Source of the DNA: Bacteroidales bacterium
GTDB lineage: Bacteria; Bacteroidota; Bacteroidia; Bacteroidales; F082
Direction of reading: 5' to 3'
Length of the DNA: 40,228 nt
NCBI GenBank assembly: GCA_024400195.1
Contig: JAKSNC010000015.1
Location: 1 to 40,228, forward strand
The notes under the pieces were generated by a model that did not search any database, was not told the DNA's origin, and worked only from the letters and a program-made list of their open reading frames with translations. Position numbers and translations under genes: made by a program. Below are positions 1 to 40,228 of this stretch, piece after piece. Each line of letters starts with the position of its first letter. Position 1 is the first letter of the stretch.

Positions 1-79
1 ATTACTAATTACTAATTACTAATTACTAATTACTAATTACTAATTACTAATTACTAATTACTGGTTACTGGTTACTGAT
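1..79. repeat. Heptamer tandem repeat (attacta)n
   Basis: The window opens inside a tandem array with a strict 7-bp period. There are about eight or nine copies of attacta, followed by variant copies ctggtta, ctggtta and ctgatta. The array reaches the window edge, so its full length is unknown. It ends at the stop codon of the transposase remnant. It belongs to the same class of 7-8 bp arrays found in five other gaps of this window. Confidence 0.95.
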
Positions 80-603
80 TAATAGTCTGCGTAAATGGGT
101 TCTTCCGTCGTCTCGAAGACGGTGTTGGCCTCGATTGCTAACCGCGCGTCGTTGCGTCTGTCCTTGTGCTGGCCGCGCGAGTCTGTTATCATGAGCTTCT
201 GCAGTGTGTCGAGCGCCTTCGTGTTGTCGATGAGCGCCGCCGCCGTGTCCAAGTAGCCGCCGAGACGCTCCGTGATTCTGTTTTCCTGACGGCGGTTGAA
301 GTCAAGCACGCGGTCGAGTTCGGCGCGGTCGCCCTCCCTGCGGTCGGCAAGCGCCATCGGCTGCACGTACTTCTCCTCAAGCATGAAGCGCAGCGTCTCG
401 TCTTCGTTCACCGCCAGCACCCTGCTCTTGTCGTCGGGGTCGAAGCGCACCTCCCAGCGCGTCGAGGCGTGGGCGCGGAAGTTCGGGTCGAAGCAGTCGT
501 AGTCGTGCTTGACACCGCCTATCGTCACCTTCAGGCCGCTGCCCTGAAGGAGGTTGCGGCTGCCCGTCGTGCTGCCGTACAGCATCAGGTACTGGTCGAG
601 TTC
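79..603 (-). pseudogene. Mu-type transposase, C-terminal fragment
   Basis: The frame is open from about 603 down to the stop at 79 and encodes roughly 174 residues; a stop codon lies just upstream at 607-609. It resembles the C-terminal beta-barrel and tail of MuA-like transposases: an IGGVKHDYD segment, then WEVRFDPDDKSRVLAV, then a charged helical tail. The DDE catalytic core that should precede it is absent. The first ATG (585) is internal to the family match, because the residues just before it (LDQYL) also read as protein. The DNA is visibly more GC-rich than the rest of the window, as expected for acquired DNA. I regard it as a remnant, not a working transposase. The family call rests on recognition of the motif and not on a search. 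Confidence 0.6.
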
Positions 604-727
604 GCTCTACTCGTCCTATCCCAACGACGCGTACTACATGTACTTCAATTCGGGCGATGTCAATCCGCAGAGCAACAACGTCCGGTACCACGGGTGCGCT
701 GTGCGTCCTGTGCGTGCTGCTCGGTAG
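590..727 (+). pseudogene. FISUMP/fimbrillin-like surface protein, C-terminal fragment
   Basis: Read in the frame of 602, the plus strand gives YWSSS, then SSYPNDAYYMYFNSGDV, and ends AVRPVRAAR before a TAG at 725-727. This matches the C-terminus of Bacteroidota paralogous surface proteins (FISUMP/DUF1566-type), which typically end in a FNSG...RPVR pattern. Only about 45 codons remain and no start codon belongs to it. Its 5' end collides with the 5'-truncated transposase gene on the other strand at about 590-603. The protein would have been secreted and adhesin-like. As it stands it cannot be expressed as such. Confidence 0.6.
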
Positions 728-854
728 TTCTTAGAATTTAACCTGCCTTGTCGAGGAAGAAGAAGCCCCGTCCTGCTGCGGGGTGGTTGCATGGGCAACG
801 GCGCCCGCCCGCAGGCGGGCTACCAAGCCGTTGTCCGGCAGCCACTTTGCAGCT

Positions 855-945
855 GTTAACGTGGGTTTGCTCCACTCGCTTCGCTCGGTCGCGAGAGGAA
901 GTTGTTCGTTAACATGGGTTTGCTCCACTCGCTACGCTCGGTCGC
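855..945. repeat. Two direct 38-bp repeats
   Basis: Positions 855-892 and 908-945 are near-identical copies 53 bp apart, both starting gttaac and both containing tttgctccactcgct and cgctcggtcgc. They differ at two positions. The cores look like the reverse-complement cousins of the gtcattgtgagcgaccg element found further right, since they share gcgaccgag...gag when reversed. Confidence 0.8.
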
Positions 946-978
946 AATGACGGGCGGTTTGTTTGAAAAAACTAAAAA

Positions 979-1025
979 AAGTAGTTGTTGGTGTTGCGGC
1001 GAAGCCGCAACACCAACAACTACTT
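979..1025 (-). terminator. 22-bp perfect hairpin, probable minus-strand terminator
   Basis: Positions 979-1000 and 1004-1025 are perfect reverse complements around a 3-nt loop (gaa on plus, ttc on minus). On the minus strand the stem is followed by a run of seven Ts (972-978), then agtttttt. This is the layout of an intrinsic terminator for transcripts coming from the hydrolase gene at 1385-2029, about 360 bp upstream. On the plus strand the stem is not followed by a T run. The stem is unusually long for a terminator, so it could also be a mobile inverted-repeat remnant. Confidence 0.6.
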
Positions 1026-1043
1026 ATACCACCAATTGACGCC

Positions 1044-1138
1044 GTCATTGTGAGCGACCGCAGGGAGTCGAACAATCTCTGTTTAGTCCTCCCAATTGTC
1101 GCACGTCATTGTGAGCGACCGCAGGGAGTCGAACAATC
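1044..1138. repeat. Dispersed 34-bp repeat, two copies
   Basis: Copies at 1044-1077 and 1105-1138 are identical over 34 bp, starting gtcattgtgagcgaccgcag and ending gtcgaacaatc. Further copies lie at 1330-1357 (5' truncated) and 30445-30478. Similar gtcattg(c/t)gag... elements are common intergenic repeats in many bacterial genomes; their function is not known to me. Confidence 0.9.
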
Positions 1139-1154
1139 GTCGGCGCGACAAGTT

Positions 1155-1330
1155 TAATGCGTAATTCGTAATGCGTAATTCGTAATGTTTTTTGACCTTA
1201 AACGGTTAAAAGGTAAAGAAAATAAAGAAAGTAAAGAGAGGTCAAGAAGTTCAGACGTTCTGAAGTTAAGAGGTCAAAAAGTCAAAAAGTCAAATTGTCA
1301 AATCGTCAAAAGCTCACGGCTAACGGCTAA
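1155..1330. repeat. Composite 7/8-bp tandem-repeat island A
   Basis: Several short tandem arrays follow one another: taatgcg/taattcg heptamers (about 1155-1188), a gacctt/aaacggtt segment, an aaag-rich stretch, a small inverted repeat (ttcaga-cgt-tctgaa at 1250-1264), five octamers of the form gtcaaann (about 1273-1313), then acggcta heptamers. It is flanked on both sides by the dispersed 34-bp repeat. The same series in the same order recurs at 30445-30675. Confidence 0.85.
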
Positions 1331-1357
1331 TTGTGAGCGACCGCAGGGAGTCGAACA
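1330..1357. repeat. Dispersed repeat, truncated copy
   Basis: This is a 5'-shortened copy of the 34-bp element (attgtgagcgaccgcaggga, then gtcgaaca). It diverges at its 3' end and closes island A. Confidence 0.8.
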
Positions 1358-1384
1358 TGGTTTAGGAGGGTGCGTTCAATCAGT

Positions 1385-2029
1385 TCATAATTCTTCTGTC
1401 AGTCCTCTGCGTTTCTCGTCGCCGATAGTCGTTTCGCCGCCGTGTCCAGGATAGCAGACAGTCTCATTTGGAAGTTCGAATAAACGTAAAAGACTGGCTT
1501 TTAATTCTTTTCTACTTGCTCCGGGAAGGTCGTAACGTCCATAGCTTCCTTCAAAAAGTGTGTCGCCGGTGAAGACGAAACCGCCTTTTTCACAATAAAG
1601 ACAAATACTTCCCTTCGCATGACCCGGCGTCAGAATTACCTTTAATTCGTCATCGCCTACTTTTATGATGTCGTTGTCGTGCAGCTCCTTTTTCGGAACG
1701 ACGACTTTCTTCATGTCAAAATTCCATCCGAAGGCAGCCGCAAACATCCACGATTTTTTGAAATACTCGAAACCATCGGGATGAGCCGCCAAATCAACAC
1801 CGAAACGCTGTTGTAGCGCGTAAGCCCCGGCCATGTGGTCAATGTGTCCGTGCGTGAATATTAAATCGTTGATATTTAATTTCTTATGTTCAATATAACT
1901 TATCAACATCATTTCTTCGCTTTCGCCATAACAGCCCGGGTCGATGATAATGCAGTCGTCGTTGTCGTTGCTCACAATGTAGGTGTTGACACCAATTGGA
2001 TTGAAAATAAGTCTTTCTATCTTTAACAT
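1385..2029 (-). CDS. MBL-fold metallo-hydrolase (glyoxalase II-like)
   Basis: A 214-residue cytosolic metallo-beta-lactamase-fold hydrolase. The metal-binding motif THGHIDH is at residues 59-65. Further ligand positions are visible as LTPGHAKGS, FTGDTLF and the late YPGHGGE. This set is typical of the small hydroxyacylglutathione-hydrolase-like group, whose members often hydrolyse thioesters, but the substrate cannot be read from sequence. Length is normal for the group. Start ATG at 2029 begins MLKIERLIF, directly at the fold. It is a single gene diverging from the ribonucleotide reductase gene. A poor promoter match (cAAAGTTT at 2054-2061 on plus) lies just upstream. Its transcript probably ends at the hairpin 979-1025. 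Confidence 0.85.
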   Translation of the reverse strand: MLKIERLIFNPIGVNTYIVSNDNDDCIIIDPGCYGESEEMMLISYIEHKKLNINDLIFTHGHIDHMAGAYALQQRFGVDLAAHPDGFEYFKKSWMFAAAFGWNFDMKKVVVPKKELHDNDIIKVGDDELKVILTPGHAKGSICLYCEKGGFVFTGDTLFEGSYGRYDLPGASRKELKASLLRLFELPNETVCYPGHGGETTIGDEKRRGLTEEL

Positions 2030-2139
2030 CTATTTTTCCTTATTCTTTTTATGCAAAGTTTGGATATTTTGGCACGGCAAAAAAATATTTATCTTAAAAT
2101 TTATTAACAAAATACGTTGATAAAAAAAACGGGAAGATT

Positions 2140-2172
2140 TTTGTGCGTGAATAAATTCTTTTTATAGTTTTG
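2140..2172 (+). promoter_or_regulatory. Bacteroidota-type promoter for nrdJ
   Basis: TTTG at 2140-2143 and TAgtTTTG at 2165-2172 are separated by 21 bp, matching the -33/-7 consensus of the Bacteroidota housekeeping sigma factor. Transcription would start near 2179, giving a leader of about 57 nt to the ATG at 2237. I see no cobalamin riboswitch in the leader; it is too short for one. Confidence 0.7.
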
Positions 2173-2236
2173 CAAGACGATAATTGAAAACGAAAAATTA
2201 CCTTATTACACATAAAAACAATTGATTATCAGTAAT

Positions 2237-4966
2237 ATGGCGGCTAATAAAAAACAACAGGAAAGTTTAGGCCTTTTCTCGGGGTTGGGCTTGTTCGATT
2301 TGAAGGATGAGAAGAAGTCTTTAGGCGAAAAACTTGTCGAAATCAGGAACGAAAACAAGTTTTTTGAAGAGAAAGTGTATGCGGATAATCAGTCAAAAAA
2401 AGAGTTCAATCAGGAAGTAAAGGAGCAGGAAAAAATGGAGAGAAGAACTTATTCCACGGCAGAGATATTGAAGGCAACGGTCGAGTATTTTCATGGTGAT
2501 AATCTGGCCGCCGACGTGTGGATGAATAAATATGCGCTGAAGGACAGCGACGGAAACATCTTTGAGCTTACGCCTGACGATATGCATCATCGTATTGCGT
2601 CGGAGATTGCGCGTATTGAGAAGCGTTATCCCAATCCGATGAGCGAGCAGGAGATTTTTGATGTATTGAAGGACTTCCGTTACATCGTGCCTCAGGGCAG
2701 TCCTATGGCCGGAATAGGTAACAACCTTCAGATTTCGTCTCTTTCAAACTGTTTTGTGATAGGTACAAAAGGCAGTTCTGATTCGTACGGCGCCATCATG
2801 AAGATAGATCAGGAACAGGTTCAGCTGATGAAGCGCAGAGGCGGAGTCGGTCACGACCTTTCACATATCCGTCCTACCGGCAGTCCGGTTAAAAACTGTG
2901 CCTTGACTTCAACTGGCGTGGTGCCTTTCATGGAGCGTTATTCCAACTCCACCAAGGAAGTCGCGCAAGACGGTCGCCGTGGTGCTTTGATGATGAGTAT
3001 CAGTATAAAACATCCGGATGCGGAACGCTTTATCGACGCAAAGATGGTTCAGGGCAAGATAACGAATGCCAACGTCTCCGTCCGTATCACTGATGACTTC
3101 ATGCGTGCCGTTGTTGAGAACAAACCCTTCGTCCAGCAATATCCTGTTGACTCCGATAATCCGAAATTTACGCAAACCATCGATGCCCGCAAACTCTGGG
3201 ATAAGATAATACATAACGCTTGGGCTTCGGCTGAACCGGGAGTCCTTTTCTGGGATACCATCATCCGCGAGTCGGTGCCGGACTGCTATGCCAACCTCGG
3301 CTTCAGAACTATAAGTACAAACCCATGCGGAGAGATACCGCTCTGTCCTTACGACAGCTGCCGTCTTCTCGCCATCAATCTTTATAGTTATGTCGAGAAA
3401 CCTTTCACTTCGGAGGCGAAGTTTAACACGGCACTCTTCTCCAAACACGTCAGAATGGCTCAGCGTATGATGGACGACATCATCGACCTCGAACTTGAAA
3501 AGGTGGATGCCATCCTTGAAAAGATTTATTCCGACCCTGAAGAGGAAGAAGTGAAAGCTACGGAGATAAACCTTTGGAAGAACATACGCAGAAAGGCTTT
3601 GCAAGGCCGCCGTACAGGTATCGGCATCACCGCCGAAGGCGATATGTTGGCAGCTCTCGGCAAACGTTACGCTTCCGAAGATGCGATTTCGTTCTCGACA
3701 GATGTACACAAACTTCTTGCACACGAGGCTTATTGCTCGTCGGTCACATTGGCGAAGGAACGCGGTGCTTTTGAGGTTTTTGATGCAGATCGCGAGAAGA
3801 ACAACCCGTTCATCAAGCGCCTCCGCGAGATGGATGAGAATCTTTATAAGGACATGCTCAGATATGGTCGCCGCAACATCGCAATGCTTACCATCGCGCC
3901 GACAGGCTCGGTGAGTATCTGCACGCAGACGACATCAGGCATTGAGCCGGTCTTCATGGTCTCGTACAAACGCCGCCGCAAAGTCAATCCGAACGACAAA
4001 GAGTCGAAGATAAACTATACCGACAGCGACGGCAACAGTTTTGAAGAATACAACGTCTTCCACCCCAAGTTTATGACGTGGTTGGAAGTGAACGGATATA
4101 ACGTTGAGGAAGTCAAAGGTTACGACGACGATAAACTCGCGGAAATAATATCAAAATCACCTTATTACAAGGCGACATCTAACGACATCGACTGGGTGAG
4201 CAAGGTTAAGATGCAGGGCGATATTCAGAAATGGGTTGACCATTCCATCAGCGTAACCGTGAATGTGCCTTCTGACGTCACCGAGGAACTCGTCAGCAAG
4301 ATTTATCAGACGGCTTGGGAATGCGGCTGCAAGGGGATGACAATTTATCGTGACGGCTCGCGTTCGGCTGTTCTTGTTAAGAAAGAAGACAAGAAAGAGG
4401 AAAAAGCCGCTGCCGCCATCATCGAAAATCGTCCTCCGGTGCGCCCGAAGACTCTTGAATGCGATGTCGTCAAATTCCAAAATAATTATGAGAAGTGGAC
4501 GGCTTTCGTCGGAAAGATAGACAATAAACCATACGAAATCTTCCTCGGCAAGTCGGACGACTTCTTCATTCCTCCTTTCGTCGAGACAGGTTGGATTATC
4601 AAGAACAAAGATGAAGACGGTAAGTCGCGTTACGACTTCCAATACATTGATAAACAGGGTTATAAGGGTATGATGGAAGGTCTTTCGCGTTCGTCGAACA
4701 AAGAGTTCTGGAATTATGCCAAGCTCATCAGCGGCGTGTTGCGTCAGGGAATGCCGATTGCCATGGTTGTCGATTTGATTCAGCACCTGAATGTTGACGA
4801 AGACAATATCAACACGTGGAAAAACGGTATTGCGCGTGCCTTGAAACGCTATATTCCAAACGGCACAGTCGATGAGAAAGAGAAATGCCCGACATGCGGT
4901 GAGCCTCTTGTCTTTGAAGACGGCTGCAAACACTGCAGAAACTGCGGTTACTCGAAGTGCGGTTGA
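2237..4966 (+). CDS. nrdJ: Adenosylcobalamin-dependent ribonucleotide reductase (class II)
   Basis: Reduces ribonucleotides to deoxyribonucleotides with a B12-generated thiyl radical, without needing oxygen. The product is 909 residues from ATG 2237; a TTG at 2222 is in frame but less likely. Visible signatures are SLSNCFVIG (one redox Cys, near residue 172), STNPCGEIPL (radical-site Cys, near 363), the ITAEGDMLAALG and TIAPTGS segments, and a C-terminal zinc ribbon CPTCG...CKHCRNCG that probably carries the electron-relay cysteines. Relatives I recall begin at the equivalent of MERRTY. Here about 66 charged residues precede that point. An ATG at 2435 with AGGAG at 2421-2425 is a possible alternative start. 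It stands alone between its own promoter and a convergent flavin reductase. Confidence 0.95.
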   Translation: MAANKKQQESLGLFSGLGLFDLKDEKKSLGEKLVEIRNENKFFEEKVYADNQSKKEFNQEVKEQEKMERRTYSTAEILKATVEYFHGDNLAADVWMNKYALKDSDGNIFELTPDDMHHRIASEIARIEKRYPNPMSEQEIFDVLKDFRYIVPQGSPMAGIGNNLQISSLSNCFVIGTKGSSDSYGAIMKIDQEQVQLMKRRGGVGHDLSHIRPTGSPVKNCALTSTGVVPFMERYSNSTKEVAQDGRRGALMMSISIKHPDAERFIDAKMVQGKITNANVSVRITDDFMRAVVENKPFVQQYPVDSDNPKFTQTIDARKLWDKIIHNAWASAEPGVLFWDTIIRESVPDCYANLGFRTISTNPCGEIPLCPYDSCRLLAINLYSYVEKPFTSEAKFNTALFSKHVRMAQRMMDDIIDLELEKVDAILEKIYSDPEEEEVKATEINLWKNIRRKALQGRRTGIGITAEGDMLAALGKRYASEDAISFSTDVHKLLAHEAYCSSVTLAKERGAFEVFDADREKNNPFIKRLREMDENLYKDMLRYGRRNIAMLTIAPTGSVSICTQTTSGIEPVFMVSYKRRRKVNPNDKESKINYTDSDGNSFEEYNVFHPKFMTWLEVNGYNVEEVKGYDDDKLAEIISKSPYYKATSNDIDWVSKVKMQGDIQKWVDHSISVTVNVPSDVTEELVSKIYQTAWECGCKGMTIYRDGSRSAVLVKKEDKKEEKAAAAIIENRPPVRPKTLECDVVKFQNNYEKWTAFVGKIDNKPYEIFLGKSDDFFIPPFVETGWIIKNKDEDGKSRYDFQYIDKQGYKGMMEGLSRSSNKEFWNYAKLISGVLRQGMPIAMVVDLIQHLNVDEDNINTWKNGIARALKRYIPNGTVDEKEKCPTCGEPLVFEDGCKHCRNCGYSKCG

Positions 4967-5018
4967 TTTGGTGCGAAATTATTCAGGACAGGTTCTATAG
5001 GCAAGTTCTAAAAAAATT

Positions 5019-5588
5019 TTATTTTGCCTTTTTCTTCACCGAGAAGCCGAATCCGCCGAGTTGTTTTCCCAAAGTGTAGTATTTACCGTGTGAATATGCG
5101 ATGAGTCCTGAGTGGTTCAGTTGGAATGCGTCGGTGCCTTTGTCGAAATATTTTTCATCAGCATCGACTGCCACGACTTCGGCGACGAACACTGTGTGGG
5201 AGCCGAGGTCTTCTGTTTTGATAACCTTGCATTCGATATTGAGCGGCGACTCCGCTATGAGTGGCGCCTTTACCACTTGTCCGCGTTCCGGAGTGAGTCC
5301 CATATCGTGAAACTTGTTGCAGTCGCGTCCCGACTTCACGCCGCACCAGTCTGTTGCGCGGGCGAGTTCTTCCGTCGTGAGGTTTATCACAAATTCGCCG
5401 CTTTCCTTGATGATGTTGTAAGAGAAGCGTTCTTTTCTTATTGAGACGTAGCAGATGGGCGGTTCGCTGCACAGCGTGCCGGTCCATGCTGCCGTCATGA
5501 TGTTGTATTTTCCGTCAATATCGCCGCAGCTTACCATCACGACGGGCAGCGGATAAATCATTGTGCCTGGTTTGAAGGAACGTTTCAT
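5019..5588 (-). CDS. Flavin reductase-like, FMN-binding protein
   Basis: A 189-residue protein of the flavin-reductase/flavoredoxin fold. The N-terminal PLPVVMVSCGD and NIMTAAWTGTLCSEPP, then SIRKERFSYNIIKE and the GEFVINLTTEEL segment, are the usual FMN-binding core of this group. Such proteins bind FMN and pass electrons; the physiological partner is unknown. It is the last gene of the minus-strand dcw unit. Its ATG (5588) overlaps the purN stop by 4 nt (ATGA), so translation is probably coupled. I see no clear terminator in the 52 bp separating it from the convergent nrdJ. Confidence 0.85.
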   Translation of the reverse strand: MKRSFKPGTMIYPLPVVMVSCGDIDGKYNIMTAAWTGTLCSEPPICYVSIRKERFSYNIIKESGEFVINLTTEELARATDWCGVKSGRDCNKFHDMGLTPERGQVVKAPLIAESPLNIECKVIKTEDLGSHTVFVAEVVAVDADEKYFDKGTDAFQLNHSGLIAYSHGKYYTLGKQLGGFGFSVKKKAK

Positions 5589-6151
5589 ATCTGTTTCAAT
5601 AGTTTTTCGATTACTACAGGGAAGTTTTCCTGTTCGAGGACGTGAATCTTGGCAGCGAGGCTGTCGGCTGTCTCATTTGTGTCAAGAGCGACTTCTTTCT
5701 GAAAAATGATGTCGCCGCTGTCGTATTTCTCATTGACATAATGAATCGTTATACCCGAAAACTGTTCTTTTGCGGCAACAACAGCCTGATGAACATGTTC
5801 GCCGTAAAAGCCTTTTCCACCGTATTTGGGTAGCAGGGCGGGATGTATGTTGATGATTCTGTTGTGAAATGCCGTTATGAGAGTCGCAGGGACGAGCCAT
5901 AGGAAGCCAGCAAGGACTATCAGGTCGATGTGCATCTTTTTGAGTTCGTCGGCGAAGGATTGTTCTGAAAATTCTGCTTTAGTTATCATTTTCAGCGGGA
6001 TACCGAGGTTCTTCGCCCTTTCTTTGGCGTATGCCTTGTCGTTGTTACATACGACAAGGCTCACTTCGACGTCGTTTTTCTGCGAAAAATATTCTGCGAT
6101 GCGTTGCAGATTGGTACCATTACCTGAAACGAATATGGCTAATCTTTTCAT
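5585..6151 (-). CDS. purN: Phosphoribosylglycinamide formyltransferase
   Basis: Transfers the formyl group from 10-formyl-tetrahydrofolate to GAR in purine synthesis. The product is 188 residues, normal for PurN. It starts MKRLAIFVSGNGTNLQ, the phosphate-binding loop of the family. The catalytic Asn-His region is NIHPALLPKYGG and the catalytic Asp lies in YDSGDIIF; the folate site segment GITIHYVNEKYDSG is intact. It sits 2 nt after the ftsZ stop and overlaps the next gene by 4 nt, so it is read with the division cluster. I see no purine regulatory site of its own. Confidence 0.93.
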   Translation of the reverse strand: MKRLAIFVSGNGTNLQRIAEYFSQKNDVEVSLVVCNNDKAYAKERAKNLGIPLKMITKAEFSEQSFADELKKMHIDLIVLAGFLWLVPATLITAFHNRIINIHPALLPKYGGKGFYGEHVHQAVVAAKEQFSGITIHYVNEKYDSGDIIFQKEVALDTNETADSLAAKIHVLEQENFPVVIEKLLKQI

Positions 6152-6153
6152 TA

Positions 6154-7836
6154 TCAGTCAACTTTGGCGTTAAGATAAGAGTTTTCCCCGTATGTCAGTT
6201 CGTCTTTTCCAGCCGAATAGTTCGACAATTCCTCATTGGAGGTGTTGTTGCCTATCTCGAGTCCGAGGCGTTTGTATGCCGGAACGCTTTCGTAGTATTC
6301 GAATGACGACATGGAATGCACTGCGTCGGAGAGGCCGTTAAGTCTCTTACGTCTCATTTCTTCGTTTGGGTCAATGATGGTTTTCGCGATGGTTTTAACT
6401 TGTGTCTGCACCATGGCCGAAGGCTGTCTTTGTTGTGTCTGATCGAATTTTTTCAGTCCGAAGTCGTCATCATCGTTGTTATTGACAAATGGGTTGTCGT
6501 ATTTCTTGATGGATGGCGTAGCACTTTGGAAGACGTTGTCGTTCTGAGTTCTGTCGTTGGAGTCGGGGCGGGGATTTGTAGCGGCAGGCTGTTCATTTGT
6601 AGTCAGTTCGTCGTCATTTTCTTCATTTTTTTCTTCTTCGACAAGATGATGGATTATTCTTTCCGGCGTTTGTACTTCCTTCGATGCAGATTCCACGGTT
6701 TCATTATGCGTAACAATCTTTATCTCCGGCTTTTCTTCAACTTTCTCTTCAACTTTTGGTTCTTCCTTCTCTTCAACCTTTGGTTCTTCCTTTTCTTCAA
6801 CCTTTGGTTCTTCGCTCTTGCGTTCGTTGAGTTCCGGACTGGCGTTGGTGTACATCACGTGCGTCACAGGTTGCTGGTCTTCAGTGTCGGGAAATCCCGA
6901 TGCGATGACGGTTACGCTGATGGCTTCGCCGAGGGCATCGTTTCTGCCGTTACCCCAGATGATGTCGGAGACGTGGCCTGTACTCTGCTGGATATAGTCG
7001 AGCATGTCGTTGACTTCGTCGAGGGTCACTTCGGTGGTGCCTGAATGGATGTAAAGTAGTATGTTTTTTGCTCCGGTCAGGTCTGATTCGGTAAGAAGCG
7101 GTGATTCGAGGGCTTCTCTGATGGCTCTGTCGGCTCTGTCTTCACCTTCGGCGATGGCTGAACCCATTATTGCCTTGCCGCTGCCGCGCATCACGGCATC
7201 GACATCCCTGAAGTCAACGTTGACGTGGCCTGTCACTGTGACGAGTTCGGCAATGCCTTTGGCGGCAGTCTTGAGTACGTCGTCGGCTTTGCGGAAGGCT
7301 TCGCTCAGCTTCATGTTACCGAATTCCTCGCGGAGTTTGTCGTTGCTTATGATGATGTATGCGTCAACATATTTCTTCATTTCACGGATACCTTCCTCGG
7401 CTTGGTCTTTGCGTCTTTTTCCTTCGAGGGAGAACGGTGTCGTGACGATGCCCACCGTAAGCATGCCCATGTCGTGTGCAATCTTCGACACGATGGGGGC
7501 TGCGCCTGTACCCGTGCCGCCGCCCATTCCTGCCGTGATAAACAGCATCTTAGTGTCTTCGCCGATGGCTTTATGTATCTCTTCGGATGCTGCTTCGGCG
7601 GCTTCCCTTGCCACTTCCGGATTGTTTCCCGCACCGAGTTTGCCTATCGAAATCTTGTTAGGGACGGGACTCTTCGCAAGAGCTTGGTAGTCAGTGTTAC
7701 AAATAATGAAGTCAACTCCCTTGATTCCTTCGGTGTACATGTGCGTCACGGCGTTTCCTCCGCCTCCGCCTATTCCTATCACTTTGATGAAGTTGGGGAC
7801 TTCGTTCGGGTCTTCAAAAGTTATTATGTCGTCCAT
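6154..7836 (-). CDS. ftsZ: Cell division GTPase FtsZ
   Basis: Tubulin-like GTPase that forms the division ring. The product is 560 residues. The N-terminal GTPase domain has IGIGGGGGNAV, the signature GGGTGTGAAP, and the T7-loop region with NVDFRDVDAVM. The GTPase core ends near residue 320 at SVTVIASGF. A long acidic, proline-poor linker follows, including three EEPKVEEK copies (24-bp DNA repeat at 6748-6817). After the linker comes a conserved peptide ESVPAYKRLGLEI, the equivalent of the IPAFLRR-type FtsA-binding peptide, and a further 30-residue tail, as I recall for other Bacteroidota. It lies 14 nt after ftsA and is followed at 2 nt by purN. Confidence 0.98.
   Translation of the reverse strand: MDDIITFEDPNEVPNFIKVIGIGGGGGNAVTHMYTEGIKGVDFIICNTDYQALAKSPVPNKISIGKLGAGNNPEVAREAAEAASEEIHKAIGEDTKMLFITAGMGGGTGTGAAPIVSKIAHDMGMLTVGIVTTPFSLEGKRRKDQAEEGIREMKKYVDAYIIISNDKLREEFGNMKLSEAFRKADDVLKTAAKGIAELVTVTGHVNVDFRDVDAVMRGSGKAIMGSAIAEGEDRADRAIREALESPLLTESDLTGAKNILLYIHSGTTEVTLDEVNDMLDYIQQSTGHVSDIIWGNGRNDALGEAISVTVIASGFPDTEDQQPVTHVMYTNASPELNERKSEEPKVEEKEEPKVEEKEEPKVEEKVEEKPEIKIVTHNETVESASKEVQTPERIIHHLVEEEKNEENDDELTTNEQPAATNPRPDSNDRTQNDNVFQSATPSIKKYDNPFVNNNDDDDFGLKKFDQTQQRQPSAMVQTQVKTIAKTIIDPNEEMRRKRLNGLSDAVHSMSSFEYYESVPAYKRLGLEIGNNTSNEELSNYSAGKDELTYGENSYLNAKVD
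6748..6817 (-). repeat. 24-bp in-frame repeat in ftsZ linker
   Basis: Two full 24-bp units and one of about 22 bp (6748-6771, 6772-6795, 6796-6817) encode repeated EEPKVEEK. The repeat is inside the disordered linker and keeps the frame, so copy number could vary without breaking FtsZ. Confidence 0.9.
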
Positions 7837-7850
7837 CGTTACAGGTTTTG

Positions 7851-9185
7851 TTATTCAATATTCTGGTCTATGTCGTTGATATTGTGGATGAGGCGTGAGA
7901 GTATTTTTTTGATGAAACCGTCTTTGTCTTTGGGGTCAACTGGTTCGGTAACAACATCTTTCTCGGGTTCGGCCGGTTCTTCATTTTCCTCAATGATTTC
8001 GGGTTGGCGTTTGTTGACGAGTATCTCGTGTTCGTAGCGTTTTATACCTTCGAGGACGAGCCCTATACCAGTCGAATAGATAGGACTCTTGAGTTCATCT
8101 ACGTTTTCGTTGGAGAGATATTCGTCAGGATAGCCGATGCGCACGTTCATTCCGGTCTTGAATTCCGCAAGCTGCTGTATGTGTTTCAGCATCGCACCGC
8201 CTCCGGTCAGCACTATGCCGCTGATGAGTTTGTGCGCGGGGTTGACTTTTTGTATTTCCATATTGACACAGTCGAGAATCTCCTCAACACGTGCCTGTAT
8301 GATGCTGGCGAGGTTTTGCAGTGATATTTCCTTCGGCTGGCTGCCTCTGATGCCCGGTATGGAGACGTATTCGTCAGTCCTGTTTTCCGTTGCCATGGCT
8401 GAACCGTATTGTACTTTGATGGCTTCGGCCTGTTTCTTTATTATCAGGCAGCCTTTGTGGATGTCGTCCGTTATCACGTTGCCGGCAAACGGAATGACAG
8501 CCGTGTGATACAGTATGTTGTCGTGGAAGACAGCGATGTCGGTGGTGCCGCCGCCCATATCGACGAGTGCGACACCGGCCTCTCTCTCGTCATCATCAAT
8601 GACTGCGCGTGCTGAGGCTATCGGCTCAAGGATGAGATGTTCCATTTCAAGACCCGCCTTGTTGATACATGTCATTATGTTCCTAACGGAGTCGACCCGC
8701 GCTATAATGACGTGATAGTTTGCTTCGACCTGAAGGCCTATCATTCCCTTTGGATTGCGTATGTCGGGCTCGTTGTCGATGATGTATTCCTGTGGGATGA
8801 CGTCGATAATTTCTTCGCCCGGCTCAATGGCTATCTTGAATGCCTCGTCACGCATCTTCTCGAGTTCGTCCATGGTGATGGTCTTATCAGGCGTCTCGCG
8901 TATCATCTGACCGTGATGGCAGAGGCTTCTGATATGGCGTCCGGCAATGCCGACATTAACGCTCTTGATCCTAATGTTCGACTGGTTCGACGCCTCTTCG
9001 ACGGCGCGTTGTATGGCGGTCACCGTCTCGTCAATGTTGAAGACCATGCCGTGTTTGACACCGGTTGACTCGGTCTTGGCGTAACCGAGGATGTTGATTT
9101 TGCCATTTTCCTTTCTCTCTCCGACGATGCACGCGACCTTCGTCGTGCCGATGTCTAATCCTGCGATGTAAAGCGGTTTTTCCAT
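7851..9185 (-). CDS. ftsA: Cell division protein FtsA
   Basis: Actin-like protein that tethers FtsZ to the membrane and recruits later division proteins. The product is 444 residues. The ATP-binding segments are GLDIGTTKVACIVGE at residues 9-23, VALVDMGGGTTDIAVF, and VLTGGGAMLKHI. The C-terminus holds an acidic linker (EENEEPAEPEKD) and then FIKKILSRLIHNINDID, an amphipathic helix of the membrane-targeting type. The start ATG at 9185 lies 5 nt after the ftsQ stop. Confidence 0.97.
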   Translation of the reverse strand: MEKPLYIAGLDIGTTKVACIVGERKENGKINILGYAKTESTGVKHGMVFNIDETVTAIQRAVEEASNQSNIRIKSVNVGIAGRHIRSLCHHGQMIRETPDKTITMDELEKMRDEAFKIAIEPGEEIIDVIPQEYIIDNEPDIRNPKGMIGLQVEANYHVIIARVDSVRNIMTCINKAGLEMEHLILEPIASARAVIDDDEREAGVALVDMGGGTTDIAVFHDNILYHTAVIPFAGNVITDDIHKGCLIIKKQAEAIKVQYGSAMATENRTDEYVSIPGIRGSQPKEISLQNLASIIQARVEEILDCVNMEIQKVNPAHKLISGIVLTGGGAMLKHIQQLAEFKTGMNVRIGYPDEYLSNENVDELKSPIYSTGIGLVLEGIKRYEHEILVNKRQPEIIEENEEPAEPEKDVVTEPVDPKDKDGFIKKILSRLIHNINDIDQNIE

Positions 9186-9190
9186 AATTA

Positions 9191-9964
9191 TTATTTTTTG
9201 GTACAGACTACTTGATTTTTATAATTGAGGTTGATTTTCGAATATCCGTTGAGTTCTTCCCTTCCCGTCATCCTGTCGAAGAAATGCTTCATCTTCAATA
9301 GTTTCTCCGACACGTTGTCGGGATAGCCGAGGATGACGTGCAGGTCGGAATTTCTTACGACGAGTTCGTATTGCCTATTTTTTGCGAGATAGATGTGTCC
9401 GACATTTTGAGACGCATAATCGTCGTTTAATATCGAAGACGCAACGTCGAACGCACCCGGCAGATCGGTCGAAGCATATACGCTGTCGTTGACGTTGTGC
9501 CATTTCTCTCTCGTGACAGGGAAACTGAAATGTCCGCTGCAAATCAATACGTGCGGAATATACCTTCTCCCGACAGGGAAGATATTTCCGTCTTTATCGA
9601 GATAAAGTGATTTGCCTTCATCATTGTAAATCCTCATAATAGGTTGGCATTCAGTCATCTCGATGTTGAGAATCCTTCTGAGTGACAGGTTCGCCCTTAC
9701 ATCGGTCGCCCACGGGTTTTCGGCAAGCGTCTTCCTGACCGAGTCAACGGGAATGTCCGTTACTTGTCTGTTCGACGCGGTGTCGCATATCGCGAGGATG
9801 ATGCCGAGTTCTCTGTCGTAGTTGATGAAGCCGTGCCCGTTGACGATTTTGAAGTCAACGCGGTGAAGTCTGTCTTCGGTATAGTCTTTCCTTGTGAAGA
9901 ACCATAAGGCCCCGATTGCGGCGACTGTCAGCACCCAAACCGATATTTTGAGGAATCTGTTCAT
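9191..9964 (-). CDS. ftsQ: Cell division protein FtsQ
   Basis: Bitopic divisome protein, 257 residues. A short cytoplasmic N-terminus is followed by one membrane helix (about residues 7-24, VWVLTVAAIGALWFF) and an extracytoplasmic part. The POTRA-like region begins after HRVDFKIVNG; the segment DIPVDSVRKTLAENPWATDVRANLSLRRILNIEMTE... is the typical FtsQ beta-alpha-beta pattern. Sequence similarity in this family is weak, and the call rests as much on position between murC and ftsA as on sequence. The start overlaps the murC stop by 4 nt. Confidence 0.9.
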   Translation of the reverse strand: MNRFLKISVWVLTVAAIGALWFFTRKDYTEDRLHRVDFKIVNGHGFINYDRELGIILAICDTASNRQVTDIPVDSVRKTLAENPWATDVRANLSLRRILNIEMTECQPIMRIYNDEGKSLYLDKDGNIFPVGRRYIPHVLICSGHFSFPVTREKWHNVNDSVYASTDLPGAFDVASSILNDDYASQNVGHIYLAKNRQYELVVRNSDLHVILGYPDNVSEKLLKMKHFFDRMTGREELNGYSKINLNYKNQVVCTKK

Positions 9965-11331
9965 TTTCTGTCGTTTTCAGTGCTGGTTTCGTTGAATATC
10001 TTTGTTATTTCAGGTACGAGGCGGTCGATATCGCCGGCGCCCATAGTCAGAAGAAGCGCGGGTTTCAGCGCGGCAATAGTCTCGACGAGTTTTTCCTTTG
10101 CGCAGACCTGCTTCTTCGCGCACCTTATCTTTTCCAATAGTTTTTGCGAAGTGATGCCTTCGATAGGTTTTTCTCTTGCCGGATAAATGTCTAAGAGAAT
10201 GATGTTGTCGGCGAGCGAAAGGACATTGGCGAAGTCGTCCATAAAGTCGCGCGTCCTTGTAAAAAGGTGCGGTTGGAAGATAACCGTCATCTCTCTTTCC
10301 GGGAAGATTTTGCGGGCGGTGTCGAGTGAGGCCTTTATCTCTGATGGATGATGCGCGTAATCGTCTATATAGCAGCGTTTTTCGTTTTGGAACTGAATGT
10401 CGAAACGTCGCGCAACGCCTTCGAATGTTGATAAAGCTTCTTTTATATCTTTGATTTTCAATCCGATGAAGCGGCAGATGATTATGGCTGCCGTTGCGTT
10501 GAGCACGTTATGGTCGCCGAAGAGCCTCATCGCGAAGTCTTCTCTTTCACTATCGGAAAAGGCGACGTTGAAATGTGTCATCCCGTTTTCGATTCTGATG
10601 TCGCACGCGTTTACGTCGGCGTTGTCAAAACCATACGTTACCGTGTTATCGGTGTGCTTCAGCGGAAGTCCTTCGTGCATGACGACGAGCCCTTTCTTGT
10701 CGGTCTTCGCCACGAACTCGTTAAAGCTTTCTATGAGGTTTTCCCTGTTTCCGTAAATGTCGAGATGGTCGGCATCAACTGATGTGACGAGTGAGACGAA
10801 CGGGCTGAGTCTGAGGAACGAGCGGTCGAACTCGTCGGCTTCCGTGACGACGAACTCGTCGTCTTCGCCTCCGATGACGACATTACTGCCAATATTTTTC
10901 GATATGCCTCCGATGAAGGCCGACATGCGCTTACGCGATGATTTGAGTATGTGCGCCACGAGTGCCGTCGTCGATGTCTTGCCGTGTGTGCCGGCTATCG
11001 CGATGGTCTTGTGGAGCATCGAAATCATACCGAGCATTTCGGAGCGTTTCATCAGGCGGAAGCCTTTCTCCCTGACGAGCTTCATCTCTTCGAGGTCGGC
11101 GGGCACGGCAGGTGTATAGACGACCAATTCGGGATGTTCGGGTACGAGTTCCGGCGAGTCGGTGTAGTGAATCTCCATTCCCTCTTTCTCAAGCTTGTGC
11201 GTGAGGGGAGATGCCGTCTTGTCGTAGCCGCAGACAGCGAAGCCTTTGCCGCGGCAGTAACGTGCGAGTGCGCTCATTCCGATGCCGCCGATGCCGATGA
11301 AGTATATTATATGTGTAGCGTCGTTGTTCAT
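9961..11331 (-). CDS. murC: UDP-N-acetylmuramate--L-alanine ligase
   Basis: Adds L-alanine to UDP-MurNAc, the first peptide step of peptidoglycan precursor synthesis. The product is 456 residues, normal length. The N-terminal nucleotide-sugar domain carries FIGIGGIGMSALARYC; the ATPase domain has the P-loop GTHGKTSTTALVAHI; DDYAHHPSEIKASL is the MurC-specific signature at the start of the C-terminal domain. All three Mur-ligase domains are present, in contrast to the murD position of the same cluster. It overlaps murG (upstream) and ftsQ (downstream) by 4 nt each. Confidence 0.97.
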   Translation of the reverse strand: MNNDATHIIYFIGIGGIGMSALARYCRGKGFAVCGYDKTASPLTHKLEKEGMEIHYTDSPELVPEHPELVVYTPAVPADLEEMKLVREKGFRLMKRSEMLGMISMLHKTIAIAGTHGKTSTTALVAHILKSSRKRMSAFIGGISKNIGSNVVIGGEDDEFVVTEADEFDRSFLRLSPFVSLVTSVDADHLDIYGNRENLIESFNEFVAKTDKKGLVVMHEGLPLKHTDNTVTYGFDNADVNACDIRIENGMTHFNVAFSDSEREDFAMRLFGDHNVLNATAAIIICRFIGLKIKDIKEALSTFEGVARRFDIQFQNEKRCYIDDYAHHPSEIKASLDTARKIFPEREMTVIFQPHLFTRTRDFMDDFANVLSLADNIILLDIYPAREKPIEGITSQKLLEKIRCAKKQVCAKEKLVETIAALKPALLLTMGAGDIDRLVPEITKIFNETSTENDRK

Positions 11332-12455
11332 TCGTTGTCGAGGATTTCCATTATCTGTCGTGCCACGTCATCGGCGGCATCGGGTTTGGCGAAGATTCCT
11401 ATGTTGTCGCCCATCTCGGCGCAGCGGTCTTTGTCGTTGATGAGTTCTATCGCCGTTGATAAGAGTTTGTCTTCCGTCTCGAAATTCTTCACCATGACTG
11501 CGGCGTCGGCATCGACGAGGCGTTGGGCGTTCTTCGTCTGATGGTCTTCGGCGGCTGTCGGGAGCGGCACGAAGATGACTGGTTTCTTCACGATGGCCAA
11601 TTCAGATATAGATATGGCTCCGGCACGCGAGATGACGATGTCGGCGGCGGCGTATGCCTTGTCCATGCTGTCGATGAATACCACCGGCTTGATTCTGTCG
11701 CTGAGCCCTGCCGCTTCGACTTCCTTCTTCGCCTGGTCGATATAGAACTTGCCGGTCTGCCAGATGAGCTGTATGTCGTTGTCTTTGAATAAGTCTAATC
11801 TGGCCGAGATGCCTTTGTTTATGCCGAGTGCGCCCTGACTTCCGCCGATAATGAGGATGACGGGTTTCTCGGGGTCGAGACCGAAGAAGCGGACGGACTC
11901 ATTATGCGAAATGTTGTCTGTCTGTATGACGTTGCGCAGCGGGTTGCCCGTCACGATGATTTTTTCCGCAGGAAACCACTTATCCATGTTGTCGTACGCA
12001 ACGCATATCTTTTCGGCTTTTCGGCACATTATCTTGTTGGTCACGCCGGGGTATGAGTTCTGTTCCTGAATGACGATAGGCACGCCTGCACTTGCTGCGG
12101 CACGCATCGTCGGTCCACTCGCGAATCCGCCCACGCCGACAGCCACATCGGGCTTGAACCTGCGTATTATGCGACGGGCCTTTATCATGCTGCTCAACAG
12201 TTTGAACGGAAACGACAGGTTGTCGAGTGAGAACTCGCGTTTGAAACCGCTTATCCACAATCCTTCGATTGGATAGCCCGCCTTCGGGACGCGCTCCATC
12301 TCCATGCGTCCTTTGGCTCCGACGAAAAGAATCTCCACATCGGGCATGCGCCGGCGTAACGCGTCGGCGATGGCGATGGCCGGAAAGATGTGGCCTCCTG
12401 TACCGCCGCCGCTAATCACTATTCTCTTGTGTTGCGAGTTCTGTCTGTCTTTCAT
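11328..12455 (-). CDS. murG: Lipid II synthase (GlcNAc transferase) MurG
   Basis: Transfers GlcNAc to lipid I to make lipid II at the inner membrane face. The product is 375 residues. The glycine loop GGGTGGHIFPAIAIA is at residues 15-29, the second nucleotide loop is IIGGSQGALGINKG, and SRAGAISISELAIVKKP is the family's UDP-GlcNAc site. The ATG at 12455 lies 44 nt inside the end of ftsW, a long overlap. A few residues (KDRQNSQHK) precede the fold, so a later non-ATG start cannot be excluded. Confidence 0.97.
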   Translation of the reverse strand: MKDRQNSQHKRIVISGGGTGGHIFPAIAIADALRRRMPDVEILFVGAKGRMEMERVPKAGYPIEGLWISGFKREFSLDNLSFPFKLLSSMIKARRIIRRFKPDVAVGVGGFASGPTMRAAASAGVPIVIQEQNSYPGVTNKIMCRKAEKICVAYDNMDKWFPAEKIIVTGNPLRNVIQTDNISHNESVRFFGLDPEKPVILIIGGSQGALGINKGISARLDLFKDNDIQLIWQTGKFYIDQAKKEVEAAGLSDRIKPVVFIDSMDKAYAAADIVISRAGAISISELAIVKKPVIFVPLPTAAEDHQTKNAQRLVDADAAVMVKNFETEDKLLSTAIELINDKDRCAEMGDNIGIFAKPDAADDVARQIMEILDNE

Positions 12456-13626
12456 CTTGATTATATGTTTCTTTTGATATACTTATTATAATGCCTATTG
12501 CAATACATGTGAAAAATATCGACGAGCCGCCCTTGCTTATCAGTGGCAGCGGCTGGCCGGTGACTGGAAACAGACCCGTGACGACACCGATGTTGGCGAA
12601 GGCCTGAATCATGATGTTGAGTACGAGTCCTACGGCGAGAAATCCTCCGAAAGAACTGGGCATCTTCTTGATTATGACGAGCGTACGGTAAAATAAGATG
12701 AGGTACAGCAGCATTATGGCTATGCCTACGAAAAATCCGTATTCTTCAAGTATGATGGCGAAGATGAAGTCGTTGTAGGCCTCGGGAAGGACGTTGCGTT
12801 GGACACTCTTTCCGGGTCCTTTCCCCAAGAATCCGCCACGTGCCACGGCTATCTTTCCCTGAATAACCTGATCGTCTTCGGGATTCTCGACTTCCGTGTC
12901 GTTGGTTAAATACCTCTCAATACGGTTCGACCATGTGCCTGTCCTGTTAGTAGAGCTCCTGACTTCGGCTGTCTGTTCCTGCTTTTCCTTCTTTGATGAC
13001 GACATCATCTTGTATCCGATGTATGCTCCGCCTCCGAGCATACTTATTATCAACATTATCAATATGTTCTTCGTCTTGATTTTGGCAACAAAGAGCATCA
13101 TGACAACTACGACGAACAGCATGGCGGCGGTCGAGAAGTTCTCTGGAAACACTAAGCCGACGGTGATGAATACAGGTATCACTATCTTTACGATGAAGGT
13201 GTTGGTCTCGTTTATCGTGTCACGGCAGACCTTCAGTTTTTTTGCTACGAAGCCGACGAGGGCTATCTTGGCGATGTCGCTCGGCTGCAGAGTGAAGCCT
13301 CCTATCACATTTATCTGGCGGCTCGCACCGTTGATGTGTAATCCCGAGGCAGCCGTGTATATTAACAGCGGCGCACACAGGAAGAGCAGCAACGGCAGCA
13401 GGAAGGCGTATCTCTTGTATTTTAGTTGCGCGGCAGCTACACAGGCACAGAAACCCAACCCTATGGTCATACTGTGCTTCAACAGCATAAAGGAACTCGA
13501 TGACGAATTCTTTACAGCCAAACCGCCGATGGCCGAGAATACGGAGACTAACGATATGAGAAGGAGCAGCACCGTTACTACCCATATCGTCTTATCACCT
13601 TGAAATATCCTGCTTAAAAACTTCAT
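12412..13626 (-). CDS. ftsW: SEDS glycosyltransferase FtsW
   Basis: Integral membrane SEDS protein that polymerises septal glycan from lipid II together with the class B PBP. The product is 404 residues with about ten hydrophobic segments. Characteristic segments are GGFTLQPSDIAKIALVGF, an extracytoplasmic loop with GKGPGKSVQRNVLPEAYNDFIFAIILEEYG, and near the C-terminus PVTGQPLPLISKGGSS. The loop before it (about residues 205-245) is long and charged, with NRTGTWSNRIERYL. It starts 14 nt after the murD remnant stop and overlaps murG by 44 nt. Confidence 0.96.
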   Translation of the reverse strand: MKFLSRIFQGDKTIWVVTVLLLLISLVSVFSAIGGLAVKNSSSSSFMLLKHSMTIGLGFCACVAAAQLKYKRYAFLLPLLLFLCAPLLIYTAASGLHINGASRQINVIGGFTLQPSDIAKIALVGFVAKKLKVCRDTINETNTFIVKIVIPVFITVGLVFPENFSTAAMLFVVVVMMLFVAKIKTKNILIMLIISMLGGGAYIGYKMMSSSKKEKQEQTAEVRSSTNRTGTWSNRIERYLTNDTEVENPEDDQVIQGKIAVARGGFLGKGPGKSVQRNVLPEAYNDFIFAIILEEYGFFVGIAIMLLYLILFYRTLVIIKKMPSSFGGFLAVGLVLNIMIQAFANIGVVTGLFPVTGQPLPLISKGGSSIFFTCIAIGIIISISKETYNQDERQTELATQENSD

Positions 13627-13640
13627 CTTCGCAAAGTGCT

Positions 13641-14195
13641 TTATTTCATTCTGTTGACATCGGCCTTGAAGCGTTCGCCGCGTTCTGCCGAGGTCTCATA
13701 TCTGTCATCAATGTCGCACGATGGTGAAAACAGCACCGTGTCGCCGGCGGTAGCCAAGTGTGTCGCCGAGATGACGGCTGCATCAAGGTCGTCGGCATCG
13801 AAGATGCGCCCCTTCAACACGTTCCCGAACGCCTCGTGCAGTGCCGGAGCGTTTTTCCCGACACAGACAAGGGCCTTCACATATTTATTGACCATAGGCA
13901 TCAGTTCGACGTAGTCGCTGTCGTCGGTGCCGTCTCCGGCTATCCACACCACTTTCTTATTAAGATTCTCGAAGGTGAACCACGTCGCCAACGAAGTCGT
14001 CGCACTCGCGTCATCATAATAATCAATCTTGTTGACGGTGTCAACATATTCGTTTCTGTGTCTCAATACTTCACTGCCCGCAAATGCCGCTTTGATGCTG
14101 GCCTTGCGAATCTGACGAAGCTTGTCGTACATCATCAGCTCCATTGTAGCTGCATCAACTCTTCTTCCTTGTCTTGCCAATTGTTCAAATGTCAT
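13641..14195 (-). CDS. MurD C-terminal-domain-like ORF (truncated murD)
   Basis: This 184-residue frame occupies the place of murD between mraY and ftsW. Residues about 27-184 align by eye with the last part of MurD: IRKASIKAAF...RHRNEYV, VVWIAGDGTDDSDYVELMP, GDTVLFSPSC and ERGERFK. The N-terminal substrate domain and the central ATPase domain with its GTNGKTT loop are absent. Only 20 nt separate it from mraY, so they are not hidden upstream. The NDSKATN motif reads DDASATT (residues 61-67), losing the lysine, and the glycine-lysine of GGxDKG is lost. It cannot be a working D-glutamate ligase alone. The frame is open from ATG to stop with a normal composition. It could be a decayed gene or a domain kept for another role. 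Confidence 0.75.
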   Translation of the reverse strand: MTFEQLARQGRRVDAATMELMMYDKLRQIRKASIKAAFAGSEVLRHRNEYVDTVNKIDYYDDASATTSLATWFTFENLNKKVVWIAGDGTDDSDYVELMPMVNKYVKALVCVGKNAPALHEAFGNVLKGRIFDADDLDAAVISATHLATAGDTVLFSPSCDIDDRYETSAERGERFKADVNRMK

Positions 14196-14215
14196 ATCGT
14201 GAAAAATTAATGTTA

Positions 14216-15496
14216 TTATCTTATCTTAAGTGTCAAAATCGTCAGTGCGGCGAGCACGATGCTGATTACCCAGAAACGGAATGTTATCTTCGCTTCGTGG
14301 TGCAGGTTCGCACTACCCTTAAATCTGACCGTGCTTCCCGGGTCGTTCTTCTGTATCAACTCGAGAGATGTGCGGAAATGATCGTGAAAAGGTGCGCGTT
14401 TCCAAAGCCTCCTGTGTATTCCCTTTTTCTTTCCCGACTTGTAGTATGATTTCTGAAGAATGACCGACAGACTCTCCATCAGGAAGATTCCGCAAAGCAG
14501 GGGCAGAAGCAGCTCTTTATGGATTATCACCGCCGTCACGCCGATGATTCCGCCGATGGTGAGGCTCCCCGTGTCTCCCATGAACATTTGGGCAGGGAAC
14601 GAATTGAACCAGAGGAATCCGACCAACGCCCCGATGAAGGCGGCGAGAAAAACCACGATCTCCTCCGTTCCTGGAATATACATTATGTCGAAGTAATCAG
14701 CCAGCATGTAGTTCGACGACGCGTAGGCTAATACTATCAATGCCAATCCAACGATGGCAGAGTTGCCTGCCGCCATGCCGTCCATGCCGTCGTTGAGATT
14801 CGTCCCGTTTGAGACCGCCGTGACAACAAACACCGTGAGCAAGACGAAGAAAATCCAGCCTGCGCGATGTTTCCCGGGTTCGCCGAGAAAGTCGAAAAAA
14901 TCGGCATAGTTGAGGTCGTTACCCTTAAAAAACGGTATCGTCGTCCGCGTCGATTTGACATCAGGACTTTTATTGACGACTTCGATATTGTTTTCTATTG
15001 TGACATCGACACTTTCGTTCATCATCACTGCGGGACTATAACGCAACGTGAGGCCGACGATGAGTCCGAGGATGACTTGCCCGACGACTTTCCACCAGCC
15101 GTTAAGACCATTTTTGTTTTTCTTGAAAGTTTTAATATAGTCGTCGGCAAATCCTATCGCGCCGAGTATCAAAGTCGTGACTAATAATAATATAAGGTAT
15201 GTGTTGTGAAGTTTTCCGATGAGGAGGCACGAGATAAGAAGTGCCGTTATGATGACTATTCCGCCCATTGTCGGCACTCCGACTTTGTGTGTGTTGAACG
15301 GGTCGGTTGCGGCATCGCGCTGCATCTCCGATATGTTACGGCGTTTCAGTGTGTCGATGAAACGATTCCCGAATAACACGGCCACGATGAGCGAGACGAC
15401 GCCTGCTATAATGGCCCTCACGGATGTGTATTCGAAGACGCCTCCGCCGGGTATCGTGAAATGTTCGCGCAAATATTCAAAAAGATAATATAACAT
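14216..15496 (-). CDS. mraY: Phospho-MurNAc-pentapeptide transferase MraY
   Basis: Makes lipid I by moving phospho-MurNAc-pentapeptide to undecaprenyl phosphate. The product is 426 residues, polytopic. Visible signatures are TMGGIVIITALL, the aspartate pair of GFADDYIKTFKKN, VSNGTNLNDGMDGMAAG, and the late NPGSTVRFKGSANLHHEAK. An insertion of roughly 45 residues (about 155-200, VDVTIENNIEVVNKS...) lengthens one loop, as I recall for Bacteroidota MraY. It lies between murE (20 nt upstream) and the murD remnant (20 nt downstream). Confidence 0.97.
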   Translation of the reverse strand: MLYYLFEYLREHFTIPGGGVFEYTSVRAIIAGVVSLIVAVLFGNRFIDTLKRRNISEMQRDAATDPFNTHKVGVPTMGGIVIITALLISCLLIGKLHNTYLILLLVTTLILGAIGFADDYIKTFKKNKNGLNGWWKVVGQVILGLIVGLTLRYSPAVMMNESVDVTIENNIEVVNKSPDVKSTRTTIPFFKGNDLNYADFFDFLGEPGKHRAGWIFFVLLTVFVVTAVSNGTNLNDGMDGMAAGNSAIVGLALIVLAYASSNYMLADYFDIMYIPGTEEIVVFLAAFIGALVGFLWFNSFPAQMFMGDTGSLTIGGIIGVTAVIIHKELLLPLLCGIFLMESLSVILQKSYYKSGKKKGIHRRLWKRAPFHDHFRTSLELIQKNDPGSTVRFKGSANLHHEAKITFRFWVISIVLAALTILTLKIR

Positions 15497-15516
15497 TGTT
15501 AATTAATTTGTTTCGT

Positions 15517-16962
15517 TTATGATTTCTGTATCTCTTCAGTATCATCAAAATGATGTTTCACGCCTTTAACATCCTGATAAGTCTCGTGTCCCTTGCCTGC
15601 GATGAGTATTATGTCGCCCTTCTTCGCAAGCATTGCTGCCGCGCGTAGTGCTTCACGTCTGTCGGTTATGCAGAGCGTTTTTCTTGCATGTTCGGCAGGC
15701 ACGCCCTCGCGTATCTGTCTTATAATCTCTTCCGGCTCCTCGAAACGTGGGTTGTCGCTCGTGATGATTATGCGGTCGGAACGTTCAGCCGCCGTCTGCC
15801 CCATTTCGGGCCTCTTCGTCGTATCTCGGTTTCCTCCGGCTCCGAAAACGGTTATAAGTGTCTCATTATGAGTGCGAATGTCGTTTATTGTGTCTAAGAC
15901 GTTCTTCAGTGCGTCGGGTGTGTGGGCGTAATCCACGATGGCAACCGCCTGTGACGCGAGGCGTATCACCTGAAATCTACCGGCTGCCGGTTCGAGTTTG
16001 CTTATTCCGCAGAGAAGCTCCGACTCGTCCATGCCGAGTTCCGCCGCCGCACCGTATATTGCCAAAAGATTGCTCGCGTTGAATCTTCCTACAAGACGGA
16101 CAAAGACTTCTTTATTATTGATTTTCAATTGCATTCCATCGAAACAACTCTCCATCACGAGACCTTTGTAGTCGGTTTCGGTGAGAAGTGAATACGAACA
16201 TCTCTTTGCCTTGGTGTTCTGAAGCATCACGAGACCGTTTTTGTCGTCGAGGTTTGTCAGTGCGAAGGCTGTTGACGGGAGGTTGTCGAAAAACTTCTTT
16301 TTTGCGTCGCGATAAGCTTTGACCGTCTTGTGATAATCTAAATGGTCGTGTGTCAGATTAGTGAAGATGCCTCCTACAAAGTCCAATCCGGCGATTCTGT
16401 TCTGATCAACGGCGTGCGAGCTTACCTCCATAAACACGTATTTGCAGCCGGCTTCGACCATCTGTGCGAGAAGGCTGTTCAGCTCGATCTGGTCGCCTGT
16501 CGTGTGCGTTGACGGTATGACCTTGCCGTCGATGATGTTCTCTATCGTTGAAAGGAGTCCGCAGGCATATCCCGCGTCGCTGAATAGGCGGTAGAGCAGG
16601 GTGGCGATCGTCGTCTTGCCGTTGGTGCCGGTCACTCCGACGAGGCTGAGTTGTGACGACGGATTTCCGTAGAACTCCGATGCCGCCAAGCCGAGTGCGA
16701 TGGAACTGTCGGCCACGGCGATATAAACCACACCGGCGGTCTTTGATGCAGGCATCGTCTCGCATACTATAGCGACGGCTCCATTTTCGACGGCCTTGTC
16801 TATGTATTCGTGTCCGTCGGTCTGAGTCCCCTTTACCGCGAAAAACACGCATCCGTCGCAGACTTTGCGCGAGTCGAATGCTATTGACCTTATCTCCCTG
16901 TCGAAGTCGCCTTCAACGGCTTCCACGCGGCAGTTACGCATTATGCTTCTCAGTGTCGTCAT
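15517..16962 (-). CDS. murE: UDP-MurNAc-tripeptide synthetase (diaminopimelate-type)
   Basis: Adds the third amino acid to the peptidoglycan precursor. The product is 481 residues with all three Mur-ligase domains. The P-loop GTNGKTT is at residues 112-118. The C-terminal DNPRFEEP at residues 403-410 carries the DNPR motif that in this family indicates meso-diaminopimelate, not lysine, as substrate. [10 protein letters not shown] is the conserved carbamate/ADP region. It begins 4 nt after the ftsI stop. Confidence 0.96.
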
Positions 16963-16966
16963 TGTG

Positions 16967-18946
16967 TTATTTATTATTCATTATCAGTTTTATCGTCTCA
17001 CCCTTGTCGAGTTTTGTTCCGGCAGCCGGCTCTGTATTTTTCACGCGTCCGCTTCCGCTGAAGACAGCCCGCCATCCCATTTTTTCCGCCGCATAGACCG
17101 CATCTGTGATGTTCATGCCTTTGAAATCGGGGATGATGCTGTCGTTCTCCGCTTCAAACACATCGTCGTATGATGGCTGTGATATTGCACCGTTTCCCTG
17201 TTGCTCGTCGTCCGCGAAGGAGAGGTTTGTCGCATAGACTTTCTCTGCCACTTCCTTGAAGACGGGCAGTGAAAGTGCCGCACCGAAATATTTGGAGCCG
17301 CTTGTCTGAATCACGACCAAGCAGGTGTATCGCGGCGTCTCGGCAGGGAAATATCCTATAAACGAAGCCGTGTGCGAGTTGGTGTAGCCTCTGTTTCCGG
17401 AGATGTGCGACGTGCCGGTTTTGCCCGCCGATGTGAAATAACATTTCGACAAAGCCTTTGCCGTGCCGTTCTGCACTACGCCCCTCAAAAGCGTCTGCAG
17501 CGTCTTGATGGTGTGTTCCGACGCTATCCTCTCGTTTATGACGATGGGCTCGGCCTTCTTGATGACTTCCTTATCGTGCCTTATCTCCCGCACGAACTGC
17601 GGCTTAAGCATCTTTCCGTTGTTCGCGATGGCGTTGTAATATGTTATCATGTGTATCGGGCACAGACTCAGGGCGTAGCCTATCGGGATACGCGAAAGAT
17701 CGACGGGAGCCCAGTATTTGTCTTTCGGAGTCCTGAATTTCGGCACGCCCTCGCCTTTGATGTCAAGGTTGAGAGGCTCGTTTATCTTAGTCTTGAATAT
17801 CAAATCCATGAAACGCTGCGGGTCTTTGTCGAAAGCTTCTACTGCCAATGTCGCAAAAGCCACGTTCGACGACTGTTCGAAGCATTCCCTTATCGAGGCA
17901 TGTCCGTCGTTGATGACGTGCGAATCACTCATGACTCTGCCGTAAAAGGCTTTCTTTCCATATTCCCCTAAGTCGATGATTCTGTCGATGTTGAGTCCGG
18001 GATTGTCTTCCAAAAGAGCCGTCATCGTTATCGCCTTGAATGTCGATCCGGGTTCGATTCTTCCTGCTATCGCGAAGTTGTACGATTCGATATAGTCATT
18101 CGTCCTCTTGTCGTATTTCAGCGATGCCATTGCCTCCACCATTCCCGTCTGAACCTCCATGACGATTACGCAGCCTTGTTCCGCGCCGTTTTCCTTCATA
18201 CATCTCGCGAGTGCGTTTTCCGCCACATCCTGTATGTTGACGTCGATTGACGTTATGATGTCGTCGCCTTCGACGGGTTCGCGTTCTATGTCGGAAGGAT
18301 ATGGAATCCATGTGCCTCCCGCAATACGGCGGCGCATCTCTATGCCTTCCGTTCCCTTCAGATATTCGTCGTATGCCCCGTCAATACCGACGTAGCCGTT
18401 CGGAAGGTCGGGACGCGAATAACCTATCACACGCAGTCCGAGATTTCCGTATGGATGAACCCTCTTCAGACTCTCTTCAGTTAGGAGGCCGCCCTTGAAA
18501 CGTCCGAGGTTGAACATCGGGAAATTCTTTACCTTGTTGAGTTCCTCTATGGATATGTTTCTCTCGATGAAGACGTATCTTTTGCCTTTCTTTCGTGCTT
18601 CGGTAAAACGCCTGCGAAGGTCTTTCTTCTTACCGTAATGCATCATCTCAAGACTGTCGCACAATGCGTTGAGATGCTTGTTGAAGTCGGTCTCCGTCGG
18701 TGCCGAAACGTCAAAGGCTATCTCATAAACCGGCACCGATGTGGCGAGAAGAGTTCCGTTCTTCGAGTAGATATTGCCCCGCTTAGCACTTATCGGATAT
18801 TCCTTGGTCTTGACCTCGTGCGACAGATACCATTCCCTTTTTGATGTATCAATAAGGAATATCCTAAAACTCGCAATGACGGCGATAGTTAGAAACATGA
18901 AGTAAATTATGAGTGCACGCCTGAAAAATCCTCTCTCCTCGTTCAT
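16967..18946 (-). CDS. ftsI: Class B penicillin-binding protein, septal transpeptidase FtsI (with PASTA)
   Basis: Septal cross-linking enzyme. The product is 659 residues. One N-terminal membrane helix (about 10-31) is followed by the PBP dimer domain ([28 protein letters not shown]). The transpeptidase domain has STFK at 301-304, SSN at 359-361 and KTGT at 509-512, all intact. A single PASTA domain ends the protein (about 600-659, [20 protein letters not shown]...). The start overlaps the ftsL-like stop by 4 nt. FtsW, in the same operon, is its expected polymerase partner. Confidence 0.97.
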
Positions 18947-19407
18947 TTCGCACCTCCTTTCTCCACGATTATCTTCTTCAGCGGCTCAACCGATTCGACG
19001 ATTTTAAGGTTTTTCACGCGCCGCGACATCTCCGACTGTGTCGTCGCCTTTGTCACTTCGGAGTCGAGATAGACGCTCTCCACACGCAGCTTTTTCAGTT
19101 CGCGCGACTTAATGACTATATCCCTGTTCATGTCTTCGGCAAGATAAGTGTTGCCTATCCAGAGAATGAGCAGCATAAGAACCCATAACGCGAACGGCAG
19201 ATGCTCTTTTGCGTTGAATTTTCTGAGATGGCTTCCACCGAGGACGTCGAAGAGGACACTTCTCCCTTTTGACGGTGACTTATGTTCGACCTCGTTTTCT
19301 TCTTCAAAAACTTCGTTTGTCAGTTCGTTTTCCGTTTCTTCCTGGATGGTGTCGAAATCCGGTGCTTCTTGTTCGACGGGTTCCGGTATGCGTTTGGTGT
19401 TCGTCAT
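18943..19407 (-). CDS. FtsL-like divisome membrane protein
   Basis: A 154-residue protein in the ftsL position between rsmH and ftsI. The first ~50 residues are acidic and probably disordered. A basic patch follows, then one membrane helix (about 73-90, FALWVLMLLILWIGNTYLA), and then a short extracytoplasmic helical region (RELKKLRVESVYLDSEVTKATTQSEMSRRV) suited to a coiled coil. This matches the FtsL-like proteins of Bacteroidota, which are divisome scaffold subunits. Primary-sequence similarity is low, so the call depends on position and topology. It overlaps both neighbours by 4 nt. Confidence 0.82.
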   Translation of the reverse strand: MTNTKRIPEPVEQEAPDFDTIQEETENELTNEVFEEENEVEHKSPSKGRSVLFDVLGGSHLRKFNAKEHLPFALWVLMLLILWIGNTYLAEDMNRDIVIKSRELKKLRVESVYLDSEVTKATTQSEMSRRVKNLKIVESVEPLKKIIVEKGGAK

Positions 19408-20306
19408 ATCGGCCTCCTTTCTGCCACGCGGAGTTTGGCGCTCCTCGCCCTGCTGTTGACCGCCGTTTCCTCTTCGTCAGGTACGATGGGTTTGTGTGTT
19501 ATCATCGTGTAAGGCGTGAGTTTGTTGCCGAAGAAATCCTGTTCGACGATGCCGTCTGCCTTGCCCGACTTCATGTAGTTTTTGACGAGGCGGTCTTCCA
19601 ATGAATGATACGACATCACTACGAGCCGTCCGCCTCCGCTTAGTACATCAGGACACTGTTGCAGAAACGCCTCCAATGACTCTATTTCTTTGTTTACCTC
19701 TATCCTTAAAGCCTGAAAGATCTGCGCAAGTGTCTTATTCTCAGTCCCTTTTGGAAGATGTGCCGCAACTGCGGATTTAAATTCGAATGTTGTCGTTATC
19801 TGTTTGTTTTCTCTTTCGGAGATGATGTCGCGGGCGAAGACGCGGGCGTTTTTCAGTTCGCCGTATTCTGAAAGAACTCTTGTTAAAGAAGCCTCGTCGT
19901 ATGTGTTGACCATGTCGGCTGCCGATGTCGCGTCGTTTTTGTTCATCCTCATGTCTAATGCGCCGTCAAAACGTGTCGAGAAGCCTTTTTCCGGTGTGTC
20001 GAACTGGTGTGACGACACTCCGAGGTCGGCGAGAATCCCGTCAACGCGCTTTCCACAGTAGAGTTGGATGAAGTTCTTCATAAAGCGGAAGTTGTGCGGT
20101 ATGAAGGTGAAGCGCGGGTCGTCGAATGCGTTGGCGGCGGCGTCCGCGTCTTGGTCGAAAGCGTAGAGATGCCCGTCCGGTCCGAGGCGGTCGAGTATGG
20201 CACGCGAATGGCCGCCGCCGCCGAAGGTAACGTCAATATAAACGCCGTCGGGCCTGATATTCAGACCTTCCATACATTCGTTCAACATTACCGGGACGTG
20301 ATACAT
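19404..20306 (-). CDS. rsmH: 16S rRNA (cytosine-1402 N4)-methyltransferase RsmH
   Basis: Methylates N4 of C1402 in the 16S rRNA P site. The product is 300 residues, normal length. MYHVPVMLNECMEGL at the start, DVTFGGGGHSRAIL (SAM loop, about 25-38), ILADLGVSSHQFD, RFDGALDMRMN, and YHSLEDRLVK near the C-terminus are diagnostic of MraW/RsmH. The 73-nt gap to the mraZ stop is filled mostly by a heptamer array (20324-20386), an unusual insertion within this cluster. Confidence 0.97.
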   Translation of the reverse strand: MYHVPVMLNECMEGLNIRPDGVYIDVTFGGGGHSRAILDRLGPDGHLYAFDQDADAAANAFDDPRFTFIPHNFRFMKNFIQLYCGKRVDGILADLGVSSHQFDTPEKGFSTRFDGALDMRMNKNDATSAADMVNTYDEASLTRVLSEYGELKNARVFARDIISERENKQITTTFEFKSAVAAHLPKGTENKTLAQIFQALRIEVNKEIESLEAFLQQCPDVLSGGGRLVVMSYHSLEDRLVKNYMKSGKADGIVEQDFFGNKLTPYTMITHKPIVPDEEETAVNSRARSAKLRVAERRPI

Positions 20307-20323
20307 CTTGTTGTTTAATGTTT

Positions 20324-20386
20324 CTATCTTCTAACTTCTAACTTCTAACTTCTAACTTCTAACTTCTATCTTCTAACTTCTATCTC
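20324..20386. repeat. Nine-copy heptamer array between mraZ and rsmH
   Basis: Nine exact 7-bp units, ctaactt or ctatctt (last one ctatctc), fill 63 bp. Read on the minus strand they are gaagtta/gaagata, the same family as the array at 31480-31513. The final unit contains the mraZ stop codon (TAG, 20380-20382) and part of its last codons. The array therefore lies inside the dcw transcript, in the untranslated gap before rsmH. Confidence 0.95.
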
Positions 20387-20847
20387 ACATCGTTCTCGTT
20401 GCCGAGTTTCTGCGACAGCATGTTGATGAAGTCTTCCTCACTTACCGATGCGTCTTCCTGTTCCATCAGCTTCTTGTCCCAGATCTGCATTCTGTCGGTG
20501 AGAGCCGTTATGACGACATCTTTCTCGATGGCGCATTTCTCCATGATGTCCTTCGGTATCTGGAGTCGGCCGCTCGCATCCGGCTTTACGAGGCGCGCAC
20601 CTGCATTGAAACGGCGTACGAGCATCACGTTCTCGCGTTTGAATAAGTTGAGTTTGCCGAGTCTCTCCTGCATGACGCGCCAGTCGTTCATCCCGAACAT
20701 CTCAAGGCACTTATCAAACAACGCCGGCCTGAGTACAAAACCTTCATTAAGAACAGATTTTCCTATCTGCTCCTGAAAGCTGCTCGGAAGCGACAGACGG
20801 CCTTTCGCGTCTATTTTGCAGTAATATTCACCGATAGGATAATCCAT
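20380..20847 (-). CDS. mraZ: Transcriptional regulator MraZ
   Basis: First gene of the dcw cluster. MraZ is a DNA-binding regulator with two AbrB/SpoVT-like domains. The product is 155 residues; the two domain signatures are GRLSLPSSFQEQ (near 16-27) and GRLQIPKDIMEK (near 92-103). In studied bacteria MraZ represses its own operon by binding direct repeats in the promoter, and a matching repeat pair is visible just upstream (20888-20906). The stop codon lies in the first heptamer of the downstream array. Confidence 0.96.
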   Translation of the reverse strand: MDYPIGEYYCKIDAKGRLSLPSSFQEQIGKSVLNEGFVLRPALFDKCLEMFGMNDWRVMQERLGKLNLFKRENVMLVRRFNAGARLVKPDASGRLQIPKDIMEKCAIEKDVVITALTDRMQIWDKKLMEQEDASVSEEDFINMLSQKLGNENDVR

Positions 20848-20869
20848 GTTCGTTTTTAGTTTTAGACTG

Positions 20870-20877
20870 CAAAATTA
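20870..20877 (-). promoter_or_regulatory. Promoter -7 element of the dcw operon
   Basis: CAAAATTA on plus reads TAATTTTG on minus, a perfect TAnnTTTG -7 box. Transcription would begin near 20863, about 16 nt before the mraZ ATG. No clean TTTG -33 box is seen at the expected distance; that position is occupied by the MraZ-type repeat. Confidence 0.6.
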
Positions 20878-20887
20878 CTACATTTTT

Positions 20888-20906
20888 TCCCACTTTGCCC
20901 CACTTT
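20888..20906 (-). promoter_or_regulatory. Probable MraZ operator (two TGGGN repeats)
   Basis: On the minus strand the sequence reads AAAGTGGGGC then AAAGTGGGAA, two 10-bp direct repeats. Each contains TGGGN, separated by 5 nt, the spacing described for E. coli MraZ boxes; AAAGTG is the core described for Mollicutes. The pair covers the -33 region of the mraZ promoter, where a repressor would block RNA polymerase. Confidence 0.7.
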
Positions 20907-20939
20907 ATGCGTGTTTTTCCTGAAAAATTTCATGTAAAG

Positions 20940-20959
20940 TTATCAACAAGTTATCAACA
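20940..20959 (+). promoter_or_regulatory. Two tandem DnaA-box-like 9-mers
   Basis: TTATCAACA occurs at 20940-20948 and again at 20951-20959, as an 11-bp direct repeat. Each differs by one base from the DnaA-box consensus TTATNCACA. They lie in the divergent gap between mraZ and the PASTA gene. Confidence 0.35.
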
Positions 20960-21039
20960 AGTTTGTTAACAATACAGATTTTGAAAGGCGTGTGTAAATA
21001 TCGTAAGCATTCTGTCTTATGATTTCTAAAAAAAATCAC

Positions 21040-21047
21040 TATATTTG
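21040..21047 (+). promoter_or_regulatory. Promoter -7 element for the PASTA gene
   Basis: TAtaTTTG matches the -7 consensus exactly, 20 bp before the ATG at 21068. I find no clear TTTG at the -33 position. The implied leader is about 14 nt. Confidence 0.5.
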
Positions 21048-21067
21048 CGGTTTGTAAAAAAACAGCG

Positions 21068-22054
21068 ATGTTCCTCAAGGAAAAGAAATTCTACATTCAT
21101 CTCGCTATTGCACTCGCAGTGGTCTTCGTGATATTGTTCGTGTCGTACAAAATGCTGAGCGGCTGCACGAGGCACGGTGAGGAAATAAAGATGCCGGACT
21201 TCGTCGGACATGATGAAGCATGGATGATTGAAAACTATTCATCCGACTTCGATTTCATACTTGTTGACAGCCTATATGTCAAGGATATGCCGGTCGGATC
21301 CGTGTATCAGCAGAACCCACGCGCCAACTCTAACGTCAAACGCGGCAGAAACGTTTATTACATCGTCGTGTCGAAATCTCCCGAAATGGTGCAGATGCCT
21401 AATCTGCGCAATCTGTCGCTGCGGCAGGCCTTGTCGTCGCTCAACAGCCTCGGCCTGAACGTCGGCAACCTGAATTTTGTCGAACATATAGCGAGAAACG
21501 CCGTTGTACAGCAATATGTCGATGAAACTCCTGTAGAACCGGGCACGATACTCCACAAAGGGACTTCCGTCACTCTCGATGTCGGACTTGGCAGCGGCAA
21601 CAAAAAAACATACGTGCCGAACCTCATCGGAAAGACCATAAATGAATTAAAACCGGCTCTCCACAACGCCTCGCTCAATATCGGCGAAACAGTCTTCATG
21701 GATACCGCCGCCATCGAGACATACCGTGTGTGGAAGATGGAACCTTCATATTCTTCAATAACTATGGTCGAACTCGGAACGCCGGTCAATGTGTGGCTGC
21801 GCTCCGAAAATAATTTTGACTTTATGAACTTCCTCGCCCTCACAAGGGTGAAGGACTCCATCATCGACGCAAACAAGCAGAATCTGTCGGATATAGAACT
21901 TTACTTTATGATAGACAGCATGGACTGCCTCATCGAAGGAAGAGAGTTCTCCCGCAATATCGAAGATACGGCGGATTCAATAGATAAACACCTCGAACTG
22001 AATTACGATGACGTTGAAATTGATGACGAATATTATTATGATGAAGAAAATTAG
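21068..22054 (+). CDS. Membrane-anchored PASTA-domain protein
   Basis: A 328-residue protein with an N-terminal membrane helix (about 9-30, HLAIALAVVFVILFVSY) and an extracytoplasmic part of about three PASTA repeats: MPDFVGHDEAWMIE..., MPNLRNLSLRQALSSLNSLGL..., VPNLIGKTINELKPAL.... The C-terminal ~60 residues are acidic (DDVEIDDEYYYDEEN). PASTA domains bind peptidoglycan fragments or beta-lactams in kinases and PBPs, but no kinase or transpeptidase domain is attached here. It is divergent from the dcw operon. Its last codons overlap the following secreted-protein gene by 14 nt, so the two are probably co-translated. Confidence 0.9.
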   Translation: MFLKEKKFYIHLAIALAVVFVILFVSYKMLSGCTRHGEEIKMPDFVGHDEAWMIENYSSDFDFILVDSLYVKDMPVGSVYQQNPRANSNVKRGRNVYYIVVSKSPEMVQMPNLRNLSLRQALSSLNSLGLNVGNLNFVEHIARNAVVQQYVDETPVEPGTILHKGTSVTLDVGLGSGNKKTYVPNLIGKTINELKPALHNASLNIGETVFMDTAAIETYRVWKMEPSYSSITMVELGTPVNVWLRSENNFDFMNFLALTRVKDSIIDANKQNLSDIELYFMIDSMDCLIEGREFSRNIEDTADSIDKHLELNYDDVEIDDEYYYDEEN

Positions 22055-23894
22055 CAAAATGGCGTTTCTGATACTGCTTTTCGTTTCGGCGGAATGCGGC
22101 GCACAGGAATATCTCACGGGCTTCACTGCAGGTGCCGTAAATAGAGCGAAAACTTCGGCAAACACTACCGAAACAGTCTTGGAACTCCCGTTCTTCGATG
22201 ACTTCGGCGCGGTTAGTACTTACCCGGATAACTCTCTGTGGCAGAATCGTGCCGTCTTCGTCAACAGCGGATTCCCGGTTTTCCCGACGAATTTTCAGGC
22301 GGCTACTTTTGACGCACTCGATGAATACGGAGCCGTCTATGAACGAGGCAGCAGCAGTCCTTTCATCGCCGACAGCCTCCTTTCCGTAGCCGTCGATATG
22401 AGTGGTTTCACGCCCGCTGACTCGGTTTACCTGAGTTTCTTTTATCAGCCTCAGGGCAGGGGAGACGCTCCCGAATCAACCGATTCTTTGGTCTGCAAGA
22501 TTGGTTTCTACGACAAATGGAACGACACCGTGAAGTTCGTCCATCTGTGGTCAAAATCCGGTGTTACGCTTGATGCTTTCTTGAGTGAAGACAGCACGCA
22601 TTATTTCAGAGAAGTGAGAATGCCCATAGTCGATACATCGTTTTTCAGTGAAAAAGTCTATCTCCTTTTCTATAATTACGCCTCTCTTCCTCCGGCGATG
22701 TACCCCAACGACCGCAGTAATGTTGACCAATGGAGCATAGACTATGTATATCTTGCGGCAAATCGTACAAGTGTTAGCGAAGGTGACAGAAAAATGAGTT
22801 TCTCGGAACATGCGCCGTCTCTTCTAAAACGCTATACGTCAATGCCTTACCGCCAATATAAAAATAATCCGACAGCAGTCATCGCAACATCCGTCACAAC
22901 ATATATAGCCAACCTTGATACCGTTACTCATCAGTTTGTTTATGACTTTGCAGCCGAAGAAATTGGCGGAGCATGGTCTTTCACTCAGGAAGATGAAACA
23001 GATTTTCTTGTCGCCGATACATTGGCCGAACATAAGATGACGCTTAGAAATTTCCTCTTCCCATTCAATAACAACCGCGATACGGCTTCCTTCCTCGTTC
23101 ATCATTTCGTAGATCCTGTTGATTATCAGCAGGCCGATGGTGACTCACTCGTTACAATACAGAAATTCTACAATTATTATTCGTATGATGACGGCGTTCC
23201 GGAAAGCGGCTACGGCGTCACTCCCGACGAATCGAGCTTCGCGGTGCAGTTTAACGCATCAGTGCCGGATACTATTCGCGGTGTTGATATTCTTTTCAAC
23301 AGAACGATGAATGACGCCAACTATAATTTCTTCGACATCGTTATCTGGGGCGACAACAACGGCAAGCCCGGCAGCGAGATATACCGCCTTACCGACCAGC
23401 GTCCGATATGGTCGGATGATGAGATTTACAAGTTCGGCTATTACGAATTCCCCGAAACGGTGAATGTCGTCGGATTGTTCTACGTCGGTATTATGCAGCA
23501 CGAGAGCATGACGATAAACATTGGTTTCGACACTTCTGAAGATAATTCGGAATACAACTTTTACAATGTCGGCTACGGCTGGAACAGCAGTTCGTTCCCC
23601 GGTTCCGTGATGCTGAGGCCTGTCGTAGGTGGTGATTTCCACATCGGAGTTGCCGAAAACGACTACTTGGCCGGTGACGTTTCGGTCTATCCGAATCCTG
23701 CAAGAGACGTGTTCTATGTCTCAAGCAAGACTCCCGTCGTTTCCATAAGCATTTACGATATATCCGGACGGCTTGTGAAGGTTGAAAACGGATGTGGAAA
23801 GATAAGCGTCTCCGAACTCGCCAATGGTATGTATATTGTCAGAATTGTTGATTCTGAAGGACAAACATACAGAAAACTTAGCATAGAAAGATAA
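22041..23894 (+). CDS. Secreted protein with type IX secretion C-terminal signal
   Basis: A 617-residue protein from ATG 22041 (MKKISKMAFLILLFVSAECGAQ), which gives a clean Sec signal peptide; in-frame ATGs at 22038 and further upstream add residues before it. The final ~75 residues (VSVYPNPARDVFYV..., SISIYDISGRLVK, LANGMYIVRI, KLSIER) are a type A T9SS sorting domain. The cargo would be carried through the outer membrane and attached to the surface. The middle is beta-rich, with no catalytic motif I recognise; function is unknown. The start overlaps the PASTA gene and the stop is 8 nt before the RluD-like gene. Confidence 0.88.
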   Translation: MKKISKMAFLILLFVSAECGAQEYLTGFTAGAVNRAKTSANTTETVLELPFFDDFGAVSTYPDNSLWQNRAVFVNSGFPVFPTNFQAATFDALDEYGAVYERGSSSPFIADSLLSVAVDMSGFTPADSVYLSFFYQPQGRGDAPESTDSLVCKIGFYDKWNDTVKFVHLWSKSGVTLDAFLSEDSTHYFREVRMPIVDTSFFSEKVYLLFYNYASLPPAMYPNDRSNVDQWSIDYVYLAANRTSVSEGDRKMSFSEHAPSLLKRYTSMPYRQYKNNPTAVIATSVTTYIANLDTVTHQFVYDFAAEEIGGAWSFTQEDETDFLVADTLAEHKMTLRNFLFPFNNNRDTASFLVHHFVDPVDYQQADGDSLVTIQKFYNYYSYDDGVPESGYGVTPDESSFAVQFNASVPDTIRGVDILFNRTMNDANYNFFDIVIWGDNNGKPGSEIYRLTDQRPIWSDDEIYKFGYYEFPETVNVVGLFYVGIMQHESMTINIGFDTSEDNSEYNFYNVGYGWNSSSFPGSVMLRPVVGGDFHIGVAENDYLAGDVSVYPNPARDVFYVSSKTPVVSISIYDISGRLVKVENGCGKISVSELANGMYIVRIVDSEGQTYRKLSIER

Positions 23895-23902
23895 TTTCGA
23901 CT

Positions 23903-24985
23903 ATGACCGACGATATGGAAAATTTTGTCGGTGGTGACCGCGCCGAGGAAAATTCCGAGCTTTTCGAGCACTTCCGCATAGAGGTCGATAAGGGTCAGGC
24001 TATGATGCGCATCGACAAGTTTGTGCAGAGCCGTCTCGAAAATGTCTCGCGCAACCGTGTGCAGCAGGCCGCCAAAGCAGGTTGTATCTTGGTCAACGGC
24101 AAAGCCGAAAAACAGAACTACAAAGTCAAGCCGCTTGATGTCGTGACTATTGTGCTCAGTTATCCGCCGCGCGAGATAGTGATAACGCCCGAAGATATTC
24201 CACTCGATATCGTTTATGAAGATGATGACGTCGTTGTGGTGAATAAACAAGCGGGACTCGTCGTTCATCCCGGACACGGCAATTTCTCAGGCACTCTGCT
24301 TAATGCTCTCGCTTTTCATTTTAAGGAAACAGGCCAAAAGATAGAAAACGGCTTCGGCTATCTCGTGCACCGTATCGACAAAGGCACGACCGGCCTCATG
24401 ATTGTGGCGAAAAACGAACTGGCACAGACTATACTCGCGAAACAGTTCTTCGAGCACAGCATACAAAGGCGTTATCAGGCTCTCGTCTGGGGCGATTTTG
24501 ATGAAGACGAAGGGACTATAGAGGGTAATATCGGACGCAACATCCGCGACCGTATCTCAATGACTGTCTATCCCGACGGCAGCGACGGCAAACCGGCAAT
24601 AACGCATTACAAAGTGCTGCGGCGTTTTCATTACGTGAGCCTTGTTGAATGCCGACTTGAGACCGGACGTACACATCAGATTCGCGTCCACATGCAGCAT
24701 ATCGGTCATCCGCTTCTTGATGATGAGACATACGGCGGTGACAAAATTATCAAGGGAACGACTTTTTCAAAATATAAACTCTTTGTCGAACACTGTTTCG
24801 AAATGCTTAAACGTCCAGCCTTACACGCCAAAGTGTTGGGGTTTGTCCATCCGACGACGAAGAAAAATATGTATTTCGAGTCGGAGCTGCCCGAAGATAT
24901 GAAGGCTGTCGTTGAAAAATGGGATAAATATTCAAACAACGATAAGACGTTATATGATAAAGAGTACTCACCCTTATCCGAATAG
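23903..24985 (+). CDS. RluD-family pseudouridine synthase
   Basis: Isomerises uridines in structured RNA, most likely 23S rRNA. The product is 360 residues. An N-terminal S4 RNA-binding domain (MRIDKFVQSRLENVSRNRVQQAAKAG, about residues 34-60) precedes the catalytic domain. The catalytic motif is HRIDKGTTGLMIVAKN (catalytic Asp within it), and LETGRTHQIRVHMQHIGHPLLDD is also diagnostic. It may be RluD itself or the related RluC/A group. Its last 12 nt overlap the end of the convergent methyltransferase gene. Confidence 0.93.
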   Translation: MTDDMENFVGGDRAEENSELFEHFRIEVDKGQAMMRIDKFVQSRLENVSRNRVQQAAKAGCILVNGKAEKQNYKVKPLDVVTIVLSYPPREIVITPEDIPLDIVYEDDDVVVVNKQAGLVVHPGHGNFSGTLLNALAFHFKETGQKIENGFGYLVHRIDKGTTGLMIVAKNELAQTILAKQFFEHSIQRRYQALVWGDFDEDEGTIEGNIGRNIRDRISMTVYPDGSDGKPAITHYKVLRRFHYVSLVECRLETGRTHQIRVHMQHIGHPLLDDETYGGDKIIKGTTFSKYKLFVEHCFEMLKRPALHAKVLGFVHPTTKKNMYFESELPEDMKAVVEKWDKYSNNDKTLYDKEYSPLSE

Positions 24986-25498
24986 TTTTCTGAATATTTC
25001 GTACATCACGATTCCTGCGGAAACCGACACGTTGAGCGAGTGTTTCGTTCCCGCCTGTGGAATCTCAACAGCGCCTTTACAATATGGAAGTGCTTCTTCC
25101 GACACGCCATCGACTTCATTGCCGAAGACGAATGCGCTATTGGGTTTTATATCAAAATCGGCAAGCATGGTGCTTCCTTCGACCTGTTCCACGGCGAAAA
25201 TATCAAATCCTTCGGTTTTCAGCGACTCGCAGGCTTCAGCCGTCGTCTTAAAATAACGCCATTCGACGCTCTCTTCTGCACCGAGGGCTGTCTTGTGAAT
25301 CTCGCGATGCGGAGGACAAGCCGTTATGCCGCACAGATAAAGTTTTGAAATCCTGAAGGCGTCGGCGGTGCGGAAAAACGAGCCTACGTTGTTGAGCGAG
25401 CGCACATTATCTATAACAATCACAACTGGAATCTTCTCGATGGTTCTGTATTCGGACAGTTCCAAACGGTTCAGTTCCAACGTGGTCAGTTTCCTCAT
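24974..25498 (-). CDS. TrmH-family (SpoU) RNA 2'-O-methyltransferase
   Basis: A 174-residue SPOUT-fold methyltransferase. The motifs are IDNVRSLNNVGSFFRTADAF (motif 1), AFVFGNEVDGVSEEAL (motif 2) and EIPQAGTKHSLNVSVSAGIVMYEI (motif 3), together forming the SAM-binding knot. It is short and lacks the extra N-terminal RNA-binding domain of RlmB. The target is a tRNA or rRNA ribose and is not predictable. It lies 9 nt after the DUF5723-like gene in the same orientation. Confidence 0.92.
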   Translation of the reverse strand: MRKLTTLELNRLELSEYRTIEKIPVVIVIDNVRSLNNVGSFFRTADAFRISKLYLCGITACPPHREIHKTALGAEESVEWRYFKTTAEACESLKTEGFDIFAVEQVEGSTMLADFDIKPNSAFVFGNEVDGVSEEALPYCKGAVEIPQAGTKHSLNVSVSAGIVMYEIFRKLFG

Positions 25499-25507
25499 TT
25501 CGAGAAT

Positions 25508-27127
25508 TTATTTTCTTCTTTTATATTCACTATACGACCAGCACACATCATGTTCATTGAGGCAGTGTCCCTTGTATAGATTGAATTTGACGCCGAAGTA
25601 GATGTTTGCGCCGTATGTCTTGCCGATACCTACTATGTTTAAGAGGTTTTGTGTGCCGATGGTGAAGAAGGAATATCTTGCAGACACGCCGAGATAGAGC
25701 CTGTTGTAGTCAATAAACGTTATTGGAACAGTGAGTTCCCAGCGTCGTGTTTCGTATCGCGGAGTCAGTAGCAGTTGTGCGGCGCGCACGACAGAATACT
25801 TCTGTAGTCTTATTGGCTGCATCCAGATGGCACCGACATAGTAGTTGTCTCTCACGTTCCAATCGAACTGCAGACTCAATGCCGTCGGAAGTCCCATAGT
25901 GAAAGAAGTCCCCGTGTTGGAAGCCGTCGAATCGCCATAACAATGATAACTCAGGTCGTTGAAAAAGTCTGTAAGGACGACATCGTCCATTTTCTTCATC
26001 TGGTCTCCGAAGATGATGCTGTTGCTTATTTTTATTGTGTCATCAGATGTGTATCTGCGTGTTGTTGCGTGGCTGTTGAATTTAATGAAGCCGAGGTCAA
26101 CGACGGATACGCCGATTTTCCATTTATAGTCGGTGGACGGATATTCACACGGGCGTTCGTATCTTGTCCTTGTATCTGAGTAGCGTTTTTTAGTGTAAAC
26201 GAATCCTATATCGAAGCCGAAACCTGTCCCACAACTCTTTCCACCAAAACCAAGGGCTTTTTTCATGCTTTTTAGTTTGTCGTGGTAATAGGAAAATCCG
26301 TTATGATCATAGTCGTAGTTATATGCGTAGGCGAACTCGGCATCAACGCTGTTGACATATGTGCTGTCGGCACTTTTGAGGTCGTAGTTTATGTGGTTTT
26401 GCACGTATGCACCACCTGAATATCCCATCAGGTATTTTGCCGTTACGCCAACGTCGAATTTGTCAGTGTATCTGTCATAAACGGTGGCAGAGTAGGCGAG
26501 CCCTATTTCCGACCACTCCAAGGCAGAAACTTTGGTATCTTCCGAAGAATAGTTCTTAAAATACTTGGTTCTCGGTATGCTGTAGTACACGTCTTGTCCA
26601 TCATCCGTAGTCATAACTCCATCCTCATAAAGGGAGAACGACAAAATCTCCGCAACTTCGTATGGAATATTGTCACCACTTAGGTACATGCGGTTGTTGA
26701 ATGTGACTGCAATCGTTTGTCTCGGAGTGATGTTGTACATCATAGAGAAGACGTTGAAGTCAACGCCGGATTTAAACTTTTTGTAATCGGTGCCGCCGCT
26801 AATCTTGAAGGCGTGCTTGTACCACTGGTATCTGTAGAAATTATCGCCGAGGTCATACGACGGCCAATAATCTTTGTTAAAACCATGAAAAACATACTTT
26901 GTGAAGTCAGTGCCTTCCAAATAAAGAAAATTGTTGCTGAAATTGAAACTCGCAGACAGACCGACATCAAAATAAACGTTGGAAGTTGAGAGACCAGCGG
27001 GGTTTACTATGAGTGAACGAGATCCCGAATAATTTGAAAAAGACCCACTTAAATCTTGCGCCGACACGTGTCCAATGCAAACGAACAACGACACAAGCAG
27101 GAAAATATACTGTTTCTTACTAATCAT
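25508..27127 (-). CDS. Outer-membrane beta-barrel protein, DUF5723-like
   Basis: A 539-residue protein starting with a signal peptide (MISKKQYIFLLVSLFVCIGHVSAQ, cleavage after SAQ). The opening SGSRSLIVNPAGLSTSNVYFDVGLSASFNFSNN resembles the DUF5723 group and OmpP1/PorV-type barrels (NPAG motif). The rest alternates polar and aromatic residues as expected for about 14 or more strands and ends with a short charged tail. It has no known enzymatic function. A very good minus-strand promoter is at 27166-27196, and the gene is followed by the methyltransferase gene. Confidence 0.8.
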   Translation of the reverse strand: MISKKQYIFLLVSLFVCIGHVSAQDLSGSFSNYSGSRSLIVNPAGLSTSNVYFDVGLSASFNFSNNFLYLEGTDFTKYVFHGFNKDYWPSYDLGDNFYRYQWYKHAFKISGGTDYKKFKSGVDFNVFSMMYNITPRQTIAVTFNNRMYLSGDNIPYEVAEILSFSLYEDGVMTTDDGQDVYYSIPRTKYFKNYSSEDTKVSALEWSEIGLAYSATVYDRYTDKFDVGVTAKYLMGYSGGAYVQNHINYDLKSADSTYVNSVDAEFAYAYNYDYDHNGFSYYHDKLKSMKKALGFGGKSCGTGFGFDIGFVYTKKRYSDTRTRYERPCEYPSTDYKWKIGVSVVDLGFIKFNSHATTRRYTSDDTIKISNSIIFGDQMKKMDDVVLTDFFNDLSYHCYGDSTASNTGTSFTMGLPTALSLQFDWNVRDNYYVGAIWMQPIRLQKYSVVRAAQLLLTPRYETRRWELTVPITFIDYNRLYLGVSARYSFFTIGTQNLLNIVGIGKTYGANIYFGVKFNLYKGHCLNEHDVCWSYSEYKRRK

Positions 27128-27165
27128 AAAAATGATGCACTAATACCTAATTGAAAAAAACGCCG

Positions 27166-27196
27166 CAAATATAGGGCTTTTTTTTTGTTTTTCAAA
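27166..27196 (-). promoter_or_regulatory. Promoter of the DUF5723-like gene
   Basis: On the minus strand TTTG (27193-27196) and TAtaTTTG (27166-27173) are separated by exactly 19 bp. Transcription would start near 27159, about 32 nt before the ATG at 27127. Confidence 0.75.
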
Positions 27197-27238
27197 AACA
27201 AATGTTCATTTTATTAATGAGAGTTCCGCAATTTCTTT

Positions 27239-27269
27239 TTTGACGTTACCGCAATTTTTTGTATATTTG
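27239..27269 (+). promoter_or_regulatory. Promoter of the tRNA-Leu, tig, clpP, clpX unit
   Basis: TTTG (27239-27242) and TAtaTTTG (27262-27269) are separated by exactly 19 bp. The start point would be near 27276, twelve bases before the tRNA. No other promoter fits in the 21 bp between the tRNA and tig. Confidence 0.8.
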
Positions 27270-27287
27270 CCGCCCGAATTGCAACAC

Positions 27288-27369
27288 GCGGGTGTGGCGT
27301 AATTGGTAGCCGCGTCAGACTTAGGATCTGATGCCGTAAGGCGTGGGGGTTCGAGTCCCTTCATCCGCA
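27288..27369 (+). tRNA. tRNA-Leu (anticodon TAG)
   Basis: The 7-bp acceptor stem gcgggtg/catccgc closes with a G-T pair. The anticodon arm is tcaga-cttagga-tctga with anticodon TAG (reads CUA). A long variable arm (gccgtaaggc region) marks a class II tRNA, and ggttcgagtcc forms the T loop. The discriminator is A at 27369. CCA is not encoded. Transcription is toward tig, whose ATG is 21 bp downstream. Confidence 0.95.
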
Positions 27370-27390
27370 CAATCATAAAAATACTTAATA

Positions 27391-28494
27391 ATGAATACAG
27401 TACAGACTGCAAAAAGCGAACTTATCGCTACAATTCAGGTCAGCATCGCTAAAGCCGATTATCAAGCCGATGTTGACAAAGCTTTGAAAGACTATCAACA
27501 CAAGGCGACAATGCCTGGTTTCCGTCCGGGTAAGGTGCCGTTTGCAATGATAAAGAAGATGTACGGGGCGGCCGTCACCGTTGATGCCCTTAATAAAAAG
27601 GTCTCTGAAGCCCTCAACAAACATATCACTGATAACAAACTCGACATCATGGGTTATCCGCTTCCGGTTTCTGATAAAGTCCAGCCGGCCGACATCGAAA
27701 ATCAAGATTCCGTTGACTTCTTCTTCGAGATAGGTCTCAGACCTCAGTTTGAAGTGAAACTCGACACGATGAAGATCGACAGTTTCGACATTACACCGTC
27801 CGATGCCGAAATAATGAAGACCATCGAAAGTATTCAGAATAATAATAAGGAAGACGATAAGCTTCCCGAACTTGATGATAAACTGTTCGAAAAGATTTTC
27901 CCGACAGCCGGCATTAAAGACCTTGACGCATTCAAGGCTCGCGTCGCCGAAGAGATGAAGAAACAGTATGACGTTGAAGAAGACCGTATGTTCCTCAACC
28001 GTGCCGTCGATATGCTCGTTGAAAATACATCGTTCGATATGCCAGACGAGTTTATGAAACGCTGGCTCGTCGAAAATAGCGAGGGTAAAATCACCGCTGA
28101 AGATGTTGAAAAAAATTACGAAAGCAACTACGCCAAGTCACTCAGATGGCAGCTCGTTGAAGAAGCCGTCGTCAAAGCCAATCCCGAACTCATAATCAAA
28201 GAGGAAGAGACGAAGGCCGCTGCGAGAAAGTACTTCTTCGGTCATACCGACTACGATACTCTCGATGACGAGATGAAGAAACGCATCGATGAGATTGCCG
28301 ACAGCATCCTGAAGAACGACGAACAACGCCAGAGCATCAACAACCGCCTCGCCGACGAGAAACTTACCAAATTCTTTAAGGAACACATGAAAGTTTCGGT
28401 GAAGAAGACTGACTACGAAGGCTTTGTTCAGGCCGTCCTTCCGAAGGACAATACCGAAAAAAAGACTAAGAAAAGCACTAAGAAGGCTGAATAA
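27391..28494 (+). CDS. tig: Trigger factor lacking the PPIase domain
   Basis: Ribosome-bound chaperone for nascent chains. The product is 367 residues, against roughly 430-450 usual. The N-terminal ribosome-binding domain is intact, with the GFRPGKVP signature at residues 43-50. The sequence then runs from [17 protein letters not shown] (about 133-149) directly to [12 protein letters not shown] (about 159-170), which in normal trigger factors lies after the FKBP-type PPIase domain. About 85 residues are therefore missing at the exact domain border. The C-terminal arm domain ([13 protein letters not shown]...) is present and the protein ends in a lysine-rich tail. It heads the clpP-clpX cluster, the usual order in bacteria. 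Confidence 0.93.
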
Positions 28495-28517
28495 CGACAA
28501 ATATAAACAATGTGATT

Positions 28518-29189
28518 ATGAAGAACGAATTTTATAAGTTCGCCACCGGGCATCTCGGTATGAACGGACTCGCTCTTGAGCAGTACGGACAGAAGGTTAC
28601 AGACTATATTTCGCCGACGGTCATCGAGGAAAGACAACTCAATGCCGTCAACATGGACGTGTTCTCGCGCCTCATGATGGACCGCATCATCTTCCTCGGC
28701 GACCAAATCGACGACTATGTGGCCAATGTGATTCAGGCCCAGCTGCTCTTCTTAGAGTCTGCCGACCCGAAACGCGACATTCAGATTTATGTCAATTCCC
28801 CTGGCGGCTCTGTCTATGCAGGCCTCGGTATATATGATACTATGCAGTTCGTCAGTCCCGATGTTGCCACGATATGCACCGGACTTGCAGCTTCTATGGC
28901 GGCAGTCCTCCTTTGCGCCGGCGCTAAGGGTAAACGCTCCGCACTGAAACACTCGCGCATAATGATTCATCAGCCTATGGGCGGCGTTCAGGGACAGGCA
29001 ACAGACATCGAGATAACGGCACGCGAGATTCAGGTCTTGAAGAAAGAACTTTACGAAATTATCGCCGAACACAGCGGACAGCCTTTCGATAAAGTGTGGG
29101 CCGACTCCGATCGCGACCATTGGATGACATCAATGGAGGCCAAGGAATACGGCATGATTGACGAAGTGCTCATCAAAAACAACAAATAG
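28518..29189 (+). CDS. clpP: ATP-dependent Clp protease proteolytic subunit
   Basis: Serine peptidase that forms the degradation chamber docking to ClpX. The product is 223 residues from ATG 28518 ([14 protein letters not shown]); a GTG two codons earlier is less likely, and an ATG at 28510 is followed immediately by a stop. The catalytic Ser lies in [17 protein letters not shown], the His in IMIHQPMGG, and the Asp further on in the [17 protein letters not shown] region. The fold segment [20 protein letters not shown] is intact. It begins 23 nt after tig. Confidence 0.96.
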
Positions 29190-29212
29190 AAAAACATCGT
29201 TCGGATCTGCCT

Positions 29213-30436
29213 ATGGCCAAAAAGAAACAAGAGGAACAGTTTTGCGCGTTTTGCGGAAGAAGTGCTAACGAAGTGAACCTCCTGATGTCGGGCCTCGTTG
29301 CCAACATCTGTGACGATTGTGCGAAACAGGCCTATCTCGTCGTAGAGAAGAATCAAAAGCCTGTCGAAAAAATAAAGGAAGGCGATTTCAGGCTCTTCAA
29401 GCCGAGAGAGATAAAGAATTTCCTCGACCAGTATGTCATAGGTCAGGACGATGCCAAGAAAATTCTATCTGTTGCGGTCTATAATCATTACAAACGTATC
29501 AGCCAAAAGACGCAGAATGATGTCGAGATAGAGAAGTCGAACGTCATACTCGTTGGAGAGACCGGTACAGGTAAGACTCTGTTAGCCAAGACGATAGCGC
29601 GAATGCTCAACGTTCCTTTCGCCATCGCCGACGCCACCGTGCTGACAGAGGCCGGATATGTCGGTGAAGATGTCGAAAACATCCTCGTCAAACTGCTGCA
29701 GGCCGCCGATTATAACGTGGCCGCCGCCGAACACGGTATCGTCTTTATTGATGAGATAGATAAGATTGCACGCAAGACCGACAACCCGAGCATCACCCGC
29801 GATGTGTCGGGCGAAGGTGTTCAACAGGCCATGCTCAAACTTCTTGAAGGCACTATCGTCAACGTGCCGCCAAAAGGAGGCCGCAAACATCCCGACCAAG
29901 ATTTTGTGCAGATAAATACGAAGGATATACTCTTCATAGCCGGAGGCGCATTCGACGGAATAAACAACATCATTGCGGCCAGAGTCGGGACACAGGCTAT
30001 CGGCTACGGCTCGTACGGCAAATACGAAATCGACCGCGACAACCTATTGCAGTATATAACGCCCGCCGACATTAAGAAATTCGGACTCATCCCCGAGATT
30101 GTCGGACGTTTTCCCATCCTCACTTACCTTAACCCACTCGACAGAGGCACGTTGCGTCGCATTCTCACTGAACCGAAAAACAGCCTCGTGAAACAGTTCG
30201 TGAAGTTGTTCGATATGGACGGCATAAAATTGAGTTTTGAAGACGAGGTGCTTGACTTCATCGTCGATAAGAGCATCGAATTTAGGCTCGGAGCCCGTGG
30301 ACTGCGCTCTATCGTGGAGGCAGTCCTCAACGACGCGATGTTCGACATGCCTTCGGAAGAGGATAAAAAGGAACTCGTCATCACGAAGGCATACGCCGAA
30401 GAGAAAATCGACAAAGAACTGAGAAATAATTTCTAA
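29213..30436 (+). CDS. clpX: ATP-dependent Clp protease ATP-binding subunit ClpX
   Basis: AAA+ unfoldase that feeds substrates, including tmRNA-tagged proteins, to ClpP. The product is 407 residues. The N-terminal zinc-binding domain has [11 protein letters not shown] and ICDDC. The Walker A motif is [15 protein letters not shown], Walker B is [13 protein letters not shown], and sensor 2 lies in [13 protein letters not shown]. The pore and substrate segments [11 protein letters not shown] and [10 protein letters not shown] are normal. It follows clpP by 23 nt and ends 8 nt before the repeat island B. Confidence 0.97.
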
Positions 30437-30444
30437 CTGACGAC

Positions 30445-30478
30445 GTCATTGTGAGCGACCGCAGGGAGTCGAACAATC
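30445..30478. repeat. Dispersed 34-bp repeat, fourth copy
   Basis: Identical to the copies at 1044-1077 and 1105-1138, in the same orientation, and again directly followed by the tcgtaat-type arrays. It starts 8 bp after the clpX stop. Confidence 0.9.
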
Positions 30479-30675
30479 ATCAGCACGACAAGTTTAATTC
30501 GTAATTCGTAATGTTGAATGCGAAATGTTTTTAGACCTTAGACCTTCGACATTAAACGGTTAAGGGAGGTCAAGAAAGTAAAGAGAGGTCAAGAAGTTCA
30601 GACGTTCTGAAGTCAAGAGGTCAAAAAGTCAAAAGGGTCAAAAACTCACAGCTCACAGGTTTGAAGGGTTCGAGA
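30479..30675. repeat. Composite 7/8-bp tandem-repeat island B
   Basis: This island has the same order of elements as island A at 1139-1330: cgacaagttta lead-in, taattcg heptamers, agacctt/cgacatt heptamers, aaacggtta, gtaaagagaggtcaagaagt, the ttcaga-cgt-tctgaa inverted repeat (30597-30611), gtcaaaa octamers and heptamers, then ctcacag units. Individual copy numbers differ from island A. It fills the convergent gap between clpX and the ComEA-like gene. Confidence 0.85.
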
Positions 30676-30679
30676 GTTT

Positions 30680-31405
30680 TTAAAATTCGATGTAAGGCTT
30701 CAGGTTTTCGTTTTTCCTGCCGATGATTTCGCAAAGTGAATCCCACGAGGTTATGATGCCGCGTTTCTCGCGGTAGTTTACGATTTTTTTTACATCATCA
30801 TAGTCGAGATAGGGATGTCGTAGCAGGTCGCGGAAGGCACTTGTGTTAACGTTTGTCTTTAGTATGGCCGCCGTGTCGATGGTGATGTGTTTTTCAAACT
30901 GTTTGAGGCGTGCGGTGTCAAGTCCATATACTTCTAAGAGTTGTGACGTGTTGGTAAAGCCGCCGAGTTTGCCGCGGTATTCTACAATCCTTCGTGCGAA
31001 TGTCGGTCCTATGCCTGGCAGCGTTGCAAACTCGGCGGTGTCGGCGACGTTGATTTCGACGATGGCAATCTCCTTGACAAAACTCTTCGTCTTCGCCTCC
31101 GCCTTTTCTTCCTTCTTGCGATATGAAGTCTCCTGCCTGTATGAGGCTTTCGCATATCGCGCGTTCCGTATTGAGTCGTAATGCAGCTTCCGCAACGAAT
31201 CCTGCGCGGCGCGCAAACGCCTGACACTATCAAGGGCGGCGTCTCGAGCACAGAGAATAGAGTCTAAGTTGTGAATGACGGAAGCGCGCCGCGCAGTCGG
31301 CCTGATGATGAAAATGTTGATACATATAGTTGTGATTATCAATAATAATAAGATAATTATGGCGACTTTTTCACCACGCGAAAAAAATAAAAAATTCTTG
31401 TTCAT
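30680..31405 (-). CDS. ComEA-like helix-hairpin-helix protein
   Basis: A 241-residue protein from ATG 31405 (MNKNFLFFSRGEK); an ATG at 31447 adds 14 residues but lies too close to the predicted transcript start. One membrane helix (about 13-35) anchors it. A charged helical stretch follows, and then two helix-hairpin-helix regions: FATLPGIGPTFARRIVEYRGKLGGF and LDYDDVKKIVNYREKRGI. In ComEA such domains bind double-stranded DNA during uptake; whether this one serves DNA uptake is unproven. A -7 box (TAtcTTTG on minus, 31461-31468) lies upstream, with its -33 position inside a heptamer array. Confidence 0.82.
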   Translation of the reverse strand: MNKNFLFFSRGEKVAIIILLLLIITTICINIFIIRPTARRASVIHNLDSILCARDAALDSVRRLRAAQDSLRKLHYDSIRNARYAKASYRQETSYRKKEEKAEAKTKSFVKEIAIVEINVADTAEFATLPGIGPTFARRIVEYRGKLGGFTNTSQLLEVYGLDTARLKQFEKHITIDTAAILKTNVNTSAFRDLLRHPYLDYDDVKKIVNYREKRGIITSWDSLCEIIGRKNENLKPYIEF

Positions 31406-31460
31406 AGGTTCTTTTTTGGTTTTTGATATAGACAAAAGACGATTCACGCCCTTAACGCTG

Positions 31461-31468
31461 CAAAGATA
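31461..31468 (-). promoter_or_regulatory. Promoter -7 element for the ComEA-like gene
   Basis: CAAAGATA on plus reads TAtcTTTG on minus. The -33 position falls within the gaagata repeats and has no TTTG match. The implied start near 31454 supports translation from ATG 31405. Confidence 0.5.
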
Positions 31469-31479
31469 AGGATTTTTTT

Positions 31480-31672
31480 AGAAGATAGAAGATAGAAGTT
31501 AGAATATAGAAGGGCTTGCGGTTTTGTTGTCGAGGGTCGAGAGTCAAAGGTCAAAAGTCAAAGGTCCAAAGTCAAAGGTTCAAAGTCAAAAAGTCAAAAT
31601 ATCAAATTGTCAAATTGTCAAATTGTCAAAAAGTCAAAACATTAACAGCTCACAGCTCACAGTCGAGATTCA
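31480..31672. repeat. Composite tandem-repeat island C
   Basis: The first part is gaagata/gaagtta heptamers (31480-31513), the same family as the array inside the dcw operon. A long run of gtcaaag/gtcaaaa units follows (about 31530-31640), starting as 7-mers and shifting to 8-mers such as gtcaaatt, and then agctcac heptamers. It ends 2 bp before the stop of the transporter gene. There is no gene or clear terminator in it. Confidence 0.9.
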
Positions 31673-31673
31673 T

Positions 31674-33020
31674 TTAATCTAATATTTTTTTAACGAAAAT
31701 GATGATGATGGCTATCGGTGCCACGTATTTTATGACGAAATAGACCAAATCGTTGAAGAGGCTTCGTATGGTGCCGCCGCTGCTGAGTTCGTCGATGGTA
31801 TCGGCCTTCTTCATCTTCCAGCCGACGAATAAAACAACAAGCATTCCACTAATTATCATTAAATAATTGGCAGTAATCATATCAAGACAATCAAACAATG
31901 TTTCGCCGCAGATTTTGAGCGTCGAATGTTCGTTGAGACTCATCGTTACAAAGATTCCAAAAACGATTGATACAATAAGCGTTAACAATGTTGCGTTTCT
32001 TCTTCTGAAAGAATGTTCTTCGACAAGATAAGCTACCACGACTTCAAACAGCGAGATGAGCGAAGTGATGGATGCTATCGCGAGAAGGACGAAGAATATC
32101 AGACAGAAGAAATATCCGCCGTGCATCTGTCCGAAAAGCATTGGCAGTGTGTTGAAAACGAGTCCGGGACCGGCTGTCGGTGTGATGCCGAACGCCATCG
32201 CCGCCGGGAAAATTATCATTCCGGCGATGAATGCGACCATCGTATCACAAATGCATATCGACACAGCCGATGATACGAGATTGTCTTTTTTGCTTATGTA
32301 TGACCCGTATGTTATCATCGTGCCCATTCCTATACTCAGCGAGAAAAAGACCTGACCGAGGGCACTAATGATGACGTCCACATTGATTTTTGAGAAATCG
32401 GGCTTGAGAAAGAATGCCAGTCCTTCTCCGGCACCATTGAGTGTCAGCGATCTGACTAACAAAATAAGCAGAATGACGAGAAGAATAGGCATCATTATTT
32501 TAGAACCTTTTTCAATGCCTTTCTGGACACCTAAAATGATAATCACCGCCGTCATGATGATAAAAAGAGCTTGGCAGAGATAAGGTCTCCAAGAACTGTT
32601 AATCAATGCGTTGAAGTTCGCGTTCATCGTTTCGAGGTTGTCACCGCGAATGTTGTCGAATACTGAACGGCAGATATAGTCCAAAGTCCAGCCCGATACC
32701 GTGCTGTAAAACGTTATGATGGTAAAGGCCGTGACGACTCCGGCGAAACCGACTGCAGGCCATGCCGTTTTTGGCGCGAGTTTTTTGAAGGAACCGACGG
32801 CGTTCTTCGCAGCCCTGCGGCCGATGATGAACTCGGCAACAATCAACGATACGCCGAGAAGTAACAATATCAGCAGATATATTAGCAGAAATGCACCGCC
32901 ACCGTTGTTGCCGGCGACAATTGGGAAACGGTATATGTTGCCTAATCCCACCGCAGAACCGGCAGCCGCCGCAACAACTCCTATTTTCGACCCGAATTTT
33001 TCACGATTTGTATTCTCCAT
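31674..33020 (-). CDS. Sodium-dependent transporter, NSS/SNF family
   Basis: A 448-residue secondary transporter that uses the sodium gradient to import amino acids or related amines. The N-terminal SKIGVVAAAAGSAVGLGNIYRFPIVAGNNGGGAFLLIY is the family's first membrane helix with its sodium and substrate site. About eleven to twelve hydrophobic segments follow. Bacterial NSS members such as LeuT and MhsT carry amino acids; the substrate here cannot be told. It is the third gene after the deacetylase-like and FemAB-like genes, 5 nt behind the latter. Confidence 0.93.
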   Translation of the reverse strand: MENTNREKFGSKIGVVAAAAGSAVGLGNIYRFPIVAGNNGGGAFLLIYLLILLLLGVSLIVAEFIIGRRAAKNAVGSFKKLAPKTAWPAVGFAGVVTAFTIITFYSTVSGWTLDYICRSVFDNIRGDNLETMNANFNALINSSWRPYLCQALFIIMTAVIIILGVQKGIEKGSKIMMPILLVILLILLVRSLTLNGAGEGLAFFLKPDFSKINVDVIISALGQVFFSLSIGMGTMITYGSYISKKDNLVSSAVSICICDTMVAFIAGMIIFPAAMAFGITPTAGPGLVFNTLPMLFGQMHGGYFFCLIFFVLLAIASITSLISLFEVVVAYLVEEHSFRRRNATLLTLIVSIVFGIFVTMSLNEHSTLKICGETLFDCLDMITANYLMIISGMLVVLFVGWKMKKADTIDELSSGGTIRSLFNDLVYFVIKYVAPIAIIIIFVKKILD

Positions 33021-33025
33021 AATGA

Positions 33026-33931
33026 TTATTTTGTATTTAACTTCTTGTTTATCAATATTTTGGTAATAAATCTTCCTCTATTCGCCTTCAATTCCGGATA
33101 TAAGACGGCGCGTCCTCCAAATCCCAAGTAGAATCTTGCGAGATTGTCGTCATCACTTCCTTCAAAATCCAAAATCTTACCCGTTCCGGCGTATTTCTCC
33201 ACAACGGCATCGAGAATCAGGGCAAGAAGGTGCATGTTTTTTCCGACCTCACTGCATCCCGAGAAAATAAAGGTTATTCGGTTGCCGAACTCTAAAAAAC
33301 ACGCGCCCGCCTCAACGTTTTCGCCGACTTTTGCACCGATGACGAAGGCAAACGGCAGACGTTTAACGACGGCATATTCGGCATCGCCCCAATGTGTAAC
33401 GCTTTTTCCCCGGTTTTCTCTGAAAAGATTGATAATAACTTCAGTATCAATGTCGTAAATCAATTCAACATTATTGTTTTCGGCCTGTTTGATGTTGCGT
33501 TTCAGGTTGTTGTGATAGTTTTCGCGCAACGTCGAGGCATCATCACTCAGAGGTAAAATGATATTGCGGTGATTTACAGTGTTTTTCAGTCCATCGAAGA
33601 GATTTCCTTCGTTCAGGCGCAGCGATATGGCTTTGAATTTGTCCGGGATGTTTTCGATGAATCTGTTTATATCATTGATGTTCAATTCTTTTGATGAGAA
33701 GATTCCGAGTTGTTGGACGAAGAACGGCGTGAAGAGATATGATATACGGAATTTGCGTTTCGACGGTAGCGGCATAACGGCTTCGTAATCATCACTGACG
33801 AGGGCTTCCCATTGCGGATGAACGATGTCTAAATAATGCGAGAGCGCATAGACATTGCCGTTGGCGGATTTCTTGACGCACTCGTCCCAGCGGGTTTTGT
33901 CGATGTCGATATGTTTCAGAAACCTTATCAT
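33026..33931 (-). CDS. FemAB/GNAT-like acyltransferase
   Basis: A 301-residue protein. Features resembling the FemAB/BioF2-like GNAT superfamily are the N-terminal RWDECVKKSANGNVYALSHYLDIV, the middle LRENYHNNLKRNIKQAENNNVELIY (N-Lx-Rx-I-A pattern before the second GNAT half), and later AGACFLEFGNRITFIFSGCSEVGKNMHLLALILDAVVEKYAGTGKILDFEGSDDDNLARFYLGFGG. Relatives attach aminoacyl or acyl groups to cell-wall or surface glycans, but the substrate here is unknown. It overlaps the deacetylase-like gene by 4 nt, implying linked expression. Confidence 0.75.
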   Translation of the reverse strand: MIRFLKHIDIDKTRWDECVKKSANGNVYALSHYLDIVHPQWEALVSDDYEAVMPLPSKRKFRISYLFTPFFVQQLGIFSSKELNINDINRFIENIPDKFKAISLRLNEGNLFDGLKNTVNHRNIILPLSDDASTLRENYHNNLKRNIKQAENNNVELIYDIDTEVIINLFRENRGKSVTHWGDAEYAVVKRLPFAFVIGAKVGENVEAGACFLEFGNRITFIFSGCSEVGKNMHLLALILDAVVEKYAGTGKILDFEGSDDDNLARFYLGFGGRAVLYPELKANRGRFITKILINKKLNTK

Positions 33932-35241
33932 TTTGAGAAAGCATATTCGAGTATATCACCATGAAGTTTTTTCCAGCCTGTCCAACGTTTCTGATTGCTC
34001 AGTGTCTCGTTGTGCCAGAGGAGGACGAAGGTGCCGTTGACGGCGCGTACTTCGTCGATAAGTGATTTCGTGATTTTGAGCGAACCGTCGGTGTCGAGGT
34101 TGAGATAGTCTCTGAGCGTACCGTCCATCACGACAAACGGGTTGACAATGAGTTTTGTAGGCGCGTCGTTTTCAAGGTCGAAGAAGTTGAACGGGTCGGC
34201 TGTTCCGGCACGAAAGCCGGGCTGTTCGGCGTAACCCATGGAATAATCCGATTTTATGTCCAAATCGGCAAGAATCTGATATGTCTTAGGCAGATTCATC
34301 CTGAGGAAATGCTGGCGGCTTATCGTTATCTCTCTGTTCAGCACCTTCGATAGATTGAAAATCTCGTTTCCGACTTTCGTCTTGTCAAGATACGACGAGT
34401 ACGACGGATGTATTCCGACGAGCGCGTAATCGCCGAGTCTTTTAATCAATGTGCGGAACGCGTTGTTTTTGATGGAGATGTTTTTGTCGTTGAGCGCATA
34501 TTCTCCGCAGAGGATGAAGTATTTTGCCTTGAATTTGAAGTCTTTTTGCAGCTTAAGCTGATGGTCGAAGGTGTCGAATGGGTCTGGAAGTCTGTTTGTC
34601 AGCACTTTCCATCTCGCCTTGACTTCATCGAAATCGCGATGCAGAATATCGCGCAGGAAGGCACCCGTCGTTCTGTAAAAACCTTTGTGTTTGTATGACC
34701 AAGCTGCATCGACATCGTATGTCGGGATGAAGGTGAATCGTTTGTTTTTCAGTTCGATGGAAGGGAAAAGCGACTTTAGTTTTTCGCCAAGTCTGATGCT
34801 CCAGATGTTCACGAGAGGTTTTCTCATCATGTCCATCTTGTGAAGGATGCTGTTTTCCGCGAGGAAGCGGTCGTGTTTGTCGCGGCGGCACGGAAGATAT
34901 TCCTCATAACGGCTCACGAGGTAGAATGTCGCGGCGAATATGTCGAATGAGAACAGCGACTCGGCGGAGTATATGGGGAAGAAGGCCTTCAGCTCGCCGT
35001 CGTCGCAAATCCTGATGTCCTGCGTGGTGATGGTGTGCTCGAAAAGGATGCTGACGCATTTTTGAAACGGTGCGTCACCGACTTTTTTGTCGCCATAGCA
35101 AAATTTGGGGCCGTCGAAGGAATAAAAGTCCTCCACATCGGTCGTCATGCGCACATCAAGACCGAGTTGACCGTGAAGGATGAGGTCGAGAGCATAAAAA
35201 AGCCTGTTAGTCTTTTTCTTCGTAAGCACCAATATTTCCAT
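33928..35241 (-). CDS. Polysaccharide-deacetylase-like protein (DUF7033-type N-terminus)
   Basis: A 437-residue protein from ATG 35241 (MEILVLTKKKTNRL). An in-frame ATG at 35295 lies upstream of the predicted promoter's -7 box and is unlikely. The N-terminal half has ICDDGELKAFFP and FDIFAATFYLVSRYEEYLP; the segment FIPTYDVDAAW (171-181) is the deacetylase-type metal motif region; HPSYSS and RQHFLRMNLPKTYQILADLDIKSDYSMGYAEQPGFRAG follow, as in NodB-like barrels. It probably removes acetyl groups from a surface glycan, but the substrate is not evident. First gene of a three-gene operon with the FemAB-like and NSS genes. Confidence 0.8.
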   Translation of the reverse strand: MEILVLTKKKTNRLFYALDLILHGQLGLDVRMTTDVEDFYSFDGPKFCYGDKKVGDAPFQKCVSILFEHTITTQDIRICDDGELKAFFPIYSAESLFSFDIFAATFYLVSRYEEYLPCRRDKHDRFLAENSILHKMDMMRKPLVNIWSIRLGEKLKSLFPSIELKNKRFTFIPTYDVDAAWSYKHKGFYRTTGAFLRDILHRDFDEVKARWKVLTNRLPDPFDTFDHQLKLQKDFKFKAKYFILCGEYALNDKNISIKNNAFRTLIKRLGDYALVGIHPSYSSYLDKTKVGNEIFNLSKVLNREITISRQHFLRMNLPKTYQILADLDIKSDYSMGYAEQPGFRAGTADPFNFFDLENDAPTKLIVNPFVVMDGTLRDYLNLDTDGSLKITKSLIDEVRAVNGTFVLLWHNETLSNQKRWTGWKKLHGDILEYAFSK

Positions 35242-35260
35242 TCTGTTCCGAAATTTTGTG

Positions 35261-35291
35261 CAAAAATAGTGATTTTTAATAAGGTGACAAA
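35261..35291 (-). promoter_or_regulatory. Promoter of the deacetylase-FemAB-NSS operon
   Basis: On the minus strand TTTG (35288-35291) and TAttTTTG (35261-35268) are separated by 19 bp. It lies back to back with the deoC promoter; the two -7 boxes are 55 bp apart. Confidence 0.72.
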
Positions 35292-35323
35292 CCAAATGAA
35301 ATCAATATTTTGAGGAAAAACAC

Positions 35324-35331
35324 TATCTTTG
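35324..35331 (+). promoter_or_regulatory. Promoter -7 element of deoC
   Basis: TAtcTTTG matches the -7 consensus. There is no TTTG at the usual distance (one at 35309-35312 is too close). The start point near 35338 gives a leader of about 19 nt to the ATG at 35357. Confidence 0.5.
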
Positions 35332-35356
35332 CGGACAATTGTCAAAAATCATAAAA

Positions 35357-36199
35357 ATGGAATTTTCAAAATACGATTATACGGAAGAATTTCTTCTGAA
35401 AAGGATAGGCGAAATAACATCAAGGCAGAAGATGAGCAACGTCCGCCGCGAAGCTCTGAAAAAGATTTTTCAAAGCATAGACTTCACCACGTTGGAGGCG
35501 TTTGATAATGCCGAAAAGATAGACGGATTTTGCGAAAAGGCAATCGCGTTTTCGAAGACGGAGCCTTTTCTGAGTTTGCCGTCAATCTGCATTTACAGTC
35601 CTTTCATACGACAGGCGAAGGCGAAACTTGCGGGAAGCGGTATTCATGTCGCAACGGTCGCATGTGCATTCCCTTCCGGACAAATGCCTTTCGACTTGAA
35701 GAAAAAGGAAGTGGAATATTGCGTTAGCGAAGGTGCCGACGAAGTTGATATGGTCATTTCGCGCGGTACGTTCCTTGCAGGCCGTTACGATGAAGTCTAT
35801 AATGAGATTAAGTCGATTCGCGACATCTGCGGAAAAGACGTCCTTCTGAAAGTTATTCTTGAAACGGGAGAACTCAAGACAGTTGAAAACATAAGAAAGG
35901 CGAGCGAGATTGCGATTCTTGCCGGTGCCGACTTCATCAAGACATCAACGGGGAAGGTCGCCGTTGCCGCCACCCCTCTTGCCGCCGTGATAATGATAGA
36001 CACGATAAAGGAATATTTTGAGGCGACAGGTAAAAAGGTCGGTTTTAAGCCTGCCGGCGGATTGTCAACCGTTGACGACGCATTGGCGTATTTCTATCTC
36101 GTTAAGGACATACTCGGCGACGAATGGCTCAACAGCCGTTATCTCCGCTTCGGCACTTCGCGCCTCGCGGAGAAAGTCAGGGACGAAATTGTGGGGTAA
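35357..36199 (+). CDS. deoC: Deoxyribose-phosphate aldolase
   Basis: Splits 2-deoxyribose-5-phosphate to glyceraldehyde-3-phosphate and acetaldehyde in deoxynucleoside breakdown. The product is 280 residues from ATG 35357; a TTG at 35339 is at the predicted transcript start and is rejected. The Schiff-base lysine is in DFIKTSTGKV, EVDMVISRGTFLAGRYDEVYNEI holds a conserved Asp, and LLKVILETGEL carries the second Lys. GFKPAGGLSTVDDALAY is the phosphate site. No other deo gene is adjacent. Confidence 0.95.
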   Translation: MEFSKYDYTEEFLLKRIGEITSRQKMSNVRREALKKIFQSIDFTTLEAFDNAEKIDGFCEKAIAFSKTEPFLSLPSICIYSPFIRQAKAKLAGSGIHVATVACAFPSGQMPFDLKKKEVEYCVSEGADEVDMVISRGTFLAGRYDEVYNEIKSIRDICGKDVLLKVILETGELKTVENIRKASEIAILAGADFIKTSTGKVAVAATPLAAVIMIDTIKEYFEATGKKVGFKPAGGLSTVDDALAYFYLVKDILGDEWLNSRYLRFGTSRLAEKVRDEIVG

Positions 36200-36204
36200 G
36201 GGAC

Positions 36205-36312
36205 GAATGCGTAATGTTTAATTCGTAATGCGAAATGCGTAATTCGTAATGTTTTTAGACCTTAGACTTTCGACTTTCGACTTTAGACCTTCGACCTTCG
36301 ACCGCTTACAGC
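36205..36312. repeat. Composite tandem-repeat island D
   Basis: taatgcg/taattcg/taatgtt heptamers (36209-36252) are followed by agacctt, agacttt, cgacttt and cgacctt heptamers (about 36258-36302) and ttacagcctt. The order matches the middle of islands A and B, without the dispersed 34-bp repeat and without the gtcaaaa part. It fills the convergent gap between deoC and the MarR gene. Confidence 0.9.
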
Positions 36313-36313
36313 C

Positions 36314-36739
36314 TTAGTCTATATTTTTCTTGATTTTTTCCATCACGGTGATGCAGGTCGCGAGTTCGTCCTCACTGATGCCGTCGAGTATCGACTCCAT
36401 GGTGTTCACTGCCACATCGGTGGTTTTCTGCTTGAGTCTGCGGCCTTCTTCGGAGACGATGATGTTGTTGATGCGTCTGTCGTTTTTGTCGATGGAACGA
36501 TATACAAGCCCTTTCTTTTCAAGGGAGTCAATGAATTTAGTGACGGAGTTTTTGTCTTTTTGAAGAATGTCGGCGATGGTCTGTTGTGAAAGCGATTCCT
36601 CGTCCCATAAAATGTCCATCACAAGGTATTGTTCGGGTGTGAGGTTGATGTCGTGCGACTGCAGCACATCGGAGAAATGCTTTTTTATCTTGCAGTTCAG
36701 AAAGTTGATTGCGACCGGTATTTTCTTGATGATGAGCAT
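36314..36739 (-). CDS. MarR-family transcriptional regulator
   Basis: A 141-residue winged-helix regulator. The DNA-binding part is LTPEQYLVMDILWDEESLSQQTIADILQKDKNSVTKFIDSLEKKGLVYRSIDKNDRRINNIIVSEEG, with the recognition helix near KNSVTKFIDSL and the wing near DKNDRRIN. Flanking helices form the dimer. It is the third gene after the oxoamine synthase and SDR genes, 7 nt behind the SDR gene, and may control that operon. No ligand can be inferred. Confidence 0.92.
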   Translation of the reverse strand: MLIIKKIPVAINFLNCKIKKHFSDVLQSHDINLTPEQYLVMDILWDEESLSQQTIADILQKDKNSVTKFIDSLEKKGLVYRSIDKNDRRINNIIVSEEGRRLKQKTTDVAVNTMESILDGISEDELATCITVMEKIKKNID

Positions 36740-36746
36740 ATAGAAG

Positions 36747-37616
36747 TTATATGTTGTTGTGTTTTTCTTGATAGGGTTTGAGAGGGCTGTTCGGTTCGGC
36801 GGCCATCATGTCGTAATCGACGCGGTTGACGAGTCTCGGGAAGAAGAAATTGACTATCTGAGAGGCTTTCCCCATCGGTGTGAGCACCATCTGGTTTGTT
36901 CTCCGTCTCAGTCCGCGTGCAAGTTTTCTTGCCACTTTCTCCGCGGTCATCATCCTTTCTTCCTTTCTCGGTGTAACCCCTTGTGGCGAGCCGTCAGCCG
37001 TAAGTGCGGTGTTTCTGATGTTTGAGGCGGTGAAGCCCGGTGCGAAGACGAGGACGTGAAGTCCGTCGTACAGATGTTCGATGCGGATGGTGTCTAAGAA
37101 GCCGCGAATAGCGAATTTCGAAGCGCAGTAACCGGTCCTTGCAGGCAGTCCGATGTAGCCTGCCGTCGAAATGATTCCGACGACGGAGCCTTTGCGTTCG
37201 AGAAGGTAGGGAAGCGCGTATTTTGTGCAGTTCACGGTGCCCCAGAAGTTGGTGTCCATCAGTTTGTGAATGACGCTCAGGTCGAGGTCTTTGAACATCG
37301 CCCGCATAGAGAGTCCCGCATTGTTAACGAGGATGTCAATGCCGCCGAAACGATCAACTGTCTTTTCGATTAGATTGCGGCATTCGTCTTCGTTTGAGAC
37401 ATCTGTCTTGACGCACAACACATTGTCTTTCTCGGGAAGAGACTCGCGAATTTCCTCCATCTTGTCGATAGAGCGTGCCGCCATCACAACATTGGCTCCG
37501 AGTCCTGCAAAATATCTGACGCAAGCCAGCCCGATGCCCGAGCTGGCTCCCGTTATTATCATCACCTTACCTGCAAAAAACGACATCTGTGATCTTATAT
37601 TATTGAAAAACGACAT
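36747..37616 (-). CDS. Short-chain dehydrogenase/reductase
   Basis: A 289-residue NAD(P)-dependent SDR. The cofactor motif is TGASSGIG (about residues 22-29), NNAG is present, and the catalytic Ser lies in IISTAGYIG with the catalytic Tyr-Lys in YCASK. The C-terminus (FFFPRLVNRVDYDMM) is partly hydrophobic, as in membrane-associated SDRs acting on lipids. The ATG at 37616 lies 1 nt after the oxoamine-synthase stop. A second in-frame ATG at 37586 has a near-identical context (repeated MSFF). Context suggests a keto-sphinganine-type reductase role, but this is inference. Confidence 0.88.
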   Translation of the reverse strand: MSFFNNIRSQMSFFAGKVMIITGASSGIGLACVRYFAGLGANVVMAARSIDKMEEIRESLPEKDNVLCVKTDVSNEDECRNLIEKTVDRFGGIDILVNNAGLSMRAMFKDLDLSVIHKLMDTNFWGTVNCTKYALPYLLERKGSVVGIISTAGYIGLPARTGYCASKFAIRGFLDTIRIEHLYDGLHVLVFAPGFTASNIRNTALTADGSPQGVTPRKEERMMTAEKVARKLARGLRRRTNQMVLTPMGKASQIVNFFFPRLVNRVDYDMMAAEPNSPLKPYQEKHNNI

Positions 37617-37617
37617 C

Positions 37618-38877
37618 TTATAAAATTGCCATATCGGGCATGGTGTTGCTGTCGTATTCTCCGTTTTCGAGTTTACGTTTGACGTCGGCGAAAGCCTTGA
37701 GTGTGTAGTTGACGTCGTCCATAGTATGCGCCGCCGTCGGGATTATTCTGAAGATAATCATTCCCTTTGGTATGACGGGGTAGCACACGATGGAGCAGAA
37801 AATCTTGTAGTTGGAGCGGAGATCGACCGCGATATGTGTCGCCTGGTTTTCGTTGCCCGGAAGGAATATAGGCGTGACGCAGGCTTCGGCCTTGCCGATG
37901 TTAAATCCGAGTTCGCGGAATCCGTTCTGCAGGGCGCGTGTCACCGTCCACAGTTTCTTGCGGAGTTCGTCACCTTCGGCACTGCGGATGATTTCGAGGC
38001 GTTTGAGGCATCCTTCGACGATAGCCATCGGAAGAGCCTTTGCGTACATCTGTGAACGCATGTTATATTTCAGATAATCAATGACATATTTCGGTCCGGC
38101 TACGAAGCCTCCGATGACGGCCATCGACTTTGCGTAGGCTCCGATGTAGAGGTCTATCTCGTCCATCACGCCGAAATGTTCCGATGTTCCGCGTCCGGTA
38201 GGGCCCATCACGCCGAAACCGTGGGCGTCGTCGATGAGTATGCGGAACTGGTATTTCTTCTTGAGTTGGACGATCTCGTCGAGGTTGCCGAGTGCGCCGG
38301 TCATTCCATAGACGCCTTCCGTAATGAGGAGGATGCCGCCGCCGGTCTCTTCGACTATCTTGGTGGCTTTCTGGAGGGCCTTCTCGCAGCTGACGATGTC
38401 GTTGTGTTTGTAGTGGAACGACTGTGCCATGCTTAGGCGTTTGCCGTCAAGCAGGCAGGCGTGTGCTTCGCTGTCGAAGACGATGACGTCGTGACGTGTC
38501 GTGAGTGCGTCGATTGTCGATACGATGCCCTGATAGCCGAAGTTAAATTCGTAGGCCGCCTCTTTCTTCTCGAAATCGGCGAGTTCGTGTTCCAATTTTT
38601 CGTGAAGACGGGTGTGGCCGGTCATCATACGCGCGCCCATAGGGTAGGCGAGTCCCCAGCGTGCCGCGGCTTCAGCATCGATTTTGCGCACCTCGGGGTG
38701 GTTGGCGAGGCCGAGGTAGTTGTTAAGACTCCAGCAGAGTACTTCGACACCGTTGAAATACATTCTCGGACCGAGTTCGCCCTCAAGACGCGGGAACACA
38801 AAATAACCTTCGGCCTGATCCCGGTACTGTCCGATGGGACCGCCGGCATCTTTCTTTATTCTTTCAAAAATTTCCAT
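37618..38877 (-). CDS. Alpha-oxoamine synthase (serine palmitoyltransferase-like)
   Basis: A 419-residue PLP enzyme of the alpha-oxoamine synthase family (BioF, Kbl, HemA, SPT). The motifs are NNYLGLANHPEV, HACLLDGKRLS, IDDAHGFGVMGPTGRGTSEHFG (cofactor Asp and His), and YAKSMAVIGGFVAG with the PLP lysine. MEIFERIKKDAGG...GYFVFPRLEG at the start resembles the Bacteroidota form, which I recall being linked to sphingolipid synthesis, but glycine C-acetyltransferase or another member cannot be excluded. An SDR and a MarR gene follow in the same operon; no biotin genes are near. A -7 box lies upstream (38923-38930). Confidence 0.8.
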   Translation of the reverse strand: MEIFERIKKDAGGPIGQYRDQAEGYFVFPRLEGELGPRMYFNGVEVLCWSLNNYLGLANHPEVRKIDAEAAARWGLAYPMGARMMTGHTRLHEKLEHELADFEKKEAAYEFNFGYQGIVSTIDALTTRHDVIVFDSEAHACLLDGKRLSMAQSFHYKHNDIVSCEKALQKATKIVEETGGGILLITEGVYGMTGALGNLDEIVQLKKKYQFRILIDDAHGFGVMGPTGRGTSEHFGVMDEIDLYIGAYAKSMAVIGGFVAGPKYVIDYLKYNMRSQMYAKALPMAIVEGCLKRLEIIRSAEGDELRKKLWTVTRALQNGFRELGFNIGKAEACVTPIFLPGNENQATHIAVDLRSNYKIFCSIVCYPVIPKGMIIFRIIPTAAHTMDDVNYTLKAFADVKRKLENGEYDSNTMPDMAIL

Positions 38878-38922
38878 TATACAGGGTTTTGATATGATTT
38901 AACAGTGGTGAATTTCGCGTTG

Positions 38923-38930
38923 CAAATATA
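38923..38930 (-). promoter_or_regulatory. Promoter -7 element of the oxoamine-synthase operon
   Basis: CAAATATA on plus reads TAtaTTTG on minus, about 46 bp before the ATG at 38877. No TTTG is seen at the -33 position. Confidence 0.5.
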
Positions 38931-39004
38931 GTAAAAGTTTTTACTAATTTGTGATATACAATTTAGAGTTTTTTATTGTACAGACGAACTAAGATAATGG
39001 GTGT

Positions 39005-40117
39005 TTATACTCCGATAATCCATTTGCTTCCGCGAATATGCGATAAAAACCATGTGATAAAGGCGCAACAACAGAACGTCATCATTGCAATTACTGGTAT
39101 AACTGCCCATACGGGAATGATAGGATGGACAACGTTTCCTGCAATCAGTAAAGAGGCTATTGGAGGAAGGACAAACATGTGCATCAGGTACATCCCGAAG
39201 GAATATTTGGATAGGGAAATCAGAAGTTTTGGTGATTTAGTTTGCCTTATACATGTTGCCAACAAGAGAATACCCATCGTTTGGATGAATATATTCGGAG
39301 TACAAAACTCCCAAGCCCATTCTAACACAGGTGTTTCAATGATTTGACCTGGTGTGCCTTTCCACCAGAACGACCATCCTGTAAATGTAGCTCCGACGAG
39401 GAAGCACAACAAGCCTATCCAAAAACGTCGTTTAATGTTCCATTTTAAATGTGTCTTGATATAGTGTGTGGAGACAAAATATCCAATAAATCCAGAGCAA
39501 TACCAAAGCATGTGAAACGGGTTCCAATAGCTTTCGCCCCACACTTCAGAACAAACAAACCTGTGTATGAATGGCAGGAATGTCGTCACAAAGAACAGAG
39601 CGATGAAAGTCAGTTCTTCACATTTTGTCGCCTTTTCTAACCATGGAGATATTATGGGAATGATGATATACAGGCTGATAAGGGGATACATATACCACAA
39701 ATGTCCCGCTTTTGATGGAAAGTTCCACGGCAATCCCCGTAAATCTGCAACAGACTGTTCTAAAGTCATTCCATTCCATAACAACGGCAGAAGACAGTAG
39801 AGCAGCATAAATATCAGCGTTGGCGGGACGATATGCAGAAATCTGCGTTTGTAGAATTGCAGCATGGTTGTGTCATGGCGCATCGGAACAAGTAGGAATG
39901 CCGATATGACAATGAACGTCGTCAGTGACGCTCTCCCTAAAAAGCCGTCGTAAAAAGCTACCCAAAATCGGTTTGTTTCATTTGCGAGCAAGGAAGTGTT
40001 GCTAGCCAGCCCTGATATATCAGCAGCATAGAAGTACCATGCGGAATGTGTTAACATGACTATAAAACAAGCAATTACACGAATGTAATCTGCAAAAACG
40101 ATGCGTTCGTTGTTCAT
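39005..40117 (-). CDS. Acyltransferase-3 family membrane protein
   Basis: A 370-residue polytopic protein of the acyltransferase-3 (OafA/YrhL-like) family. The opening MNNERIVFADYIRVIACFIVMLTHSAWYFY carries the family's first helix with its R-x10-H arrangement, and about ten membrane segments follow. Such proteins O-acetylate surface sugars or peptidoglycan; the substrate here is unknown. The frame extends upstream to 40222, but those 35 extra codons lie partly inside tmRNA, so the ATG at 40117 is chosen. The gene is a single unit on the minus strand. Confidence 0.88.
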   Translation of the reverse strand: MNNERIVFADYIRVIACFIVMLTHSAWYFYAADISGLASNTSLLANETNRFWVAFYDGFLGRASLTTFIVISAFLLVPMRHDTTMLQFYKRRFLHIVPPTLIFMLLYCLLPLLWNGMTLEQSVADLRGLPWNFPSKAGHLWYMYPLISLYIIIPIISPWLEKATKCEELTFIALFFVTTFLPFIHRFVCSEVWGESYWNPFHMLWYCSGFIGYFVSTHYIKTHLKWNIKRRFWIGLLCFLVGATFTGWSFWWKGTPGQIIETPVLEWAWEFCTPNIFIQTMGILLLATCIRQTKSPKLLISLSKYSFGMYLMHMFVLPPIASLLIAGNVVHPIIPVWAVIPVIAMMTFCCCAFITWFLSHIRGSKWIIGV

Positions 40118-40176
40118 AATGTATAATGAGTTAAACCAAAAAATACCTTTAGAGGTAAATTGCAATACGTTTTTTG

Positions 40177-40228
40177 TGGAGCTGGAGGGATTCGAACCCT
40201 CGTCCAAACAAGGAACCGACATGCTTTC
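40177..40228 (-). ncRNA. ssrA: tmRNA (ssrA), 3' end, cut by window edge
   Basis: Read on the minus strand, the edge sequence gives aagcatgt, then ggacgagggttcgaatccct and ccagctcca. This is the tRNA-like 3' part of tmRNA: it matches the E. coli ssrA end (aagcatgt..., ggacgcgggtt..., ccagctcca) at the same spacing. The T arm is gaggg-ttcgaat-ccctc. The discriminator A is at 40177 and CCA is not encoded (the next bases are caa). The tag-coding part and 5' half lie beyond the window. tmRNA-tagged proteins are substrates of the ClpXP encoded at 28518-30436. Confidence 0.9.

Follow-up and report, generated by a model that had tools for sequence, protein, structure and literature searches.

The murD position in the dcw cluster of a Bacteroidales MAG, which represents a gut bacterium, is occupied by an intact reading frame of 184 codons that, judged by its sequence, cannot be a complete ligase and contains little besides the C-terminal domain of MurD. 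The frame, here called MurD-C, lies in a stretch of 40,228 nucleotides that was analyzed as a whole (the window). From homology and gene pairing, MurD appears to have been replaced in this genome by a two-step MurL/MurD2 detour located elsewhere, and sequence trees indicate that related bacteria truncated the dcw murD several times independently. A function different from amino acid ligation is probable for MurD-C. The recurrence in the order and the tie to MurL are additional to a preliminary description of this DNA, whose claims are taken up below.

The reading frame at the murD position

MurD-C runs without interruption from ATG to TAA, starts 20 nt past the mraY stop, and ends 14 nt ahead of the ftsW ATG (Table 1). 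Its sole Pfam match was Mur_ligase_C (PF02875), at 41.6 bits against a gathering threshold of 28.4, with residues 46 to 160 aligned to the entire profile (positions 1 to 127 of 127). The murD equivalog model TIGR01087 matched over positions 287 to 440 of 441 only, and its score of 99 bits, against a cut-off of 212, places the frame outside the equivalog. Furthermore, a profile built from 29 frames of this kind, called stubs below, gave 11 matches in the PDB at an E value of ≤0.001, all of them to MurD chains.

These results bear out the preliminary description in placing a C-terminal-domain ORF at the murD position and in judging it not to be a functional ligase: the score falls short, the ATPase domain is gone, and the lysine of the D-Glu site is gone. 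Its statement that only the third domain was left holds for the C-domain match and has to be widened at the N-terminal end, as alignment with full-length relatives showed that ~40 residues from the end of the central domain are also kept. The frame begins at a methionine that is internal in full-length MurD (MTFEQLARQGRR here, MTLEQLALQGKHN in full-length relatives), and the HN of GKHN is lost in this N-terminal piece. The motifs HR, ELMP, GDTVLFSP, and ERGERF, earlier listed together with the intact frame, were all present. The reported change of NDSK to DDAS and the loss of the glycine and lysine of GGxDK are real in the window, which has GDGTDD at the position of E. coli Lys348 (the role of this residue is taken from the accessible text of PMC8788868). 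Neither loss is genus-wide, since DDSK and GGNDKG are retained in some other members. In short comparison with the MurD ligase, MurD-C shares a homologous C-domain and a place in dcw between mraY and ftsW (mraY-[murD]-ftsW) but is without the N-terminal domain, the remainder of the ATPase domain, and the D-Glu lysine.

The surrounding dcw cluster is ordered, and its neighbors were named by Pfam as MraZ, MraW, FtsL-like, PBP, MurE, MraY, FtsW, MurG, MurC, FtsA, and FtsZ. At the ftsQ position, an ORF of 257 aa (9191-9964, minus strand) had no Pfam or NCBIfam match. Adjoining the start of the cluster in divergent orientation is a gene (21068-22054, plus strand) whose 328-aa product has two PASTA stretches.

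Table 1. Features at and around the murD position of the window
Feature	Position	Strand	Basis
MurD-C, stand-alone, probably noncatalytic MurD C-domain, 184 aa	13641..14195	-	Profile matches, genus spread, dN/dS
N-terminal piece, end of MurD central domain, residues 1-45	14061..14195	-	Alignment with full-length relatives
HR motif, residues 46-47, kept	14055..14060	-	Sequence and alignment
DDAS replacing NDSK, residues 61-64; D62 invariant in aligned stubs	14004..14015	-	Alignment
GDGTDD replacing GGxDKG, residues 87-92; lysine at E. coli Lys348 position lost	13920..13937	-	Alignment
FSP, residues 156-158, kept	13722..13730	-	Sequence and alignment
mraY, upstream of MurD-C	14216..15496	-	Pfam
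ftsW, downstream of MurD-C	12412..13626	-	Pfam
murE, intact, 606 bits to its NCBIfam equivalog	15517..16962	-	NCBIfam
murG	11328..12455	-	Pfam

MurL, MurD2, and the distribution of stubs

The MAG that contains the window comprises 1.84 Mb in 54 contigs and is 89.7% complete. Elsewhere in it, a full-length MurD-like ligase of 438 aa (contig C3:1478-2794, 312 bits to TIGR01087) overlaps the 3′ end of a gene for a 493-aa MurL homologue, so that the arrangement taken as the mark of the MurL/MurD2 pathway, a MurL homologue with an adjoining MurD-like ligase, is found in this genome. The MurL homologue scored 253 bits to NF041275, under the curated cut-off of 700 for a model that was built for Xanthomonadales; because MurL scores were far below this cut-off, assignment of the pathway draws on homology, on the pairing of the two genes, and on the absence of MurI. 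The C3 ligase has the MurD2-type residues arginine in GGFDRD (Lys348 position) and isoleucine in NDSIST (Lys319 position), and both residues were found at the Glu site in all 16 MurD2 loci (that of the window's genome and 15 more). According to the accessible text of PMC8788868, arginine at the Lys348 position is a feature of MurD2, and E. coli MurD mutated at Lys319 can use L-Glu. The second MurD copy is, by its gene pairing and residues, a MurD2-like ligase of a murL-murD2 pair and not the relocated dcw murD that the preliminary description had considered; the expectation that another enzyme must supply the D-Glu step agrees with the pair on C3. The MurD2-like ligase would add L-Glu, which MurL would turn into D-Glu.

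The adjoining murL and murD2 homologues, the absence of MurI, and the MurD2-type Glu-site residues are shared with the MurD2/MurL system of Xanthomonas oryzae, as far as the latter is described in the accessible portions of PMC8788868 and PMC5808125. Those portions name Gamma- and Alphaproteobacteria and actinobacteria as carriers of the Xanthomonas-type route, orthologues of low similarity in cyanobacteria, an amoeba, and a fungus are mentioned in one of the two papers, and the string "bacteroid" does not occur in the accessible text of either. The kept MurD C-domain is a feature of the present genomes that is absent from both accounts, as given in their open-access text. Natural MurL-MurD2 fusions, in one open frame of ~880 to 1000 aa, were seen in several genomes (G023:C4 [L048], G027:C22 [L049], G018:C17, G020:C20, G030:C23, G060:C98, G109:C218, G238:C12, G262:C329, and others), and both halves were aligned in L048 and L049.

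In the window's genus, 57 of 60 genomes had a stub as their top match, including all 27 near-complete ones; the three genomes without a stub are only 62 to 72% complete. Named assemblies, which come from many studies, were scanned as well and had stubs at 55 of 57 loci, the other two being the MurD of an actinomycete MAG and that of a Gallionella. An assembly deletion, raised earlier as what might explain the short frame, is ruled out by this recurrence across many assemblies. MurI was absent from all 60 genus genomes at an E value of ≤0.001 (a control matched in 10 of 14 genomes), and MurL matched in 57 of 60, with no real match in G022 (18 bits) and a fragment in G058. Two near-complete genomes, G022 (97%) and G146 (95%, from the family search), have a stub, no real MurL match, and no second MurD match, and they count against the explanation favored below.

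Among 149 genomes of the family, MurL matched in 143 at an E value of ≤0.001, in 15 of 16 genera, with two matches (G022 and G065) under 25 bits; MurI was over its cut-off in none, with weak matches in 30. In the other genera, the open frame of the dcw-type MurD spans about 450 aa; the exception is G063 of genus g5, whose stub keeps NDSKATS and SPACASFD but has GGVDNGND. Shorter dcw-type MurD frames were found in G084, where the frame lies at a contig start, and in G113, and no strong dcw-type MurD match was obtained in this search for G074, G118, G125, G127, and G129.

In 157 genomes of the order, MurL was found in 55 (in G212 at only 23 bits) and MurI over its cut-off in 97; none had both and 5 had neither. 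No genome reached the curated 700-bit cut-off for MurL. The MurL/MurD2 route, reviewed for other phyla in the accessible text of PMC8788868 and PMC5808125, is thereby extended to about a third of the sampled Bacteroidales genomes, in which MurI and MurL are mutually exclusive. The dcw-type MurD of the 55 MurL genomes was a stub in 23, full length in 25, cut by contig ends in 2 (G212 and G262), and without a strong match in 5, whereas the 97 MurI genomes had no stubs, 94 full-length genes, 1 gene cut by a contig end (G306), and 2 cases without a strong match; the five genomes with neither had four full-length genes and one case without. Where the dcw MurD could be resolved, stubs were thus present in 23 of 48 MurL genomes and in 0 of 94 MurI genomes (Fisher p = 1.7e-13, uncorrected for kinship), and the 23 span 16 family codes.

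All fetched stub loci lay between mraY and ftsW, with only the mraY end present on the contig of G168. The distance from the mraY stop to the MurD stop was 176 to 228 codons in 78 loci and 444 to 514 codons in 71, with none intermediate (mraY was in view in 149 of 154 loci, and 56 of the short distances came from the window's genus). Stub length was 176 to 190 aa in 79 of 79 by the first-ATG rule, and the initial methionine fell in the same alignment column in 86% of 22 stubs outside the genus and 96% of 57. Two results of this survey count against the favored explanation. Five of the 55 MurL genomes (G180, G230, G236, G283, and G309) had no strong dcw-type MurD or stub, which may be lost or lie in assembly gaps. 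In addition, the 25 of 48 MurL genomes that keep a full-length dcw MurD are not explained by MurD being dispensable; in full-length dcw MurD of MurL genomes, where MurI is absent, the catalytic motifs were kept (P-loop, 42/42; NDSKAT, 42/42; GGxDKGND, 41/42).

Weak matches to the MurI model, below its cut-off, occurred in some MurL genomes (e.g., G186, G200, G293, and G313), most in frames of ~230 to 250 aa. The five genomes with neither MurI over cut-off nor MurL (G246, G273, G281, G234, and G176) may have another D-Glu route or assembly gaps. D-Amino-acid transaminase might be another source of D-Glu, above all for MurL genomes that have a full-length MurD; among the 157 genomes, one (G231, which has MurI) exceeded the TIGR01121 cut-off, alongside many weak class-IV aminotransferase matches. 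MurD was also found in open frames of 835 to 922 aa in L268 (G427) and similarly in G392, G429, G195, and G241; the frame in L268 (1381-3982, coding strand) also spans the mraY position and is possibly a MraY-MurD fusion.

Recurrence, constraint, and tandem copies

In a tree of MraY and FtsW from 107 loci, the stub state needed 11 changes, at least 6 of them forced by starred branches, and a mixture model with 77 rows gave the same change counts. The changes were read as separate truncations because lost domains are not easily regained. A single stub clade was rejected (p-AU = 0.0002) with 21 stubs and 30 full-length MurL rows, genus g1 and the MurI rows being left out; the window's genus lies on a long branch near MurI taxa in the tree, unlike its family code, and was therefore omitted from this test. 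Two sister pairs, G300/G194 and G308/G209, each combine one full-length gene and one stub.

Across 952 pairs of genus loci with a MraY dS of 0.1 to 1.5, which are not independent of one another, the median dN/dS was 0.22 for the stub (computable in 909 pairs), 0.19 for FtsW, and 0.08 for MraY. The window's own copy is outside this set, being too far from the rest, with synonymous sites near saturation. At a MraY identity of 66 to 74%, stubs had a mean identity of 46% versus 61% for full-length C-domains and hence evolve faster, as expected with catalytic constraints gone; constraint on the stubs is thus partly relaxed, which counts against the explanation favored below. In 67 full-length sequences, three residues were invariant (H and N in GKHN, K in GGxDK); they were present in at most 31%, 36%, and 31%, respectively, of 22 stubs outside the genus. 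Positions W72, W84, I85, D62, V106, and G113 were kept at 98 to 100% in both stub sets. The preliminary description had offered either a decaying relic or a retained noncatalytic domain and had named a full murD elsewhere plus purifying selection as support for the latter; both were found, and the retained domain appears to be right.

Stand-alone C-domain copies also occur in other orders, where they adjoin an intact murD. Among 49 resolved genomes of the class, the arrangement mraY-murD-[C-domain ORF]-ftsW was found in 31 and not in 16, a share that is biased upward and is no estimate, since 20 of the fetched class loci were chosen for a listed second match. These tandem copies resemble one another more than their neighbors (few tree changes, with long-branch warnings), and GGxDK is mostly absent there too, with GG.DK kept in 5 of 31. 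In one family (G329, G370, G404, and G432), the tandem copy scored 56 to 58% to the MurD of other genomes versus 41 to 45% to its own neighbor, and the adjoining full-length MurD was divergent, with a mean of 51 to 52% to others, compared with a typical 61%; these values would fit what is perhaps another replaced ligase with the old C-domain kept. Stand-alone MurD C-domain ORFs in frames of 184 to 225 aa were further seen away from dcw in L287, L289, L290, and L291 (G361, G427, G321, and G365), with no mraY or ftsW match within the fetched stretch.

Role and origin of MurD-C

The explanation that we favor, and consider rather probable, is that MurD-C is a stand-alone MurD C-domain protein that has lost catalysis and kept a second, nonligase role, most likely docking in a Mur/MraY/FtsW/MurG assembly. 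A deletion that ends just ahead of the conserved internal methionine would have removed the first ~270 codons of the resident dcw murD, and the remaining ~182 codons would still be translated and selected. Catalysis would have been lost with the ATPase domain and the D-Glu lysine, and MurD-C would dock the cytoplasmic Mur enzymes (MurD2, MurE, and MurG) at the MraY/FtsW end of the pathway. We infer a docking or regulatory role; a scaffold in the Mur/divisome complex, as the preliminary description had suggested, may be one form of it. In the MurG scaffold model for Mur ligases, as presented in the accessible part of PMC6420597, a stand-alone domain is not part of the description and the binding domain of MurD is not specified. 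If the docking explanation is true, two functions of an essential textbook enzyme would be separated, with the ligase chemistry outsourced and a C-domain that must stay; the recurrent losses would form a natural deletion series showing which part of MurD matters beyond catalysis, and the long-discussed physical Mur-ligase complex would become testable.

MurD-C might instead be a regulatory or chaperone-like subunit of one ligase (MurD2 or MurE), half-site docked on its central domain, and not a general scaffold. Among the best-kept residues of the stubs, where the Glu lysine goes, are HR and the (N/D)DS aspartate, which face ATP in MurD, and the confinement of all stubs in the order sample to MurL genomes is in keeping with such a partner. 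The tandem MurD-C of other orders, which adjoins an intact murD, may speak against a single-ligase subunit, and we regard this alternative as unlikely. The same tandem arrangement raises the question of origin, as a stub could be the survivor of a murD-murD-C pair whose full-length gene was deleted. That arrangement is frequent in the class sample, with its upward bias, but full-length MurD from MurL genomes came closer than every tandem copy for 29 of 30 stubs (G214 is the exception, at 42 versus 43%), and G209 and G063 are closest to the full-length MurD of their own families (G308, 65% versus 44%; G067, 70% versus 52%). A tandem-paralogue origin, which we consider improbable, is disfavored by this similarity, the tree itself carrying long-branch warnings.

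A mere translated spacer, coupling ftsW translation to mraY, would accord with the many stubs that stop 0 to 30 nt from an ftsW start candidate. Coupling needs no particular protein, however, and a shorter peptide would do, whereas residues are conserved here; moreover, some loci have gaps of around 80 nt or longer (81 in G279, 87 in G298, and 79 in G232), and the spacer is very improbable. Decay after MurD became dispensable would account for the lost catalytic residues and for divergence faster than that of full-length C-domains, but the frame is open in every near-complete genus genome, dN/dS is low, length is constant, and the same part of MurD has been retained recurrently, so that the decaying relic of the preliminary description is even harder to credit. 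As for an assembly or binning artefact, the genome is a fragmented MAG, and yet the recurrence of the same structure in the genus genomes and named assemblies leaves this a negligible prospect.

An origin in a two-product gene is put forward tentatively, and we hold it to be possible rather than probable. Bacteroidales murD would encode two proteins, the ligase and a free MurD-C translated from a start inside the gene, and MurD-C would have a separate and perhaps essential part in making the wall or in division. Once the ligase had become dispensable through MurL/MurD2, the 5′ part of murD would have been lost and the nested product left, several times. Two results argue against it: the upstream signal is absent in MurI genes (z = 0.8), and in a class control, the signal is moderate and does not differ between genomes that have tandem MurD-C and genomes that lack it (p = 0.51). 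According to the accessible text of PMC6847099, upstream adenines (-3, -6, -12, and -13) and low structure favor initiation in a member of this phylum. Full-length murD has start-like signals at the methionine where stubs begin, with an excess of A in codons +1 to +7 beyond that due to amino acids and codon use; in shuffles uncorrected for kinship, z was 5.8 in 23 MurI genes and 9.0 and 9.7 in 18 and 22 MurL genes, and native starts gave 6.1, 5.5, and 2.8. No comparable signal was seen at five other MurD motifs and a MurE site. Predicted mRNA folding was weak around the internal methionine, as at native starts, and the signal was stronger in MurL than in MurI genes in a thinned set (p = 0.003 downstream and p = 0.0009 upstream).
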